The position numbers were made by a program, and so were the translations under genes. A stretch of 64,000 bases of DNA from an uncultured Marivita sp. (GTDB taxonomy: Bacteria; Pseudomonadota; Alphaproteobacteria; Rhodobacterales; Rhodobacteraceae). The stretch is from contig NZ_CANKYW010000005.1 in NCBI RefSeq assembly GCF_947488135.1, positions 1 to 64,000 of the forward strand, read 5' to 3'. This document shows positions 1 to 64,000 of this stretch, one piece after another (the stretch's first letter is position 1; the number at the start of each line of letters is the position of its first letter). The notes under the pieces were generated by a model. That model saw only the letters and a program-made list of their open reading frames with translations, was not told where the DNA came from and ran no database searches.

Positions 1-70
1 CGGGCGAGGCGATTCGAACGCCCGACCCTAACCTTGGCAAGGTTATGCTCTACCCCTGAGCTACGCCCGC
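1..70 (-). tRNA. tRNA-Gly (GCC), 3' end cut by window edge
   Basis: Reading the minus strand from position 70, a GCGGGCG acceptor strand is followed by a D-arm, an anticodon arm with loop TTGCCAA (anticodon GCC), and a T-arm with GTTCGAATC. The matching 3' acceptor strand runs off the window, so the last paired base, the discriminator and any CCA are missing. Confidence 0.95.
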
Positions 71-234
71 GCTGCCAATCTGGTACGGGCGGATTTAGTG
101 CGTGTCGGGACAGGGTGCAAGAGGAAAATTCGGGCCAATGCGCCCGGCCATGTGCGCCTGCAACGGCTTTATCTGCTTTCGCCCCGCCCCCGGACTCGCT
201 AGGCATCCCAATCCTTGAACAGCCGGGGCCTATC

Positions 235-774
235 ATGGCGCAGAATGCCACCATCTACAAAGTCGACCTCACCGTGTCGGACATGGATCGTCACTATTAC
301 GAAACCCATAAACTGACCGTCGCCAAACACCCGTCCGAAACCGACGAACGCTTGATGGTGCGCCTTTTGGCCTTTGCGCTCAACGCGCATGAGCATCTGG
401 AGATGACCAAAGGCCTGTCCACCGATGATGAGCCGGACATCTGGCAAAAAAGCCTGAGCGGAGAGCTGGACGTCTGGATCGCCCTCGGCCTGCCGTCCGA
501 GAAAGTGCTGCGCCAGTCCAGTGCCAAGGCGGGCAAGGTCATCGTCTACGCCTATGGCGGCCGCCCGGCCGAGATTTGGTGGGACAAGGTCAAGGGCAGC
601 ACTACCCGGTTCGACAACCTGTCGGTGATCGGCCTGCCCGAAGCTGAGACCACCGCGCTGGCAGGCTTGGCCCGCCGCGCGATGCAGATGCAGGTCAACA
701 TCCAGGACGGCGATGTGATGGTGAGCGTGGACGAGGGGATGGTCTACGTGACGCCGGAAGTTTGGAAGGGGTAG
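235..774 (+). CDS. yaeQ: YaeQ family protein
   Basis: The 179-residue product begins MAQNATIYK and matches the YaeQ family along its length, with a PD-(D/E)XK-nuclease-like fold expected. The family's exact biochemical role is not established; a link to transcription elongation has been proposed in enterobacteria. Recognisable family segments are DMDRHYYETH near the start and EIWWDKVKG at about residue 118. The ATG at 235 gives the usual family length of about 180 residues; the longer upstream reading frame overlaps the tRNA and is not credible. A decayed copy of its last 30 codons lies at 2313-2402. Confidence 0.93.
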   Translation: MAQNATIYKVDLTVSDMDRHYYETHKLTVAKHPSETDERLMVRLLAFALNAHEHLEMTKGLSTDDEPDIWQKSLSGELDVWIALGLPSEKVLRQSSAKAGKVIVYAYGGRPAEIWWDKVKGSTTRFDNLSVIGLPEAETTALAGLARRAMQMQVNIQDGDVMVSVDEGMVYVTPEVWKG

Positions 775-957
775 GGCGTCACAGACAGCGCCGTCCGCGT
801 CCTCGGATCCTCTGAGACGCTCCATAGCGTCCGGTCAGGATGTTTTTCCCGTGCCCTGTGACCCCGTTCACAGCCAAAAGCGCGCGCTTGCGGCAAGATG
901 GTGATGTGGCACGATGACGAGCCCGCAAATCGCCATTCTATCCGGAGGAGTCTCATC

Positions 958-1227
958 ATGACGTATTTCGCATCTGCTCTGACCGGGGTTGCGCTTTTGT
1001 GCGCTGCAAGTGCGACTGCCAACACGACCGGAGATATGCCAAACCAGTATTTCGACGGCATGGCGGCAAAGCTCATCATGGTTGGTTTTCGGGATATCCA
1101 CATGGTGGATGAAAAGACAAATACGCTTTCGGCTTATGATCAGGATGGCGGCGAAGTTCTGATCGTGGTCCATCCCACAAACCGTCAGATTTTGCGCCAG
1201 AGTTTCGTTCACGGCGGCGACGAATAG
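958..1227 (+). CDS. small exported protein, PepSY-like
   Basis: This 89-residue product has a signal peptide (hydrophobic residues about 4-16, ending near ASATA) and a short mature domain. The end of that domain, YDQDGGEVLIVVHPTNRQIL, has the strand pattern of PepSY-like periplasmic domains. The start at 958 is chosen because CGGAGGAG lies just before it; an ATG 60 bases upstream lacks such a site and would bury the signal peptide. Function is unknown. It is flanked by yaeQ and a Crp/Fnr gene and is followed by a strong hairpin, so it is probably transcribed alone. Confidence 0.65.
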   Translation: MTYFASALTGVALLCAASATANTTGDMPNQYFDGMAAKLIMVGFRDIHMVDEKTNTLSAYDQDGGEVLIVVHPTNRQILRQSFVHGGDE

Positions 1228-1262
1228 GAATTTCAAGCAGTTATTGACCAAAAATCAATTTA

Positions 1263-1288
1263 GGCGATGCGGGTCAAACCGCATCGCC
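1263..1288 (+). terminator. hairpin after the small exported protein gene
   Basis: A perfect 10-bp inverted repeat, GGCGATGCGG and CCGCATCGCC, surrounds a 6-nt loop 35 bases after the stop codon. Only a weak T-rich stretch follows (TTCATTTCA), so factor-independent termination is likely but not certain. Confidence 0.6.
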
Positions 1289-1562
1289 ACCTTCATTTCA
1301 AATTGTTCTCGCTTCGGTTCGCCTCGGTCCTCGCTTTGCTGCTGCGGCGCGGGATTGCGCTCATGTTAAGCTGCGACCCACCACAGTGGGTGCCCCAATC
1401 TGTCAGCCTGCGCTGTGACGAAAGCCGTCACGATCCGTGATCCTTCTGCATCTTGTCCTGAGCCATGCTGCCCCCGTCAGCAGCCTCGGTCAAAACGCTT
1501 TGGATCAGTGCCATGTCGCGATACGGTGGTCCTTCGGGATGCGTCGAGACGGGGAGGATCAC
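1289..1562. other. intergenic region upstream of the Crp/Fnr gene
   Basis: No convincing gene is seen. Overlapping short inverted repeats occur at 1415-1441 (GTGACG-AAAGC-CGTCAC, then TCACG-ATC-CGTGA). They could be operators for the following regulator, but nothing in the sequence identifies the binding protein. Confidence 0.35.
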
Positions 1563-2285
1563 ATGACCGCGCTTCGGGACGAACGGGAGACCGCGCTGCG
1601 CAAGTGTTACCTCTTTGCGGGCCTCGCCCCGGAAAGCCTTGCACCCCTCGCGCAGGCCAGTTCGATTCAGGTCATTGAACCGCACACCGATATTTTCGCG
1701 GCGGGAGATCCCGTCGACGGGCTGCGCGTCGTGATCTCGGGGCAGGTGCGCCTTTGGATCGCAGACCGGGACGGTCGGGAACTGACGCTGCACTTTGCGG
1801 AACCCGGGGACTCCTTCGGAGAAATTGCGCTTCTCGACAATCTGCCCCGCACAGCGGCCGCCACGGCTTCCGAGACGACGCGCTGCCTGCTGCTGCCGGT
1901 GAACGCCGTCGAGACCGCCCTCGCGGCCGACCCGGTTCTCTCGCGGCACCTTATCCTGTCGCTATGCGAAATCCTGCGACGCAATGTCGACACGATCAGC
2001 GGATTCGCGTTCTCCGCGCTCGATGCGCGGCTCGCCCGCCAGCTCTACGATCTGGCCCTTGATCATGCCGAGATCACCGGACACTCCGCACAGTTCACCC
2101 GCCGCTTCTCCCAGACCGACATCGCCAACCTGATCGGCGTCACGCGCGAGGCCGTCAACAAGAAGCTCCGCGCGCTGGAACATGATGGGCTTGTCCTGCG
2201 CGCGGGCGGTCTGCTGACCCTCCCCAACCTCCCCGCACTCGCCGCCCGCGCGGAGATCGAAAGCACTATGGATCCGAGAACCTGA
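1563..2285 (+). CDS. Crp/Fnr family transcriptional regulator
   Basis: The 240-residue protein has an N-terminal cyclic-nucleotide-binding-type beta-barrel (about residues 15-130, with GEIALLDNLPRTAAA in the region that contacts cAMP in CRP). A long dimerisation helix follows, then a C-terminal winged helix (FSQTDIANLIGVTREAVNKK, about residues 180-200). It has no N-terminal cysteine cluster, so it is not an FNR-type iron-sulfur sensor. Whether it binds cAMP, another ligand or none cannot be told. The start at 1563 follows GGGGAGG; in-frame codons upstream add a non-homologous tail. The regulated genes are unknown. Confidence 0.88.
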   Translation: MTALRDERETALRKCYLFAGLAPESLAPLAQASSIQVIEPHTDIFAAGDPVDGLRVVISGQVRLWIADRDGRELTLHFAEPGDSFGEIALLDNLPRTAAATASETTRCLLLPVNAVETALAADPVLSRHLILSLCEILRRNVDTISGFAFSALDARLARQLYDLALDHAEITGHSAQFTRRFSQTDIANLIGVTREAVNKKLRALEHDGLVLRAGGLLTLPNLPALAARAEIESTMDPRT

Positions 2286-2312
2286 CCAAATGCCAAGCGC
2301 GCAACATCCGTG

Positions 2313-2402
2313 CGCGCGATGCAGATGCAGGTCAACGTTCAGGACGGGGCGGTCAGTGTGGATTAGGGGGTGGTCTATGTGGCGGCGGTGGGGTGAAGGG
2401 GG
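2313..2402 (+). pseudogene. decayed copy of the yaeQ 3' end
   Basis: This stretch aligns with the last ~95 bases of yaeQ (677-774). The first 33 bases are nearly identical and both copies read MQMQVN at the protein level. In the copy a Glu codon GAG has become the stop TAG (SVDEG becomes SVD-stop), two in-frame 3-base deletions are present, and the reading ends at another stop. It is not an active gene. The two copies flank the 1.5 kb holding the exported-protein and Crp/Fnr genes. Confidence 0.8.
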
Positions 2403-2568
2403 TGGGCGGATTGCGGACCTTCGCTGCGCGACGCACCAAGGTCCGGTGTGCGGACAGTTAACCTTCGCTTCAGTTGCGCCAACGACCTCTCTTGAGAGAT
2501 TGCATAAGTGACGCAAGGTGCATCGCATGTTACGTTTCGGGGAGATTGAAACTGAGAGGTCCGGTTCG

Positions 2569-3504
2569 ATGGTTGTTTACCGAGACTCTTTTCCTCCCGA
2601 AAGCGCTGATTTATTTCTGGCCTATACCGGCATGGAAACCGACTTGATATTCAATAAGGGCGTCGAACTGCAGGGCTTTGCCTCCTACCCACTTATGGAA
2701 ACCGCTGAAGGTCGGGAGCTTCTCAAAGGTTATCTGAAGGATTTGATCGCACTCGGGAGTGAAACGGATACCGGAGTTATTCTTGAAAGTCCGACATGGG
2801 TTGCAAACCGAGACCGAGGGGCGGTAATCGGGTATTCTCCAAATGAACTGAAAAGGCTCAACCAAGACGCCATCGCCATGATGGCAGCGTTGCGGGCCGA
2901 GAGCGATCATGCACCGACGGTTATCAGTGCGAATATTGGTCCGCGCGAAGATGCCTATGCCCCGGAAGCACAAATGAGCCCGGAGGAGGCAGAGCACTAT
3001 CACACAGAACAGCTTTCGGTTCTGGCAGAAACAGATGTGGATGTTATCAGCGGATATACTCTGGCGTACCCATCCGAAGCGATTGGAATTGTACGCGCCG
3101 CCCGCCGGTTCGGGCTTCCGGTTGTCATCGCCTTCACAGTCGAAACCGATGGACGGCTGCCTACTGGTGCGTCCTTGCAGGAGGCAATTTCACAGGTCGA
3201 TGACGCGACTGACAGCTATGTCGCCTACTTCATGATCAACTGTGCGCATCCAGAGCACTTTTCCTCGGTTCTTGAAAATGCGCCATGGATGCAGCGCATC
3301 AAAGGTATCATTGCCAACGCCTCACGCTGTAGCCATGCCGAACTTGACGAAGCTGAGGAGCTTGACGATGGCAATCCAACCGAGCTGGGAAGGCAATTGT
3401 CCGATATTAGGCGAAGGTTTCCCCACATTCAGGTCTTGGGAGGTTGCTGCGGAACCGACATGCGCCACATGAAAGAGATCGCGACTGCCGCTCGCGGAAA
3501 CTAA
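2569..3504 (+). CDS. homocysteine S-methyltransferase family protein
   Basis: The 311-residue product carries the family's zinc-binding cysteines: one in FMINCAHP (about residue 222) and the pair in GGCCGTD near the C-terminus. This is the MmuM/BHMT-type barrel that transfers a methyl group to homocysteine or a related thiol. The methyl donor (S-methylmethionine, betaine or another) cannot be assigned. The start at 2569 follows GAGAGG and matches the usual family N-terminus; GTG 2518 and ATG 2527 are longer alternatives. The gene uses more A/T-ending codons than its neighbours and stands alone, so recent acquisition is possible. Confidence 0.85.
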   Translation: MVVYRDSFPPESADLFLAYTGMETDLIFNKGVELQGFASYPLMETAEGRELLKGYLKDLIALGSETDTGVILESPTWVANRDRGAVIGYSPNELKRLNQDAIAMMAALRAESDHAPTVISANIGPREDAYAPEAQMSPEEAEHYHTEQLSVLAETDVDVISGYTLAYPSEAIGIVRAARRFGLPVVIAFTVETDGRLPTGASLQEAISQVDDATDSYVAYFMINCAHPEHFSSVLENAPWMQRIKGIIANASRCSHAELDEAEELDDGNPTELGRQLSDIRRRFPHIQVLGGCCGTDMRHMKEIATAARGN

Positions 3505-3643
3505 ACCACCATTCGCTTGAAGCGCAGCATTTGCTAACGAAGCCTCGGAGATGGTATTCGCTGCGATTGGCATGAAAGACAGTTGAGGGCCGATTTCGGC
3601 CAATAGCAGGACAGGCCCAAAGGCCTACACTTCTCCTTAACCT

Positions 3644-6600
3644 TCACTCCAACTCCACCAACAGATCCTTCGCGTCGATCTGCCCCCCCGGCGACACGTG
3701 CACGGCCTTCACCACCGCATCCCGCTCGGCGTGTAGGCCGGTTTCCATCTTCATCGCCTCGATGGTCAGGAGCAAGTCGCCCTCCTTGATCTTCTGGCCG
3801 ACCTTGACCGCGACCGAGGCGACGACCCCCGGCATGGGCGCTCCGATATGGTTCGGGTTGCCGACCTCGGCCTTGGGCCGGGCGGCGGTCACGGCCTTGG
3901 CCTTGCGGTCGGGCACGCGGATCGTGCGCGGCTGGCCGTTCAGTTCGAAGAACACCCGTACCTCGCCATCGTCCTGGGTGTCGCCCACGGCGATCAAGCG
4001 GATTTCGAGCGTCTTGCCGGGGTCGATCTCGGCGCTGATTTCCTCGCCCTGTTCCATGCCATAGAAGAAGGTCCGCGTCGGCAGCACCCGCACCGGGCCG
4101 TACACCCGGTGGCGGCCCATGTAGTCGAGGAAAACCTTTGGATACATCAGGTATCCGTTCAGATCCTCGTCATCCACCGCCTTGCCTTCCATCTCCGAGA
4201 TCACCTTGGCGCGGGTCTCTTCGATGTCCACCGGGGCGGCGTGCGCTCCGGGGCGGTCGGTGAAGGGTTTTTCGCCCTTGAGGATCTTCTTCTGGATCGC
4301 CTTGGGCCATCCGCCCGGAGGCTGGCCCAGAGAGCCGCGCATCATGTCCACGACGGAGTCGGGGAAAGATACGTCGATATCCGGGTTCTCCACATCCGCG
4401 CGGGTGAGGCCCTGGCTCACCATCATCAGCGCCATGTCGCCCACCACCTTCGAGGATGGCGTCACCTTCACGATATCGCCGAACATCTGGTTTACGTCCG
4501 CATAGGTCTGCGCGACCTCGTGCCAGCGCTCCTCGAGCCCCATGGAGCGCGCCTGCGCCTTGAGGTTGGTGAATTGCCCGCCGGGCATCTCGTGCAGGTA
4601 CACCTCGGAGGCGGGGGCCTGCTGGCCGCTTTCGAACGCGGCGTATTGCCCGCGCACCGCTTCCCAGTAGTTGGAGATCTCGCGGATGGCGGAGATATCC
4701 AGCCCGGTTTCCCGTTCCGTGTGGCGCAGCGCCTCGACCACCGATCCCAACGTCGGCTGCGACGTGTTGCCCGAGAGCGCGTCCATCGCCGCATCCACCG
4801 CATCGACGCCCGCCGCCGCGGCGGCCATGATCGTGGCGATCCCGGCCCCCGAGGTGTCATGCGTGTGGAAATGGACGGGCAGGCCGACCTCTTCCTTCAA
4901 TGCTTTGATGAGCGGCCCGGCAGCGGCGGGTTTCATCAGCCCGGCCATGTCCTTGAGACCGAGGATGTGCGAGCCCGCGTCCCGCAATTCCTTGCCCATC
5001 GCGACATAGTATTTGAGATCGTACTTCGATCGCGCCGGATCGTTCAGGTCGCCGGTATAGCAGATCGTGCCTTCGAGAATCTTGTCGGTCTCCAGCACCG
5101 CATCCATCGCGACGCGCATGTTCTCGACCCAGTTGAGGCTGTCGAAAACGCGGAACACGTCCACGCCGGTCTCAGCCGCCTGTTTGACGAAGAACTGCAC
5201 CACGTTGTCGGGATAGTTGGTGTAACCGACCCCATTCGCCCCACGCAGCAGCATCTGCGTCATGATGTTCGGCATCCGTGCGCGCAGATCGCGCAGGCGT
5301 TGCCACGGGCATTCCTGCAAGAACCGATAGGCCACGTCGAAAGTGGCCCCACCCCAGCATTCGACGCTGAACAGCTGCGGCAGGTTGGCGGCATAGGCCG
5401 GGGCCACGGTGATCATGTCGATCGACCGCATCCGCGTCGCCAGCAAGGATTGGTGCCCGTCGCGCATCGTGGTGTCGGTGATCAGCACTTCCTTTTGCGC
5501 CGCCATCCAGTCGGCCACGGCCTGCGGGCCTTTTTCGTCCAGCAGTGTCTTGGTCCCGGCGGGCGGCGTCTCGACCCGGGCTTTCGGAGCCTTGGCTGGC
5601 TTTAGATCGGGATGCGGCATCGCGCGACCCTGCACCTCGGGGTGCCCGTTTACGGTGATGTCCGCGATATAGGTCAGCACCTTCGTGCCCCGGTCGCGCC
5701 GCTTGGCGAAATGGAACAGCTCGGGCGTCTCGTCGATGAACTTGGTGGTGTATTGGTTGTTCAAAAAGGTCGGGTGCTTGAGCAGGTTTTCCACAAACGC
5801 GATGTTGGTCGACACACCGCGCACCCGGAATTCGCGCAGTGCTCGGTCCATGCGAGCGATGGCCTTTTCCGGCGTCGGTGCCCAAGCCGTCACCTTTGTC
5901 AGCAGTGAATCGTAGTAACGCGTGATCACGCCGCCCGCATAGGCCGTGCCACCATCCAGACGAATGCCCATGCCCGTGGCCGAGCGATACGCGGTGATGC
6001 GGCCGTAATCGGGGATGAAATTGTTTTGCGGGTCTTCGGTTGTGACGCGGGTTTGCAGCGCGTGGCCGTTCAGGCGGATGTCGTATTGCGACGCCTTGCC
6101 GGTGGCCTCGGCCAATGACTTGCCCTCGGCAATCATGATCTGCGCCTGGACGATATCGATACCGGTCACTTCTTCGGTGACGGTATGTTCGACCTGAACG
6201 CGGGGGTTCACCTCGATGAAGTAGAACTTGCCGTCATCCATATCCATCAGGAATTCGACCGTGCCCGCGCATTCGTATTTCACATGCGCACAGATCTTGC
6301 GGCCCAACTCGCAGAGCTCTTCGCGCTGCGCCTCGGAGAGATACGGGGCAGGGGCGCGCTCCACGACCTTCTGGTTTCGGCGTTGGACCGAGCAATCGCG
6401 CTCGTAGAGGTGATAAATGTTGCCCTGCTTGTCGCCGAGGATCTGCACCTCGACATGGCGGGCGCGGATGATCATCTTTTCGAGATACCCCTCGCCGTTG
6501 CCGAACGCGGCCTCGGCCTCGCGACGGCCTTCCAGCACTTTCTCCTTGAGCTCTTTCGGGTCGTTGATCGGACGCATACCGCGCCCGCCGCCGCCCCAGG

Positions 6601-7087
6601 ATGCCTTGAGCATCAGCGGATAGCCGATCTCTTCGGCCTCCTTGGCGATGGCTTTAAAATCGTCGCCCAGAACTTCGGTCGCCGGGATCACCGGCACGCC
6701 GGCTTCGATGGCGACCCGCCGCGCGCTGGCCTTGTCACCAAGCGCGCGCATGGTTTCGGCGCGCGGGCCGATGAAGGTGATGCCGTTGGCAACGCAGGCG
6801 TCCACCAGATCGGGGTTTTCCGACAATAGGCCATAGCCCGGATGGATCGCGTCCGCGCCCGACTGCTTGGCGACGCGGATGACCTCTTCGATGCTCAGGT
6901 AAGCGGCCACCGGGCCAAGCCCTTCGCCGATCCGGTACGCCTCGTCCGCCTTGAAGCGGTGGAGGCCCAGCTTGTCCTCTTCGGCATAGACGGCCACCGT
7001 CGCTTTGCCCATTTCGTTGGCGGCCCGCATGATGCGGATGGCGATCTCACCCCGGTTGGCGACGAGAATTTTCTTGAAATCTGGCAT
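3644..7087 (-). CDS. pyc: pyruvate carboxylase
   Basis: At 1147 residues this is a full-length single-chain pyruvate carboxylase, which makes oxaloacetate from pyruvate, bicarbonate and ATP. In order it has a biotin carboxylase domain (ANRGEIAIRIMRA near residue 10, ATP-grasp loop WGGGGRGM about residue 165, EVNPRVQVEHTVTEE about 290), the carboxyltransferase barrel (TDTTMRDGHQSL about 535, metal site HFHTHDTSG about 740), and a C-terminal biotinyl domain with EAMKMETG (biotin lysine about residue 1113). It lies 81 bases downstream of a lactate dehydrogenase-type gene on the same strand, which suggests co-expression. All domains look intact. Confidence 0.98.
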   Translation of the reverse strand: MPDFKKILVANRGEIAIRIMRAANEMGKATVAVYAEEDKLGLHRFKADEAYRIGEGLGPVAAYLSIEEVIRVAKQSGADAIHPGYGLLSENPDLVDACVANGITFIGPRAETMRALGDKASARRVAIEAGVPVIPATEVLGDDFKAIAKEAEEIGYPLMLKASWGGGGRGMRPINDPKELKEKVLEGRREAEAAFGNGEGYLEKMIIRARHVEVQILGDKQGNIYHLYERDCSVQRRNQKVVERAPAPYLSEAQREELCELGRKICAHVKYECAGTVEFLMDMDDGKFYFIEVNPRVQVEHTVTEEVTGIDIVQAQIMIAEGKSLAEATGKASQYDIRLNGHALQTRVTTEDPQNNFIPDYGRITAYRSATGMGIRLDGGTAYAGGVITRYYDSLLTKVTAWAPTPEKAIARMDRALREFRVRGVSTNIAFVENLLKHPTFLNNQYTTKFIDETPELFHFAKRRDRGTKVLTYIADITVNGHPEVQGRAMPHPDLKPAKAPKARVETPPAGTKTLLDEKGPQAVADWMAAQKEVLITDTTMRDGHQSLLATRMRSIDMITVAPAYAANLPQLFSVECWGGATFDVAYRFLQECPWQRLRDLRARMPNIMTQMLLRGANGVGYTNYPDNVVQFFVKQAAETGVDVFRVFDSLNWVENMRVAMDAVLETDKILEGTICYTGDLNDPARSKYDLKYYVAMGKELRDAGSHILGLKDMAGLMKPAAAGPLIKALKEEVGLPVHFHTHDTSGAGIATIMAAAAAGVDAVDAAMDALSGNTSQPTLGSVVEALRHTERETGLDISAIREISNYWEAVRGQYAAFESGQQAPASEVYLHEMPGGQFTNLKAQARSMGLEERWHEVAQTYADVNQMFGDIVKVTPSSKVVGDMALMMVSQGLTRADVENPDIDVSFPDSVVDMMRGSLGQPPGGWPKAIQKKILKGEKPFTDRPGAHAAPVDIEETRAKVISEMEGKAVDDEDLNGYLMYPKVFLDYMGRHRVYGPVRVLPTRTFFYGMEQGEEISAEIDPGKTLEIRLIAVGDTQDDGEVRVFFELNGQPRTIRVPDRKAKAVTAARPKAEVGNPNHIGAPMPGVVASVAVKVGQKIKEGDLLLTIEAMKMETGLHAERDAVVKAVHVSPGGQIDAKDLLVELE

Positions 7088-7168
7088 GGCAGCAGTCCTG
7101 ACGTGAAAGGGTTGCGCGAGGCTTAGTAAGAATTCGTTACAATCTCAACTGGTCTGGACGGCAAAGCG

Positions 7169-8326
7169 TCAGGGGATGGCACCGTCGACCCACGCCTTTC
7201 CGCGCAGATCGGTCGGCCTCGTGACCCCCAACTGCCCCAAATTTGCGACCATGTCCTTTTGCAGGATCTCTACCAGATGCGCGGGCCCATCCGTGTCCAG
7301 AGCGCCCAAGGCGTAATGCCACGCCCGGCCCAGCATCACGAAATCCGCGCCCATCGCGATGGCGCGCAGGATATCGAGACCGCCCTCGATCCCGCTGTCG
7401 AAAATGATCGGCAATTTTGTCTCTGCCCGGAATTTGGGCAGAACCTCGATCGGCGCGGGCGAGGCATCGAATTGCCGTCCCGCATGGTTCGAGAGCCAGA
7501 TCGCATCGACCCCGGCTTTCTCGAGACCGGGCGCATCGTCGGGATTCAACACGCCCTTGACGAAAAACGCCCCGTCCCACGCGTCACGCAGCCATTTCAC
7601 ATAGTCCCAATCGGGTGAGGTGCGCAGCAGATACCCTGCGTGCTGGGTCGAGCTCAGGCCCGTCACCTTGCCCGCGTAATCGTCGATCAGCCGCATCCGG
7701 GGCATGCCCATCTGCGCCGTTGCCATCGCCCAGGTCGGGCACATCGCGACTTGCGCCAGAAGGCGTGGCGTGAGTTTCGGCGGCGTGGTCAGCCCGGATC
7801 GCACCTGCCGCTCGCGCCGTGATGGAACGGGCACATCGACCGTCAGGATCAATGTCGAAAACCCCGCATCCGTCGCGCGTTTGAGCATATCGGTGCGGAT
7901 GCCCTCATCGCGCGGCGGGTACATCTGGAACCAGCCATTCCCGTTCAGTCGCGGCGCGACCTCTTCGGGGGTGCGGGTCGCGACGGTCGAGATGCTGTAG
8001 GGAATCCCCGCCTTCGTCGCCGCCCGGGCCAGCTTGCGCTCCGCATCCGGCCAGATCAGCCCCGACATGCCCACCGGGCTGATGCCGAAGGGCAGGGGGT
8101 AATCGGTGCCGCAGAGCGTCGTGCTCAGATCGACGGGCAGTTCGCCATGCAGGATCGACGGCATGAACAAGACCCGATCCAGCGCCGCGCGGTTGCGGTG
8201 CAGCGTCGCCTCTTTGCCCGTGGCCGAGTCGAGATATTCCCAGACGAACTTGGGAATACGCCGCCGGGCGCGGGCCTTGAGGTCTGAAATGGCGGGGTAT
8301 TTTGCGTGATGGTCCATGATCTGCAT
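7169..8326 (-). CDS. lldD: FMN-dependent alpha-hydroxy-acid dehydrogenase (L-lactate dehydrogenase type)
   Basis: This 385-residue protein belongs to the flavocytochrome b2/glycolate oxidase family, which oxidises L-2-hydroxy acids to 2-keto acids with FMN. Diagnostic segments are PFGISPVGMSGL (flavin site), the active-site histidine and arginine in SNHAGRQFD, and the phosphate-binding GGLDILRAIAMGAD...LGRAW. L-lactate is the most likely substrate because pyruvate carboxylase follows directly, but glycolate or mandelate-type substrates are not excluded. The family motif is usually SNHGGRQ; here Gly is Ala. ATG 8317 is a possible shorter start. Confidence 0.88.
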   Translation of the reverse strand: MQIMDHHAKYPAISDLKARARRRIPKFVWEYLDSATGKEATLHRNRAALDRVLFMPSILHGELPVDLSTTLCGTDYPLPFGISPVGMSGLIWPDAERKLARAATKAGIPYSISTVATRTPEEVAPRLNGNGWFQMYPPRDEGIRTDMLKRATDAGFSTLILTVDVPVPSRRERQVRSGLTTPPKLTPRLLAQVAMCPTWAMATAQMGMPRMRLIDDYAGKVTGLSSTQHAGYLLRTSPDWDYVKWLRDAWDGAFFVKGVLNPDDAPGLEKAGVDAIWLSNHAGRQFDASPAPIEVLPKFRAETKLPIIFDSGIEGGLDILRAIAMGADFVMLGRAWHYALGALDTDGPAHLVEILQKDMVANLGQLGVTRPTDLRGKAWVDGAIP

Positions 8327-8357
8327 TTGTGGCCAGTTGTCGGGAATTGTCCAGAAG

Positions 8358-8399
8358 CGGATTTTTCGAAAAATCCGACGATTTCCTGCGCAGGAAATC
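8358..8399. repeat. paired perfect palindromes
   Basis: Two perfect 20-bp palindromes lie side by side, 8358-8377 (CGGATTTTTCGAAAAATCCG) and 8380-8399 (GATTTCCTGCGCAGGAAATC). They sit between the divergent lldD and uvrD genes. Similar pairs with different stems occur at 10838, 18350 and 23823. Confidence 0.85.
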
Positions 8400-8414
8400 C
8401 GCCCGTGACCACGT

Positions 8415-8429
8415 GAACATTATCGGAAC
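8415..8429 (+). promoter_or_regulatory. LexA (SOS) box of uvrD
   Basis: GAAC-N7-GAAC with exact spacing is the reverse complement of the alphaproteobacterial LexA operator GTTC-N7-GTTC. It ends 39 bases before the uvrD start codon, a position fitting promoter repression. The target gene, a DNA-repair helicase, is a standard SOS gene. Confidence 0.85.
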
Positions 8430-8468
8430 ATCTTTATCTCTGGTGTCTCCGGCGCTATCTTGGCGCGC

Positions 8469-10832
8469 ATGAGCAGTTTTGATGAAATGGAGGCGTTCGA
8501 GAACGCGTCCCTCTCCGCCCGCGCAATGGCAGCGCGCCCGCAGCCCTATCTGGACGATCTCAACCCGGCGCAACGCAAGGCGGTCGAGACGTTGGATGGC
8601 CCTGTCCTCATGTTGGCGGGGGCCGGAACCGGCAAGACCAAGGCGCTGACCACCCGGATCGTGCACCTGCTGAACACGGGCCGCGCGCGTCCGAACGAGA
8701 TTCTCGCCGTGACCTTCACGAACAAGGCCGCGCGCGAGATGAAGGAACGGGTGGGACGGCTTCTGGGCCAGACGGTCGAAGGCATGCCGTGGCTCGGCAC
8801 CTTTCACTCGATCTGCGTGAAACTCCTGCGCCGCCATGCAGAACTGGTGGGGCTGAAGTCGAACTTCACCATTCTAGACACCGACGATCAGTTGCGGCTC
8901 CTCAAGCAACTCGTGTCTGCGGCGGGGATCGACGACAAGCGCTGGCCCGCGCGGCAACTCGCCGGGATCATCGACAACTGGAAGAACCGCGCGATCACCC
9001 CCGACAAGGTGCCCGCCGCCGACGGTGGCGCGTTCAACCATCAGGGTCCGAAGCTCTATGCGCTCTACCAAGCGCGGCTCAAGGAGTTGAACGCGGTGGA
9101 TTTCGGCGACCTGCTTTTGCACGTGGTTACGATCTTTCAGGCGCATCCGGATGTGCTCGACCAGTATCAGCGCTGGTTCAAATATATCCTGGTGGACGAG
9201 TATCAGGACACAAACGTCGCGCAGTATCTCTGGCTGCGGCTGCTGGCCTCGGGCCACAAGAACATCTGCTGCGTCGGCGACGATGATCAGTCGATCTATG
9301 GCTGGCGCGGGGCCGAGGTGGGCAACATCCTGCGGTTTGAAAAGGATTTCGAGGGCGCGCATGTGGTGCGGCTCGAGCAGAATTACCGCTCCACCCCGCA
9401 TATCCTTGCCGCTGCCTCGGGGGTGATTTCCGGCAATCAGGGCCGTCTAGGCAAGACGCTCTGGACCGACGCGCAGGAGGGCGAAAAGGTCCGCCTGATC
9501 GGTCATTGGGACGGTGAGGAAGAGGCCCGCTGGATCGGAGAAGAGGTCGAGGCGATGCAGTCCGGCACGCGCGGGATGCGGGCGTTTTCGCTGGATGACA
9601 TGGCGATCCTCGTGCGGGCGTCGCACCAGATGCGCGCCTTCGAGGACCGCTTCCTGACCATCGGTCTGCCCTACCGCGTGATTGGCGGCCCGCGCTTTTA
9701 CGAGCGGATGGAGATTCGCGACGCCATGGCCTATTTCCGCCTGGTCGTGTCGCCCGACGACGATCTGGCGTTCGAGCGCGTCGTGAATACCCCGAAACGC
9801 GGACTTGGCGACAAGGCGCAGCAGACAATCCAGACGGTCGCCCGCGCCAATGGTGTGTCTTTGGTCGAGGGGGCGCGGCTTGCCGTCGAACAGGGGCTGA
9901 TCAAGGGCAAGGGCGGCACCGAGCTGGGCCAGTTCGTGCGCGATCTCGACCGCTGGGGCCACATGGCCGACGACACGGACCACGCCGAGCTCGCGGGCAT
10001 CGTGCTGGATGAGTCCGGCTACACGACGATGTGGCAGAACGACAAAACGCCCGAGGCGCCGGGGCGGCTCGAAAACCTCAAGGAACTGGTCAAGGCGCTG
10101 GAGGAATTCGAGAACCTGCAGGGGTTCCTCGAGCATGTCAGCCTGATCATGGACAACGACAAGGGCGGCGATGGCGAGAAAGTGTCGATCATGACCCTGC
10201 ACGCCGCCAAGGGGCTTGAGTTTCCAGCCGTGTTCCTGCCGGGGTGGGAAGACGGCCTCTTCCCGTCGCAGCGCAGCATGGACGAATCCGGTCTCAAGGG
10301 TCTCGAAGAGGAACGCCGTCTTGCCTATGTCGGCATCACCCGCGCCGAGGAAGTCTGCACGATCTCATTCGCCGCCAACCGCCGCGTGTTCGGCCAGTGG
10401 CAATCGTCGATGCCCTCGCGCTTTATCGACGAACTTCCCGAAGAGCATGTCGAGGTTCTGACCCCGCCGGGCTTGTACGGCGGCGGTTACGGAGCGGCGG
10501 CGATGGCGTCACCGGCGGCGCAGATGATGGCGGGCTCTGACCTGCACGAAAAGGCGGCCGAGGCGAATGTCTACAATTCCCCCGGCTGGCGGCGGCTTCA
10601 GGCCCGCTCTCAGCAACGCCCCGTCAGCCAACCTTCCGAGGCGCGCAACACGGTGATCGACGCCACGGCGATCAGTTCCTACGCGCTGGGCGAACGCGTG
10701 TTTCACCAGAAATTCGGCTACGGCGCGGTGATGGGGATCGAGGGAGACAAGCTCGAGATCGAATTCGACAAGGCCGGGACAAAGAAGGTTGTCGCGCGAT
10801 TCATCTGTGCGGCAGACGACGTGCCGTTCTAG
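8469..10832 (+). CDS. uvrD: ATP-dependent DNA helicase UvrD/PcrA
   Basis: The 787-residue protein is a superfamily 1A 3'-5' helicase used in nucleotide excision and mismatch repair. Motif I is GAGTGKT (residues 51-57), the Walker B region is VDEYQDTN (about 240), QNYRST is motif IV, and GITRAEE is motif VI. The C-terminal tail (GERVFHQKFGYGAVMG onward) is the small beta-barrel that in UvrD/PcrA contacts RNA polymerase. ATG 8469 is taken as the start; a TTG three codons upstream is less likely. A LexA box lies just upstream and paired palindromes follow the stop codon. Confidence 0.97.
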   Translation: MSSFDEMEAFENASLSARAMAARPQPYLDDLNPAQRKAVETLDGPVLMLAGAGTGKTKALTTRIVHLLNTGRARPNEILAVTFTNKAAREMKERVGRLLGQTVEGMPWLGTFHSICVKLLRRHAELVGLKSNFTILDTDDQLRLLKQLVSAAGIDDKRWPARQLAGIIDNWKNRAITPDKVPAADGGAFNHQGPKLYALYQARLKELNAVDFGDLLLHVVTIFQAHPDVLDQYQRWFKYILVDEYQDTNVAQYLWLRLLASGHKNICCVGDDDQSIYGWRGAEVGNILRFEKDFEGAHVVRLEQNYRSTPHILAAASGVISGNQGRLGKTLWTDAQEGEKVRLIGHWDGEEEARWIGEEVEAMQSGTRGMRAFSLDDMAILVRASHQMRAFEDRFLTIGLPYRVIGGPRFYERMEIRDAMAYFRLVVSPDDDLAFERVVNTPKRGLGDKAQQTIQTVARANGVSLVEGARLAVEQGLIKGKGGTELGQFVRDLDRWGHMADDTDHAELAGIVLDESGYTTMWQNDKTPEAPGRLENLKELVKALEEFENLQGFLEHVSLIMDNDKGGDGEKVSIMTLHAAKGLEFPAVFLPGWEDGLFPSQRSMDESGLKGLEEERRLAYVGITRAEEVCTISFAANRRVFGQWQSSMPSRFIDELPEEHVEVLTPPGLYGGGYGAAAMASPAAQMMAGSDLHEKAAEANVYNSPGWRRLQARSQQRPVSQPSEARNTVIDATAISSYALGERVFHQKFGYGAVMGIEGDKLEIEFDKAGTKKVVARFICAADDVPF

Positions 10833-10837
10833 GCGGG

Positions 10838-10907
10838 CGGACGCGTCGACGCGTCCGGGATTTTCAGTCGACTGAAAATCCGGGGGCTCTGCCCCCGGCC
10901 TGCGGCC
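10838..10907. repeat. palindrome cluster after uvrD
   Basis: Four self-complementary units follow the stop codon: a 20-bp palindrome at 10838-10857 (CGGACGCGTCGACGCGTCCG), an adjoining 24-bp palindrome at 10858-10881 centred on GTCGAC, a GC hairpin at 10881-10897 (CGGGGGC-TCT-GCCCCCG), and GGCC-TGC-GGCC at 10897-10907. It could terminate uvrD transcription. A segment at 10911-10942 also resembles the sequence after mraY at 37486. Confidence 0.8.
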
Positions 10908-10984
10908 TCCCCCGAGGTGTTTTGGGCCCAAAGAAGCAGGGACGCGGATATTGACCGATCCGTGCCAAGAGCTTAAAGCGGTTC

Positions 10985-11037
10985 CGTGGCGATTTGTTAC
11001 CGGATTGCGGGCCACGTTAAACATGCCGCTAAAAGGT
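10985..11037 (+). promoter_or_regulatory. SAM-II riboswitch
   Basis: The sequence fits the SAM-II consensus. P1 is CGTGGC (10985-10990) paired with GCCACG (11011-11016), with the conserved GATTTG after the first strand and TTAAA after the second. The 3' segment CGCTAAAAGGT supplies the pseudoknot strand pairing with ACC at 10999-11001. SAM-II elements bind S-adenosylmethionine and repress methionine genes in alphaproteobacteria; here the gene is metZ. Confidence 0.95.
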
Positions 11038-11043
11038 CAGCCG

Positions 11044-11079
11044 AAAGCCCCTTTCGCTTGGCCGGAACGGGGCTTTTTT
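11044..11079 (+). terminator. intrinsic terminator between SAM-II element and metZ
   Basis: AAAGCCCC (11044-11051) pairs with GGGGCTTT (11069-11076) and the hairpin ends in six T residues. It begins seven bases after the riboswitch and ends 30 bases before the metZ start codon, so it can act as a regulated attenuator. Confidence 0.85.
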
Positions 11080-11108
11080 GATGGGCCGAGGCCCACGCAG
11101 GTGAAGAC

Positions 11109-12287
11109 ATGAAAGACAAGAAACCACGCACGAAACTGGTCCACGGCGGCACCAAACGCAGCCAGTGGGGCGAGGTCAGCGAAGCCATTTTCCTGACGCA
11201 GGGCTTCGTCTATGACAGCGCGGAACAGGCCGAACAACGCTTCATCAAGTCCGGCCCGGACGAATACATCTATGCCCGATACGGAAATCCGACCGTGGCC
11301 ATGTTCGAAGAGCGGATCGCGATGCTCGAAGGGACCGAGGATGCCTTCGCCACGGCCAGTGGCATGGCAGCGGTCAACGGCGCGCTGATGTCCATGCTCA
11401 AGGCGGGCGATCACCTTGTGTCGGCGCGCGCGCTCTTCGGGTCGTGTCTTTACATCGTCGAGGACATTCTGCCCCGTTTCGGTGTTGAGGTGACGCTGGT
11501 GGACGGCGCCGATCTGGACCAATGGCGGGCCGCTGTGCGCCCTGACACCAAGGCGGTATTCTTCGAATCCATGTCGAACCCCACGCTGGAACTGGTTGAT
11601 ATCGCAGGCGTTTCCGAGATTGCCCACGCGCGAGGTGCGCTCGTGGTGGTGGACAACGTCTTTTCCACGCCTGTGTTCTCGGACGCTCTGGGCCAAGGTG
11701 CGGATGTCATCATCTATTCCTCGACCAAGCATATCGACGGGCAGGGCCGCACGCTGGGCGGTGTAATCCTTGGGACGCGGGATCACATCCGCAAGGTGGT
11801 CGAACCCTTCATGAAACATACCGGCGGCTCCATGTCGCCCTTCACCGCCTGGGTGCAGCTCAAGGGGCTGGAAACGCTGGACCTTCGCGTGCGCGCGCAG
11901 GCGCAATCGGCGCAGGCCATTGCCGAGGCGCTGGATGGCCATGAGAAGCTGAACAATGTGATCTATCCCGGCCTCCCGTCACACCGACAGTCCGCCTTGG
12001 CCGAGCGGCAGCTGGGGTCGGGCGGGACTATGCTCGCGCTGGAGCTTCGGGGCGGGAAGGACGCGGCCTTCGCCTTTCTGAACGCGCTCGATGTGATCGT
12101 GATCTCGAACAATCTCGGGGATGCGAAAAGCATCGTCACCCACCCCGCCACCACCACCCATCAGCGGCTCAGTGCCGAACAGCGCGAAACGCTCGGGATA
12201 ACCGACGGTTTGGTGCGGCTTTCCGTCGGAATCGAGGACACGGGCGACCTGATCGAGGATATTCTGGCCGCGCTCGATGCCGTTTGA
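11109..12287 (+). CDS. metZ: O-succinylhomoserine sulfhydrylase
   Basis: The 392-residue PLP enzyme belongs to the Cys/Met metabolism family and makes homocysteine from O-succinylhomoserine (or O-acetylhomoserine) and sulfide. The family signature with the PLP-binding lysine is SSTKHIDGQGRTLGG, the substrate-site region YARYGNPTV lies near residue 56, and SVGIEDTGDLIEDI closes the protein. The SAM-II riboswitch upstream confirms a methionine-pathway role and favours MetZ over cystathionine enzymes. The ATG follows CAGGTGAAGAC. It is probably monocistronic; folE2 starts 120 bases on. Confidence 0.95.
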   Translation: MKDKKPRTKLVHGGTKRSQWGEVSEAIFLTQGFVYDSAEQAEQRFIKSGPDEYIYARYGNPTVAMFEERIAMLEGTEDAFATASGMAAVNGALMSMLKAGDHLVSARALFGSCLYIVEDILPRFGVEVTLVDGADLDQWRAAVRPDTKAVFFESMSNPTLELVDIAGVSEIAHARGALVVVDNVFSTPVFSDALGQGADVIIYSSTKHIDGQGRTLGGVILGTRDHIRKVVEPFMKHTGGSMSPFTAWVQLKGLETLDLRVRAQAQSAQAIAEALDGHEKLNNVIYPGLPSHRQSALAERQLGSGGTMLALELRGGKDAAFAFLNALDVIVISNNLGDAKSIVTHPATTTHQRLSAEQRETLGITDGLVRLSVGIEDTGDLIEDILAALDAV

Positions 12288-12407
12288 TCCGGGGGTTTCC
12301 CCTTAAAATTGATCTGTCTTCCGCGTTAGGACGTATGCAAGGTTAGTGGAAATGATTGGGCAGATGCTTATCTTGAGGGCATGTCCAACAGGCGAGGGGG
12401 CCTGAGT

Positions 12408-13505
12408 ATGAATATCCATACACCTGAGATCGACCGTAAACCAAGCCGTCAGGAGGCCGAGGCGGCACTGGCGCTGCTGCGTCAATGGGCGGGCAAATCG
12501 CATGACGCCGAAATCGACCTTGTCGATCCGGTGCTGCGCCGGTTGGTCGATGACGGCTCCGACACCTATCCGGTTTTGTCGCGCGACTATCCGCAGGGGT
12601 TTTCGGTCGATGAGGCGTACAAGGCGTCGATGCCTGATCTCCAGAACGGCCCCTCCGCGCTCATTCGCGGGGCCAATCGGGGCATTCAGCACGTGGGCAT
12701 TTCGAACTTCCGCCTGCCGATCAGCTATCACACCCGCGACAACGGCGATCTGACACTGGAAACCAGCGTCACCGGCACGGTCAGCCTCGATGCCGACAAA
12801 AAGGGCATCAACATGAGCCGCATCATGCGGTCCTTCTATGTTCATGCCGACAAGACCTTCAGCTTTGGCGTGATCAAGGCGGCGCTGGACGATTACAAAT
12901 CGGATCTCGACTCCTTCGACGCCCGCATCAACATGCGCCTGTCCTTCCCGATGAAGGTCGAAAGCCTGCGGTCCGGCCTGTCGGGCTACCAGTATTACGA
13001 TATCGCGCTGGAATTGGTGGACATGGGCGGCGTGCGCCGGTCGATCATGCATCTGGACTATGTCTACAGCTCGACCTGCCCCTGTTCGCTGGAACTGTCG
13101 GAACATGCCCGCCGCGAGCGCGGGCAACTGGCCACGCCGCATTCGCAGCGGTCGGTCGCGCGGATCTCGGTCGAATTGAAAGAGGGCAAATGCCTGTGGT
13201 TCGAAGACCTGATCGACATGTGCCGCCGCGCCGTGCCGACCGAAACACAGGTCATGGTCAAGCGCGAGGACGAACAGGCGTTCGCCGAACTGAACGCCGC
13301 CAACCCGATCTTCGTCGAGGACGCGGCGCGGCTCTTTGCCGAGCAGTTGCAGGCGGATCCGCGCATCGGCGATTACCGGGTGCTGGCCAGCCATCAGGAA
13401 AGCTTGCACAGCCATGACGCGGTGTCAGTCCTGACAGAAGGCGATCTTTTTGCAGCCGACAGCCTTGATCCCAAGCTGTTTTCGACGCTGTTCCACGTCG
13501 GTTGA
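12408..13505 (+). CDS. folE2: GTP cyclohydrolase FolE2 (type IB)
   Basis: This 365-residue protein is the FolE2 form of GTP cyclohydrolase I, which makes 7,8-dihydroneopterin triphosphate for folate. It is often used when zinc is short because it accepts other metals. The active-site cysteine lies in SSTCPCSLELSEH, and the family segments RGANRGIQHVGISN and RRAVPTETQVMVKREDE are present. ATG 12408 follows CGAGGGGG and gives MNIHTPE; an ATG 27 bases upstream has no comparable ribosome site. No Zur-type palindrome was seen in the 120-base upstream gap. Confidence 0.96.
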   Translation: MNIHTPEIDRKPSRQEAEAALALLRQWAGKSHDAEIDLVDPVLRRLVDDGSDTYPVLSRDYPQGFSVDEAYKASMPDLQNGPSALIRGANRGIQHVGISNFRLPISYHTRDNGDLTLETSVTGTVSLDADKKGINMSRIMRSFYVHADKTFSFGVIKAALDDYKSDLDSFDARINMRLSFPMKVESLRSGLSGYQYYDIALELVDMGGVRRSIMHLDYVYSSTCPCSLELSEHARRERGQLATPHSQRSVARISVELKEGKCLWFEDLIDMCRRAVPTETQVMVKREDEQAFAELNAANPIFVEDAARLFAEQLQADPRIGDYRVLASHQESLHSHDAVSVLTEGDLFAADSLDPKLFSTLFHVG

Positions 13506-13531
13506 CGCGCGGTTCGCAAGTTATTCAAAAG

Positions 13532-13551
13532 ACGGCGGCTTCGGCCGCCGT
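13532..13551 (+). terminator. folE2 terminator hairpin
   Basis: ACGGCGGC and GCCGCCGT form a perfect 8-bp stem around a TTCG tetraloop 26 bases after the folE2 stop. The following tract (ATTCATGTTT) is only moderately T-rich. Confidence 0.7.
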
Positions 13552-13771
13552 ATTCATGTTTGGGCGGACCACGCCCGATCCGCGCTTTGATCAAAACCGT
13601 GGCACCGTGTCCGATCGCTGGGCAATCGCGGCGCATCTTGCGCGCCATTTGTCGTCGTAATCCCACATTCGGCAGGGATCCGCAGACAGACACGCTTTCT
13701 TTACCGACGCGCAAACAGTGTGACCTACATTTGTCTGCGGGAGGAAACCGTAACGATCAACGAGGTTTCCA

Positions 13772-14017
13772 ATGTCGTTTGAACCACTGAACCTGAGCTT
13801 CGTGCGCCCCGGACTGCGATCCCGGATCGACCTCTACTTTGCGCAGAAGGGGCAGGGCTTCAATCCCTCCGCCTTTGTCCGCCCCCGGCTGCCAAGCATC
13901 CTCAGGCTCGAGGCCATGAGCGATGCCGAACTGGCGGAATTGGGATTAACCCGCGACGATATTCTGCCCTTTGTCTTCGAAGATTGTTTTGACGAAGACC
14001 TGCACTTTGATGCGTGA
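13772..14017 (+). CDS. small protein with DUF1127-like C-terminal half
   Basis: An 81-residue protein begins MSFEPLNLSFVRPGL. Its second half (RLEAMSDAELAELGLTRDD) resembles the LSDRELADIGLTRSDI helix of DUF1127/YjiS proteins, although the arginine-rich first helix is replaced by FNPSAFVRPRLPS. The C-terminus is acidic. DUF1127 proteins in Rhodobacter have RNA-related roles, but this acidic version may differ. No ribosome site stands out. Function unknown. Confidence 0.6.
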   Translation: MSFEPLNLSFVRPGLRSRIDLYFAQKGQGFNPSAFVRPRLPSILRLEAMSDAELAELGLTRDDILPFVFEDCFDEDLHFDA

Positions 14018-14042
14018 CCGCCATCCGCCTTGCTAAGGGCGG

Positions 14043-15248
14043 GTGCGCTGGGTAAGCCACGGCATCGACGTTTCGCAAAGGCCAGCCGTGCGCCCTCCGA
14101 TCCAGACAGTTTCGACCGGATGCGTCGTCGCGATTGTGGGCTTTTTCAGCTCTTTTCCCATCGTGTTGAAGGGTCTCGACGCCGTCGGGGCCACGCCCGG
14201 TCAGGCAGCATCCGGGCTGATGTTCGCGGCACTGGCGATGGGTGTCACAGGCATGGTCCTCGCGCTTTGGACGCGCCAGCCCATCAGCGTGGCCTGGTCG
14301 ACCCCGGGCGTGGCGCTTCTCGCGATCACGCCCCTTGCGGGGGCCGGGTTTTCCGAAGCGGTGTTCGGGTTCATCGTGGCAGGGCTGCTGACGCTCTTTG
14401 CCGGGCTATGGCGGCCGCTGGCACATCTGGTCACGAACATCCCGCCCGCGCTGGCGCAGGCTATGTTGGCGGGCGTGCTGGTATCGCTCTGTATCGTGCC
14501 GTTTCAGGCCTTGGCCGAAACGCCTTGGACGGCGGGGCCGATCGTGGCCACGTGGTTCGCGGCGGGCCTCGTCAACCGGCTCATCGCTGTCCCGGCCGCA
14601 GTGATTGCGGCGCTTCTGGTGGTCGGGGTGGCGACCGGGTTCGAGATCCCCTTGCCGGATGGCGCGTTCACCGCGCCCGTTCTGATGCGCCCGGAGCCGA
14701 GCCTCGCGGCCATCGTCAATATCGGACTGCCGCTTTTCCTCGTGACGATGGCCACCCAGAACGTGCCGGGGATCGCGGTTCTGCGCAGCTACGGCTACAC
14801 ACCCGCGCCGCGACCCTTGCTGGCGGCGGTCGGGGGTGCGAGCGTTCTGACCGCGCCATTCGGGGCGCCCGCGACCTGTCTTGCGGCGATCACGGCGGCG
14901 ATGTGCGCCAACCCCGACTCCCACCCTGACCCTGCGAAACGGTACTGGTCGGCGGTGGTTGCGGGCGCTGTCTATTGCCTGTTCGGCCTCTTCGCCGCAA
15001 TGATCACCGCCGTCGCTTCTGCCGCGCCGCCACTGGTCCTGGGCACGCTGGCGGGGGTTGCCCTGATCGGCGTCTTCATGAACTCGGCCAACGCGGCGCT
15101 GTCCGATGACGCCAACCGCGAGGCGGCGGCCATCACCTTTCTGACCACGGCCTCGGGCATGGCCCTCCTCGGGCTGAGCGCGGCGGTATGGGGGTTGGTG
15201 CTGGGCGGAGCGGTGTATGCGATCAAGTCGCGGATGCGCCGGTCGTGA
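14043..15248 (+). CDS. benE: BenE family benzoate/H+ symporter-like permease
   Basis: About 400 residues with ten to twelve predicted membrane segments. The segments TVSTGCVVAIVGFFSSFPIV near the start, NIPPALAQAMLAGVL at about 140 and GAPATCLAAITAAMC at about 280 are typical of BenE, a relative of the nucleobase/sulfate transporters. BenE proteins import benzoate with protons. No aromatic-degradation gene is nearby, so the true substrate is open. GTG 14043 is used as start; GTG 14088 (VRPPIQTV), preceded by AAAGG, may be the real one. Confidence 0.85.
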   Translation: MRWVSHGIDVSQRPAVRPPIQTVSTGCVVAIVGFFSSFPIVLKGLDAVGATPGQAASGLMFAALAMGVTGMVLALWTRQPISVAWSTPGVALLAITPLAGAGFSEAVFGFIVAGLLTLFAGLWRPLAHLVTNIPPALAQAMLAGVLVSLCIVPFQALAETPWTAGPIVATWFAAGLVNRLIAVPAAVIAALLVVGVATGFEIPLPDGAFTAPVLMRPEPSLAAIVNIGLPLFLVTMATQNVPGIAVLRSYGYTPAPRPLLAAVGGASVLTAPFGAPATCLAAITAAMCANPDSHPDPAKRYWSAVVAGAVYCLFGLFAAMITAVASAAPPLVLGTLAGVALIGVFMNSANAALSDDANREAAAITFLTTASGMALLGLSAAVWGLVLGGAVYAIKSRMRRS

Positions 15249-15305
15249 CCCGCTCTGCGCGCGCGATACTTGACACCCCGGCGGTCCGGGGCCAACGGTA
15301 GCGCC

Positions 15306-16754
15306 ATGTTCGACATTCGCCCCGTAGCTTACGTGATCGGCCTTCTGGTCGCTGTCCTCGGGGCGACAATGCTGTTGCCGATGCTGGTCGATCTGGCCGA
15401 GGGCCGGGGTGAATGGCACGTCTTCCTGCAAAGCTCTGTTCTGACGATGTTTTCCGGCAGCCTGATCGCGCTCGCTTCGGCCAACGGAGTGCAGGAGCGG
15501 TTGTCGATCCAGCAGACCTTCCTTTTGACCACCGGCGTCTGGGTGGCGCTGCCGATCTTCGGCGCGATCCCCTTTGTTCTCGGCGACACCGACGCCCGCT
15601 TTGTGGATGCGTTTTTCGAAGCCATGTCGGGGCTGACGACCACCGGTTCAACGGTGCTGACAGGGCTTGACGATCTGCCCAAGGGTATCCTGCTGTGGCG
15701 CGGGTTGCTGCAATGGCTGGGCGGGATCGGCATCATCGTCGTGGCGATGGTGTTCCTGCCCGAACTGCGGGTCGGCGGCATGCAAATCTTTCGCACCGAA
15801 GCCTTTGACACGATGGGCAAAATCCTGCCGCGCGCCACCGAGATCTCGGCCTCGATCTCGACCATCTACATCGCGATCACGATCGCCTGTGCGACCTGCT
15901 ACTACGTGGTCGGAATGAACTTTTTCGACGCCACCGTGCACGCGTTGACGACGGTTTCGACCGGTGGGTTTTCCAATTACGATGCCTCTTTCAGCACGTT
16001 CCAGGGCCCCGCCGAATACGTGGCCGCGGTGTTCATGATCGCCGCGGCATTGCCCTTTGTCCGCTTCGTGCAGATGACCAAGGGCAGCTATCAGGTGCTT
16101 TGGAAAGACAGCCAGATCCGCGCCTTCGTGGCGACCATCGCGGTGTTGGTTTTGGTTGCGGCTTTCACGCTGACCCAGATCTTTCCGCATCACCCCGAAC
16201 AGGCGTTCCGCGAGGCGCTGTTCAACATCGTGTCGATCATGACCGGCACGGGATATGCCAGTGTCGATTATATGGGCTGGGGGCCGTTCCTGATCTCGAT
16301 CTTCTTCTTCGTCGGCCTCATCGGCGGCTGCGCGGGATCGACCTCCTGCTCGATCAAGATCTTCCGCTACCAGCTTCTTTTTGCGTCGATCAAGGTGCAG
16401 CTCCGCAAGATCCGCTCGCCCCATGGCGTGTTCCTGCCGCGTTATGCCGGGCAGCCGGTGGGCGATGATGTCCTGAACTCGGTGATTTCGTTCTTCGTGT
16501 TCTTCGTGATTTCCTTGGGGGTGCTTTCCGTGGCCCTCGGCATGACCGGGCTCGATCTGATCACCTCGGTCTCGGGCGCGGTCTCGGCGCTGGGCAATAT
16601 CGGCCCCGGGCTTGGACCCGAGATCGGACCGGCGGGCAATTTCGCCGGGCTGAACGACACCGCCAAGTGGATGCTGTCCATCGGGATGCTTCTGGGCCGT
16701 CTCGAACTGCTCGCGGTCTACGCCATTTTCACCGTCAGTTTCTGGAGAGCCTGA
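15306..16754 (+). CDS. trkH: TrkH family potassium uptake protein
   Basis: A 482-residue membrane protein with the four-fold M1-P-M2 organisation of TrkH/KtrB potassium channels. The selectivity-filter-like loops include MSGLTTTGSTVL (about residue 113), TTVSTGGFSNYD (about 220), MTGTGYASVDY (about 316) and SALGNIGPGLGPEIG (about 430). It needs a TrkA-type NAD-binding partner, which is not in this window. The start at 15306 gives MFDIRPVAYVIG. Its stop codon overlaps the start of the next gene by one base (TGATG). Confidence 0.95.
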   Translation: MFDIRPVAYVIGLLVAVLGATMLLPMLVDLAEGRGEWHVFLQSSVLTMFSGSLIALASANGVQERLSIQQTFLLTTGVWVALPIFGAIPFVLGDTDARFVDAFFEAMSGLTTTGSTVLTGLDDLPKGILLWRGLLQWLGGIGIIVVAMVFLPELRVGGMQIFRTEAFDTMGKILPRATEISASISTIYIAITIACATCYYVVGMNFFDATVHALTTVSTGGFSNYDASFSTFQGPAEYVAAVFMIAAALPFVRFVQMTKGSYQVLWKDSQIRAFVATIAVLVLVAAFTLTQIFPHHPEQAFREALFNIVSIMTGTGYASVDYMGWGPFLISIFFFVGLIGGCAGSTSCSIKIFRYQLLFASIKVQLRKIRSPHGVFLPRYAGQPVGDDVLNSVISFFVFFVISLGVLSVALGMTGLDLITSVSGAVSALGNIGPGLGPEIGPAGNFAGLNDTAKWMLSIGMLLGRLELLAVYAIFTVSFWRA

Positions 16755-18349
16755 TGTCGCAACAACCGCTCGGCGCGCAAATCTCGCAAATGCTCAAGGA
16801 TCGGGGTGTCGATACGATCTTCGGCATCCCAGGCGTGCACAATGTGGAGCTGTATCGCGGCATCGAACAGGCCGGGATCACCCATGTTCTGGCGCGCCAC
16901 GAGCAGGGGGCGGGCTTCATGGCCGACGGCTATGCGCGCGCAACGGGCAAGCCAGGCGTGGCCTATGTCATCACCGGGCCGGGTCTGACGAACATCCTGA
17001 CACCGCTGGGCCAGGCCTATTCGGACAGCGTGCCGGTGCTGGCGATCTCGTCCGGCCTTGACGAAACCGCAGCACGGCGCGGGCAGCTGCACCAGATGCG
17101 CGACCAGCGTGCGGCAGCCGAAACGGTCTGCGCCTGGTCGGAAGAGGCCCGCAGCGCGGACGCCGCCTATGCCTTGGTCGACCGGGCCTTCGATCAGTTC
17201 GCCAGCGCCCGACCGCGGCCCTGTCACATTCAGGTGCCCATCGCCACCTTGGGCGCACTGGCCGACGCCGCACCCCCGCCGCCAGACACGCGCCCCGCGC
17301 CACCGGCGGCGTCTCACGCGGATGTCTACACCGTGGTGGAGGCCGTTCTCGCGGCGAAGAAACCCCTTTTCGTCTTCGGCGGCGGGGCCGTCGCCGGGGC
17401 GGCCTCTGTTCCCGATCTCCTGCGCCAGACCGGGGCGGCAAGCGTTGTGACCTATGCCGCACGTGGCGTCGTGCCCTCCGATCAGCCGCTCTACCTGGGC
17501 AGTTTCCTCGCCCGCGCCGACAGCGCCGAGGTTGTGGCGCAGGCCGACCTCGTGATCGCCGTCGGCACCACCTTGTCCGAAGTCGATCTATGGCGCCCAA
17601 CGCTGGGCCATAACGCGCCGATGATCCGCGTCGATATCGACCCCGAGGTGTTCGGGGGTATGGGACCACGCGACACCGCGATCCTTGCCGATGCGACCGC
17701 GTTCCTGCGCGCCATGACCATCGCCATCCCGGCCCGAACGCAGGACCAGCCCCCGAAATGGGACGCTGCCACCATCGCCCGCAAACGCGCCGCCTGGCGA
17801 GCCGAGGTCGCCACCGAACGCCCCGGCATCGTCCCGGTCTGCGAGGCGCTGCAACAGTTGCTGCCGGATGACACGATGATCTATTCCGACATGACGCAAT
17901 TTGCCTATGGCGCGAAAGAGATCTGGGACATGCCGCGCCCCGGCCATTGGCACCATCCCTACGGTTTTGGCACGCTGGGCTATGCGCTGCCCGCCGCCAT
18001 CGGCGGGGCCGTGGCGCGCAGGGGCAAGCCGACCCTCGCCATCGCGGGCGATTACGGGCTGCAATACACGATCCAGGAGCTTGGGACGGCGGTGGAGCTG
18101 GGGCTTCGGCTACCCATTCTTGTCTGGGACAATGGCAAGCTGGGCGAGATCGAGGACAGCATGGTGCGCAGCCAGATCGCCCCGAACGCCGTGATGGCGC
18201 GAAACCCGGATTTCCTCGCTCTGGCGCGGGCCTATGGGGCAGGGGCGGTAGCACCCACCAGCCTGTCAGAGCTGCAAGACGCGGTTGGTGCTGCCTTGTC
18301 CGCCAATGCGCCGACACTGATCCGCGTCACACCTGCCATCGCAGGCTGA
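16754..18349 (+). CDS. thiamine-pyrophosphate-dependent enzyme (acetolactate synthase-like)
   Basis: The 531-residue protein has the three domains of the acetolactate synthase/decarboxylase family. The PYR domain carries the catalytic glutamate (ARHEQGAGFMADGYARATGK, about residue 50), the middle domain shows GGGAVAGAA, and the PP domain has GDYG with the later VWDNG standing for the usual GDG...NN motif. Close family members include 5-guanidino-2-oxopentanoate decarboxylase; true acetolactate synthase is unlikely because no regulatory subunit gene follows. The start ATG overlaps the trkH stop, which suggests coupled translation despite no obvious functional link. Confidence 0.82.
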   Translation: MSQQPLGAQISQMLKDRGVDTIFGIPGVHNVELYRGIEQAGITHVLARHEQGAGFMADGYARATGKPGVAYVITGPGLTNILTPLGQAYSDSVPVLAISSGLDETAARRGQLHQMRDQRAAAETVCAWSEEARSADAAYALVDRAFDQFASARPRPCHIQVPIATLGALADAAPPPPDTRPAPPAASHADVYTVVEAVLAAKKPLFVFGGGAVAGAASVPDLLRQTGAASVVTYAARGVVPSDQPLYLGSFLARADSAEVVAQADLVIAVGTTLSEVDLWRPTLGHNAPMIRVDIDPEVFGGMGPRDTAILADATAFLRAMTIAIPARTQDQPPKWDAATIARKRAAWRAEVATERPGIVPVCEALQQLLPDDTMIYSDMTQFAYGAKEIWDMPRPGHWHHPYGFGTLGYALPAAIGGAVARRGKPTLAIAGDYGLQYTIQELGTAVELGLRLPILVWDNGKLGEIEDSMVRSQIAPNAVMARNPDFLALARAYGAGAVAPTSLSELQDAVGAALSANAPTLIRVTPAIAG

Positions 18350-18393
18350 CCCGTTCCTTCGAAGGAACGGGCAAAACTCTCCGAAGAGTTTTG
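18350..18393. repeat. paired palindromes after the TPP enzyme gene
   Basis: A perfect 22-bp palindrome centred on TTCGAA (18350-18371, stem CCCGTTCCTTC) is followed directly by a hairpin CAAAACTCT-CCGA-AGAGTTTTG (18372-18393). It starts at the base after the stop codon and may act as a terminator. Confidence 0.8.
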
Positions 18394-18773
18394 GCGCACC
18401 CGTTCAAACGCCCGCGCGCCGCGCGGTCCATTTCGGATGTGTTAACCGCAAATCGCCAAAACCCCTCGCACGATGCGCATCGAGCGGACAGGGTCACTCC
18501 CACACCGCGACACCATGACGACGTTCTTCATGCCCCGGCGACGGGGACGACCATGACAGACCGGTCACTCAGACCCCGTGGCGGGGGTACAGGTCCGGGG
18601 CAATAGCCCCGCAGCAGATGGAACGGTCACGGCCCAACGGGGCGGCGCCGCTTCTCTCACTTGCAGAGGGATCACTGACATCCCAAATGATCGAACGCTC
18701 CCGGCGGGTTTCGACCCGGCCGGGCGTCCGGCGTGGGTCGGGCAGGCCGTTTCGTCCTGTCCGACCCTTTTCG
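18394..18773. other. gene-free interval between convergent genes
   Basis: No credible gene is seen. Near its right end GGGTCGGGCAGG (18735-18746) pairs with CCTGTCCGACCC (18756-18767) with one G-T wobble, followed on the plus strand by TTTTC. It may terminate transcription at the end of the convergent valS unit, but a T-run exists only in the plus direction. Confidence 0.4.
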
Positions 18774-21700
18774 TCAGCCCAGTTCCGCCAGACGGTTCAT
18801 CGCGTCCTGCAATTTCGCCGCTTCGTCCTCGCGTGCGGCAAGATTGGCGCGGGTTTCCTCGACCACCTCTTCGGGGGCGCTTTCGACGAATTTCGGATTG
18901 TTCAACCGCCCCTTCATGCCGCCGATTTCCTTGGCGAGCTTTTGCAGGGACTTGTCGAGCCGTGCCTTTTCCTCGTCCACGTCGATGATATCCGCCAATG
19001 GCAGGCCAAAGGTCGCGCCATCCATCGGCACCGTTGCGCAGCCCTTGGGGAAGGCGTCCACAACCGTCAGATCGTCGATCCGGGCCAAGCGCTTGATCAG
19101 CACTTCGTTGCGCTCCCACGCGGCCTTGGCGGTGTCGTTCATGTCCTTGACCACCAGAGGCAGGTAGAGACCCACCGGCACATGCATCTGCTGCCGGGCC
19201 GAGCGGATGCCCTCGATCAGCCCGATCACCCAGTTCATCTCGCGGTCGGCCTCGGCGTCGATCAGATCGGTGCCGTAGGTGGGCCAATCCGCATGGATCA
19301 GCATCTTCGACCGGTCGCCGGTCACGGCCCACAGTTCTTCGGTGATGAAGGGCATGATCGGATGCAGCAGGATCAGGCATTGGTCGATGACCCAGGCCAT
19401 CACCGCCTTGGTTTCGGCCGTTTGCGGGCCCTCATCCAGCAGAAGCGGCTTGGAGAATTCCACGTACCAATCGCAGACCTTGCCCCAAACAAATCGATAG
19501 AGCGCTGCCGCCGCGTCGTCGAAGCGGTAGGCGTCCAATGCCGCATCCACTTCGCCGCGCACGCGGGCGGTTTCGCCGATGATCCACTGGTTCACCGTGG
19601 CAGTGGCCTTGGGAATGTCGGCGCTCGGGGTCCGGTTCTCGAACACTCCGTTCATCTCGGCAAAGCGGACGGCGTTCCAGAGCTTCGTTCCGAAGTTCCG
19701 GTAGCCCGCGATCCGTTGCATGTCGAGCTTGAGCACCCCACCAAGCGAGGCCATCGCCGCATTGGTGAACCGCAGCGCATCGGCGCCGTATTCGTCGATG
19801 ATCTCCAGCGGATCGACCACGTTGCCCAGTGATTTGGACATCTTCTTGCCCTTGGCGTCGCGGACGAGGCCATGCAGGTAGACATCCTTGAACGGGATCT
19901 GATCGACCACGGCCAGTTGCATCATCATCATCCGCGCGACCCAGAAGAAAAGGATGTCCTGTCCGGTCACGAGAACCGAGGTCGGGAAGTATCTTTCCAG
20001 TTCCGGCGTCTGCTCGGGCCAGCCCAGAGTGCCGATGGGCCATAGCCCGGAGGAGAACCAGGTGTCCAGCACGTCGGGATCGCGCCAGACCGGGAAGACC
20101 AGCCGCGTCGGGTCCTGATTGTTGGCCTCGTAGTCCGCAAGGCTCGCCGCGAGCATATGCGCGGCTTCGTCCCGGTTTTCGACCTCAACGACCCGCGCAT
20201 GGTTGAGCGGTGTCGGCAAACCGCCCAGCACGTCGCCGAACTGTGCCTGCACGTCCTCGAAACTCGCGGCCGCATGGTGACGCTCGTTGCCTTTCAGCAG
20301 GCTTTGCGCATCGAGCAGCCGGCCCATTTCCACCAGGTCGAGCGCGCCGTCGCCTTCATCGTCACGGAAACCTTCGCGCGCCAGGTCGAAGCCGTACCAG
20401 ACCGGAATTTGATGCCCCCACCAGAGCTGACGCGAAATGCACCAAGGTTCGATATTCTCGAGCCAGTGATAATAGGTCCGCTCGCCCGACTCGGGCACGA
20501 TCCTGACCTCACCTGAACGCACGGCCTCCAGTGCGGGGCCGACGATCTTGTCGGCATCCACGAACCACTGGTCGGTGAGCATCGGCTCGATGACAACTTT
20601 GGAGCGGTCACCGAAGGGCTGCATGATCGGTTTGGCCTCGACCAGCGGCACCAGCGTGTCCTCGCGCGCCTCGCCACCTTCTTCGGGCGCAAGCGGCGCT
20701 TTTGGGGACCCGAGGCGCGGATCGGTGACGGGCACCATCACCGCGAGACCTTCGGCGGTGATTTCCTCCACCACCCGCTTGCGTGCCTCGAACCGGTCGA
20801 GCCCGCGCAGGTGATCCGGCACGAGGTTCAGCGTATCGGTTTCCGCCTCGGTCAGCGTGCGTTCGCCGCGCGCCACGGCACCGGCCACCTCTGCCGCCTC
20901 GGCATAGGGAGCACCATCGTCGCGCATATGCGCTTTGGTGTCCATCAGGCGGTAGCAGGGGATGTTGCCGCGTTTGGCGACGCCGTAATCGTTGAAGTCA
21001 TGCGCGCCGGTGATCTTCACCGCGCCCGAGCCGAAATCGGGGTCGGGGTAGTCGTCGGTGATGATCGGGATCAGGCGGCGGTGCTCTTTCGGACCAACAG
21101 GAATTTCGCAGAGTTTTCCGACGATTGGTGCGTAACGCTCATCCGTTGGGTGAACCGCAACCGCGCCGTCGCCAAGCATGGTTTCGGGGCGCGTTGTGGC
21201 GATGGAGATATAGTCGCGCTCTTCCTCAAGCACGACGTTCCCGTCCTCGTCCTTTTCGACATAGGTATAGGTCGCGCCGCCCGCGAGCGGGTATTTGAAG
21301 TGCCACATATGACCGGGCACTTCGGTGTTCTCGACCTCGAGATCGGAAATTGCGGTCTCGAAATGCGGGTCCCAGTTGACCAGCCGCTTGCCGCGATAGA
21401 TCAGGCCCTTGTTGTACATATCGACGAAGACCTTGATCACCGCATCATGGAAATTCGGCGCACCTGACCCTTTGTCGGGATCGCCCGCAGCCCCGCCCAT
21501 CGTGAACGCCTCGCGCGACCAGTCGGCGGAGGCGCCAAGGCGCTTGAGCTGCCCGATGATGGTGCCGCGGGATTTGACCTTCTGCTGCCACACCCGGTCG
21601 AGAAACGCCTCGCGCCCCATCTCGCGGCGCGACGGCTCGCCATTGGCGGCCATTTCGCGTTCGGTCACCATTTGCGTGGCGATGCCCGCGTGGTCGGTGC

Positions 21701-21941
21701 CCGGCTGCCAGAGCGTGTCGAAGCCGCGCATCCGGTGCCAGCGCACAAGAATGTCCTGCAAGGTGTTGTTGAACGCGTGACCCATATGCAGCGAGCCGGT
21801 GACGTTGGGCGGCGGGATCATCACGCAGAACGTCTCGTCGCGCGAGGCATTTGCTCCGGCCTTGAAGGCCCCGCTGTCTTCCCACGCTTCATAAAGCCGC
21901 GCCTCGGCCGCTTGGGCGTCGAATGTCTTTTCCATCGCCAT
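18774..21941 (-). CDS. valS: valine--tRNA ligase
   Basis: About 1055 residues of a class I aminoacyl-tRNA synthetase that charges tRNA-Val. The HIGH-type motif is [14 protein letters not shown] (about residue 40) and the KMSKS loop is [10 protein letters not shown]. The editing domain lies between them ([17 protein letters not shown]), and the C-terminal coiled coil of ValRS ([16 protein letters not shown]) is present. The start [10 protein letters not shown] at 21941 is preferred; ATG 21935 is equally possible, and the longer upstream reading is not homologous. No T-box or other leader element was seen. Confidence 0.97.
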
Positions 21942-22060
21942 GGGGTCAATTCCCGCTTTTGTGCCGCCCGAACGGGCCGCAGGTGTTCCGTTGCGCCTCA
22001 TCTAGCGAATGGGCGGGAAAAGGAAAACCCAAGCGGGCTGCGAAACTGTTGGAGACCCCC

Positions 22061-22107
22061 GAAAAAGAAAAAACGGTGATGCCAAGGGAGGAGAGGCATC
22101 ACCGTTT
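22061..22107 (-). terminator. terminator of the DUF1127/CcsR-like unit
   Basis: On the minus strand a perfect 13-bp stem (AAACGGTGATGCC with GGCATCACCGTTT) holds a loop containing CTCCTCCCT, followed by TTTCTTTTTC. It is both the fourth anti-Shine-Dalgarno hairpin of the cluster and an intrinsic terminator. Confidence 0.9.
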
Positions 22108-22141
22108 CCAGTTCACGACATCCAGGGAGGAGGAGAGGATG
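22071..22141 (-). ncRNA. CcsR-like sRNA, distal copy
   Basis: Two hairpins 44 bases apart each present a C/U-rich loop. The first, at 22119-22141, has stem CATCC/GGATG and loop TCTCCTCCTCCCT; the second is the terminator hairpin at 22071-22107. In Rhodobacter sphaeroides the CcsR sRNAs carry CCUCCUCCC in two loops, lie in tandem downstream of a DUF1127 gene (ccaF1), and are processed from a common transcript. Gene order, loop motif and two-hairpin layout all agree. Exact RNA ends are unknown. Confidence 0.8.
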
Positions 22142-22179
22142 CCGATCTCTTGTGAGTCCGAAGACCCGAAATTTGTGAC

Positions 22180-22246
22180 GGTGACACGAGGGAGGAGGAG
22201 ACGTGCCACCGTCGATCTCGGAACACCCAGGGAGGAGGAGAGGGTG
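22180..22246 (-). ncRNA. CcsR-like sRNA, proximal copy
   Basis: Two hairpins 41 bases apart carry the CCTCCTCCC loop: 22224-22246 (stem CACCC/GGGTG) and 22180-22210 (stem GGTGGCACG with CGTGTCACC, one G-U pair). This is the copy nearer the DUF1127 gene, separated from the distal copy by a longer spacer of about 64 bases between loops. The loop sequence is complementary to Shine-Dalgarno sites, so it may base-pair with mRNAs or act as a decoy. Confidence 0.8.
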
Positions 22247-22299
22247 CCCGATCCGTGTTGGCGAGGGGCCCGTGCGGGGCCATGCTCACCGAATATCGT

Positions 22300-22518
22300 T
22301 CAGCTTTCGTAAGCTGCTTGATACGCAACGCGCTTGATCTCGGAATGGTTCAAACCCAGATCACACAATTCGCGATGCGACAGTGCGCTCAGTTCGCGCA
22401 GCGTGTTGCGGTAGATCTTGCGGCGCGCTGCTTTGGCGCGGTATTCTGTGATAAGCGCATTGACCCGATCCAGGATACCGGAGCCGACGGCGCCAAGTGT
22501 GTTTGTTTCGTATGCCAT
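22300..22518 (-). CDS. DUF1127 small protein, CcaF1-like
   Basis: A 72-residue protein (MAYETNTLGAVGSG...) with the arginine-rich DUF1127 helix RKIYRNTLRELSALSHREL followed by CDLGLNHSEI. DUF1127 proteins of this size with linked sRNAs include CcaF1 of Rhodobacter, an RNA-binding protein needed for maturation of the co-transcribed CcsR sRNAs. The CcsR-like hairpins lie directly downstream, so the same arrangement is inferred. ATG 22518 follows AAGAGCAG; the upstream extension to 22629 runs through the predicted promoter and is rejected. Confidence 0.88.
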   Translation of the reverse strand: MAYETNTLGAVGSGILDRVNALITEYRAKAARRKIYRNTLRELSALSHRELCDLGLNHSEIKRVAYQAAYES

Positions 22519-22564
22519 GTTTCTGCTCTTTTCGAATTTGCGTGTTTCCGTTCGCTTGAGACAA

Positions 22565-22591
22565 AGATAGGGAAATGCTGCGCCTGCACAA
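22565..22591 (-). promoter_or_regulatory. possible RpoH-type promoter of the DUF1127/CcsR-like unit
   Basis: On the minus strand TTG (22591-22589) is separated by 18 bases from CTATCT (22570-22565), matching the TTG-N17/18-CTATNT pattern of Rhodobacter RpoHI/RpoHII promoters. The expected start site is about 40 bases before the ATG. RpoH control of this locus is known in R. sphaeroides; here it is inferred from the motif. Confidence 0.5.
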
Positions 22592-22744
22592 TGGTAAAAT
22601 CCTTCAATGCTGCCATGCAGCAATTGCATAGGCCAAATGGTTCAAATTTGTGCGTTTTGCTCTAGGGCCGCTATTTTTCGGGCAAGGCGTTGAAGCCCGC
22701 CTGCTGGACTGCCATCTCAGTTACGGAACGGTGAAAGGTTGAGC

Positions 22745-23812
22745 ATGTCCGTAACATCTGAGCAGATTCGCGCAGCTTTGGACCGCGTGGCGATTCCGGA
22801 CGGAAAAACCCTCATTTCAGCCGATCTTGTCCGGGCCATCCAGATCGACGGCGGCACGGTGCGGTTCGTCATCGAGGCACCAACCCCCGAAGTCGCCCGT
22901 CTGATGGAGCCGGTGCGCAAGGCGGCTGAGGCCGTAGTGCGCGATTTGCCCGGTGTGTCCGATGTGTCCGTCGCCTTGACCGCGCATGGTCCAGCGGCGA
23001 CACCGCCCAAGGGGTTGAAGATCGGCGGGCATCCGAAACCGCAGGCCGGATCGCTCAAACCGTCCGGCGTGGCGCGCATCGTGGCCATCGGGTCGGGCAA
23101 GGGCGGTGTCGGCAAATCGACGGTGTCCTCGAACCTCGCCGTGGCGCTGGCGCGGGCCGGGCGCAAGGTCGGACTTCTGGACGCCGATATCTACGGCCCG
23201 AGCCAGCCGCGCATGATGGGCGTGTCGCAAAAACCCGAAAGCCCGGACGGCCAGACGATCATCCCGCTTCAGGCGCATGGCGTGACGGTCATGTCCATCG
23301 GTCTGATGCTGCCCGAAGACAAGGCCGTTGTCTGGCGCGGACCGATGCTGATGGGCGCGTTGCAGCAGATGTTGTCGCAGGTGGCCTGGGGCGATCTGGA
23401 CGTGTTGCTGGTCGATTTGCCGCCGGGGACCGGCGATGTCGCAATGACGCTCTGCAAGAAGGCGCAACCTTCGGGGGCCATCGTGGTCTCCACGCCGCAG
23501 GACGTGGCGCTGCTCGATGCGCGCAAGGCGCTGGATATGTTCGACACGCTCAAGACGCCCGTGCTGGGCCTGATCGAGAACATGGCCGTCTTCACCTGCC
23601 CGCATTGCGGTGGCGAGAGCCATATTTTCGGTGCCGGCGGCGTGGTTGACGAAGCGGAGGCGCGCGGCGTCCCGATCCTCGCGCAACTGCCGCTCGATCT
23701 GGACACGCGTCTGGCCGGGGATGGCGGTGCGCCGGTGGCTGCGGGGGATGGGCCGATGGCCAAGGCCTATGCGGCGCTGGCGGATCGGTTGATCGAGGGC
23801 GGCATGGCCTGA
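22745..23812 (+). CDS. mrp: Mrp/ApbC-type iron-sulfur cluster carrier ATPase
   Basis: The 355-residue protein has an N-terminal MIP18-like (DUF59) domain (residues about 5-80), a linker, and a ParA/MinD-like ATPase domain. The deviant Walker A is [11 protein letters not shown] (about residue 118), and the CxxC pair FTCPHCGG binds the bridging Fe-S cluster between two subunits. It delivers Fe-S clusters to apo-proteins in the cytoplasm. ATG 22745 follows GAAAGG; a TTG two codons earlier is less likely. Confidence 0.95.
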
Positions 23813-23822
23813 AGCCGGGCGT

Positions 23823-23861
23823 CGATGCGTTGACGCATCGCACCGCTCGGTCGACCGAGCG
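23823..23861. repeat. paired palindromes between mrp and tonB
   Basis: CGATGCGT-TG-ACGCATCG (23823-23840) is followed three bases later by the perfect 18-bp palindrome CGCTCGGTCGACCGAGCG (23844-23861). It fills the gap between two convergent genes and may serve both as a terminator. Confidence 0.8.
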
Positions 23862-24851
23862 TCAGCGCGCCACGGTCAGGCGTTGGCTGAAGCGGTAGGT
23901 GCTGTTCGTAAGACCTTCCGGTGCGCGTGGAAACCGCGCGCGGTTCACCGCCGCGAGGGCCGATTGGTCGAGGCGGCTGTTGCCCGAGGACGCCGCCACA
24001 GACACCCCCGCGACTTGCCCTGCGGGCGTGATGGAAATCACCAATTGCACACTGCCCCGAACCCCACGAGGTGGCCGATGCGCGCGCCGCAGGGCCGAAG
24101 TGATCCGCGCGCCCCATTGCTGTTCCAATTGCGCCAGTTGTGCCTTCGAAGGGCCTGTCGCCACAGGCGCGGCGCGGGCCGGGGCTGCCGCCGTCGCAGG
24201 CTTGCCACCCGTTCCCTCGGCTCTTTGCGCGGGTTTCGGCGCGGCTTGTTCCTGTCGCGCGGGGGGCGGCGCTGCGCGGTCAATCGGACGCGGCTCGGGG
24301 CGCAAGGACGCGATCGGGGCGATCGGGCTGGCTTCGGGCGTGGTGTCCACTTGGGGCGGCGCGCTTGCGTCCGGCGAGACCGCGTAGAGCGATGGCGCAA
24401 CAGGGCGCTGCGCGTTTTGCTCCACCGACACCGGAGGCGCTGTCACGGCAGGCAAATCCGGTGCGCTCAGGCTCCCCGGCGCCGTCTGCGCCAACGGTTC
24501 GGGCGGCGCGGGAAGCCGGGTTTCGGCACGCGGTCGCGTCGGGGTCGGGGCTGGATCGGGCAAAGCGGCGACGCGCGGTGCGTCGGCGACCGCTTGTTCG
24601 GGGCCGGGGCGGTCCGGAATGTGCGCCGCGGACGGCTGCGCGAGGACCGGCGCATCGCTGATCTCTGGCGCACGGTCCCAGTCCTGCACCAGTGCCGCGA
24701 GCGTCGGGCTGGCGGCGTGCAATGTGACCTCCGACGCGCCTGAATGTCCGCCGCTGCTGCCTCCCGGAAGTACAGGGGCCACGGCCAGGGTGGCAGCGTG
24801 AAGCGCACCCGAGAGGGCTATGAACGCGGTGAGTTCGAGAAGCCGCATCAC
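23862..24851 (-). CDS. tonB: TonB family energy transducer
   Basis: A 329-residue protein with one N-terminal membrane helix (about residues 5-27), a long proline/alanine-rich spacer (about 50-245) that would span the periplasm, and a C-terminal TonB domain (QWGARITSALRRAHRPPRG onward, ending VNRARFPRAP...YRFSQRLTV). TonB passes inner-membrane proton-motive energy to outer-membrane receptors. It is the last gene of the cobalamin-riboswitch operon and overlaps the preceding exbD by 4 bases. The HxRD-like N-terminal motif of other TonBs is not obvious. Confidence 0.85.
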   Translation of the reverse strand: MMRLLELTAFIALSGALHAATLAVAPVLPGGSSGGHSGASEVTLHAASPTLAALVQDWDRAPEISDAPVLAQPSAAHIPDRPGPEQAVADAPRVAALPDPAPTPTRPRAETRLPAPPEPLAQTAPGSLSAPDLPAVTAPPVSVEQNAQRPVAPSLYAVSPDASAPPQVDTTPEASPIAPIASLRPEPRPIDRAAPPPARQEQAAPKPAQRAEGTGGKPATAAAPARAAPVATGPSKAQLAQLEQQWGARITSALRRAHRPPRGVRGSVQLVISITPAGQVAGVSVAASSGNSRLDQSALAAVNRARFPRAPEGLTNSTYRFSQRLTVAR

Positions 24852-25231
24852 CCGCCCTCCGTCACAAGCTCGATCCGCGTCGCGCCGAGCGTCGAGAGTT
24901 GCGCCAGAACCCGCGCGAGGGTCGCGGCGGGCAGGCTGGCATCGGCGTGGAGGCGCAACGGGCCGTCGCTCTTTGCCGCCTGCATCACGGCCGCGTCGCC
25001 GCGTGCGGCCTCGAACGCGATCTCTCCGTCGGCGCTGATATAAAGCGCGGCCTGACCGCTGTCTTCATCACCTGTGGCGCGGGGTAGGGCGACGTCGAGC
25101 GGCACGGGTGGGGCGATCTGCGCGGTCATGAGGAAGAAGATCAGCAGCAGGAACACCACGTTGATCATCGGCACCACGGGCTCGCGTGGGGCACGCCGGG
25201 GCGGCAGGGCAACGAGCGGACACCGTCTCAT
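24848..25231 (-). CDS. ExbD/TolR family protein lacking the key aspartate
   Basis: The 127-residue protein has one N-terminal membrane helix and a periplasmic domain like ExbD. The helix reads PMINVVFLLLIFFLM, so the aspartate that carries protons in ExbD/TolR (PLIDVVFLL) is replaced by Asn24. The rest of the helix is well conserved. Its start overlaps the upstream exbD by 4 bases and its stop overlaps tonB by 4 bases. It may be a structural partner in a mixed ExbD pair, with only the other copy carrying protons. Confidence 0.85.
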   Translation of the reverse strand: MRRCPLVALPPRRAPREPVVPMINVVFLLLIFFLMTAQIAPPVPLDVALPRATGDEDSGQAALYISADGEIAFEAARGDAAVMQAAKSDGPLRLHADASLPAATLARVLAQLSTLGATRIELVTEGG

Positions 25232-25602
25232 TCCAGCACCACGAGGTTTGACCAGCCCGCCGCGCGCAGGGGGATCATGGCATCCAGCAGATGCTGGACC
25301 GAGGCGTTCTCGCGCGCGCGCAGGAGGATGATGTCGTCGTCCTTGCCCATCAGCGGGCTCAGCGCCGCGACCGGATCGGTCACGTCGATGCCGTTCACGC
25401 GAACCCCATCCGGCAGAACGGTGACAAGGCGCGGCGGGCCATCATATGTCTGAGCCGTGCCGCCGGAAAGGGTCACAGGAATCGCGTCGGTGACGCCGAA
25501 CCGGGCGGCCAGCATGAAGAACACCAGAAGCAGGAATACAACGTCGATCATCGGGGTCAGCCCGATGCGCCGTCTGCGTGTCTGATGCGTGAGCCCCAGC
25601 AT
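25228..25602 (-). CDS. exbD: ExbD/TolR family proton-channel subunit
   Basis: The 124-residue protein has the canonical helix TPMIDVVFLLLVFFML with the proton-carrying Asp20, then a periplasmic domain ending SNLVVLE. ExbD works with the ExbB pentamer and TonB. It begins one base after the exbB stop and overlaps the second exbD. Confidence 0.93.
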   Translation of the reverse strand: MLGLTHQTRRRRIGLTPMIDVVFLLLVFFMLAARFGVTDAIPVTLSGGTAQTYDGPPRLVTVLPDGVRVNGIDVTDPVAALSPLMGKDDDIILLRARENASVQHLLDAMIPLRAAGWSNLVVLE

Positions 25603-25603
25603 G

Positions 25604-26224
25604 TCAGTCGCGCGTACCCCGTGTCAGAACCCGCGTCACCAGATCGTCGAAATCATGGGCGAGGCGATCATTGATGCTGTCGAACCAGCTCAGCGCCATC
25701 GACGCGGGGATCGCCACGGCCATGCCGGCGGCGGTGGTCAGAAGCGCCTCCCAAATGCCTCCCGCCAGCGCGGACGGATCGGCCCGCGCGCCGCTGTCCT
25801 GCAACGCCTGGAACGCGTCGATCATGCCCAGAACCGTGCCGAGGAGACCCACAAGCGGCGCGATGGTGGCGATGAGGTCGAGCGCACGCAGACCGCTGCC
25901 CGCGTCCATCAGCGCGCCACGGGCGACGCGGGCGGTCTCGTCGCGGGCGTCCTCGGGGGGCAGCGTCTGGCTGGCCTGCATCGCGACTTTGACCACCCGG
26001 GCGCGCAATCCTGTTCGATTGCGCAAACTGGCAAGCGCGGTGTCGAATTGGCCAGCTTGCCAATCCCCAACCGCCGCTTCGGTCGCGTCGCGCCGCCATG
26101 CCCCCATGATCGACAGCCGCCACAGTTTCCACAGGATCAGGGCGAGGGTGACGATACTCAGCCCGGCGATGACCCAGAGTGCGGGGCCGCCGATGTTCAG
26201 GAAGGCTGTGATGTCGGTCATCAT
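25604..26224 (-). CDS. exbB: ExbB/TolQ/MotA family proton-channel subunit
   Basis: A 206-residue protein with three membrane helices: one near residues 10-30, then IAPLVGLLGTVLGMIDAF (about 120) and LLTTAAGMAVAIPASMAL (about 160), the two pore-lining segments of ExbB. It forms the pentameric channel around the ExbD helices. It overlaps the upstream substrate-binding protein gene by 4 bases (ATGA), which ties the TonB energiser to the transporter genes. ATG 26221 is an alternative start. Confidence 0.93.
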   Translation of the reverse strand: MMTDITAFLNIGGPALWVIAGLSIVTLALILWKLWRLSIMGAWRRDATEAAVGDWQAGQFDTALASLRNRTGLRARVVKVAMQASQTLPPEDARDETARVARGALMDAGSGLRALDLIATIAPLVGLLGTVLGMIDAFQALQDSGARADPSALAGGIWEALLTTAAGMAVAIPASMALSWFDSINDRLAHDFDDLVTRVLTRGTRD

Positions 26225-27006
26225 GCGGAAACGTCCTCGGGGCAGAGTGCGGCGATCAGGGCGTCAAGCCCGTCGGTCAAGGCGGCGGGGCCGGGTTGCA
26301 GGATCAGCGGCGATTTGATTTCGACGATGCGCCCGTGTGTGACCGCCGGGATCGCCTCCCAGCCGGGCCGCGAGGCGATCTTTTCGGGCCTCACCTTCTT
26401 GCCGCACCATGACGCGACAATCACATCGGGTGCGGCGACGATCACATCCTCAGGCGTCACAATACGGTCCTTGGCCGACGCCTCGTGCCGCAAATGGGCA
26501 AAGCAATCGGTGCCGCCTGCGATCTCGATCAGGTCCGACACCCATCCGATGCCGGTGATCATCGGATCGTCCCATTCTTCAAAATAGGCACGGGGGCGGT
26601 GGTCTGGCGCGCGGGCGCGCAGGTCGGCGATGCGGGACTCGTAGCCTGCTGCCAGCGCCTCGGCCCGGTCGGTGCAGTCGATCAGGCGGCCCAGGGTGCG
26701 GATCATGCGAAGGATGCCCGCCACGTCGCGCTGGTTGAAGGCCATGACCTCGATGCCCTCGCGGATCAGGGCGGCGGCGATGTCGGCTTGCAGGTCGGAG
26801 AAGGTGAGCACCAGATCGGGCTGAAGCGCGATGATCTTGGGAATGTCGGCCGAGGTGAAGGCCCCGACGCGCGGCTTTTCCTGCCGCACGCGTTTCGGGC
26901 GTACGGCATAGCCGGTGACGCCGACGATGCGGTCCTCCTGCCCAAGCAGGTAGAGCGTCTCGACCGTTTCCTCGGTCAGGCAGACGATGCGCTGCGGTGC
27001 CGTCAC
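26221..27006 (-). CDS. btuF: BtuF-like cobalamin-binding protein without signal peptide
   Basis: About 261 residues with the two-lobed helical-backbone fold of metal/cobalamin-binding proteins: RIVCLTEETVETLYLLG at the start, then LVLTFSDLQADIAAALIREG and the long central helix. The GTG start at 27006 lies inside the stop codon of the ATPase gene (GTGA). The protein then begins directly with VTAPQRIVCL, leaving no signal peptide; the longer upstream frame only shadows the ATPase gene. A binding protein for an importer should be exported, so this is odd. It may act in the cytoplasm, or an export signal is missed. Confidence 0.78.
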   Translation of the reverse strand: MTAPQRIVCLTEETVETLYLLGQEDRIVGVTGYAVRPKRVRQEKPRVGAFTSADIPKIIALQPDLVLTFSDLQADIAAALIREGIEVMAFNQRDVAGILRMIRTLGRLIDCTDRAEALAAGYESRIADLRARAPDHRPRAYFEEWDDPMITGIGWVSDLIEIAGGTDCFAHLRHEASAKDRIVTPEDVIVAAPDVIVASWCGKKVRPEKIASRPGWEAIPAVTHGRIVEIKSPLILQPGPAALTDGLDALIAALCPEDVSA

Positions 27007-27761
27007 GTCAGTACTCCCATCGCCTGAACAAGAGGGCCCGTGGGCGTGGGCACGATCGTGGCGCGCAGGCGGAAGACATCGGCCAGCATGTCTTCTGTGA
27101 GCACGTCGTCGCAGGGTCCATCCGCAACGATCCGGCCCTGGTGGATTACCACCAGACGGGTGCAATAGCGTGCGGCAAGCGACAGGTCGTGCAGAGAGGT
27201 GAACACGGCGCGGCCTTCCTGCGCCAGCGTTTGAAACACCTCGAGCGTGGCGATCTGTGCCGCCGGGTCCAGACCCGCGATGGGTTCATCGGCCAGCAAA
27301 AGTGGTGTCTCCTGCGCCAGGGTGCGGGCGATCAGGACGCGGGCCTGTTCGCCCCCCGACAGTTGCGTTGCGATGCGGGTGCGGAAATTGGTCAACCCCA
27401 TGCGGGACATGGCGGCGTTTACGGCTTTTTCATCTTCCGTGCCTAAAGATGCGCCTCGGGCAAGATACGGAAGGCGCCCCAATGCGACGACACGTTCCAC
27501 GGACATAGGCCACGCGATTTCGCGTGTCTGCGGCAGCCAGGCGGCCTGGGCGGCGCGGTCCCTGGCGGGCAGATCAGACAGGGTGCTGCGCCCTCCGTGT
27601 GGAAGAAGGCCAAGTGCACCGCGCAGGAGCGAGGTCTTGCCCGCGCCGTTGGGGCCGATCAGGCCGACACATTCGCCTTGGGCGATAGAGAAGGAGGCAT
27701 TGTCGACAACCGGGCACTCACCGCGCCTGACCGTCAGGTTGTGCACCGACAGGAGGGTCAT
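27003..27761 (-). CDS. btuD: cobalamin ABC transporter ATPase
   Basis: This 252-residue ATPase has Walker A GPNGAGKTSLLRG, signature LSGGEQARVLIAR, Walker B LLLADEPIAGLD and the switch histidine in SLHDLSLAA. It belongs to the FecE/BtuD subfamily for cobalamin, haem and siderophores; the riboswitch points to cobalamin. It overlaps the permease gene by 4 bases. Confidence 0.9.
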   Translation of the reverse strand: MTLLSVHNLTVRRGECPVVDNASFSIAQGECVGLIGPNGAGKTSLLRGALGLLPHGGRSTLSDLPARDRAAQAAWLPQTREIAWPMSVERVVALGRLPYLARGASLGTEDEKAVNAAMSRMGLTNFRTRIATQLSGGEQARVLIARTLAQETPLLLADEPIAGLDPAAQIATLEVFQTLAQEGRAVFTSLHDLSLAARYCTRLVVIHQGRIVADGPCDDVLTEDMLADVFRLRATIVPTPTGPLVQAMGVLT

Positions 27762-28738
27762 GCGATTTCCCTCCGTGTCTTGTAGATGAGGTGCAGGAAG
27801 AGCGGCGCGCCGATGAGCGCCATGACGACCCCGAGTTTCAGGTCGCGCTCAGGCAGGACCAGCCGGGTCACGAGGTCGGCGGCCAGCACCATCGCCGCGC
27901 CGCCAAGCGCCGAGGCCCAGAGCAGAGTCGAGGGGCGGCCTTGGGCAAAGCGGCGCAGGAGGTGCGGCACGACGAGGCCGACAAAGCCCACAGCCCCGGC
28001 CACGGCGGTCGCCGCGCCCACGGCAGCGGCTGTGCCGAAGAGAAGTTGCAGGCGCAGGCGGGAGAGCGAGATGCCCATTGCCTCTGCCGCGTCCTCGCCC
28101 AGGGTCAAGGCGTCGAGGCCGCGACCGAGACCAGCCAGCGCGGCCCAGCCCAGCGCCATGATCGGCAGCGCAAGCCAGACATGGGTCATCGCCCGATTGG
28201 CGACCGAGCCCATCATCCAGAACATGATTTCGGACGCGGCATAGGGGTTGGGTGACAGGTTCAGTGCGAGCGAAGTCAGCGCCGCGGCAAAGGCTGAGAT
28301 GGCGATGCCTGCGAGGATCAAGGTCAGTGACGATCCGCGCGGACCGGCCAGTATCAGGATCAGGCCGACGGACAGTGCCGCGAAGGCCAATGCTGTCACT
28401 GGGAGGGCGAGAAGATATAGAGAGGCAAAGCCCGTTTGCAGCGCGATCACCGCGCCCAACGCCGCCGAGCCTGACACGCCGATCAGCCCCGGTTCGGCCA
28501 AAGGGTTGCGCAGAAACCCCTGCATCGCCGCTCCGGCCAGACCCAGCGACAGGCCGACCATCGCGGCCAACAGGGTGCGGGGCAGGCGGATCTCCTGCAT
28601 GATGGTGACGTAGAGCGGATTGCCCTGACCAAAAAGCGCGGCAATGCCTCGGGGAAACGAGATCGCGGCATAGCCCACGAAGAGCGATGCCAGGAACATC
28701 GCTGCCGTCAGGACCATCAGCGCAATAAAGAGCTTCAC
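27758..28738 (-). CDS. btuC: cobalamin ABC transporter permease (FecCD family)
   Basis: A 326-residue membrane protein with about nine to ten helices and the FecCD signatures RLPRTLLAAMVGLSLGLAGAAMQG (near residue 52, abbreviated core GLAGAAMQG), NPLAEPGLIGVS and FVGLVVPHLLRR. The start is GTG 28738 preceded by GGGAGGC. It is the first gene after the cobalamin riboswitch and so sets the operon's substrate as B12 or a corrinoid. Confidence 0.92.
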   Translation of the reverse strand: MKLFIALMVLTAAMFLASLFVGYAAISFPRGIAALFGQGNPLYVTIMQEIRLPRTLLAAMVGLSLGLAGAAMQGFLRNPLAEPGLIGVSGSAALGAVIALQTGFASLYLLALPVTALAFAALSVGLILILAGPRGSSLTLILAGIAISAFAAALTSLALNLSPNPYAASEIMFWMMGSVANRAMTHVWLALPIMALGWAALAGLGRGLDALTLGEDAAEAMGISLSRLRLQLLFGTAAAVGAATAVAGAVGFVGLVVPHLLRRFAQGRPSTLLWASALGGAAMVLAADLVTRLVLPERDLKLGVVMALIGAPLFLHLIYKTRREIA

Positions 28739-28859
28739 CGCTCTGCCTCCCGCGCATCGAACATATCAAGCCTTCGGGTCAGACCCAAAGACGGTGACTG
28801 TCACCACACCGGAGTACCGTCACATCCCGCGCACCCCGCGCGAGTGTAGGGTGATCTGT

Positions 28860-29012
28860 CACGGCAGGTCTCCTGACTTGCGGGTCGGGGCGTGTGTCGG
28901 GCCTTCCCGGTTTCCCAGTGGCATATGCCGAACACGCTCGCCGCTTACAGTTGCGGGGGCAGTCGTGGGGTTTCACCACGTTCCCTTTTCACCGGGGTTG
29001 GCCCGGACCATG
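28860..29012 (-). promoter_or_regulatory. cobalamin riboswitch
   Basis: On the minus strand the conserved blocks of the AdoCbl riboswitch occur in order: GGTGAAAAGGGAAC, GGTGAAA, CTGCCCCCGCAACTGT, AGCGGCGAGC, the B12 box GCCACTGGG, CGGGAAGG, and the closing GACCCGCAAGTCAGGAGACC. It lies about 120 bases before btuC. Small hairpins at 28793-28805 (GGTGA-CTG-TCACC) and near 28780 may form the expression platform. Confidence 0.95.
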
Positions 29013-29063
29013 ACGCATCCGGCGTACAACCGGGCAGATCGCAATGCAAGCTTTGACGATCCG

Positions 29064-29088
29064 TGGTGGGGCATGGGAAACGATGGGA
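29064..29088 (+). repeat. three 10-bp-spaced TGGNN repeats near the btu promoter
   Basis: TGGTG, TGGGA and TGGGA start at 29064, 29074 and 29084, spaced exactly as in an MraZ operator. They lie just upstream of the cobalamin-riboswitch transcript. A second, better placed set is at 29221. Confidence 0.45.
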
Positions 29089-29098
29089 CGTGCTGCTC

Positions 29099-29148
29099 GA
29101 TTCAGGTTTGGTGACTCGAATCAAAGTGCTGATTCTGGCCGATTCAGG
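29099..29148. repeat. GATTCAGG repeats between btu and mraZ promoters
   Basis: GATTCAGG occurs at 29099-29106 and 29141-29148, with GATTCTGG at 29131-29138 and the inverted form GAATC at 29118-29122. No known regulator is recognised. Confidence 0.4.
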
Positions 29149-29220
29149 GGGTAATCGGCATAATCGCGCAGTCAAAAATCTTGCCGAGCCTTGATGTTCT
29201 TGGTTTGTTTGTTGCCCCTG

Positions 29221-29245
29221 TGGGAAAATATGGGCAACAATGGTG
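29221..29245 (+). promoter_or_regulatory. probable MraZ operator
   Basis: TGGGA, TGGGC and TGGTG start at 29221, 29231 and 29241, giving three direct repeats with 5-base spacers as in known MraZ boxes. MraZ represses its own dcw operon in E. coli. Here the site lies about 440 bases before mraZ, consistent with a long leader. Confidence 0.65.
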
Positions 29246-29249
29246 CGCG

Positions 29250-29278
29250 GATCACATGACTATATCTAGTATGTGATC
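29250..29278. promoter_or_regulatory. nested palindrome downstream of the MraZ-type box
   Basis: GATCACAT (29250-29257) and ATGTGATC (29271-29278) form a perfect inverted repeat enclosing a second one, ACTA-TATC-TAGT (29259-29270). In total 12 pairs with one unpaired base. It could be an operator or an RNA hairpin at the start of the leader. Confidence 0.5.
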
Positions 29279-29399
29279 TGGCGTGAATTGGCCTATTTGG
29301 CAAAATTCCGCCCGATTTGGCACAAGATGCTGTTCTGTGGCTGTGTCCGAAACAGCATGTAGACGCGAATTCCCATAAAAAACTGTTGCGACCCATGCT

Positions 29400-29640
29400 T
29401 TCCCATGGCATCCCTACTTCACGAGATGAGAGCAGGAACAGCAAACGAGGCGCACAGACCTCGACGCGGTATCCAAATAATAAAAAAAGCAGGTTTCATA
29501 CAGGCACCCGCTTTCATCAAACACAGAGATCCGGCGCGCGGGCGAGCAGACATCCCCCCAGGTGGCGCGCGCAGTCGGACTTCCCGGACACGGGACTCGG
29601 ACGGCGGGTTGATCAGTGGCAGCAGATCAACCCGCCGTTT
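29400..29640 (+). ncRNA. UpsM-like 5' leader sRNA of the dcw cluster (5' end uncertain)
   Basis: The ~280-base leader before mraZ has no gene and ends in a terminator-like hairpin at 29601-29638. In Rhodobacter sphaeroides the dcw cluster is preceded by a long leader whose partial termination yields the abundant sRNA UpsM. Position, length and terminal hairpin agree; the start of the RNA cannot be read from sequence, and 29400 is only a guess. An A-rich stretch at 29477-29488 could be an RNase E site. Confidence 0.6.
29601..29640 (+). terminator. terminator-like hairpin in the mraZ leader
   Basis: ACGGCGGGTTGATC (29601-29614) pairs perfectly over 14 bp with GATCAACCCGCCGT (29625-29638) around a 10-base loop and is followed by TTTCCGTTT. 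It lies 42 bases before the mraZ start, so full termination would silence the cluster; partial read-through is implied. Confidence 0.85.
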
Positions 29641-29681
29641 CCGTTTCCAGGGCTTAGAGATTTGAAAGGACCGGTTGGGCA

Positions 29682-30191
29682 GTGACCCGGAAGCTGAGGT
29701 TCAGAGGTGAAAGTCATCACAAGGTTGATGGCAAGGGTCGGGTGTCCATCCCGGCCTCGTTTCGCCGTGTCCTCGAAGCCGGTGATCCGAATTATACCGA
29801 AGGTTTGAACCCCGAACTGGTCATCGTCTACGGCGACAAGCGCCGCAAATACCTTGAATGCTACACGGTCGAGGCCATCGAAGAGGTGGACGAGAAGATC
29901 GAGGCGCTCCCGCGTGGATCGGTCGAGCGCCGGATGCTGCAACGTCTGTTCAATACACAATCGCACGCCACCAGCGTGGACGAGACCGGGCGTCTGGTCC
30001 TGCCGGCAAAGTTGCGCGAGAAGATCGGGCTGTCCTCCGAGGCCCTGTTTACCGGGGCGGGCGACACGTTCCAGATCTGGGAGCCGTCGACCTACGAGGC
30101 CGAAGAGCTGGCAGCGACGGAGGAGTGGCTTGACGAGTTGCCGGACGATGTCGATCCGCTCATCTTCCTGGACCAGCAGCCGGGGGGCTGA
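29682..30191 (+). CDS. mraZ: division/cell-wall cluster regulator MraZ
   Basis: A 169-residue protein with two SpoVT/AbrB-like repeats: FRGESHHKVDGKGRVSIPAS at the start and SHATSVDETGRLVLPAKLRE at about residue 90. The conserved DxxGR in each repeat is intact. MraZ is the DNA-binding regulator of the dcw operon that it heads. The start is GTG 29682. An MraZ-type operator at 29221-29245 suggests autoregulation. Confidence 0.96.
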   Translation: MTRKLRFRGESHHKVDGKGRVSIPASFRRVLEAGDPNYTEGLNPELVIVYGDKRRKYLECYTVEAIEEVDEKIEALPRGSVERRMLQRLFNTQSHATSVDETGRLVLPAKLREKIGLSSEALFTGAGDTFQIWEPSTYEAEELAATEEWLDELPDDVDPLIFLDQQPGG

Positions 30192-30197
30192 TCGGAT

Positions 30198-31190
30198 ATG
30201 TCTGCTGCCGCTGCCACACCTTCCCACGATCCTCACATTCCCGTCCTCCTTGCTCCGCTGTTGCGGGCGGTGGCGCCGGTCGCAGGTGTCTGGATCGACG
30301 GCACCTTCGGCGCGGGCGGTTACGCACGCGGGCTGATCGAGGCCGGGGCCGACACCGTCATCGGGATTGATCGCGACCCGCTTGCGCACGAGATGGCGGC
30401 GGAATGGTTGCCGAAGTTCGAAGGCCGGATCGTGCTGCACCAGGCCAATTTCGCCGAGATGGACCAGATCGCGTCGGATGTGGACGGGGTCGTGCTGGAC
30501 CTGGGCGTGTCGTCGATGCAGCTCGATCAGGCAGAGCGCGGGTTTTCCTTCATGAAGGACGGCCCTCTCGACATGCGAATGGGGCAGGACGGGCCGTCCG
30601 CTGCGGATATCGTCAACACCGCGGACGCGTTCGATATTGCAGATATTCTCTACACTTACGGCGAAGAACGTGCCTCGCGGCGGATCGCCAAGGCCATCGT
30701 CGCGGCGCGCACGATCAGCCCGATCACCCGCACCCTGCAACTGGCCGGGATCATCGAAACCTGCCTGCCGCGCCCGAAGCCGGGGCAGTCGCACCCGGCC
30801 ACGCGCAGTTTCCAGGCGTTGCGCATCGCGGTGAATGACGAATACGGCGCGCTGATGGAAGGTCTCATGGCCGCCGAGCGGGCGTTGAAGCCGGGCGGGC
30901 TTCTGGCGGTGGTGAGTTTTCATTCGGTCGAGGACCGGATGGTCAAACGGTTCATGCAGGCCCGTGCCGGGCAGACCGGGCGCGCCAACCGCTATGCGCC
31001 CGAGGTCGAGGCCGAAACACCGGCCTTCGAGATCGTGACCCGCAAGGCCGTCGGGCCGGACGATGACGAACTGGCCGTGAACCCGCGTGCGCGGTCGGCC
31101 AAGCTGCGCGTGGCGCGGCGCACGGATGCGCCTGCGGGCGAGATCGATGCAGGGCAGATCGCCCTGCCGCAACTGAAGGAAGATCGCTGA
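30198..31190 (+). CDS. rsmH: 16S rRNA (cytosine-1402-N4)-methyltransferase
   Basis: A 330-residue SAM-dependent methyltransferase that methylates N4 of C1402 in 16S rRNA. SAM site: [17 protein letters not shown] (about residue 33); family segments are [19 protein letters not shown] and [13 protein letters not shown]. It starts 6 bases after mraZ and its stop overlaps the ftsL start (TGATG). Confidence 0.97.
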
Positions 31191-31543
31191 TGCGTTCCCT
31201 GCTTTATGTCCTGACGTTCCTGACCGTCATCGGCGCGGCGTTCTGGGCCTATCACGAGAACTACAAGACTCAGGCTGCACTGGGCGAGGCGCAGACGGTG
31301 CGCGCGAATATCGCGGATGCGCGGGCGCGGCTGTCCGTTCTCAAAGCCGAGTGGGCCTATCTGAACCGCCCCGACCGGTTGCGCGACCTAGCCGAAGTGA
31401 ATTTCGAACGGCTGGGGCTGATGCCGCTGGAGCCTGACCAGTTCGGGCGTGTCGACCAGATCGCCTATCCGCGACCTCCCGAACTGCCGATCACCGACCC
31501 GATCGAGCTCTCGAGTGCCGGGGCCGAGGAGCAAGAGCCATGA
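31190..31543 (+). CDS. ftsL: cell division protein FtsL
   Basis: A 117-residue bitopic protein with a short cytoplasmic start, a membrane helix at about residues 4-20 and a periplasmic leucine-zipper-like helix (about 30-75, ALGEAQTVRANIADARARLS). FtsL forms a complex with FtsB/FtsQ and activates FtsW/FtsI. Sequence identity in the family is low, so the call rests on size, topology and its position between rsmH and ftsI, overlapping both. Confidence 0.9.
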   Translation: MRSLLYVLTFLTVIGAAFWAYHENYKTQAALGEAQTVRANIADARARLSVLKAEWAYLNRPDRLRDLAEVNFERLGLMPLEPDQFGRVDQIAYPRPPELPITDPIELSSAGAEEQEP

Positions 31544-33327
31544 TTCGCACGCCGCTTCGCCCTCTGGCCCGCATCCTCGACGCCCGCCGCAAGGGCGAAA
31601 ATCCGGACGCCATCGAGCGCGAGAACCTGCGCATCCGGCACGAACAGATGCGCGACAAGGCGAGATCGCGCGCCGAAGGGCGGTTATTGATGATGGCGGT
31701 GATGTTCTTCTGCGCATTCGGGGTCGTGGGCGCGCGCATGGGCACGCTGGCTGCGTCAGAGCCGGAAGAGCCGCGCGCTCAGTCCACCGGCGCGTCGATC
31801 ATCGCGAGCCGGGCCGATATCGTGGACCGGCAAGGGCGCATCCTGGCCACCAACATGGAGACCTATTCGCTTTACGCGCATCCGCAGCAGATGGTCGATC
31901 CCCTTCGCACGGCACAGGAATTGGTCAAGATATTCCCGGAGCTTAGCGAAGAACGTTTGCGCAAAGACTTCACTGGCAAGCGCAAGTTCATGTGGGTACG
32001 CAAGAAATTGAGCCCCGAGCAGAAGCAGCAGGTGCATGACATCGGCGAACCGGGCCTCTTGTTCGGCCCGCGCGAGATGCGGCTTTACCCCAATGGCGCG
32101 GTGGCGTCGCATGTGCTTGGTGGGGCGTCCTTCGGGCGTGAAGGCGTGCATTCCGCCGAGGTGATCGGAACGGCGGGGATCGAGAAATACTTTGACGCCC
32201 AATTGCGCGATCCCGCCCGCGAGGGTGCCCCGCTCGAGCTGTCGCTGGACCTGACCATCCAGGCTGCGACGGAACGGGTGCTGCTGGGTGGTATGAAGCT
32301 GATGAATGCCAAGGGCGCCGCGAGCGTCCTGATGGACGTTCATACCGGCGAGGTGATCGCCATCGCGTCTCTGCCGGATTTCGATCCGAACGATCGGCCC
32401 CGGCCGTTGACGCAGGGCGAGGCCGCCGACAGCCCGCTTTTCAATCGCGCGGTTCAGGGCGTGTATGAGTTGGGCTCGACCTTCAAGATCTTCACCTCCG
32501 CACAGGCGCTCGAACTTGGGCTGGTGCATCCCGAAACGGTGATCGACACGTCCGGGCCGATGAAGGTCGGCGGGTTCCGGATCGGTGAATTCGGCAACAA
32601 GAATTACGGCCCGCTTTCGGTGTCTGACATCATCGTCAAAAGCTCCAACCGGGGAACCGGGCGGCTGGCGCTCGCCATCGGCAGCACCCGTCAGCAGGAG
32701 TTCCTGTCGAGCCTTGGCTTCTTCGAGCCGACCCCGCTCGAGATCGTGGAGGCGGAAGGCGGCAAGCCGCTCTTGCCGACGCGCTGGCAGGAACTGTCGA
32801 GCGTGACGATCTCCTACGGGCACGGGCTGTCTTCGAGCCCGCTGCACCTTGCCGCCGGGTATGCGGCGATCGCCAATGGTGGCTACAAGGTTGAGCCGAC
32901 GCTGCTCAAGCAAGCGGGGCCGAAGCTCGGGCCTCGGGTGATGTCCGAACGGGTCGCGCGGCAATCGCTGGATATGCTGCGGAAAGTCGTGACCGAAGGT
33001 ACGGCGAGCTTTGGCGAGGTGCCGGGCTATTCCGTGGGCGGCAAGACCGGCACGGCGGACAAGCCCAAGGCTCGTGGCGGTGGGTATTACAAGGACAAGG
33101 TCATCAACACCTTCGCGTCGGTCTTTCCCACAAACGATCCGAAATACGTGCTGATCGTCACGCTGGACGAACCGGTCGAAACCAGCGGCACCGAGCCGCG
33201 CCGTACCGCTGGGTGGACCGCCGTTCCCGTCGCCGCCGAAATGATCCGCCGCATTGCCCCGCTTCTGGGCTTGCGCCCCGAGGTCGAAACGCGGCATTTG
33301 GAGCAGATCATCAACACCTCGAACTGA
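31540..33327 (+). CDS. ftsI: peptidoglycan transpeptidase FtsI (PBP3)
   Basis: A 595-residue class B penicillin-binding protein for septal peptidoglycan cross-linking. It has a membrane anchor at about residues 47-68, a dimerisation/pedestal domain, and a transpeptidase domain with active-site Ser313 in STFK, the SSN motif in VKSSNRG, and KTGTAD at Lys502. It overlaps ftsL by 4 bases. All catalytic motifs are intact. Confidence 0.97.
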   Translation: MIRTPLRPLARILDARRKGENPDAIERENLRIRHEQMRDKARSRAEGRLLMMAVMFFCAFGVVGARMGTLAASEPEEPRAQSTGASIIASRADIVDRQGRILATNMETYSLYAHPQQMVDPLRTAQELVKIFPELSEERLRKDFTGKRKFMWVRKKLSPEQKQQVHDIGEPGLLFGPREMRLYPNGAVASHVLGGASFGREGVHSAEVIGTAGIEKYFDAQLRDPAREGAPLELSLDLTIQAATERVLLGGMKLMNAKGAASVLMDVHTGEVIAIASLPDFDPNDRPRPLTQGEAADSPLFNRAVQGVYELGSTFKIFTSAQALELGLVHPETVIDTSGPMKVGGFRIGEFGNKNYGPLSVSDIIVKSSNRGTGRLALAIGSTRQQEFLSSLGFFEPTPLEIVEAEGGKPLLPTRWQELSSVTISYGHGLSSSPLHLAAGYAAIANGGYKVEPTLLKQAGPKLGPRVMSERVARQSLDMLRKVVTEGTASFGEVPGYSVGGKTGTADKPKARGGGYYKDKVINTFASVFPTNDPKYVLIVTLDEPVETSGTEPRRTAGWTAVPVAAEMIRRIAPLLGLRPEVETRHLEQIINTSN

Positions 33328-33371
33328 GGGCGCAGGCCCCCGGCGAGGCACAAGATACGAGGGAGTGCGTC

Positions 33372-34856
33372 ATGGGGGCAGACGCCAAGAGCCTGACAGA
33401 CCTTGGTCTGACGGCGCGCGGTGGGGCCGAGGCCTTTGTCACGGGGTTGGCCGTGGACAGCCGCGACGTGAAAGAGGGCTATCTTTTTGCCGCCTTGCCG
33501 GGCACCAAGATGCATGGCGGTGAATTCATCCAATACGCCTTGCGCATGGGGGCTGCGGCCATCCTGACCGACGTCGAGGGGGCCGAGATCGCCAAGGAAG
33601 ACCTAGCGGCCTCGACCGCCGCGGTGGTGATCGCCGCCGATCCGCGCCAGACGCTGGCCTTCACCGCAGCGCTTTGGTTCGAAAGCCAGCCCGACATCAT
33701 GGTCGCGGTGACCGGCACCAACGGAAAGACCAGCGTGGCGAGTTTCGTGCGGCGCATCTGGCAGTTGCTGGGGCATCCGGCTGTCAATCTGGGCACCACG
33801 GGTGTCGAAGGGGATTGGCAACTGCCGTTGATGCACACCACGCCGGAACCCATCACCCTGCACCGCGCGCTTGCGGGGGCGGCTGCGGCGGGCATCGACC
33901 ATGCGGCGATGGAGGCGTCCTCGCACGGGCTGGCGCAGCGGCGACTTGACGGGGTCAATCTGCGCGCGGCGGGATTCACCAACTTTACGCAGGATCATCT
34001 GGATTACCACGAGAGCTTCGAGGCGTATTTCGACGCCAAGGCGGGTCTTTTCGCGCGCGTGCTGCCCGAGGACGGGATCGCGGTGATCAATATCGACGAC
34101 GCGCGCGGGGTGGACATGGCGTCGATCGCGCGGGCCCGCGGGCAGGAGATCATGACCGTCGGGCGCGATATCGGGGCGGACATGACGCTTCTGGGACAGC
34201 GTTTTGACGCCACCGGACAGGACGTCCGCATTCGCTTTGGCGGTGAGACGTTCCAGACGCGGTTGAACCTGATCGGCGGCTTTCAGGCCGAAAACGTTAT
34301 GGTGGCGGCGGGTCTTGTGATCGCCAGCGGTGCTGCGCCGGACCGGGTCTTCGCGGTGTTGCCCGAGCTTGAGACCGTGCGGGGCCGCATGCAGCTTGCC
34401 GCGACACGCAGCAACGGGGCGGCGGTTTACGTGGATTATGCCCACACGCCCGATGCCGTGGCGACCGCCTGTCAGGCGATCCGCCCGCATGTGATGGGAC
34501 GCTTGGTGGCGATCATCGGCGCAGGCGGTGACCGCGATCCGGGCAAGCGGCCCTTGATGGGTGCAGCGGCGGCAGAATTCGCCGATCAGGTCATCGTCAC
34601 GGACGACAACCCGCGCACCGAAGACCCCGCGTCGATCCGCGCGGCCGTTCTGGAAGGCGCGCCCGAGGCGACCGAGGTGGGCGACCGGGCCGAGGCGATC
34701 CTGCGCGGCGTCGATGCCGTGGGGCCGGGCGACGCGCTCTTGATCTGCGGCAAGGGGCACGAGACCGGCCAGATCGTCGGCACGACCATCTACCCCTTCG
34801 ACGATGCGGAACAGGCCAGCGTGGCGGTGGCGGCGCTGGACGGGAAACTGGCATGA
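33372..34856 (+). CDS. murE: UDP-MurNAc-tripeptide synthetase MurE (meso-diaminopimelate type)
   Basis: A 494-residue Mur ligase that adds the third residue of the peptidoglycan stem. The ATP-binding loop is GTNGKTSV (about residues 114-121). The motif DNPRTED identifies the meso-diaminopimelate-specific form typical of Gram-negatives. The start at 33372 follows GGGAGTG. It overlaps murF by 4 bases (ATGA). Confidence 0.97.
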   Translation: MGADAKSLTDLGLTARGGAEAFVTGLAVDSRDVKEGYLFAALPGTKMHGGEFIQYALRMGAAAILTDVEGAEIAKEDLAASTAAVVIAADPRQTLAFTAALWFESQPDIMVAVTGTNGKTSVASFVRRIWQLLGHPAVNLGTTGVEGDWQLPLMHTTPEPITLHRALAGAAAAGIDHAAMEASSHGLAQRRLDGVNLRAAGFTNFTQDHLDYHESFEAYFDAKAGLFARVLPEDGIAVINIDDARGVDMASIARARGQEIMTVGRDIGADMTLLGQRFDATGQDVRIRFGGETFQTRLNLIGGFQAENVMVAAGLVIASGAAPDRVFAVLPELETVRGRMQLAATRSNGAAVYVDYAHTPDAVATACQAIRPHVMGRLVAIIGAGGDRDPGKRPLMGAAAAEFADQVIVTDDNPRTEDPASIRAAVLEGAPEATEVGDRAEAILRGVDAVGPGDALLICGKGHETGQIVGTTIYPFDDAEQASVAVAALDGKLA

Positions 34857-36295
34857 CCTTGTGGACCAGCGCAGAGGCCGTTGAGGCGACGGGTGGGACG
34901 TCAACGGCTGACTGGACGGCAACGGGGGTGTCCATCGACACACGCACGATCCAACCCGGAGACCTGTTCGTGGCATTGACCGCGGTGCGCGACGGGCATG
35001 ATTTCGTGGCGCAGGCCTTGGAAAAGGGGGCTGCGGCGGCCCTGGTCAGCCGGGTGCCCGACGGCGTGGCAAAGGATGCGCCGCTGCTGATCGTGGACAA
35101 GGTACAGACCGGGCTTGAAGCCTTGGGCCGTGCGTCGCGCGCACGGACGGCGGCCAAGGTGGTGGGTGTCACCGGATCGGTTGGCAAGACCTCGACAAAG
35201 GAAATGCTGCGCACGGTTCTGGGCGCGCATGGCCGGGTGCACGCGGCCGAGGCCAGCTACAACAACCATTGGGGCGTGCCGTTGACGCTGGCGCGGATGC
35301 CGCGCGACGCCGAGTTCGCGGTGATCGAGATCGGCATGAACCATCCCGGTGAAATCGCGCCGCTGAGCAAGCTGGCGCGTCCGCACGTGGCTTTAGTGAC
35401 GATCGTCGCGCCAGCGCATCTGGAGGCGTTCGAGAGCATCGACGGGATCGCGCATGAAAAAGCGTCGATCTTCGACGGGCTGGAACCCGGCGGCGTGGCG
35501 ATCTGGAACGGGGATTTGCCCACCAGTCCGATCCTGAAGGCGCGGGCCGAGGAGAAGGCGGCGCTCAGCGTGTCGTTCGGCGAAGGCGCGGGCCGCGACA
35601 TGCGCGTGACCTCGGTACGGGAGCTCGATGGCCATAGCGTTGCGCAGGCCGAGTTTGACCATGGTCAGCTGCTTTACAAGATCGACGCGCCGGGTCGGCA
35701 TTTCGCCATCAACGGGGCTGCGGTTCTGGCCGTGTGCGAGGTGCTGGATCTGGACCGGGCGCTGTCGCTGGCGGCGATGGGGCGCTGGCACCCCGGTGCG
35801 GGGCGCGGGGCGCATGTGACGATCCAGCTTGACGCGGCGGACCCGAAGGCAACGCTGTCGCTCTTTGACGATGCCTATAACGCGAACCCGGCCTCGGTCG
35901 CTGCGGCTTTGGCCGTTCTCGCGGCAGCACCGGTGCAGCATGACGTGGGCCGGGTCAGCCGGGGGCGGCGCATCGCCGTTCTGGGCGACATGAAGGAACT
36001 GGGGCCGACCGGACCGGAGCTCCACGCGGCGCTGGCCGATCTGGATGCGACACGGGTTCTAGACAAAATACATTGCGTCGGTCCGCTGATGCGGCACCTT
36101 CACGACGCGCTTCCCGAAGAGCGCCGTGGCCTGTGGTTCGAAACCTCCGATGACATGGCCGCCCGGCTGCCCCGCCAGCTTGACGCAGGGGACGTGGTGA
36201 TGGTCAAGGGATCGCTCTCCATGCGGCTGGCCCGCGTGGTTGACGCCATCCGCAATATGAGCCAAGGCAACGCGCGCGACGAGGCGGAAGGATAA
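34853..36295 (+). CDS. murF: UDP-MurNAc-tripeptide--D-Ala-D-Ala ligase MurF
   Basis: A 480-residue Mur ligase that attaches D-Ala-D-Ala to the UDP-MurNAc-tripeptide. The ATP loop is [10 protein letters not shown] (about residue 108). Further family segments are [19 protein letters not shown] and the C-terminal [12 protein letters not shown] with VLGDMKELG. It lies between murE (overlapping) and mraY (7-base gap). Confidence 0.97.
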
Positions 36296-36302
36296 AGATC
36301 TC

Positions 36303-37385
36303 ATGTTGTACTGGTTGACCGCGCTGTCGGACGGGGGCGATTTCTTCAACCTCTTTCGCTATATCACCTTCCGGGCGGGCGGTGCGTTCCTGACGGCATT
36401 GCTGTTCGGGTTCTTCTTCGGCAAGCCGCTCATCAACGTGCTGCGCAAGCGTCAGGGCAAGGGGCAGCCGATCCGCAGCGACGGACCCGAGGGGCATTTC
36501 TCCAAGGCGGGCACGCCGACGATGGGGGGGCTTCTGATCGTCGGAGCGCTTTTGACCTCGACCTTGCTTTGGGCGCGGCTGGACAACCCGTTCGTGTGGA
36601 TGGTGCTCTTCGTCACCATGAGTTTCGCGCTGATCGGGTTCGCCGATGATTATGCCAAGGTCAAGAAGCAGAACACCGCAGGTGTGTCCGGTAAGGTGCG
36701 ATTATTGCTTGGATTTCTGATCGCAGCCATCGCCGGGTACTGGGCCGCGCAATATCACCCGTCGGAACTGACGAACCAGTTGGCGTTCCCGGTGTTCAAG
36801 GACACGCTGCTGAATCTCGGCTATCTTTTCGTGCCTTTCGCGGTGATCGTCATCGTGGGTGCCGCCAACGCGGTGAACCTGACCGATGGGCTTGACGGGT
36901 TGGCGATCATGCCGGTGATGATCGCGGCCGGCACGCTTGGCGTTATTGCCTATGCGGTGGGACGGGTCGACTTTACCGAGTATCTCGACGTGCATTACGT
37001 GCCCGGAACCGGCGAAATCCTGATCTTTACCGCAGGCATCTTCGGCGGCGGGCTTGGCTTTTTGTGGTACAACGCGCCGCCTGCGGCGGTGTTCATGGGC
37101 GATACCGGGTCTCTGGCGCTTGGCGGCGCCCTGGGCGCAATCGCGGTGGCGACCAAGCACGAGATCGTGCTGGCCATCGTTGGCGGCCTGTTCGTGGTCG
37201 AGGCGCTGTCGGTGATCATCCAGGTGCTCTATTTCAAACGCACCGGCAAGCGCGTGTTCCTGATGGCGCCGATCCATCATCATTACGAGAAGAAGGGTTG
37301 GGCCGAGCCGCAAATCGTGATCCGGTTCTGGATCATCTCGCTCATCCTTGCGCTGATCGGGTTGGCGACCTTGAAGGTGCGCTGA
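36303..37385 (+). CDS. mraY: phospho-MurNAc-pentapeptide translocase MraY
   Basis: A 360-residue membrane enzyme with ten helices that makes lipid I from UDP-MurNAc-pentapeptide and undecaprenyl phosphate. Conserved cytoplasmic motifs are present: [23 protein letters not shown], the [12 protein letters not shown] segment and the histidine motif [10 protein letters not shown]. The next cluster genes (murD, ftsW and others) do not follow here; the cluster is interrupted by bciB and others. Confidence 0.97.
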
Positions 37386-37485
37386 CGCGCGCGGATTGCC
37401 TCGTCCTTACGCCTTCGGCGACGTCCTCGGGCCAATGGTGGGGGGACGCCCGTGCCACACGGCGCGCAGGTTGCAGCGGCGCGTT

Positions 37486-37515
37486 TGCATATTTGGAAAA
37501 AGAAGAAGCAAGGAC
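37486..37515. repeat. intergenic element resembling the one after uvrD
   Basis: GCATATTTGGAAAAAGAAGA and the following AGCAAGGACTC resemble TGTTTTGGGCCCAAAGAAGC and AGGGACGC at 10917-10945. Both lie after a core gene. It looks like a short dispersed intergenic repeat; two copies are too few to define it. Confidence 0.4.
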
Positions 37516-37528
37516 TCGCTTTCTCTTA

Positions 37529-37552
37529 ATGTGTCAACTAAAATTGACACAT
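37529..37552. promoter_or_regulatory. PpsR/CrtJ-type palindrome upstream of bciB
   Basis: TGT (37532-37534) and ACA (37547-37549) are separated by exactly 12 bases within a larger inverted repeat, ATGTGTCAA-N6-TTGACACAT. This matches the TGT-N12-ACA operator, with the preferred TGTCA/TGACA arms, of the photosynthesis repressor PpsR/CrtJ. It lies 20 bases before the bciB start codon. Confidence 0.75.
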
Positions 37553-37572
37553 TGCCATAAGTGGAGTCGGAC

Positions 37573-38793
37573 ATGGATGGTGGTCGCATTGGCTTGACGA
37601 TGCCGGAAATCGGCGGCGCGCCGCGGGCGGGTCTGTGTACCGATTGCGGTGTGTCGCGCATGGGGGATGGCCGTGCCTGCGGGCGGGCCTGCCAGTTCAT
37701 TCAACCGGATTACGAGAGCCTTGAGACGTCGGTTCATGGCCGTTTGGCCGGAGACGGCGACGAGGCGTTTTTCGGGGTCACGCAGGCCATCTATCGCGCG
37801 CGGCTGGAGCCTGCGGCGGAGGGCGCGCAATGGACCGGGCTGACCACGGCATTGGCGGCGGAGTTGCTGCGGGCAGGGGCCGTGGACGCGGTTCTGGCAA
37901 CGGCGCCGGACCCGGAGGACCGCTGGAAGCCGCTGCCGGTGATCGTGACCCAGGCCGAGGATATGGCGCAGTGCCGGGGGATGCGGATGGGATACGGGCC
38001 GCTTCTGGCGCTTTTGGAGCCTGCGCGGGCGGCGGGGCATCGGCGCATTGCGGTGGTGGGGATCCCGTGTCAGGTCTATGCCCTGCGGGCGTTGGAGGCA
38101 GAGCTTGGGTTCGATGAGATCACGGTGATCGGCACGCCCTGTTCGGACAACACCACGACCGAGAATTTCCATGCATTCCTGGCGCGGTTGGATGACCGGC
38201 CCGAGACGGTGTCCTATCTCGAGTTCCGCGCGGATTACCGGGTCGAGTTGCGGTTCGATGACGGGCGCAAGCCCCGGTTCATTCCGTTCCTCAAGCTGCC
38301 GCTGTCGGACCTGCCTGCGGATTTCTTTCCAATGACCTGCAAGACCTGTGTCGACTACACCAATCGCCTTGCCGATATCACTGTTGGGTACATGGGCGGC
38401 GACGGTGACCAGTGGCTGATCGTGCGCAATGCGCGGGGGGCGGCGGTGCTGGATCGACTGGGTGACCGGGTGGTCCGGCGGGGCCTGACGGACAGGGGGA
38501 AGCGCGACGCGGCGGTCAAAGGCTTCATGGCCAATACCGAACGCGCGGCTGGCGGATTGCCGCTCCGACGGATGCCGGATTGGGTGCGGCCCATCGTGGC
38601 GTGGTTGCAACCGCGGACCGGCCCCCGTGGTCTGGAATTCGCGCGCGCACGGGTCGAAATGAAGGCGATCGAGACGATTTTGCACCTTCGACGGGCACAT
38701 CCCGCGCGGATCAAGAATATGGTGCCCGCCCATGTCTGGCGTGTGGCTGCGCGCTATGGTCTGATGCCCGAAAAGGACGAGACGCGCGGTTGA
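37573..38793 (+). CDS. bciB: FrhB-family reductase, probable 8-vinyl reductase BciB
   Basis: The 406-residue protein belongs to the coenzyme F420 hydrogenase/dehydrogenase beta-subunit family. The N-terminal cysteines C22, C25, C36 and C40 (LCTDCG...CGRAC), the middle segment VVGIPCQVYALRALE and the later FPMTCKTCVDYTNRLADITV fit the Fe-S/flavin ligands of BciB, the ferredoxin-dependent (proto)chlorophyllide 8-vinyl reductase, and its relative 7-hydroxymethyl-chlorophyll reductase. The PpsR-type palindrome upstream supports a bacteriochlorophyll role. No other photosynthesis gene is in the window. ATG 37573 follows GTGGAG. Confidence 0.78.
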   Translation: MDGGRIGLTMPEIGGAPRAGLCTDCGVSRMGDGRACGRACQFIQPDYESLETSVHGRLAGDGDEAFFGVTQAIYRARLEPAAEGAQWTGLTTALAAELLRAGAVDAVLATAPDPEDRWKPLPVIVTQAEDMAQCRGMRMGYGPLLALLEPARAAGHRRIAVVGIPCQVYALRALEAELGFDEITVIGTPCSDNTTTENFHAFLARLDDRPETVSYLEFRADYRVELRFDDGRKPRFIPFLKLPLSDLPADFFPMTCKTCVDYTNRLADITVGYMGGDGDQWLIVRNARGAAVLDRLGDRVVRRGLTDRGKRDAAVKGFMANTERAAGGLPLRRMPDWVRPIVAWLQPRTGPRGLEFARARVEMKAIETILHLRRAHPARIKNMVPAHVWRVAARYGLMPEKDETRG

Positions 38794-38861
38794 CCGAAAG
38801 GTCAGATTGCGCGCCATATCAACGCGCGTTAGGGAGGTGCGCAGATCGAGGAACACCGCCC

Positions 38862-39341
38862 ATGACACGCATTGCCCATATCGAACTGGACGACGGCAAT
38901 CTGCCCCCGCCCACGCCGGAGATCGAACAGGAACGCCGTGTGGCGATGTTCGACCTGATGGAGCACAACACATTCGAATTGCCTGACCGCGACGGCAAGC
39001 CGGTTCCGCCGGGGCCGTATAATGTCGGTCTGTCGATCCGGGACAAGCGGCTGGTGTTCGACGTGACCACGGAAAGCCATGAAAAGGCGGCGGAATTTCA
39101 CCTGTCCCTGACCCCGTTTCGGCAGGTGGTGAAGGACTATTTCCAGATCTGCAAATCCTATTTCGACGCGGTGAAAACCCTGCCACCCAGCCAGATCGAG
39201 ACCATCGACATGGCGCGTCGCGGCATCCACAACGAAGGCGCGCGCATCCTGCAAGAGCGGCTCGAGGGCAAGGTGACGGTGGACGACGACACCGCGCGGC
39301 GCCTGTTCACGCTCGTCTGCGTGTTGCATTTCGGGGGCTGA
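38862..39341 (+). CDS. UPF0262 family protein
   Basis: A 159-residue cytoplasmic protein (MTRIAHIELDDGNL...) that matches UPF0262, an uncharacterised family confined mainly to alphaproteobacteria. Conserved segments are ERRVAMFDLMEHNTF and DMARRGIHNEGA. The start is ATG 38862 after AGGGAGG and a further GAGGAA. It starts an apparent four-gene operon with the phosphatase, SnoaL-like and GNAT genes. Function unknown. Confidence 0.85.
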   Translation: MTRIAHIELDDGNLPPPTPEIEQERRVAMFDLMEHNTFELPDRDGKPVPPGPYNVGLSIRDKRLVFDVTTESHEKAAEFHLSLTPFRQVVKDYFQICKSYFDAVKTLPPSQIETIDMARRGIHNEGARILQERLEGKVTVDDDTARRLFTLVCVLHFGG

Positions 39342-39344
39342 TCG

Positions 39345-39794
39345 TTGGGGGTGTTGCCGCAATCGATTCTGTTTTGCTGCGATCACAACGCCGTTCGATC
39401 CCCGATGGCCGAGGGGATCATGAAAAAGCTCTACGGCTTCAAGACCTATGTGCAGTCCGTGGGTGTGGTGAACGATCTGGAGATCGACGGCTTTGCGATC
39501 GCAGTCTGTGACGAGATCGGGATCGCGCTGAACCGTCACCGGTCGCGCAGTTTCGATGAACTGGAAGAGAACGGCGAAGCGCTGTCGGGGTTCGATCTTG
39601 TCGTGGCCTTGTCTCCGGCGTCGCAGCGGCGGGCGCTCGATTTGACGCGGTTCTATCATCTGACGGTGGAATACTGGCCGATTATGGACCCGACGGGCCT
39701 TGGCGAAACGCGCGAACAGAAGCTCAACGCCTATCGGCAGACACGTGACCAGTTGGTCGATCACATCAAACGGAAATGGGGAGGGCAGATATGA
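39345..39794 (+). CDS. low-molecular-weight tyrosine-phosphatase-like protein
   Basis: A 149-residue protein with the P-loop C12-x5-R18 (CDHNAVRS) and the acid-base aspartate in PIMDPTG, as in low-molecular-weight phosphotyrosine phosphatases and related arsenate reductases. The P-loop is unusual, with His and Asn where CxGNxCRS is common. The substrate (phosphoprotein or other) is unknown. A TTG at 39345, four bases after the UPF0262 stop, is taken as start. It overlaps the next gene by 4 bases. Confidence 0.8.
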   Translation: MGVLPQSILFCCDHNAVRSPMAEGIMKKLYGFKTYVQSVGVVNDLEIDGFAIAVCDEIGIALNRHRSRSFDELEENGEALSGFDLVVALSPASQRRALDLTRFYHLTVEYWPIMDPTGLGETREQKLNAYRQTRDQLVDHIKRKWGGQI

Positions 39795-40186
39795 GCCGTG
39801 CAACACTGGAGCGGTATTTCGATGCGTTCAATCGCAAGGATATCGCCGGCATGCTGGATTGCCTGACCGATGACGTGGCGCATCATGTCAACGAAGGCGA
39901 TGTTCGGATCGGGCGCGAGGCTTTCGAGGCGTTCTGCCAGCACATGGCGCGCTGCTATGACGAGACGCTGACCGAATTGGTGGTCTTCGTCGCGGAAGAT
40001 GGCGGGCGCGGCGCGGCGGAGTACATGGTCAACGGCACCTATCTTGCCACCGATACGGGGCTGCCCGAGGCCAAGGGCCAAGGCTATCGCCTGCCTGCCG
40101 GATCGTTCTTTTCTCTCGATGACGGCAAGATCAGCCGGGTCGTGACCTATTACAATCTGAGCGATTGGATCAGACAGGTGTCGTGA
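39791..40186 (+). CDS. SnoaL/NTF2-like protein
   Basis: A 131-residue cone-shaped alpha+beta fold protein (LERYFDAFNRKDIAGMLDCL at the start, IGREAFEAFCQHM in the middle, YNLSDWIRQV at the end). Such proteins bind or isomerise small molecules; no catalytic residue pattern can be assigned. It overlaps both neighbours (ATGA, then TGATG), so it is translated with the phosphatase and GNAT genes. Confidence 0.8.
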   Translation: MSRATLERYFDAFNRKDIAGMLDCLTDDVAHHVNEGDVRIGREAFEAFCQHMARCYDETLTELVVFVAEDGGRGAAEYMVNGTYLATDTGLPEAKGQGYRLPAGSFFSLDDGKISRVVTYYNLSDWIRQVS

Positions 40187-40761
40187 TGCAGGTCGACGCG
40201 CTGACCGGAGAGGCGCTGGATGCGGCGCTTGCCGATCTGGCGGCCCTGCGCATCGAGGTGTTTCGCGCGTGGCCCTACCTCTACGAAGGCGATCCCGGTT
40301 ATGAGACGCATTACCTGCGGTCCTATCGCGACAACCCGCGCGCGGTTCTGATCGCGGCGCGGGACGGGGGGCGGATCGTGGGGGCGGCCACGGGCATGCC
40401 GCTTGCCGATCACGCCGACGCGTCACAGATGCGCGGGCCTTTGCCCCCGGTCGAGCAGGTCTTCTACTGCGCGGAGTCGGTGCTGTTGCCCGACTATCGC
40501 GGGCGGGGGCTGGGCCATGTGTTCTTCGACCGGCGCGAAGCCTTCGCGCGTGAGGCCGGCTTTGCCTTCAGCGCGTTCTGCGGAGTGGTCCGGCCCGACG
40601 ATCATCCGTTGAAACCTGCGGCGTATCAGCCGCTGGACGGGTTCTGGCGCAAACGTGGTTATGCTCCGGTCGAGGGGGCGGTGGCGCGGTTTTCCTGGCA
40701 GGATGTGGATCAGGAAACCGAGACCGAAAAGCCTTTGCAGGTCTGGCTGCGGCGTCTTTAA
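40186..40761 (+). CDS. GNAT family N-acetyltransferase
   Basis: A 191-residue protein with the acetyl-CoA loop in ESVLLPDYRGRGLGHVFFDR (about residues 100-120) and an unusually long N-terminal part (DLAALRIEVFRAWPYLYEGD). The substrate is unknown. It is the last gene of the UPF0262-phosphatase-SnoaL-GNAT unit, and a convergent gene ends 7 bases later. Confidence 0.82.
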   Translation: MQVDALTGEALDAALADLAALRIEVFRAWPYLYEGDPGYETHYLRSYRDNPRAVLIAARDGGRIVGAATGMPLADHADASQMRGPLPPVEQVFYCAESVLLPDYRGRGLGHVFFDRREAFAREAGFAFSAFCGVVRPDDHPLKPAAYQPLDGFWRKRGYAPVEGAVARFSWQDVDQETETEKPLQVWLRRL

Positions 40762-40767
40762 AGGGCG

Positions 40768-41790
40768 TCAGGCGCCTGTCACGAAACGGCGCAGGTAGTC
40801 GTCCGAGTAATCGGTACGGATTTCGACCCAGATCGGCAGGTGATCCGACATCTCGAAACTGCTGAAATACCGCTCATAGGCGTCGTCCCAGTCGGAATAG
40901 GGCACGGCGCGTTCGGCATCGGATATCGCCCTGTAATGATCCTTGTCCGCCGCGCCGAACACCGCATCGCGCCAGTCGAAGCTGCCCGATTGCAGGAAAT
41001 TCGTTCGCGTGTCCTCGCCGGTGAAGGCGATCTGGTCGTAGTATTTCGTGCCGCGCAGGTTGGTCGGGCCGAAATAGGGAGCCGTCAGGCCGTGATCGGT
41101 CAGCCCTTGCATAATGCTGTCATTGCGCGCCTCGATATTCATGTCGCCGATCATCACGTAGACCTCGTCCTCGCGGCGGGCGCGGTCCGCGACACGTCGG
41201 GCGAGCGCCGAAATCTCGGCTGCGCGTCGGGCCTTGGAGGCGGCATCCGTCCCGCCGTAGAGGATGTGGACGCTCATCAACGTAAACCTGAACCATCCGG
41301 CCTGAAATGCGGCGAAGAAGGGCGTGCGGGCGATCTGGTTGCCGTCGATCAAGGCGTCCCGGGGCAGGGTGACTTCGCCGACAAGATTGCGGAATCGCAC
41401 GCGGTTGGTGTCGTAGAGAAATGCCTGCCGTTCATTGTTGCCGGGCCCGCCTTCGGTCACGTCGGTGACGAAATAATCCCAATTCGGGCCGAGCAGGGTC
41501 ATCAGTTTGCGCAGCGGCTCAAGATCACTCTTGATCTCCTGCACCGCGCAAATGTCGAAATGGTCGATGATTTCAGCGATGTAATGAAAGCTCTCGTCCC
41601 GGCGCGGCTTGCCATCGTCGAAGGCGCGGATGTTCCAGGACCCGATGATGAGGCTTTTCGGATCCCTTTTGCCAAGCCCGCTCTCCCGGAGCGATTGCCG
41701 CAGCGCCAGAAGCCGAGTCGCGATCCAGTCGGCTTTGCCGGGATCGGACAGGTCGTGTTGGTATCGTTTCAGCCAGTGGTAGAAGGCCAT
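40768..41790 (-). CDS. endonuclease/exonuclease/phosphatase (EEP) family protein
   Basis: About 340 residues with the DNase I-like EEP fold: SWNIRAFDDG (Asn), CAVQEIKS (metal Glu), MIGDMNIEARN (Asp/Asn) and the final SDHLPIWVEI (Asp-His). All catalytic positions are present. The substrate could be DNA or a phosphoester. There is no signal peptide at the chosen start (MAFYHWLKRYQ, ATG 41790); the longer frame to 41907 has no homologous features. Confidence 0.85.
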   Translation of the reverse strand: MAFYHWLKRYQHDLSDPGKADWIATRLLALRQSLRESGLGKRDPKSLIIGSWNIRAFDDGKPRRDESFHYIAEIIDHFDICAVQEIKSDLEPLRKLMTLLGPNWDYFVTDVTEGGPGNNERQAFLYDTNRVRFRNLVGEVTLPRDALIDGNQIARTPFFAAFQAGWFRFTLMSVHILYGGTDAASKARRAAEISALARRVADRARREDEVYVMIGDMNIEARNDSIMQGLTDHGLTAPYFGPTNLRGTKYYDQIAFTGEDTRTNFLQSGSFDWRDAVFGAADKDHYRAISDAERAVPYSDWDDAYERYFSSFEMSDHLPIWVEIRTDYSDDYLRRFVTGA

Positions 41791-41921
41791 GGGGAGTATC
41801 CTTCTTTGAAAATGCGATTGAACAAGCGGGAACGGAGTGATTTGAATGAGGTCGAAGGTAACATTCCGGCACTGACCTGTCGACGCGCGGCAGGGTCGCC
41901 GAAGCAAATCACGAGAGCATC

Positions 41922-42806
41922 ATGAAAGTCGCAGCCGCTGCTTATCCAATGGATTTTATCGCCTCTTTCGGCGCTTACGAGGAGAAGCTCACAAAATGGG
42001 TGAGCGAGGCGGCTGAGGCGGGAGCCGACCTTCTGGTCTTTCCGGAATACGGTGCGATGGAACTGGCGACGCTCGCGGGGCGCGAGGCGGCGATGGATCT
42101 TGAGGCGTCCCTGCGCGCCGTGTCCGACCGCGTGCCAGAGGCGGATGACCTGCACGCGACATTGGCGCGGCGGTACGGGGTTCACATCCTCGCGGCCTCG
42201 GCCCCCGTTTTCGATGCGAATCTCGGCGACCGACCGGTGAACCGGGCGCGATTCTTTGCGCCGGACGGAAGCATGGGCCATCAGGACAAGCAGATCATGA
42301 CCCGTTTCGAGCGCGAGGAGTGGGGCGTGATCGGCGGTGGACCGCTGCACCTCTTCGACACAGCGCTTGGACGGATCGGCATCCTGATCTGCTATGATGG
42401 CGAGTTTCCACTGCTCGGGCGGGCGATGGCGGAGGCCGATCTTCTTCTGGTGCCGTCCTGCACAGAGGCGTTGACCGGCTATTCCCGTGTCCGCATCGGA
42501 GCCATGGCGCGCGCCTTGGAAAATCAGTGTGTTACAGTCATGTCTTCAACTGTTGGATCATGTGATTGGTCCTATGCGGTGGACGAAAACACGGGGATGG
42601 GCGGCATATTCGGGCCCCCTGACACCGGCTTTCCGGCCACTGGGGTGATCGCGGAAGGCAGCTTGAACGTGCCCGGCTGGACCTATGCCGAGGTCGATCT
42701 GGAACGGATCGCCCATGTGCGCAAGGACGGAGTCGTGCTCAATCGGCGCCACTGGGACGAGCAATCGGGACGGGATCGGATTGCCGCACTGCGGAAACTC
42801 GGCTGA
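41922..42806 (+). CDS. carbon-nitrogen hydrolase (nitrilase superfamily)
   Basis: A 294-residue amidohydrolase with the Glu42-Lys123-Cys157 triad in FPEYGAME, DKQIMTRFE and ILICYDGEFP. The family hydrolyses amide or nitrile C-N bonds; the substrate is not predictable. It lies alone between a divergent EEP gene and infA, with no clear operon partner. Confidence 0.9.
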   Translation: MKVAAAAYPMDFIASFGAYEEKLTKWVSEAAEAGADLLVFPEYGAMELATLAGREAAMDLEASLRAVSDRVPEADDLHATLARRYGVHILAASAPVFDANLGDRPVNRARFFAPDGSMGHQDKQIMTRFEREEWGVIGGGPLHLFDTALGRIGILICYDGEFPLLGRAMAEADLLLVPSCTEALTGYSRVRIGAMARALENQCVTVMSSTVGSCDWSYAVDENTGMGGIFGPPDTGFPATGVIAEGSLNVPGWTYAEVDLERIAHVRKDGVVLNRRHWDEQSGRDRIAALRKLG

Positions 42807-42888
42807 ATAGGCCTTGATAAATTGGCCGTTTGCCCCCATTTAATAGCGCGCCTCGCACTATGACGGGGACGTTAACTTAGGAGAAACC

Positions 42889-43107
42889 ATGGCCAAGGAA
42901 GATACGCTCGAATTTCCCGGTGTCGTTAAGGAACTCCTGCCTAACGCGACGTTTCGGGTCGAGCTTGAGAACGGCCATGAGATCATCGCGCACACGGCAG
43001 GCAAAATGCGCAAGAACCGCATCCGCGTTCTTGCCGGCGACAAGGTGCAAGTGGAAATGACGCCCTACGATCTGACCAAGGGTCGGATCAACTACCGCTT
43101 CAAGTAA
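42889..43107 (+). CDS. infA: translation initiation factor IF-1
   Basis: The 72-residue OB-fold protein ([18 protein letters not shown]... to GRINYRFK) is standard IF-1, which occupies the ribosomal A site during initiation. The ATG follows TAGGAGAAACC. Hairpins follow before maf. Confidence 0.99.
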
Positions 43108-43133
43108 GCGGGATGCCCGCATCTCGAAATGAA

Positions 43134-43152
43134 GTGCCCGGTCTCCGGGCAC
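43134..43152 (+). terminator. hairpin between infA and maf
   Basis: GTGCCCGG-TCT-CCGGGCAC is a perfect 8-bp stem with a 3-base loop, 26 bases after infA. No T-run follows, so it may attenuate or stabilise RNA ends rather than fully terminate. A smaller GCGGG-ATG-CCCGC precedes it. Confidence 0.5.
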
Positions 43153-43165
43153 GATGCGGACTCAC

Positions 43166-43750
43166 ATGACATTGCGACTGGTTCTTGGATCCGGCAGCCC
43201 GCGCAGGCGGGAACTGCTGGCGCAGATCGGCGTCGAGGCGGATGACATCCGTCCGCCCGACATAGACGAAGAACCCCGCCCCGGTGAATTGCCGCGTCCT
43301 TATTGCGTGCGCCTTGCCCGTGAAAAGGCTTTGACGATTCCTGCCGGTGACGACGAGATCGTCTTGTCCGCTGACACGACAGTCGCATTGGGTCGGCGCA
43401 TTCTCGGAAAACCCGCCGATGCGGCCGAGGCGGCGCAATTCCTGTACGCTCTGTCCGGCCGGCGGCACCGTGTCGTGACGGCGGTGGCCGTGCGGCGCGG
43501 CCCGCAGCTTTGGGAGCGGGACGTGGTCACGCAGGTCAAGATGAAGCGACTGAGCGATGCAGAGGTCAATGCCTATCTCGCCAGCGACGATTGGCGCGGC
43601 AAGGCGGGTGGCTATGCCATCCAAGGCCCGGCGGGCGCCTTCGTGCCGTGGATCAGCGGCAGTTTCAGCGCCGTTGTGGGGTTGCCCCTGGCAGAGACCG
43701 CGAACCTGTTGGTGGCAGCAGGGTATCCGCTTTACGAGGTGTCGGCATGA
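43166..43750 (+). CDS. maf: Maf family nucleoside triphosphate pyrophosphatase
   Basis: About 194 residues with the Maf signatures [16 protein letters not shown] at the N-terminus, [11 protein letters not shown] and [16 protein letters not shown]. Maf proteins hydrolyse non-canonical or pyrimidine dNTP/NTPs and are linked to septum control. ATG 43166 gives the standard N-terminus; ATG 43154 is possible. It overlaps the RNase gene by 4 bases. Confidence 0.95.
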
Positions 43751-44769
43751 AGGGCCGCTTAATCGCGCTGGATCATATCGGCGAACGCGAAGTCGCGGCG
43801 CTGATGGTGGACGGGCAGGTCGAAGACCTGTTTCTGGACACCGATCTGCCCGCGCCCGGCACCATCTACCGTGCCATCGTCGAACGCCCGATGAAGGGGC
43901 AAGGGGGGATGTTCCTGCGCACGCCCGATGGCTCGGCCTTCGTACGGCAGGTCAAGGGCCTGTCGCCCGGCCAAACGTTGCTGGTGCAGGTCACGGGCTA
44001 TGCCGAGCCGGGCAAGGCCATTCCCGTCACGCACAAGGTGCTGTTCAAGAGCCGCTATGCCATTGTCACGCCGGATGCGCCGGGGATCAACGTGTCGCGT
44101 CGGATCAAGGATGACGACGCGCGCGAAAGCCTTTTGGAGATCGCACACGATATCATGGACGCGGATGGATTCGGTCTGATCCTGCGGTCGTCGTGCGAGG
44201 GTGCGGATGCGGGCGAGATCGCAGACGACATTGCCGCGATGGCCGATCTGGCGACAACGGTGATGGCGGATGCTGCGGGGGACGCGGAAGTGCTGACCCA
44301 AGGCGACGGGCCGCATCTGCTCGCATGGCGCGAATGGACCGACATGGCCGAGATCGACAGCGCCGATGGCAGTTTCGAACGGCACGGCATTCTGGATGTG
44401 CTTGACGGGTTGCGGGCCCGCGATGTGCCGCTGGGCGGACAGGCGTCGATGGCGATCGAGCCGACCCGCGCGCTTGTCGCGGTGGACGTGAACACGGGCG
44501 GCGACACCAGCCCTGCCGCCGGTCTCAAGGCCAATCTTGCGGCGGTCAAAGACCTGCCACGCCAGTTGCGGCTGCGCGGGCTGGGCGGGCAGATCGTGAT
44601 CGACCCCGCGCCCACCGCCAAGAAAGACCGCCGCCAGATCGAAAGCGCCCTGCGCGGTGCCTTGAAACGTGACAGCGTGGAAACCGTCTTCGTGGGGTGG
44701 ACTCCGCTGGGGCATATCGAGTTACAACGCAAACGCGATCGACGTCCGCTGAGCGAGGTATTGATATGA
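43747..44769 (+). CDS. short ribonuclease E/G family protein
   Basis: The 340-residue protein aligns with the catalytic part of RNase E/G. The metal-binding aspartates are in VDVNTGGDT and [10 protein letters not shown], with [10 protein letters not shown] between them. It lacks the C-terminal zinc-link cysteines and the scaffold region, and the S1-like N-terminal part is reduced, so it is shorter than RNase G (about 490). It may be a specialised RNase. Located between maf and yacG, overlapping both by 4 bases, an arrangement common in alphaproteobacteria. Confidence 0.85.
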
Positions 44770-44957
44770 GCTGTCCGATCTGTGGCAAGGAAACCAACCC
44801 CGAGATGCGGCCGTTCTGTTCGAAACGCTGCGCGGATGTGGATCTGGCGCGCTGGTTGAACGGTCAATACGCGGTGCCGTCGGAAGACCCGGACGATATC
44901 GAGGCGGCCATTGAAGCTACGGAGCAGGCCGAGGCCGACGCACGGAAGATCCACTAG
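44766..44957 (+). CDS. yacG: DNA gyrase inhibitor YacG
   Basis: A 63-residue zinc protein with CPICGK and FCSKRCADVDLARWL, the four cysteines of YacG. YacG binds GyrB and inhibits gyrase in E. coli. The ATG overlaps the stop of the RNase gene. The acidic tail EDPDDIEAAIEATEQAEAD is typical for this group. Confidence 0.93.
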   Translation: MSCPICGKETNPEMRPFCSKRCADVDLARWLNGQYAVPSEDPDDIEAAIEATEQAEADARKIH

Positions 44958-44995
44958 CGGCTTGTCTTGCCCGGTCCGCATGGTACGGCTTGGAT

Positions 44996-45742
44996 ATGCA
45001 CGGGACGAGCACTTCATCCTTCGAACCGATGATCCGCGCGGCGGGTCTGGACGGCGTTCTGGTGAGCTTTGGCGACCACCTGTCGGAACCCGCCAACCGC
45101 GCAGCCTTGGCCTTGGCCGCGGCGGTGTCACGTGCGGACATTGACGGGATCGAGGAATGCGCGCCGTCGCTCGTGTCGGTGTTCCTGCGCTTCGATCCGT
45201 TGCACTTGGGCCTCGATGCGCTGATCAACCATCTCGAGTCGCTGCTATCCGATCGCGACTGGTACGCGGCCCCCTTGCCTGAGGGGCGCAGGTTCATCCG
45301 CGTGCCGACGGTCTACGGCACCGACCTCGCGCCCCAGCTCGAAGAGGCGGCGCAGGCGGCGGCGCTGTCGGTCGAGGAGGCGGTCGCCTCGTTGTCCAAG
45401 GCGCGGGTGCGGGTGCAGACCATCGGCTTCGCGCCGGGTCAGCCCTATCTGGGCCTCTTGCCCGACGCTTGGGATATTCCCCGCCAGACGGCGCTGACCA
45501 AGGCTGTGCCCGAGGGCGCGCTGGTGGTCGCGATCCGGCAACTGGTGCTGTTTTCCGTCGCCAACCCGACAGGCTGGCGGCATGTGGGGCAAACGGCGCT
45601 CAAGCTCTTTCGTCCGGAAAGCGACACGCCGTTTTTCCTGCGTCCCGGCGACGAGGTGCAATTCGTGCAAGCATCACCCGATGTGGTTGCGCGCTACGCC
45701 GACGACCCCGATGGCGGGGCCGAGATCGAGGTGATCCGGTGA
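44996..45742 (+). CDS. pxpB: 5-oxoprolinase subunit PxpB
   Basis: About 248 residues of the KipI/PxpB family, with the CT_C_D domain segments GIEECAPSLVSVFLRFDP and FAPGQPYLGLLP, RHVGQTALKLF. PxpABC hydrolyses 5-oxoproline to glutamate with ATP. ATG 44996 is used; TTG 44990 is possible. It overlaps pxpC by 4 bases (GTGA). Confidence 0.93.
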   Translation: MHGTSTSSFEPMIRAAGLDGVLVSFGDHLSEPANRAALALAAAVSRADIDGIEECAPSLVSVFLRFDPLHLGLDALINHLESLLSDRDWYAAPLPEGRRFIRVPTVYGTDLAPQLEEAAQAAALSVEEAVASLSKARVRVQTIGFAPGQPYLGLLPDAWDIPRQTALTKAVPEGALVVAIRQLVLFSVANPTGWRHVGQTALKLFRPESDTPFFLRPGDEVQFVQASPDVVARYADDPDGGAEIEVIR

Positions 45743-46761
45743 GCCGCGCGCTCAAGGTGCATCGCATCGCGCCCGGTGCGACGGTGCAGGATCAGGGGCG
45801 GATCGCATACCGCGCGTTCGGCGTGTCACGCGGCGGAGCGATGGACCGGCTGGCCCTGGCGGAGGGTGCGGCCTTGCTGGGCCAACCCGGTGACAGCGCG
45901 GCGCTGGAACTGCCCGGATCGGGCGGCGTGTTCGAGGCGACCGAACCCTTGCGCATCGCCCTGACGGGGGCACCGATGCGGGCCACATTGGACGGTGCGC
46001 CGCTGGTCTGGAACGCGTCTCACGCCATGCCAGCAGGCGCGCGGCTTGAGATCAGGGGCGCGACCGCTGGCAGTTACGGGTATCTGCATGTGGGCGGCGG
46101 GTTCGACACGCCGGTTCTTTTGGGCGCGCGCTCGGCGCATCTGGCGGCGGGGATCGGTGCGGTCGTTCAGGCGGGCGATGCTCTGCCGGTTGGACCTGAC
46201 ACGCGCGGCGATGTGGGATGGACCCTGCCACAGGACAGTCGGTTCGAGGGAGGCACGCTGCGCCTGATCATTAGTTTCCAGACCGATCTGTTCGACGCAG
46301 GCACACGGGACCGCTTTTGCGAGACCGCGTTCACCCGCGATGCGCGCGCCAATCGGATGGGGATGCGGCTCAATTCGGACGGTGAGGGGTTTTCGGCCAG
46401 CAAGGGTCTGAACATCCTGTCGGAAGCGATCCTGACCGGCGATATCCAGATCACCGGCGACGGTACGCCGTTCCTGTTGCTGAGCGAGAGCCAGACCACG
46501 GGCGGTTATCCACGGATCGCCACGGTGATCCCCGCCGACCTGCCGCGCGCCGTGCAGACCTCGCCGGGCGGCACGCTGCGCTTCACCTTCGTGACACGGG
46601 ACGCCGCTCTGGCGGCAGAGGCGCGGATGCGGGAGCAGCTTCGCAACCTGCCCAAGCTGCGCACGCCGCTGGTGCGTGATCCGGCGCAGATGCGCGATCT
46701 TCTCAGCTATCAACTCATCAGCGGCGCCACGGCAGGTGACGCGCCCTTGCAGGAGGACTAG
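45739..46761 (+). CDS. pxpC: 5-oxoprolinase subunit PxpC
   Basis: A 340-residue biotin-dependent carboxyltransferase-like protein (KipA/PxpC family) starting VSRALKVHRIAPGATVQDQG from GTG 45739. Family segments include GVSRGGAMDRLALAEG and SESQTTGGYPRIATV. It has no biotin domain of its own. Its partner genes flank it. Confidence 0.93.
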   Translation: MSRALKVHRIAPGATVQDQGRIAYRAFGVSRGGAMDRLALAEGAALLGQPGDSAALELPGSGGVFEATEPLRIALTGAPMRATLDGAPLVWNASHAMPAGARLEIRGATAGSYGYLHVGGGFDTPVLLGARSAHLAAGIGAVVQAGDALPVGPDTRGDVGWTLPQDSRFEGGTLRLIISFQTDLFDAGTRDRFCETAFTRDARANRMGMRLNSDGEGFSASKGLNILSEAILTGDIQITGDGTPFLLLSESQTTGGYPRIATVIPADLPRAVQTSPGGTLRFTFVTRDAALAAEARMREQLRNLPKLRTPLVRDPAQMRDLLSYQLISGATAGDAPLQED

Positions 46762-46764
46762 GCC

Positions 46765-47547
46765 ATGCATGTCGATCTGAATGCCGATATGGGCGAAAGT
46801 TTCGGTCCCTGGCCGATGGGGTCGGATGCGGAGCTGCTGGAGATCATCACCTCGGCCAACGTGGCCTGCGGGTTTCATGCGGGTGATTGGGACGTGATGT
46901 CCGAGACCATGTCGCTTGCGGTCGCGAATGACGTGGGCATCGGCGCGCATCCCGGCTTTCCCGATCTGCAAGGCTTCGGCCGGCGGCGGATGCAGCTGAG
47001 CCACGACAGCCTGCGCAACCTCGTGCGGTATCAGTTGGGTGCGGCGCAGGCGATGGCGCAGTCGGTGGGCGGCACTGTGCGGCACTTGAAGCTGCACGGC
47101 GCGTTAGCGAACATGGCGTCCGAGGATGCCGCGATGGCGACGGCCTGCTACGAAGGCGCGTTGTCGGTGAACCCTGACATCATCATCATGGTGCTGGCCG
47201 CGACTCAGCAGCAGACGGCGGTCGAGGCTTTGGGATGTCGCTGGGCCGGCGAGATTTTCGCGGACCGCGCGTACAACGACGACGCGACGCTTGTGGACCG
47301 CAGCCTGCCCGGCGCGGTAATCCACGATGCCGAGGTTGCGGGGCGCCGCATGGTCGAGATGGTTAAGGCGGGCGCCATCATCACCGAGAGCGGCACACAC
47401 ATTCCGGCAGCGGTCGACACGATCTGCCTGCATGGCGACGGCGCAACGGCGGTGCAGATCGCGCGCGCCGTGCGGGTCGCCCTGGCCGGTGCAGGCGTGT
47501 CGTTGCAGCGGTTCGCAGGGCGTCAGGGCGCGATCAGCAAGACCTGA
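46765..47547 (+). CDS. pxpA: 5-oxoprolinase subunit PxpA (LamB/YcsF)
   Basis: A 260-residue protein with the LamB/YcsF signatures VDLNADMGESFG, SANVACGFHAGD, GAHPGFPDLQGFGRR and VRHLKLHGAL. It opens the 5-oxoproline ring together with PxpBC. It starts 3 bases after pxpC. Its last 25 bases overlap the end of the convergent glycerate kinase gene. Confidence 0.96.
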   Translation: MHVDLNADMGESFGPWPMGSDAELLEIITSANVACGFHAGDWDVMSETMSLAVANDVGIGAHPGFPDLQGFGRRRMQLSHDSLRNLVRYQLGAAQAMAQSVGGTVRHLKLHGALANMASEDAAMATACYEGALSVNPDIIIMVLAATQQQTAVEALGCRWAGEIFADRAYNDDATLVDRSLPGAVIHDAEVAGRRMVEMVKAGAIITESGTHIPAAVDTICLHGDGATAVQIARAVRVALAGAGVSLQRFAGRQGAISKT

Positions 47548-48788
47548 ACATCGGCGACATTGGTGCCCGTGGCGCGGGTCATGAGCAAATCGCCCGCCGC
47601 CGCGAGCGCCGCGTAGCTGTCGTTGTTGGCCAGAAGCCTGTGAACGTCCTGGCCCGCCGCCTTGATCCGGGGCAGGGTGCCTGCGTCCACCAACCCGCCT
47701 GCGGCATCGGTCGGCCCGTCGCGGCCATCGGTGCCGCCCGAGAGGAACACCCATGTTGCAGTGATCTCGGGCGCTTGGCTCGCAACGCGCAGGGCCAGTT
47801 CCTGATTGCGCCCGCCGCGCCCGGTGCCGGTGAGTTTGACAGTGGTTTCGCCACCGAACAGGAGCGCCGTGGGTTCGGGGCGTGCAATGAGTTCGGACAA
47901 GACCTTTCGGGCGGCATCCTGCACGTCCCCGGTCAGCGCATCGGTCACGATCCTCGGGGTCAGGTCGAGCCGGTGCGCCTCTTGCTCCATCGCTTCGAGC
48001 GACAGGCGGTTCGATCCGACGAGCGTGTTCGTGGCGTCTGGCAGCGGCGCAAGGTCCTGATTTTGCACGGTTTCCAGGTGTCTGCGGATCGACGCGGGCA
48101 CCGAAGACCAGATGCCCGCAGTTTTCAGCGTGGCAATGGCCTCGGACGCGGTTCCGATCGGGCTGACCGTGGGACCCGAGGCGATGGCGCGCAGATCGTC
48201 GCCGATCACGTCCGACAGCAGGTAGGCATTGACCGGGGCCGGGGCGGCAAGGCGGACGAACCCGCCGCCCTTGAGCAAGCTTACCTGCTGGCGCACCAGG
48301 TTCACTTGCACGATGTCCAGCCCGGCCGAAAGAAGCAGATCGTTCAGCCGCGCCTTTTCGGTGAGGCTGACGCCCGGAAGCGGCGCGGGCAAGAGCGCGG
48401 ACCCGCCGCCGGAAATCAGCGCGACAACGCGGTCATCCTCGCCTGCTTGCGCCAGAAGCTCCATCACGCGCTGTGCGGCGCGGGCCCCGGCCTCGTCCGG
48501 GATGGGGTGTCCCGCGCGGAGGATTTCTGCGCCCTGCACCGTGGTGTCGTTTTCGTGATGGGTCACGGCAAGGGCAGCGTCGGCGTCCGGGATGGCCTTC
48601 ATCGCTTCGGCCAGCATCGCAGGGGCGGCCTTTCCGATGGCGATCAGGAAGGTGCGCCCGCCCGGTTCCTGCGGTGGCAGTGAAGATTGCGCCAATCCGC
48701 GTCGGACCGCACGCGCAGGATCGGCGGCGGTGATGGCGGCATCGAACAGCAGGCGCGCCTTGGTGCGAAGATCGTCGATCCGTGTCAT
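47523..48788 (-). CDS. glycerate 2-kinase (GckA/MOFRL family)
   Basis: About 421 residues with the N-terminal DUF4147 segment (IGKAAPAMLAEAM, VTHHENDTT, GHPIPDEAGARAAQRVMELL) and the C-terminal MOFRL domain (LLFGGETTVKLTGTGRGGRN, SGGTDGRDGPTDAAG). The enzyme phosphorylates D-glycerate to 2-phosphoglycerate, for example in glyoxylate or serine-cycle metabolism. ATG 48788 gives MTRIDDLR. It may instead be annotated as hydroxypyruvate reductase TtuD, an older name for the family. Confidence 0.92.
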   Translation of the reverse strand: MTRIDDLRTKARLLFDAAITAADPARAVRRGLAQSSLPPQEPGGRTFLIAIGKAAPAMLAEAMKAIPDADAALAVTHHENDTTVQGAEILRAGHPIPDEAGARAAQRVMELLAQAGEDDRVVALISGGGSALLPAPLPGVSLTEKARLNDLLLSAGLDIVQVNLVRQQVSLLKGGGFVRLAAPAPVNAYLLSDVIGDDLRAIASGPTVSPIGTASEAIATLKTAGIWSSVPASIRRHLETVQNQDLAPLPDATNTLVGSNRLSLEAMEQEAHRLDLTPRIVTDALTGDVQDAARKVLSELIARPEPTALLFGGETTVKLTGTGRGGRNQELALRVASQAPEITATWVFLSGGTDGRDGPTDAAGGLVDAGTLPRIKAAGQDVHRLLANNDSYAALAAAGDLLMTRATGTNVADVQVLLIAP

Positions 48789-48879
48789 GCCGGGATTAGT
48801 TCTGCAAAGACGTTGAAAGTCAAACGCTTGCGCATCGCCGCTCATGCAGCGCATTCAAATGATTGCATTTGGAGAAAGT

Positions 48880-48964
48880 GGTGGGCGACCCTGGAATCGA
48901 ACCAGGCGTGCGTCTCCGCGAGGGAGTTACAGTCCCCTGCCACACCTTGCGGCCTGTCGCCCAC
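48880..48964 (-). tRNA. tRNA-Tyr (GTA)
   Basis: On the minus strand the gene starts GTGGGCGACAGG and ends CGCCCAC, with anticodon loop CTGTAAC (anticodon GTA at 48930-48928), T-arm GGTTCGATTCC, and a long variable arm (CCTCGCGGAGACGC region), as expected for a class II tRNA-Tyr. CCA is not clearly encoded. Confidence 0.95.
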
Positions 48965-49083
48965 TTACGCCCAAAGCCCTGCTTTCGGCGTGAGCGGGTG
49001 ATTACAATTGCCCCCTTGCGGCGTCAACAGGAAAATCCCATCAAGCGGGAGGCGAATTTTGCAAGGCGAACAAGGGGGCTGTG

Positions 49084-49863
49084 ATGGTCAAAAAACCGAA
49101 ATGGGTGGTGGCCAAGGAACAGTCCAAGAAGGCGGCGGCTGCCGAAACGGTGTGGTTGTTCGGGTTGCACGCGGTGCGCGATGCGCTGGTCAATCCGAAC
49201 CGCGAACGGCTGCGGCTGGTGGTGACGCGCAACGCAATGGACAAGCTGGCCGATGCCATCGAAGTCGCTGGAATCGAACCGGAAATGAGCGATCCGCGCA
49301 AGTTCGCGGCCCCCATTGATCCGCAATCCGTGCACCAAGGCGCTGCGTTGGAGGTGAAGCCACTCAACTGGGGGCGGCTCGAGGACGTGGCGCTTGGGCA
49401 GGGCGAGGGTCCGCCGCGTGTGGTGCTGCTCGACCGGGTGACGGACCCGCACAATGTGGGAGCGATTCTGCGATCCGCGGAAGTCTTCGGCGCGTCCGCC
49501 GTGGTGGGGACATTGCACCATTCGGCACCGGAAACCGGGGCGTTGGCCAAGACGGCGTCCGGCGCGTTGGAGCGCCAGCCCTATCTGCGCGAACGCAATC
49601 TTGCAGATGCGATGGAGCGTTTGCGATCAATGGGTTACATGATCTTCGGGCTTGACGGGGAGGCGGATCAGACGCTTGACGACGCCATCGGTCCGGTGCG
49701 GGATCGACCGATCGCGCTGGTGCTGGGGGCCGAGGGACCGGGGCTTCGGCCCAAGACCAAGGACACGTGCGATGCGCTGGTGAAGATCCCGTTTGCGCGG
49801 GCGTTCGGATCGCTCAACGTGTCGAACGCGGCGGCGGTGGCGCTTTACGCCGCACGGGCCTGA
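49084..49863 (+). CDS. rlmB: 23S rRNA (guanosine-2'-O)-methyltransferase, RlmB/TrmH family
   Basis: A 259-residue SPOUT methyltransferase with an N-terminal substrate-binding domain (VWLFGLHAVRDALVNPNRE) and the knotted SAM domain: DRVTDPHNVGAILRSAEVFG, LVLGAEGPGLR and SLNVSNAAAVALYAARA. RlmB methylates G2251 in E. coli 23S rRNA. ATG 49084 follows AAGGGGGC. It starts just after the oppositely oriented tRNA-Tyr. Confidence 0.94.
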   Translation: MVKKPKWVVAKEQSKKAAAAETVWLFGLHAVRDALVNPNRERLRLVVTRNAMDKLADAIEVAGIEPEMSDPRKFAAPIDPQSVHQGAALEVKPLNWGRLEDVALGQGEGPPRVVLLDRVTDPHNVGAILRSAEVFGASAVVGTLHHSAPETGALAKTASGALERQPYLRERNLADAMERLRSMGYMIFGLDGEADQTLDDAIGPVRDRPIALVLGAEGPGLRPKTKDTCDALVKIPFARAFGSLNVSNAAAVALYAARA

Positions 49864-49912
49864 GCTTGCGGTTGGCGGGTCGCGTGCCAATATCCTGAGC
49901 AAAGGAGAGGCC

Positions 49913-50254
49913 ATGCCACACGGAACGAAGATTGTCACCTGCTGCTATTGCGGAACCCGCGCGGCCCTTGTTTTACGGGGGGAAAGCCGTCACGAGTTGA
50001 GTTGTGCCGCCTGCGGCGCACCGCTGCACGACATGAAGTTGCTGCGCGCGGATGCTGTGGAGACACCGGTGTCCAGCACCAAGGTCAACACGCATCGTCC
50101 CGTTCCAAAGCAGAGGCGCGGCGCGGTGACTCCGATGCCGGTCTGGGAGCGCGAAGTGGGCTATTCCAGGAAGAAGAAAAAGAAGAAGCGCAAGACGCTC
50201 GCCAAACGGTTCTTCGAGGAAGCCTTCGACGTGCTCGAGGACATTTTTGACTGA
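49913..50254 (+). CDS. small zinc-ribbon protein with a poly-lysine stretch
   Basis: A 113-residue protein with CCYCG (about residue 10) and CAACG (about 31), a likely zinc ribbon, a linker, then a run of lysines (SRKKKKKKRKTLAKR, about 85-99) and an acidic end (FEEAFDVLEDIFD). It starts at ATG 49913 after AAAGGAGAGG. The zinc ribbon plus basic patch suggests nucleic-acid or ribosome contact, but no function is known. A hairpin follows at 50260. Confidence 0.75.
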   Translation: MPHGTKIVTCCYCGTRAALVLRGESRHELSCAACGAPLHDMKLLRADAVETPVSSTKVNTHRPVPKQRRGAVTPMPVWEREVGYSRKKKKKKRKTLAKRFFEEAFDVLEDIFD

Positions 50255-50259
50255 ATTGT

Positions 50260-50392
50260 ACGGATCGGCCGTACGATCCGTGCGGTTCAAGCCGGGAAAT
50301 CAGTGATTTTTGACCCGATGCGGGTCCGTTCACAGGGTTTGGTCCGGAACCGTACAGATGAGGGGCCCGAACCGTACGGATCAACCGTACGG
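50260..50392. promoter_or_regulatory. iterated CCGTAC elements upstream of ribB
   Basis: A hairpin ACGGATC-GGCCGTAC-GATCCGT (50260-50281) follows the zinc-ribbon gene. Two perfect CCGTACGG palindromes at 50372-50379 and 50385-50392 are spaced 13 bases centre to centre, and a near copy CCGTACAG is at 50350-50357. GAACCGTAC occurs twice. They lie 66-108 bases before the ribB start. No FMN riboswitch was found here. Confidence 0.55.
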
Positions 50393-50457
50393 GACGTTTC
50401 ACTGGTCAATTCCGGCGACCTGTTCTAAGTGCGCAGGTGCAGTAACGGAGGCCCCGT

Positions 50458-51585
50458 GTGACGACATTTGAAAATCCCGGTCCGATCGAGGAAAACTGGA
50501 AAGACGCGATTTCGTCGGTGGAAGAAATCATCGAGGACGCGCGCAATGGCAAGATGTTCATTCTTGTCGATCACGAGGACCGCGAGAACGAGGGCGACCT
50601 GGTGATTCCCGCGCAATGGGCGACGCCCGATGCGATCAACTTCATGGCGATGCACGGGCGCGGGCTGATCTGTCTGGCGATGACGTCGAAGCGGATCGGC
50701 GAATTGGGGCTGGAGTTGATGTCCACCAACAACTCGTCGCGTCACGAGACGGCCTTTACGGTGTCCATTGAGGCGCGCGAAGGGGTGACGACAGGGATTT
50801 CGGCAGCCGACCGGGCGCGGACGGTGGCGGTGGCCATCGACGGGACCAAGGGCGCGCAGGACATCGCGACGCCAGGGCACGTGTTTCCGCTGCGGGCCAA
50901 GGATGGCGGTGTGCTCGTCCGGGCGGGCCATACCGAGGCGGCGGTGGATGTGAGCCGTCTTGCGGGGCTCAACGCGGCGGGTGTGATCTGCGAGATCATG
51001 AACGAAGACGGGTCGATGGCGCGGTTGCCCGAGCTGGTGGCGTTCGCACAGCGGCATAATCTGAAAATCGGCACGATCAGCGACCTGATCGCCTATCGCC
51101 GCCGCAATGACAATCTCGTGCGGGTGCGCAAGCAGGAAACGATCACGTCGGAATTCGGCGGCCAGTGGGACATGCGGATCTATACCGACGAAACCCACGG
51201 CGACGAGCATATCGTTCTGACCAAGGGCGATCTGTCCGGGGACGATCCGGTTCTGGTGCGGATGCACGCGATGGACCCGATGCTGGACGTTGTGGGCACC
51301 GGGCCGAAGGGACGGGCCGACGAGTTCCAGCACGCGATGCAGGCGGTGGCGGCCGAAGGGCGGGGCGTCGTGGTTCTGCTGCGCGACACGTCGATGAAGC
51401 TGGATGTGGGCGATGAGATTTCGCCCAAGACGCTGCGCCAATACGGGCTGGGGGCGCAGATATTGTCGTCTCTGGGCCTGTCGAAGCTGACGCTTCTGAC
51501 CAATTCGCCGACGCCAAAGGTGGTCGGGCTCGAGGCCTATGGCCTTGAAATCGTTGGCACACGCAAAATCTCGGAGTTGGGGTGA
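50458..51585 (+). CDS. ribB: 3,4-dihydroxy-2-butanone-4-phosphate synthase with degenerate GTP cyclohydrolase II domain
   Basis: The 375-residue protein has an intact RibB domain ([42 protein letters not shown]) followed by a RibA-like domain from about residue 215. The RibA domain lacks the three zinc cysteines: [18 protein letters not shown] replaces the family's HSxCxTGDxxGSxRCDC. RibB activity is expected but GTP cyclohydrolase II activity is not. The start is GTG 50458 after AACGGAGG. It overlaps ribH by one base. Confidence 0.93.
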
Positions 51586-52133
51586 TGGCATCCATTGAAC
51601 ATTACACGCTGGACCGCCCGGTTTTCGACCGTCCCGTTAAGATTTTGATAGTGGTTGCGCCCTATTACCGGGACATCGCGGATCAGCTGATCGCTGGCGC
51701 GCGGGCCGAGGTGGAGGCATGTGGCGGGACGCATGACCTGGTCGAGGTTCCGGGCGCGCTCGAGGTTCCGACGGCAATCGGGATTGCCGAACGGATGTCG
51801 AATTTCGACGGCTATGTCGCGTTGGGATGTGTCATCAGAGGAGAAACCACGCATTACGAAACGGTGTGCAATGACAGTTCGCGCGGCATCACCCTTTTGG
51901 GGTTGCAGGGGCTGTGCATCGGCAACGGGATACTGACGGTCGAAAACATGGCGCAGGCGCAGGCCCGTGCGGAGGTTGCGGGACAGAACAAGGGTGGCGG
52001 TGCTGCGGCTGCGGCCTTGCACCTGATCGCGCTCAGCCGTAAGTGGGGCGCGGCCCGCAAGGGTGTTGGATTTGTCCCCGCCAAGGACGAATACCAGATC
52101 GCCGGTGACACCAAGGACCCGAATATCGCATGA
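51585..52133 (+). CDS. ribH: 6,7-dimethyl-8-ribityllumazine synthase
   Basis: A 182-residue lumazine synthase, the penultimate enzyme of riboflavin synthesis. Family segments are VVAPYYRDIADQLIAGA, VPGALEVPTAIG, ALGCVIRGETTHYE and the GNGILTVE region. ATG 51585 overlaps the ribB stop (TGATG); GTG 51582 is an alternative. Its stop overlaps the nusB start. Confidence 0.96.
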   Translation: MASIEHYTLDRPVFDRPVKILIVVAPYYRDIADQLIAGARAEVEACGGTHDLVEVPGALEVPTAIGIAERMSNFDGYVALGCVIRGETTHYETVCNDSSRGITLLGLQGLCIGNGILTVENMAQAQARAEVAGQNKGGGAAAAALHLIALSRKWGAARKGVGFVPAKDEYQIAGDTKDPNIA

Positions 52134-52633
52134 GCCACGCTGCCAAGCCTCCTCGCGGATCGTCCACGCGCAAGGTGGACGAGAAACGCCAGAAGCGATC
52201 CGCATCGCGGCTTTATGCCGTGCAGGCGCTGTTCCAGATGGAGCAATCCGGGCAGTCGGTCGACCGCGTTGCGGTGGAGTTTCTGGATCACCGATTCGGA
52301 TTGGCGCAGATCGAGGGCGAGGCGATGGTCGAAGGCGATGTCGACCTGTTCCGGCGCATCTGTGACGAGGCGGTGAACTGGCAGGCGAAGATCGACCAGA
52401 TGACGGACCGTGGATTGGTGGCGAAATGGCCCATCGCGCGGATCGACCCGACGCTGCGGGCGCTGTTCCGGGCGGCCGGGGCCGAGCTGGTGGCGACGGA
52501 AACGCCGCCCAAGGTCATCATCAATGAATATGTGGACGTTGCGCGGGCGTTCTTTCCCGAGGGCAAGGAGCCGCAATTCGTCAACGCGGTGCTCGACCAT
52601 ATGGCGCGCGAGGCCCGGCCAGAGGCGTTCTGA
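52130..52633 (+). CDS. nusB: transcription antitermination protein NusB
   Basis: A 167-residue helical protein with the NusB segments RLYAVQALFQMEQS and RIDPTLRALFRAAGAEL, TPPKVIINEYVDVARAFF. NusB binds boxA with NusE in rRNA antitermination. The ribH-nusB pair is a widespread arrangement, here with a 4-base overlap. Confidence 0.96.
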   Translation: MSHAAKPPRGSSTRKVDEKRQKRSASRLYAVQALFQMEQSGQSVDRVAVEFLDHRFGLAQIEGEAMVEGDVDLFRRICDEAVNWQAKIDQMTDRGLVAKWPIARIDPTLRALFRAAGAELVATETPPKVIINEYVDVARAFFPEGKEPQFVNAVLDHMAREARPEAF

Positions 52634-52710
52634 CGCGGGCTGCGCGCATTGGGCGCTTTGAAACCAAAACGATGCGGCTTAGGTTAGGTTAGGGAAAGCG
52701 AGGTGCTGTC

Positions 52711-53040
52711 ATGCCCGATCTGATCAAGATGTATATCCGTCAAACCGCCATCGGCTTTGTCCTGTCCGCGATTTTCGTGACGCTTCTTCTCTATTTCAAC
52801 GTCGTCAACCTGTGGCATCTGGTGACGCATACCGATGTCGGATTCCTGGCCGTTTTCCTGCTCTGGCTGTTCAACGGGATCGTGTTCGCCGGGGTGCAGT
52901 TCGGCATTTCGATCATGTTGATGAAATACGATGATGACGATGATGACGATGACCATCGCGGTCGGCCCATCACACTGACGCCGATCCGGGTGGAAGCGAT
53001 GGCGCCGCGCGGCAACGTTCGGAATTTTCAGAGGAAATAA
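52711..53040 (+). CDS. small two-helix membrane protein with poly-aspartate loop
   Basis: A 109-residue protein with two membrane helices (about residues 10-30 and 43-70), followed by eight aspartates in a row (YDDDDDDDDHRGR, about 73-85) and a basic tail. The acidic run could bind divalent cations. It begins after GGGAAAGCGAGG. No known family is recognised; similar small membrane proteins occur in related genomes. Confidence 0.7.
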   Translation: MPDLIKMYIRQTAIGFVLSAIFVTLLLYFNVVNLWHLVTHTDVGFLAVFLLWLFNGIVFAGVQFGISIMLMKYDDDDDDDDHRGRPITLTPIRVEAMAPRGNVRNFQRK

Positions 53041-53240
53041 GCGGCGGGAACCACGCCAACCGTGTGGTTCTCTCATTCCCGAGGACCTGTATGTACAGGT
53101 GGGCGTCAGGTAACCGGACCAGGGCCCGGACAGAGCCAACTCCCTCGGAATTGCTTAAGGCCACCGGAATGCAACCTAGCACGAGAAGGGCAGAACCCGC
53201 CTAAGCCTCAGATAAGGCGGCGACCCCCGTCCGACAAGGG
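53041..53240 (+). other. structured intergenic region, possible non-coding RNA
   Basis: The 200 bases have no gene but many self-complementary elements: GAACCAC/GTGGTTC (53048-53070), ACCTGTA-TG-TACAGGT (53085-53100), CCGAGG (53079-53084) pairing with CCTCGG about 65 bases later, and CCGCCT/AGGCGG near 53198-53221. The larger fold CCGAGG...CCTCGG encloses other stems, which is more than a terminator needs. It does not match the conserved sequences of SRP RNA, RNase P RNA, 6S RNA or tmRNA as far as I can tell. The strand is assumed from the upstream gene. Confidence 0.4.
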
Positions 53241-53984
53241 TCAGTTTGTGTCTGTGATGAATCCGTAGTCCTGCAATTCCTCGGGCAGGAGGACGTAGAT
53301 TTCATCCGACGGCGTGGTGAGCGCGTGTTGCATCACCAGCGGATCGATTCCCATCTCATCGAGATAGACCATCACCTCGCCCTGGCCGCGCTGGATGTCT
53401 TCGACGGCAACGAAGGCGGGGAGCAGCGTGTTTTCGCCGAAATAGTGTTGGTGTACGCCGATGGCGGCGCCGTCTTCGGCGCTGCGGGTGATGCCGCCGG
53501 CGAAGAGGTAGGGGCAGGCCGAGAAGCAGTATTCGCCTTGCAGGACGCGGGTGCCGATTTCGCGCGTGCGCAGGGCGCGGCCAAGGGTCAGCGCATCGCG
53601 GACCGAGCCGCCCGGGCTTTGCAGGATGAGCGTGTCGAGCGGTTGTTCGGCTTTGGCGATCTGGTCGAGAATCCGCTCTGCATCGCCGTCGTCGATGGCC
53701 CCTTCGAGCCGCCAGAGCCCGGACGTGTCGGTCTGCGTCAGGGTGAGCCGTGTGGGCAGATCGCCCGGATCCCGTTCGGGGTCGAGACGGGGCATGTCGC
53801 GCGCCGGTTCGAATTGGCGGCGCTGGTCGCCGGGGCGCACGGGTTCGCTGAGGCGCGGGGCGTCGGGGCCGAAGCTGGGCAGGCGGAAATTGCCCTGCAT
53901 GTCGCCAAGGATCAGCAGCACGCCGATGCCAAGTTGGAAGATCAGCACCCCCATCAGGACGCGGGAGACGGAGGAGCGGTTCAT
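53241..53984 (-). CDS. ClpP/crotonase-fold periplasmic protein (COG3904-like)
   Basis: A 247-residue protein with an N-terminal membrane anchor (about residues 9-27), a linker of about 80 residues, and a Clp-like domain. The domain has LQSPGGSVRDALTLGRALR (oxyanion-type SPGGS) and CFSACPYLFAGG, where the catalytic serine of Clp/SppA proteases would lie before Ala-Cys. This resembles predicted periplasmic proteins of COG3904. Substrate unknown. Its start overlaps the stop of the preceding membrane gene by 4 bases, so the two are probably a functional pair. Confidence 0.75.
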   Translation of the reverse strand: MNRSSVSRVLMGVLIFQLGIGVLLILGDMQGNFRLPSFGPDAPRLSEPVRPGDQRRQFEPARDMPRLDPERDPGDLPTRLTLTQTDTSGLWRLEGAIDDGDAERILDQIAKAEQPLDTLILQSPGGSVRDALTLGRALRTREIGTRVLQGEYCFSACPYLFAGGITRSAEDGAAIGVHQHYFGENTLLPAFVAVEDIQRGQGEVMVYLDEMGIDPLVMQHALTTPSDEIYVLLPEELQDYGFITDTN

Positions 53985-55276
53985 TTTTTCGTGCCTGTCA
54001 GCGGTGTGACCTGGCTGTCGGGCTGACGCTCTTCTGGCGGGGTGACGACGCCTTCGGCCACTTGTTCCACGTCGCGCAGGGCTGTCACGGCGGCGCGCAG
54101 TTCGGCGAGCGTGAGCGTGTCCTCGACCGCGGCCCCTTCGCGGCCCTGGCGGATGGCGGCGTGGGTCACGGCGAGGATCAGGACGAGCACTGCCGGAAGC
54201 AGGTCGATGGCGATGGCACCGGCCCAGGAGGGCAGGAAGTTGCGCGCGTAGAGGATGACCGCATCGGCCGAGGAAATGGGCGCGTAAGTGACATCGGGCG
54301 CGGGGGTGAGGGCCAGCACATCGCTGGCGGCGTTTTCGAGCGTGGTGGCACGCTGGGCCAGCACGTCGAGCACCGAGGTGATGGTGGCGGCCTGATCGCC
54401 CCGGTTCTCCGCCGTGCGCCCGTCGAGTTCGGGCAGAACGACCGAGGCGGCGAGATCTTGTGCCGCGCGTTCCACGAGGGCGGCGACGGAGAGCTGGCGC
54501 ATCTGCGAGATCAGGCCCTGCAATTCGACGGCGGCGGTGGAAAACTCGACCGAGCGGGCCTGCACGGGCCCCTGTTCGACAGTGAGGGCGCGCATGCGGG
54601 AGAGGATCGCGTTGCCCCGTTCGAACGCGGTGTCGATTCGCGGTGTTTGAAGCGCGATCTGGTCTTCGAGGGCCGAGAGTTCGGCGGCCTTCTGGCGCAG
54701 GACGCGGAAGACGGCGCCGCGCCCGGCAAGGCCCGAAAGGGTGCCTTCGGCTTCGAGTTCGGAGAGATCCTCGAAACTTTGCCGCACGCGGGCGACGTCG
54801 CGTTCCAGCGATTGCGCCGAGAGCGCGATGTCGTGGGTGCGTTCGAGCGAGGTCTGGTAATCCTGCACGGTCTTGGCGAGGTGCTGCTCTACCGCCGCCG
54901 ATCCGGCAAGGGCCGCGGCGTTGAGCCATGAGGACATGGCGACGATGGCGAGGCTGCCGAGGCCCATCGCGACCAGCAGCCCGATGCGAGCCTGGGCAGT
55001 GCGCACGGCTGGAAAGAGGCGCATCAGGTAGGACCAGAAGACGAAGATCCCCACCGACACGGCGACGGAATAGGCGATGGCGGCAAAGACCGACATGGCG
55101 CCGTTCTCATCGAGCAGCGAGGACACGCCGAGATAGGTGTAGATGCCAGAGGCCACAGCGAGGACGCCCAGCGCGGTGCCGGAGAAGGTGTCGAGCCAGC
55201 CGAGATGGCCTTCGAGTTCGCGGGCATAGCGGACGCCGCGTGCTTCGGATCGGGTCAGGCGGTGGTCTTCGGCCAT
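53981..55276 (-). CDS. coiled-coil membrane protein of unknown function
   Basis: A 431-residue protein with three membrane helices near the N-terminus (about residues 30-50, 60-85 and 97-120), a long periplasmic helical region (about 125-335) rich in Ala, Glu and Gln, and one C-terminal helix (about 345-370). The tail to KK would be cytoplasmic. The layout is reminiscent of receptor or mechanosensory proteins, but no domain is recognised. It precedes and overlaps the Clp-fold gene, which suggests a membrane protein-protease pair. Confidence 0.7.
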   Translation of the reverse strand: MAEDHRLTRSEARGVRYARELEGHLGWLDTFSGTALGVLAVASGIYTYLGVSSLLDENGAMSVFAAIAYSVAVSVGIFVFWSYLMRLFPAVRTAQARIGLLVAMGLGSLAIVAMSSWLNAAALAGSAAVEQHLAKTVQDYQTSLERTHDIALSAQSLERDVARVRQSFEDLSELEAEGTLSGLAGRGAVFRVLRQKAAELSALEDQIALQTPRIDTAFERGNAILSRMRALTVEQGPVQARSVEFSTAAVELQGLISQMRQLSVAALVERAAQDLAASVVLPELDGRTAENRGDQAATITSVLDVLAQRATTLENAASDVLALTPAPDVTYAPISSADAVILYARNFLPSWAGAIAIDLLPAVLVLILAVTHAAIRQGREGAAVEDTLTLAELRAAVTALRDVEQVAEGVVTPPEERQPDSQVTPLTGTKK

Positions 55277-55356
55277 GGGATGTCCTTTTGCGTGATTTCC
55301 TCCAAGGTATGTTTTTTGGCGGGGGAATGAAGGGCCGGGCGGCTGGACTTGATTTT

Positions 55357-55371
55357 GTTCACGAAATGTTC
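55357..55371 (+). promoter_or_regulatory. LexA (SOS) box of mmcB
   Basis: GTTC-ACGAAAT-GTTC matches the alphaproteobacterial LexA operator GTTC-N7-GTTC exactly and lies 13 bases before the mmcB start codon. Confidence 0.88.
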
Positions 55372-55383
55372 ATATTTTCCCGC

Positions 55384-55863
55384 ATGAGCGTTTTGACTGA
55401 TCTTCATCGCGCCGAGGCCGGCGTTCTTCAGCCCGGGCAGGTGTTGGCGCGCGGCGTGTGCCGCCATCTGGCGAGCCACGGGTTTTCGGTGATCGAGGAG
55501 TTCGTGCCGGATCGGGGGCTGCGCGTGGATGTGATGGCGCTTGGTCCCAAGGGCGAGATCTGGGTGGTCGAATGCAAATCCTCGCGCGCCGATTTTCAGT
55601 CGGACTGCAAATGGGAGGGGTATTTGGACTGGTGCGACCGCTATTTCTGGGCGGTCGATCTGGACTTCCCCACCGACCTGCTGCCGATGGAAACGGGGTT
55701 GATCATCGCCGACGGGTACGATGCCGAGATCGTGCGGATGGCCCCCGAGGACAAGCTGGCGGCGGCGCGGCGCAACAAGCTGATCCGGAAATTCGCGATG
55801 CACGCGGCGCGGCGGTTGCACGCGCTGCGTGATCCGGAGGCGATGCTGGCGGCCTGGGGGTAA
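55384..55863 (+). CDS. mmcB: MmcB family DNA repair protein
   Basis: A 159-residue PD-(D/E)XK nuclease-like protein. The catalytic pattern is seen in LRVDVMAL (Asp) and VVECKSSRADF (ExK, about residues 60-70). MmcB is a SOS-induced DNA-damage gene in Caulobacter. The LexA box directly upstream supports this call. ATG 55384 starts MSVLTDLHRAEAG. Confidence 0.9.
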   Translation: MSVLTDLHRAEAGVLQPGQVLARGVCRHLASHGFSVIEEFVPDRGLRVDVMALGPKGEIWVVECKSSRADFQSDCKWEGYLDWCDRYFWAVDLDFPTDLLPMETGLIIADGYDAEIVRMAPEDKLAAARRNKLIRKFAMHAARRLHALRDPEAMLAAWG

Positions 55864-55882
55864 GGCGGTCCGCGTGTCGCGG

Positions 55883-56077
55883 TTATCGCTTGGGTTTGAC
55901 CTTGCGTGCGGCGGTGGCGGCGAGTTTGATCTCTTCGGCGATTTCGTCGGCTTCCTCGGGCGAGAAATCCATCGGGATCTCGATCCCGTCGGCCAGCACG
56001 AAGAGGCGCACCATGCCCAGATCGGTCGGGCCGATTTGCAGGTTGGCTTCGATGTCGCGTTCGGTGTTGATGCCCAT
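55883..56077 (-). CDS. small conserved protein (DUF6324-like)
   Basis: A 64-residue acidic protein (MGINTERDIEANLQIGPTD...) with a final basic stretch KVKPKR. It resembles a small family I believe is called DUF6324, found in Rhodobacterales; the name is from memory. Function unknown. It is convergent with mmcB and divergent from the GNAT gene. The long upstream reading frame is not credible. Confidence 0.75.
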   Translation of the reverse strand: MGINTERDIEANLQIGPTDLGMVRLFVLADGIEIPMDFSPEEADEIAEEIKLAATAARKVKPKR

Positions 56078-56163
56078 GATCGTGCTCCGGGATGTGCGGT
56101 TCAGGGCCGAGGGCATAGACCCGGTGGGGTTGTTTTGCAAGTTCCGCCGGGTATGCTGCGTGG

Positions 56164-56649
56164 ATGGCGGACAAGACCACCTTGCGTCTTTTCGGAGCGG
56201 CGGATCACGATTGGTTGGTCGATCTGCACGCACGACACTACGCCGAGGCCGAGGGGTTCGACGACAGTTTCGGGCAGCTTGTCGGGTCGATCCTTCGTGA
56301 CTTCGAGGCCCGGCACAATCCCGATTGCGAGAGGGGCTGGGTGGCCGAACGCGAGGGCGTGCGGCTTGGCAGTATTTTCTGCGTTCGGTTGGAGGGGCGG
56401 ACGGCCAAGCTGCGGCTGTTCCTGCTGGACCAACCGGCGCGGGGGCAGGGCCTGGGGCAGCGGATGCTGACCACCTGCATGGATTTCGCGCGCCAGAGCG
56501 GCTACCGGAAGATGCAGCTTTGGACCCATGAAAGCCACGCGGCGGCCTGCGCGCTTTACCGGCGGAACGGCTGGAGCTGCACATCGTCGAAACCGGTGCA
56601 CAGCTTTGGGGTCGATCTGGTGGAACAGGCGTGGGAAGTCACGTTATAG
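56164..56649 (+). CDS. GNAT family N-acetyltransferase
   Basis: A 161-residue acetyltransferase with the acetyl-CoA loop LDQPARGQGLGQRMLTTCMD (about residues 90-110) and the closing helix HAAACALYRRNGW. The substrate is unknown. It resembles acetyltransferase domains fused to MarR regulators, but no MarR part is present. The start at 56164 has no strong ribosome site. Confidence 0.85.
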   Translation: MADKTTLRLFGAADHDWLVDLHARHYAEAEGFDDSFGQLVGSILRDFEARHNPDCERGWVAEREGVRLGSIFCVRLEGRTAKLRLFLLDQPARGQGLGQRMLTTCMDFARQSGYRKMQLWTHESHAAACALYRRNGWSCTSSKPVHSFGVDLVEQAWEVTL

Positions 56650-56701
56650 GGGCAGATGGGTCTTGCAATGGCGGAACCGTCCCGTTATTTCGCCCCTCAG
56701 T

Positions 56702-56778
56702 GCCGACATAGCTCAGTAGGTTAGAGCGCTTGATTGTGGATCAAGAGGTCCCCCGTTCGAGCCGGGGTGTCGGTACCA
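56702..56778 (+). tRNA. tRNA-His (GTG), CCA encoded
   Basis: Acceptor GCCGACA pairs with TGTCGGT (G1-U72), anticodon loop TTGTGGA gives GTG, the T-arm contains GTTCGAGCC, and ACCA closes the gene. There is no extra G at position -1 (the base before is T) and the discriminator is A73. Both are known peculiarities of alphaproteobacterial tRNA-His. Confidence 0.96.
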
Positions 56779-57629
56779 TCATCCAAGACGAACGATGAGA
56801 CCTAGACGCGCGCTCTAGAGGCGGTTGTCGACCTACGCTCTTGAGTGGTGGAGGGGCTCTGAATCAATGAGGGTGTCAAGGACACGCCTCGTCACGTTCG
56901 CAGCATAGCCATCTTCGGAGAAACCCGCGACTAACAATGGGGATATGTTGTTTCCATTTTGGAAACAGCCTGTTTCCAATGCTTGTGTAGATATCGAAAG
57001 GCTTTTTCGTGACTCTGTCCCGCGTGGAGATGTCGGTTTGTTACCAACAACGCTTTCCTAGTACCAATTCGATTATTGGAACTGGCGTCTCCACACGATG
57101 ATCGACTGTGATCTTCCATGCGGACCTGATTGATCCGGCCAAGTCACTCAAGACACGGTGTTTTTTGTGCTTAGGACACTGAATTATTAAGGCGGTAATG
57201 AGGCCCGGATAAGAAAAAATGTGTCCGTTGCCATATTTTTGACAAATTTTGCCGCAATTTGGTCACTTGGGGCGGGGGCCTCAACCAAGGTGATACGATG
57301 CCATTTTTTCTAGGTATTTATAACTCGGACATTATTGAATCGGCGCTTGGTCACCAGAGCGCGAACACCACGCCCGGTGCGGTTGTTTCCGGGTGCCGCG
57401 AAACAGAGCGTGCCGAATTGGCTCAGGACTGGGCAGGTCTCGTTGATCGATTTTCCTGGCGAGAGCACCCCTGCGTTTCGGCTCAAATTCGCGAAAACAC
57501 GAAGAATCGATAAGGATTCCAAGCCTCGGCATCCTGCAAACCGGCGCATTTCGTCGTTGCCTTCATTCAAGGCAAGCGGGTTCTCGCGAAGGTTGGACGC
57601 CTGACGCTGATAATGTCCGTATTGAGTGA
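56779..57629. other. 850-base gene-free region after tRNA-His
   Basis: No supported gene is seen. The base composition is lower in GC than the surroundings. Short repeats occur, for example GTTTCC-ATTTT-GGAAAC near 56951-56967 with a third GTTTCC after it. Open frames such as 57259-57513 have no codon bias or ribosome site. It may be a remnant of an element integrated next to the tRNA, but no integrase or second copy of the tRNA end is present. Confidence 0.5.
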
Positions 57630-57656
57630 GACACTCCCGTTTAGGCCGGGGGTGTC
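57630..57656 (-). terminator. hairpin after the DUF6476-like gene
   Basis: On the minus strand GACACCCCCG and CGGGAGTGTC form a 10-bp stem (one G-T pair) starting 10 bases after the stop codon. No T-run follows. Confidence 0.55.
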
Positions 57657-57666
57657 TTGAGCAGTC

Positions 57667-57972
57667 TCACTCTGTTTCGATGTCGATGGTTTGCAGCAAG
57701 CGGCCCGTGTCGCGGGCGAAGATCAGGATTTGGTCGTCTTCTGTCACAACCGCATACCAGTTGCGCGCCTGGGTGAAGGCGGTGGCCGTGGTGCCGTCCG
57801 GAAGGGTGATCGTGTCGGGCAGCGGAGTGGCCGATTGATTGTAGCGGATGACAATCAGTGCGGTGATGAGTATGACGCCCGCGATCATAGTCGCGGTCAG
57901 GACTGTCACCAGCCGCCGCAGAAAACGCAGGTTGGCCGGTTCGACGACCTGATCCTCGGGGGCGTTGTCCAT
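57667..57972 (-). CDS. small membrane protein (DUF6476-like)
   Basis: About 101 residues with one membrane helix (LVTVLTATMIAGVILITALI, about residues 20-40) and a periplasmic part ending VTEDDQILIFARDTGRLLQT. It resembles a small Rhodobacterales family I recall as DUF6476. Function unknown. ATG 57972 is used; 57984 and 57987 are alternative starts. At 57972 its start codon overlaps the divergent rluD start codon. Confidence 0.78.
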   Translation of the reverse strand: MDNAPEDQVVEPANLRFLRRLVTVLTATMIAGVILITALIVIRYNQSATPLPDTITLPDGTTATAFTQARNWYAVVTEDDQILIFARDTGRLLQTIDIETE

Positions 57973-58996
57973 GTCTGAGTCCATCATAAGCGTCATCATC
58001 GGCGCGTCACCGCCCAATCGCCTTGATAAGGCCTTGGCGCGGGACGTGCCAGAGGAAGCCGCCCTGTCGCGGACGCGGCTGTCCAAGCTGATCGAAGAGG
58101 GCGCGGTGCAGCGCGGGGGGGAGGTTTTGAGCAACCCCAAGGGACTGGTGTCCGAAGGCGACGTGATCGAGATTGCGGTTCCCGAGGTGACGGAGAGCCA
58201 TATCGAGGCCGAAGACCTGCCGTTGGACGTGCGGTTCGAGGATGATGACCTGATCGTGGTGATGAAGCCTGCGGGCATGGTGGTGCATCCGGCGCCGGGC
58301 ACGCCGTCGGGCACCTTGGTCAATGCGCTGTTGCATCATTTCGGCGGGCGCTTGTCCGGGGTCGGGGGCGTGGGGCGTCCGGGGATCGTGCACCGGATCG
58401 ACAAGGATACGAGCGGGCTTTTGGTGATCGCCAAGTCCGACCGGGCGCATCACGGGCTGGCCGACCAGTTCGCGGCGCATACGGTGGAACGGGCCTATCA
58501 GGCGCTGGTCCACGGGCATCCCGATCCGGCCGATCCGCGGTTGCGCGGGGTGCGGGGCGTGTCCATCGAACCCGGCGCGGTGATCAAGATCACCAGCGAT
58601 CTGGCGCGGCACAAGACGGACCGGCAGAAACAGGCGGTGTTCTTCGGCCACGGCAAACACGCGATCACCCGCGCGCGGGTGCTGGAGGTCTACGGCACTC
58701 CGGCGCAAGTGTCGCTGGTGGAATGTCGGCTGGAGACAGGGCGCACGCATCAGATTCGGGTGCATATGGCGCATGCCGGGCACGGGTTGATCGGCGATCC
58801 GGTCTATGGTGGGCGGCGTAAGGTCGCGAAGGGGGCGCTGTCGGATGCCGCGATGGCGCTGCTGGGCGCGTTCGACCGACAGGCGCTGCACGCGGCGGTG
58901 CTGGGTTTTGACCATCCCGTGAGCGGCGAAACCCTGCGGTTCGAGGCTGCGTTACCTCAAGACATGGCGGATTTGATCTCGGTTTTGCGTGAGTGA
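57971..58996 (+). CDS. rluD: 23S rRNA pseudouridine synthase RluD family
   Basis: About 341 residues with an N-terminal S4 domain (RLSKLIEEGAVQRGG) and the RluA-type catalytic domain with the active-site aspartate in GIVHRIDKDTSGLLVIAK. Further segments are MKPAGMVVHPAPGT and ECRLETGRTHQIRVHMAHAGH. RluD modifies U1911/1915/1917 of 23S rRNA. Located directly before rpoH as in many Rhodobacterales. Confidence 0.95.
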   Translation: MSESIISVIIGASPPNRLDKALARDVPEEAALSRTRLSKLIEEGAVQRGGEVLSNPKGLVSEGDVIEIAVPEVTESHIEAEDLPLDVRFEDDDLIVVMKPAGMVVHPAPGTPSGTLVNALLHHFGGRLSGVGGVGRPGIVHRIDKDTSGLLVIAKSDRAHHGLADQFAAHTVERAYQALVHGHPDPADPRLRGVRGVSIEPGAVIKITSDLARHKTDRQKQAVFFGHGKHAITRARVLEVYGTPAQVSLVECRLETGRTHQIRVHMAHAGHGLIGDPVYGGRRKVAKGALSDAAMALLGAFDRQALHAAVLGFDHPVSGETLRFEAALPQDMADLISVLRE

Positions 58997-59150
58997 AACA
59001 ATGGTCCCATGTGCGTGAGTGCACTGACACTCGGGTTACATGGCGGTTATTGTGCGTTAAATTGAGGTCAACACACGCCACAGGACTTGAAACTGGCGGG
59101 CAACATCCCAGATTAAATGTTAAGCCCGTAAACATTGGAGGGACAAGGGT

Positions 59151-60047
59151 ATGGCCAATTATGCGAATCTCCCGGCCCCGTCACCGGAAGCCGGACTGAG
59201 TCGCTATCTTCAGGAGATCCGGAAGTTCCCGCTTCTGGAACCGGAGGAAGAGTACATGCTCGCCAAGCGTTGGGTCGAGCAGGAAGATACCGAAGCCGCA
59301 CACAAGATGGTCACGAGCCACCTGCGGTTGGCGGCGAAGATCGCCATGGGCTATCGCGGCTACGGATTGCCTCAGGCGGAGGTGATTTCCGAGGCCAATG
59401 TCGGCCTGATGCAGGCGGTCAAGCGGTTCGATCCCGAAAAGGGATTCCGTCTGGCCACATATGCCATGTGGTGGATCCGTGCGTCGATCCAGGAATATAT
59501 CCTGCGGTCGTGGTCGCTGGTGAAGCTGGGTACGACTTCGGCGCAGAAGAAGCTGTTTTTCAACCTGCGCAAGGCGAAGTCGCGCATCGGTGCGCTTGAG
59601 GATGGCGATTTGCGGCCCGAGCACGTGGCCAAGATCGCGCATGATCTGGGCGTGAACGAGGACGAAGTGATCTCGATGAACCGGCGTCTGTCGGGGGGTG
59701 ACGCGTCGCTGAATGCGACTGTCGGCTCCGAAGGCGAAGGCACGATGCAGTGGCAGGACTGGCTCGAGGACGAGAGTGCGGACCAGGCCACGGATTACGA
59801 GGAAAAGGACGAGCTTGACGCGCGCCGTGCGTTGCTGACGCAGGCAATGGATGTTCTGAACGACCGCGAGAAAGACATCCTAACGCAACGACGTCTGGCC
59901 GAAAAAGCGGTGACGCTCGAAGAATTGTCGGGCCAGTACGACGTGAGCCGCGAACGCATCCGCCAGATCGAAGTGCGGGCGTTCGAGAAGCTGCAAAAGC
60001 GGATGCGCGACCTTGCGAAAGAGCAGGGGCTTGTGACGGCAAGCTGA
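59151..60047 (+). CDS. rpoH: RNA polymerase sigma factor RpoH (sigma-32)
   Basis: A 298-residue group 3 sigma factor. Region 2 includes HLRLAAKIAMGYRGYG and FRLATYAMWWIRASIQEYIL; the diagnostic RpoH box QKKLFFNLRKAK lies at residues 132-143; region 4.2 is YDVSRERIRQIEVRAFEKLQ. It directs the heat-shock and oxidative-stress regulon; Rhodobacterales often have two RpoH genes and this resembles RpoHI. The ATG follows TGGAGGGACAAGGGT. The DUF1127/CcsR-like locus at 22.3 kb may be a target. Confidence 0.96.
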   Translation: MANYANLPAPSPEAGLSRYLQEIRKFPLLEPEEEYMLAKRWVEQEDTEAAHKMVTSHLRLAAKIAMGYRGYGLPQAEVISEANVGLMQAVKRFDPEKGFRLATYAMWWIRASIQEYILRSWSLVKLGTTSAQKKLFFNLRKAKSRIGALEDGDLRPEHVAKIAHDLGVNEDEVISMNRRLSGGDASLNATVGSEGEGTMQWQDWLEDESADQATDYEEKDELDARRALLTQAMDVLNDREKDILTQRRLAEKAVTLEELSGQYDVSRERIRQIEVRAFEKLQKRMRDLAKEQGLVTAS

Positions 60048-60072
60048 ACGCGTGTCACGACGTGAGACTGGT

Positions 60073-60100
60073 AACGCCGGGCCTGTGCCCGGCGTTTTTT
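60073..60100 (+). terminator. rpoH terminator
   Basis: AACGCCGGGC and GCCCGGCGTT form a perfect 10-bp stem around CTGT, followed by TTTT (six T in all), 26 bases after the rpoH stop. Confidence 0.95.
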
Positions 60101-60138
60101 CGTGTTAGGCGGGACCTAGCAGTCAGGAGGAGGTCAGC

Positions 60139-61107
60139 ATGTCGGTCATTCGGTGGGGTATCCTTGGTGCGGCCAAGTTTGCGCGGGAACAGATGGCCCC
60201 GGCGATCCACGCCGCGCGGCAGTCGAAATTGGCGTTGTTGGCCACGTCCGACCCGGCAAAGGCGGCGCCATTTCAGGCCATCGACGCAGACTTGCGGGTG
60301 GTAAACAGCTATGAGGCCGTGCTGGCCGATCCGGAGATCGATGCGGTTTACATTCCGCTGCCGAACTCTTTGCATGTGGAGTGGACACGCAAGGCGTTGG
60401 AGGCGGGCAAGCATGTGCTGTGTGAAAAGCCGATCGCGATGCGGGCGGATGAGATCGACGATCTGATCGCGCTGCGGGATCGGACGGGGTTGGTGGCGGC
60501 AGAGGCCTACATGATCGTGCACCATCCGCAGTGGCACCAGGTGCGGACCTGGGTGCAGGACGGGGCCATCGGCGAGCTGCAGCGCATCAATGCGATCTTC
60601 ACGTATGACAATTCCGGCGATCCCGGCAATATCCGCAACGCGGTCAAGACCGGCGGCGGGAGCCTGCCGGATACCGGGGTCTATACGCTGGGCTGCGCGC
60701 GCTTCGTGACCGGGCAGGAGCCCTTGCGCGTTCTGTCGGCGGATATCCGGCGCGAAGACGGGGTCGAGGTGCGGGCCGAAGCGATGGTGCAGTTCGACGG
60801 GTTCACGCTGACCTCGTTCACGTCGATGCGGATGCAGCGGTATCAGTCGGTGACGTTGCAAGGCACGCGGGGCGTGATCGAGGTGCCGGTGCCGTTCAAT
60901 CCGCTGGGCTATGGCGACGCCGAGATACGGTTGATGCGCAAATCCGGGCCGGTGGAAGTGTTCCGCTATCCCGGCGTTAACCAATATGTGCGGCAGGTCG
61001 AAGCGTTCGGCGCGGCGGCGCGCGGGGAGGCGGCCTACCCGTGCCCGTTGGAGTTCAGCAAAGGCACGCAGAGCCTTATCGACATGATCTGGGCTGCGGA
61101 GGGCTGA
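60139..61107 (+). CDS. Gfo/Idh/MocA family oxidoreductase
   Basis: A 322-residue NAD(P)-dependent dehydrogenase with an N-terminal Rossmann fold (RWGILGAAKFAREQMAP) and the catalytic lysine in CEKPIAM (about residue 97), followed by the C-terminal beta-sheet domain. The substrate is probably a sugar or related polyol but is not assignable. The start follows AGGAGGAGG and the gene is preceded by the rpoH terminator, so it is transcribed alone. Confidence 0.92.
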   Translation: MSVIRWGILGAAKFAREQMAPAIHAARQSKLALLATSDPAKAAPFQAIDADLRVVNSYEAVLADPEIDAVYIPLPNSLHVEWTRKALEAGKHVLCEKPIAMRADEIDDLIALRDRTGLVAAEAYMIVHHPQWHQVRTWVQDGAIGELQRINAIFTYDNSGDPGNIRNAVKTGGGSLPDTGVYTLGCARFVTGQEPLRVLSADIRREDGVEVRAEAMVQFDGFTLTSFTSMRMQRYQSVTLQGTRGVIEVPVPFNPLGYGDAEIRLMRKSGPVEVFRYPGVNQYVRQVEAFGAAARGEAAYPCPLEFSKGTQSLIDMIWAAEG

Positions 61108-61256
61108 CGAAGGTGCGGGAGGTTCGGACGCCTGCATCGGCGCTCGGGGTCTGTCGCGTGAAAAGATGTTTCAAAAGCGACAAGAAGTGATCCAAACCGG
61201 ATCGGCTGCGTATACCCATAAAAGACTTGGGGACACGCAAATCCATGGACATCAAA

Positions 61257-61478
61257 TCAGTAGAGTTTTCTGCTGCGTTTCTTAATTCTTTGGGTGGCAG
61301 TAGCGAGGGCGAAACTGAGAGCCTCATCGACGGCATTGCGCTTGAGGTCTCGGAAGGTCCCGTAGACCCATCCGCACCGCTTGCAACAGACGACGGAGTC
61401 GTTGGTCGGCTTGTCGTCCGTCGCGAGGACGGTTCCACCGCAGTCTTCGCACTCAAAAGTGACGCGTATTAGGTCCAT
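61257..61478 (-). CDS. small zinc-ribbon protein
   Basis: A 73-residue protein starting MDLIRVTFECEDCGG, with a second pair in CCKRCGW: a probable zinc ribbon. A helical C-terminal half follows with a basic end KKRSRKLY. The minus-strand reading is preferred over an overlapping 81-residue plus-strand frame because of the cysteine pattern. ATG 61478 follows GGTAACGG, a weak ribosome site. Function unknown. Confidence 0.65.
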   Translation of the reverse strand: MDLIRVTFECEDCGGTVLATDDKPTNDSVVCCKRCGWVYGTFRDLKRNAVDEALSFALATATQRIKKRSRKLY

Positions 61479-61556
61479 GATCGTTGCCGTTACCCTGTAG
61501 TCTTTAGTGTATCTATGCAAGGGAACGCATGTGTCAACGTTTGGCGATGCATGACG

Positions 61557-61576
61557 CCCCGGCAGGCCTTGCCGGG
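61557..61576. repeat. short GC hairpin
   Basis: CCCGGCA-GGCCT-TGCCGGG (61558-61576 core) is a perfect 7-bp hairpin in the gap between the zinc-ribbon gene start and the phaZ end. Confidence 0.5.
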
Positions 61577-61650
61577 AACACTTTGTTTCGATCCGTCAGA
61601 CCCGCGCAGTGTTGTGCTCTGACAGGGTGAACCACACGCAGATATAACGA

Positions 61651-61682
61651 AAATGGGCCGATCCCTTGGATCGGCCCGTTTT
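61651..61682 (-). terminator. phaZ terminator
   Basis: GGGCCGATCC and GGATCGGCCC form a 10-bp stem around CTT. It is flanked by AAAA and TTTT, so it can act in both directions. It starts 3 bases after the phaZ stop. Confidence 0.9.
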
Positions 61683-61684
61683 GG

Positions 61685-62962
61685 TCACGCGGCGTTGGTG
61701 TTTGCCGGTTTGGCTTTTTTCGCGCGGGACGGGCCGCTGTTGCTGTCGATGAAATCGAGCACCAATGGCCGGATGTTGTTCCGCCAGCTCTTGCCCGCGA
61801 AGATGCCGTAATGGCCGGCACCCGGTTCGACATGGCTGGCCTTCATCTCGTCCGGCAGACCGGTGCAGAGACCGAGGGCGGCAAGGCATTGACCGGGGGC
61901 GGAGATATCGTCTTTTTCGCCTTCGACAGTCTTGACCGCCACCTTTGTGATGGCTCCGAAATCAACCTTGTGGCCCGCGACGACAAATTCGTTCTTCGCG
62001 ATCTCGCGTTTCTTGAAGATGCGGTCCACGGTGGAGAGGTAAAACTCGGCGGGCATGTCCATCACGGCGAGGTATTCGTCGTAGAACCGGTTATGCGGAT
62101 CGTGATCCGACGCTTCGCCGCGCATCACGTTCTGGATCTGGTTGGTGAAGGCATCGGCGTGACGTTCGCCGTTCATCGAGATGAACGAGGCCAACTGCAA
62201 CAGGCCCGGATAGACCATGCGGCCGACGCCCTTGTACTTGAAGCCGACGCGCTGGATCATGGTTTCTTCGAGCTGGCCCATCGTCACGCGGCGACCGAAG
62301 TCGGTCACGTCGGTCGGGGTCGCGTCGGGATCGACCGGACCGCCGATCAATGTCAGCGTCCGCGGCTGTGCGTCGGGCTCAAGCTCGGCCAGATAGGCGG
62401 TGGCCGCGAGGGTGAGCGGAACGGGCTGGCATACGGCGACAACGTTGATGTCGGGTCCCAGCTCTTTCATGAACTCCATGAGGTAGAGCGTGTAATCCTC
62501 GACATCGAACTTGCCGGCGCTGACCGGAATGTCACGCGCGTTGTGCCAGTCTGTCACGTAAACTTCGCAATTCACGAGTAGGGATTTGACAGTGGAGCGC
62601 AGGAGGGTCGCGTAGTGACCGGACATGGGGGCCACCAACAGGATCTTGCGGGGCTGTTCCTCGCGTCCGACCACGTTGAAGTGGATCAGATCGCCGAAGG
62701 GACGTTCGACTATAGTCTCAATCTCGACGAGGTGATCCTTGCCGTCTTCGTGGGTGAATGTGCGAATCCCCCAGTCGGGTTTGACCACCATCCGCTCGAA
62801 TGTGCGTTCGGTCACTTCACCCCAGGCCGCCATCCACTGCATGGCTGGGTTTGGCATCATCGCCCAGGCGGGGTAGGAGGCCATCGTCTTGGCGGTTGCG
62901 CCAAGCCATTGATTTGTATTGCGAAATGTCTCCATGAGATCGTATGTCATCATGTAGCGCAT
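61685..62962 (-). CDS. phaZ: intracellular polyhydroxyalkanoate depolymerase
   Basis: A 425-residue alpha/beta-hydrolase of the intracellular PHB depolymerase family. The nucleophile is a cysteine in VVAVCQPVPLTLAA (about residue 180), with the aspartate and histidine in later segments (VEPGAGHYGIFAGKSWRNNI). It degrades native PHB granules to hydroxybutyrate. It is divergent from phaC, 112 bases away, and ends in a bidirectional terminator. The C-terminal tail SRAKKAKPANTNAA is basic and may be disordered. Confidence 0.94.
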   Translation of the reverse strand: MRYMMTYDLMETFRNTNQWLGATAKTMASYPAWAMMPNPAMQWMAAWGEVTERTFERMVVKPDWGIRTFTHEDGKDHLVEIETIVERPFGDLIHFNVVGREEQPRKILLVAPMSGHYATLLRSTVKSLLVNCEVYVTDWHNARDIPVSAGKFDVEDYTLYLMEFMKELGPDINVVAVCQPVPLTLAATAYLAELEPDAQPRTLTLIGGPVDPDATPTDVTDFGRRVTMGQLEETMIQRVGFKYKGVGRMVYPGLLQLASFISMNGERHADAFTNQIQNVMRGEASDHDPHNRFYDEYLAVMDMPAEFYLSTVDRIFKKREIAKNEFVVAGHKVDFGAITKVAVKTVEGEKDDISAPGQCLAALGLCTGLPDEMKASHVEPGAGHYGIFAGKSWRNNIRPLVLDFIDSNSGPSRAKKAKPANTNAA

Positions 62963-63074
62963 AGAGGCGTCTCCTTCGAAGTCGACCCGGAAAACCGGGC
63001 TGTTTCGTCGCTTTGCCTCCCACCGCTAGCGACTGTATTCTGCATGGCAGCATACTTAGGGGGGAATATTGGCC

Positions 63075-64000
63075 ATGACAACTGAAGACGTCACCGCACC
63101 GGAAATCAGCGCGGAACTTGAGGCCAATTTGCAAAAGATAGAAACCTTGACCGGACGGTTGATGACGGCTCTATCCAGCAAGAAGCAGATCAATTCGTCC
63201 CTGCACTCGCCCGACGCGGCACTGTTCGGTGAGGCGATCCAGGCGTATTGGCAGGAGTGGTTTCAGAACCCTGCCAAGATCCTGGAGCACCAGATCGAAT
63301 ACTGGGGCAAGTCGGTTACGCATTATGTCGAGGCGCAGCGCGCTTTGGCCAAGGGCAAGTTGCAGGCGCCGGAAAATCCCGGACCGAAGGACCGCCGGTT
63401 CAAAAATCCGCTTTGGGACGAGCATCCGTATTTCAACTTCATCAAGCAGCAATACCTGATCAACGCCGAGGCGATCCGCACCGCGGTGGAGGATATCGAG
63501 GACATGGACGCGACCGAAAAGAAGCGGTTGCGTTACTTTGCACAGCAGATCGTCGATATGTTCGCGCCGACCAACTTCCTCGCCACCAATCCGGATGCGT
63601 TGCAAAAGGCGTTGGAGACAGAGGGCGAAAGCCTTGTCAAAGGGCTCGAGAACCTCGTAGCGGATCTCGAAGCGAACAATGGAGAATTGGTCGTACGGCT
63701 GGCCGACGAAAAGGCGTTCGAGATCGGCACCAACATCGCCACCGCCGAGGGCGAGGTGGTCTATCGCAACCACATGATGGAAGTGATCCAGTACAAGGCC
63801 ACAACGGAAAAGGTCCACGAGACGCCGATCATCCTGTTCCCGCCCTGGATCAACAAGTTCTACATTCTGGATTTGAAGCCGGAAAATTCGTTCATCCGCT
63901 GGGTGGTTGATCAGGGCTACACGCTTTTTGTGGTGAGCTGGATCAACCCGGACGAAAGCTACAAGGATGTCGGTCTCGATACCTATATCGAAGACGGGTA
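63075..64000 (+). CDS. phaC: class I poly(R)-hydroxyalkanoate synthase, 3' end outside window
   Basis: The visible 308 residues start MTTEDVTAPEISAELEANLQ and contain the PhaC N-terminal domain (RFKNPLWDEHPYFNFIKQQYL) and the beginning of the hydrolase domain (LFPPWINKFYILDLKPENS, FVVSWINPDESYKD). The lipase-like box with the catalytic cysteine lies beyond the window. It polymerises hydroxyacyl-CoA into PHB granules. Confidence 0.95.
   Translation, partial: MTTEDVTAPEISAELEANLQKIETLTGRLMTALSSKKQINSSLHSPDAALFGEAIQAYWQEWFQNPAKILEHQIEYWGKSVTHYVEAQRALAKGKLQAPENPGPKDRRFKNPLWDEHPYFNFIKQQYLINAEAIRTAVEDIEDMDATEKKRLRYFAQQIVDMFAPTNFLATNPDALQKALETEGESLVKGLENLVADLEANNGELVVRLADEKAFEIGTNIATAEGEVVYRNHMMEVIQYKATTEKVHETPIILFPPWINKFYILDLKPENSFIRWVVDQGYTLFVVSWINPDESYKDVGLDTYIEDG

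Follow-up and report, generated by a model that had tools for sequence, protein, structure and literature searches.

A small gene of the DUF1127 type in the genome of an uncultured Marivita sp. is followed on the minus strand by a cluster of hairpins whose loops complement Shine-Dalgarno sequences, and the locus raises the question of whether these hairpins represent a known kind of trans-acting riboregulator and, if so, which genes it would address. From the analysis of the 64,000-nucleotide stretch of DNA that carries it (the window) and of related genomes, we conclude that the locus is a CcaF1-CcsR or cuckoo-type (CIN1) operon, a known kind of regulator represented here by two units. A promoter driving one transcript of the DUF1127 gene and the hairpin array, from which trans-acting anti-Shine-Dalgarno small RNAs would be released, is very probably the best explanation of the whole.

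Read 5' to 3' on the minus strand, the promoter region (22628-22565) is followed by the DUF1127 gene, a leading hairpin H0, hairpins H1-H4 and a T tract, flanked by two larger open reading frames:

22739-23812, plus strand: divergent open reading frame upstream of the DUF1127 gene, which we take to be of the Mrp/ApbC type
22615-22628, minus strand: distal promoter box TGCAATTGCTGCAT (TGCA-N6-GCAT), a motif conserved across loci
22586-22591, minus strand: -35-like TTGTGC, which differs from the RpoH CTTGAA
22575-22588, minus strand: proximal promoter box TGCAGGCGCAGCAT (TGCA-N6-GCAT), overlapping the -35-like element
22565-22571, minus strand: -10-like CCTATCT, conserved in the genus
22300-22518, minus strand: CcaF1-like DUF1127 gene, 72 aa (PF06568, 37.4 bits, cut-off 23.3, E 2e-9)
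22260-22290, minus strand: leading hairpin H0, without an anti-Shine-Dalgarno loop; outer helix 93% and inner helix 76.5% paired, with 4 outer-helix pairs changed on both sides across 17 genomes
22219-22250, minus strand: hairpin H1, loop CTCCTCCTCCC; inner 5 pairs 98.8% paired, 3 changed on both sides
22177-22213, minus strand: hairpin H2, loop CTCCTCCTCCC; z -5.8, 98.5% paired, 5 pairs changed on both sides
22116-22144, minus strand: hairpin H3, loop CTCCTCCTCCC; z -3.6, 99.3% paired, 4 pairs changed on both sides
22106-22115, minus strand: unpaired conserved linker TGAACTGGAA between H3 and H4, with few changes in 17 genus sequences
22071-22107, minus strand: terminator-like hairpin H4, loop CCTCTCCTCCC; z -7.2, 99.5% paired, 3 pairs changed on both sides
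22061-22074, minus strand: T tract after H4 (T6CT5), five T invariant in 17 genus sequences
18774-22001, minus strand: large open reading frame downstream of the array, by recognition presumably valyl-tRNA synthetase

The first-pass annotation had described four minus-strand hairpins with anti-Shine-Dalgarno loops, spaced by 41, 64 and 44 bases behind a DUF1127 gene, the last doubling as a terminator. The four hairpins are indeed present (H1-H4, 22250-22071) at measured loop-to-loop distances of 40, 65 and 39, near those claimed, the gene in front of them is confirmed as DUF1127 by its Pfam match, and the cluster has a terminator-like end in which H4 is followed by the T tract; H0 and the conserved promoter boxes are additions to that description. 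A terminator pattern scanner that accepts loops of at most 8 did not list H4, because the H4 loop is too long for it. In an alignment with 17 relatives, RELxxLG is invariant in the DUF1127 protein.

The loop core CTCCTCCC occurs four times in the 64-kb window, all within one 152-base stretch and on a single strand; with a chance expectation of 2.1 and four or more occurrences in 12/100 shuffles, it is therefore the clustering that is remarkable and not the number. The whole hairpin stretch folds beyond its shuffles (z -5.6; 0/200), as do H2, H3 and H4 individually (0/200 as good for each), H1 alone being no better than shuffled sequence (z -1.2; 25/200). On the minus strand of the window our hairpin finder returned five hairpins of this kind, of which the fifth, at 60132, stands alone; the plus strand gave none and the reversed sequence, used as a control, a single one. 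On the complement read forward it returned four, three of them within the same array, a control that is not independent since CTCCTCC mirrors itself. The strong conservation of the unpaired linker before H4, in which one A is absent from 5 of 17 genus sequences, might be indicative of a site of processing or of protein binding.

Lack of hairpin conservation in related genomes had been named at the outset as grounds for abandoning the small-RNA reading, and conservation is what we observe: a match to the CcsR1 model (RF02791) is found in 17/17 genus genomes (best E per genome <=2e-6) in a search run at the loose limit of E 0.1, at which 5/14 control genomes match, and at E <=0.01, where 1/14 controls matches, in 126 of 149 family genomes sampled at one per genus. 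The number of hairpins in the genus is always even, with four in eight genomes (the Marivita window included), six in four and eight in five; loops lie alternately about 40 and about 64 apart, and at 17/17 genus loci the final one reads CCTCTCCTCCC. The anatomy agrees with the earlier reading of apparently two small RNAs rather than four, the locus having two units in a genus that has two, three or four. Further RF02791-like matches, perhaps second arrays, lie on another contig in some genus genomes (G157:C6:2365-2448, G163:C2:3951-4016 and G150:C30:594-680; E 3e-5 to 1.4e-4).

Beyond the genus, 30 array loci fetched by the RNA carry 2 to 14 hairpins according to our own finder, and a loose pattern places a DUF1127 gene upstream of the array at 19/30 and does not at 11/30. 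A second group of 41 relatives was fetched by the DUF1127 protein alone and therefore provides an independent test of the link between gene and hairpins: all 41 have at least four anti-Shine-Dalgarno hairpins behind the DUF1127 gene, with a range of 4 to 15. Within the fetched DNA, whose flanks are so short that absence means little, the upstream open reading frame has a match in 38/41 of these relatives, and the initial portion of the downstream frame has one in 21/41. The Marivita genome itself contains six DUF1127 matches, and RF02791 at E 0.1 matches there solely behind the gene at 22300-22518. Another of its DUF1127 genes, at locus L064, has an ar14-like match (30.1 bits, E 0.0048, under gathering), which yields a second candidate locus:

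1215-1094, minus strand: L064, contig C1 near 528 kb of the Marivita genome, a pair of hairpins whose loops contain CTCCTCCC

The L064 hairpins are preceded by a pair of overlapping genes of the DUF1127 type, 74 and 75 aa long, of which the second only just attains the Pfam cut-off, and TGCAGTGCAGCAT upstream resembles the proximal promoter box.

Covariation in the 17 genus sequences supports the two units as structured RNAs. In the last unit 99.4% of cells are paired and 7 pairs have changed on both sides, a number of changed pairs equalled by 1/500 shuffles, and in the first unit taken with H0 93.5% are paired and 14 pairs have changed on both sides (0/500 shuffles). The covariation score of either unit was matched by 0/500 shuffles, and sliding the partners by 1-3 columns lowered pairing to <=60% in both; the count of further pair types was not above shuffles (170/500 for the last unit, 142/500 for the first unit with H0). 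Within these changing stems the loop core CTCCTCCC is invariant across both units, except in the first loop of L047.

In the covariance-model search that had been proposed as a check, both two-hairpin units match CcsR1 at relaxed threshold (41.0 and 31.7 bits, E 6e-8 and 3.5e-5) as well as ar14 (RF02344; 42.4 and 35.5 bits), and nothing in the hairpin stretch reaches the respective gathering cut-offs (65.3 and 58.8 bits). That of RF02791 is reached by 8/149 family genomes only and is therefore narrow. We file the locus as cuckoo/CIN1 type, a family and locus reportedly due to Reinkensmeier and Giegerich in 2015, rather than as a member of RF02791: tandem hairpins with a conserved loop and variable stems are found here together with a short DUF1127 gene. 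The Rfam similarity, loop motif, gene order and covariation all fit the grouping into two two-hairpin units as in Rhodobacter CcsR, which the first-pass annotation had put forward.

Among other features, the window contains a cobalamin riboswitch (28846-29027, minus strand, 132 bits), behind which lie open reading frames that we take to encode an ABC transporter and ExbB/ExbD/TonB parts, and a SAM_alpha riboswitch (10976-11052, plus strand, 62 bits). A tRNA-Tyr (48879-48962, minus strand) is matched by ARAGORN and is absent from the gathering-threshold listing for the Rfam tRNA model, and a tRNA cut by the window start (1-70, minus strand) is listed by Rfam only and not by ARAGORN.

Upstream of the DUF1127 gene, TGCA-N6-GCAT occurs twice at the Marivita locus and at all 17 of its nearest named relatives (L067-L083, of which L080-L082 are from other genera). 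Such pairs are present at 33/42 loci, with the boxes 40 bases apart in 27 and 39 in 6, while 8/42 loci have one box and 1/42 has none (at least one in 41/42); 400 kb of the Marivita genome contain 17 single boxes and no pair at 39-40 bp. The idea that the boxes are a peculiarity of the genus was set aside, as one or more of them are present at 13/16 loci from other genera. Another candidate motif, GCAT-N3-TG-N3-T, which is the VtlR/LsrB box known from Brucella and Agrobacterium, was rejected, being found at 7/42 loci in scattered positions and absent at the Marivita locus. Next after the proximal box comes CCTATCT in most of the genus, CCCATGT-like elements taking its place in others; both resemble the RpoH -10, whereas the -35-like TTGTGC departs from CTTGAA. 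The S. meliloti RpoH1 consensus is given as CTTGAA-N16-CCTATAT (PMC8844928), the promoter of CcaF1-CcsR in R. sphaeroides is assigned to RpoHI/RpoHII (PMC10253847), and the site of the LysR-type activator LsrB in the NfeR1 promoter of Sinorhizobium is reported to have the motif TGCA-N6-GCAT (PMC10746234). VtlR, the LsrB of Agrobacterium, is described as a direct activator of abcR1 and of the small hypothetical protein Atu1667 (PMC7486931), and LsrB is called unique to Rhizobiales on the basis of a tree with two other alphaproteobacteria (PMC11975290). In a limited search of the open-access literature we found no paper joining LsrB with CcsR, which the central CcsR/cuckoo papers may nonetheless mention. 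We take Atu1667 to be of the DUF1127 type.

From this organization we infer that one stress-type promoter with two LysR-type boxes would drive a transcript that encodes the small DUF1127 protein and, at its 3' end, contains two two-hairpin RNAs in tandem. RNase E, helped by the DUF1127 protein, would cut out the two-hairpin RNAs, as reported for R. sphaeroides, and the released RNAs would act in trans through a loop that reproduces the anti-Shine-Dalgarno of 16S rRNA, lengthened to CUCCUCCUCCC, pairing with G-rich Shine-Dalgarnos and thereby blocking translation.

Genes whose Shine-Dalgarno is perfectly complementary to the loop can be counted directly. GGGAGGA, the complement of the loop sequence UCCUCCC, lies 4-10 bases before an ATG at 98 sites of the Marivita genome, as against 4 for the reversed pattern; its first G only wobbles with the ribosome. 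We read 97/98 sites, the remaining one being the array's own opposite strand, dropped 18 without an open reading frame of 80 codons, and scanned the 79 kept genes for protein families as a set, 40 of them singly. At least 31/79 encode solute-binding proteins (DctP 8, SBP_bac_1 7, Peripla_BP_4 6, TctC 5, Peripla_BP_6 3, NMT1 type 2). With AAGGAGG, a control sequence well matched to the ribosome (80 sites at 79 loci, of which 60 were kept and 19 dropped), the figure is at least 1/60 among the 25 commonest of 87 families, and with CGGAGGA/TGGAGGA, one base away (136 sites; 70 loci taken, the first 30 and then 40 hand-picked, from contigs C2-C5, two useless; 28 dropped, 42 kept), it is at least 2/42 among the 25 commonest of 68. 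The corresponding Fisher p values, with control counts among the 25 commonest families, are 2e-8 and 3e-5, and the printed N-termini of both control sets reveal no obvious further solute-binding protein. By a home-made rule, signal-like N-termini number 39/79 in the GGGAGGA set, 12/60 for AAGGAGG and 7/42 for CGGAGGA/TGGAGGA. The reverse question, whether solute-binding genes as such are led by GGGAGGA, had too few genes behind it to count as support: a search of 464 kb based on open reading frames listed no such gene, a translated search recovered the one that the list had missed, which has GGGAGGA, and 1.01 Mb of own sequence added few unselected solute-binding genes, stretches cut near the start being lost. 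The GGGAGGA set also includes a PQQ alcohol dehydrogenase, a molybdopterin oxidoreductase and a pyridine-nucleotide oxidoreductase, the last presumably Lpd, which bring to mind the C1 and pyruvate dehydrogenase effects reported for CcsR1-4.

How closely this mark is tied to the array was gauged in relatives, where the counts are sums over families rather than per-protein tallies. Solute-binding genes make up about 9/23 of the GGGAGGA genes in six other array-bearing genera (30 loci, 7 dropped) and about 10/47 in seven genomes without a detected array (60 loci, 13 dropped); in all of the seven but G057 and G074, a further scan with lax filters again showed no array, its best E of 0.017 being at noise level (12/14 controls match). 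The two proportions do not differ significantly (p 0.15), and barely do so when the Marivita genome is added to the former (40/102, p 0.04). The array-less set is still above the Marivita genome's controls (p 6e-4), and the GGGAGGA mark therefore exists without a detectable array, where other anti-Shine-Dalgarno RNAs, or a non-RNA cause, may hold it. Because the association with solute-binding genes, perhaps weaker, is thus also found in array-less relatives, it is suggestive only as a pointer to the targets of the array. A tracking of array presence by GGGAGGA density was rejected (median 18.9/Mb without an RF02791 match, n=23, three of these taken as left over, and 20.9 with one, n=126; genome sizes rounded; p 0.23). 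A test of whether the DUF1127 genes avoid pairing with their own loops, at 21 loci compared with Marivita genes, gave p 0.27 with longest starts and p 5e-4 with best-site starts, the latter against a biased background. We found neither the link between GGGAGGA and solute-binding genes nor the paired TGCA-N6-GCAT boxes in print in a limited search of the open-access literature, though the central CcsR/cuckoo papers may mention them.

Fixed loops could also serve as a sponge or decoy that binds the DUF1127 protein or another, or titrates some factor, with no mRNA silenced. The wide variation in array length is what titration would predict, the GGGAGGA mark of array-less genomes is compatible with it, and CcaF1 of R. 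sphaeroides is reported to bind RNA (PMC10253847). The role of DUF1127 is disputed: a further study sets RNA binding by CcaF1 beside binding of the sensor kinase PhoR by related proteins, states that CcaF1 can replace a PhoR-binding DUF1127 protein, and reports that RNA binding was not found for Salmonella YjiS (PMC12501420). We nevertheless regard a sponge as unlikely, since the loop perfectly complements mRNA sites that mark a functional class, and the same loop motif is described as silencing target mRNAs through pairing in NfeR1 and AbcR1 of S. meliloti (PMC10746234, PMC8844928). Still less probable is a structured 3' UTR that merely stabilizes or ends the DUF1127 mRNA, its loops unused in trans: the position of the hairpins between stop codon and T tract would suit it, but stems that change with compensation around a fixed loop core do not, as a stabilizer needs no fixed loop, nor does the occurrence of the unit 2 to 4 times in the genus. 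A functionless, unrelated array of C-rich repeats, for which it might be argued that CCTCCTCCC is no commoner in the Marivita genome than its reversed form (16 vs 18), is practically dismissed by conservation, covariation and gene linkage.

The preferred reading, an operon of a DUF1127 gene and trans-acting anti-Shine-Dalgarno RNAs, invites comparison with three known systems. The CcaF1-CcsR1-4 operon of R. sphaeroides (RF02791), described with an RpoHI/II promoter and RNase E processing (PMC10253847, PMC8307010), resembles the Marivita locus in that a DUF1127 gene of 71-72 aa precedes tandem two-hairpin RNAs, which have CCUCCUCCC loops, and a terminator. It differs in having four units where the Marivita locus has two; the last Marivita loop is CCUCUCCUCCC and the Rfam score remains under gathering, and the extra leading hairpin H0 is a candidate difference. 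With the cuckoo RNA family and CIN1 as described (PMC10253847, PMC4504443), the locus shares variable stems, a fixed CCUCCUCCC-type loop and a short DUF1127 gene, whereas the motif description of 2-4 hairpins covers the 4 of the Marivita window and is exceeded by up to 8 in the genus and up to 15 in relatives. A limited search of the open-access literature yielded no paper on DUF1127 with a Roseobacter small RNA, or on a Marivita sRNA. Our data extend the CcsR type into roseobacters and present its unit as an expandable module, with 2 to 4 units within one genus.

NfeR1/alpha-r14 (RF02344) and AbcR1 (alpha-r15) of Sinorhizobium have in common with the array the anti-Shine-Dalgarno CUCCUCCC, which lies within the NfeR1 loop (PMC10746234) and constitutes aSD1 of AbcR1; when aSD1 was mutated, the solute-binding-protein mRNA SMc03121 was no longer repressed (PMC8844928). 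NfeR1 also shares the TGCA-N6-GCAT promoter box with the Marivita locus, and transporter solute-binding proteins are targets of NfeR1/AbcR1 and predicted targets here; NfeR1/AbcR1 are described without a DUF1127 gene, and NfeR1 with three hairpins, in contrast to the DUF1127-linked two-hairpin units of Marivita. Promoter and likely targets together hint at a control of nutrient uptake. We propose, tentatively and as a possibility we would not yet favor, that the CcsR array of roseobacters corresponds to NfeR1/AbcR of rhizobia. A regulator of the LysR type, occupying both boxes at a distance of some four helix turns, would induce an expandable array of anti-Shine-Dalgarno loops whose regulon is encoded by the Shine-Dalgarno sequence: the leading G of GGGAGGA, which pairs with the last C of the loop and only wobbles with 16S rRNA, would mark solute-binding and some C1/carbon genes for repression, with AAGGAGG housekeeping genes escaping. 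If a LysR-type activator and a single deciding Shine-Dalgarno base do operate in this way, Rhodobacter CcsR and rhizobial NfeR1/AbcR would be one regulatory scheme.
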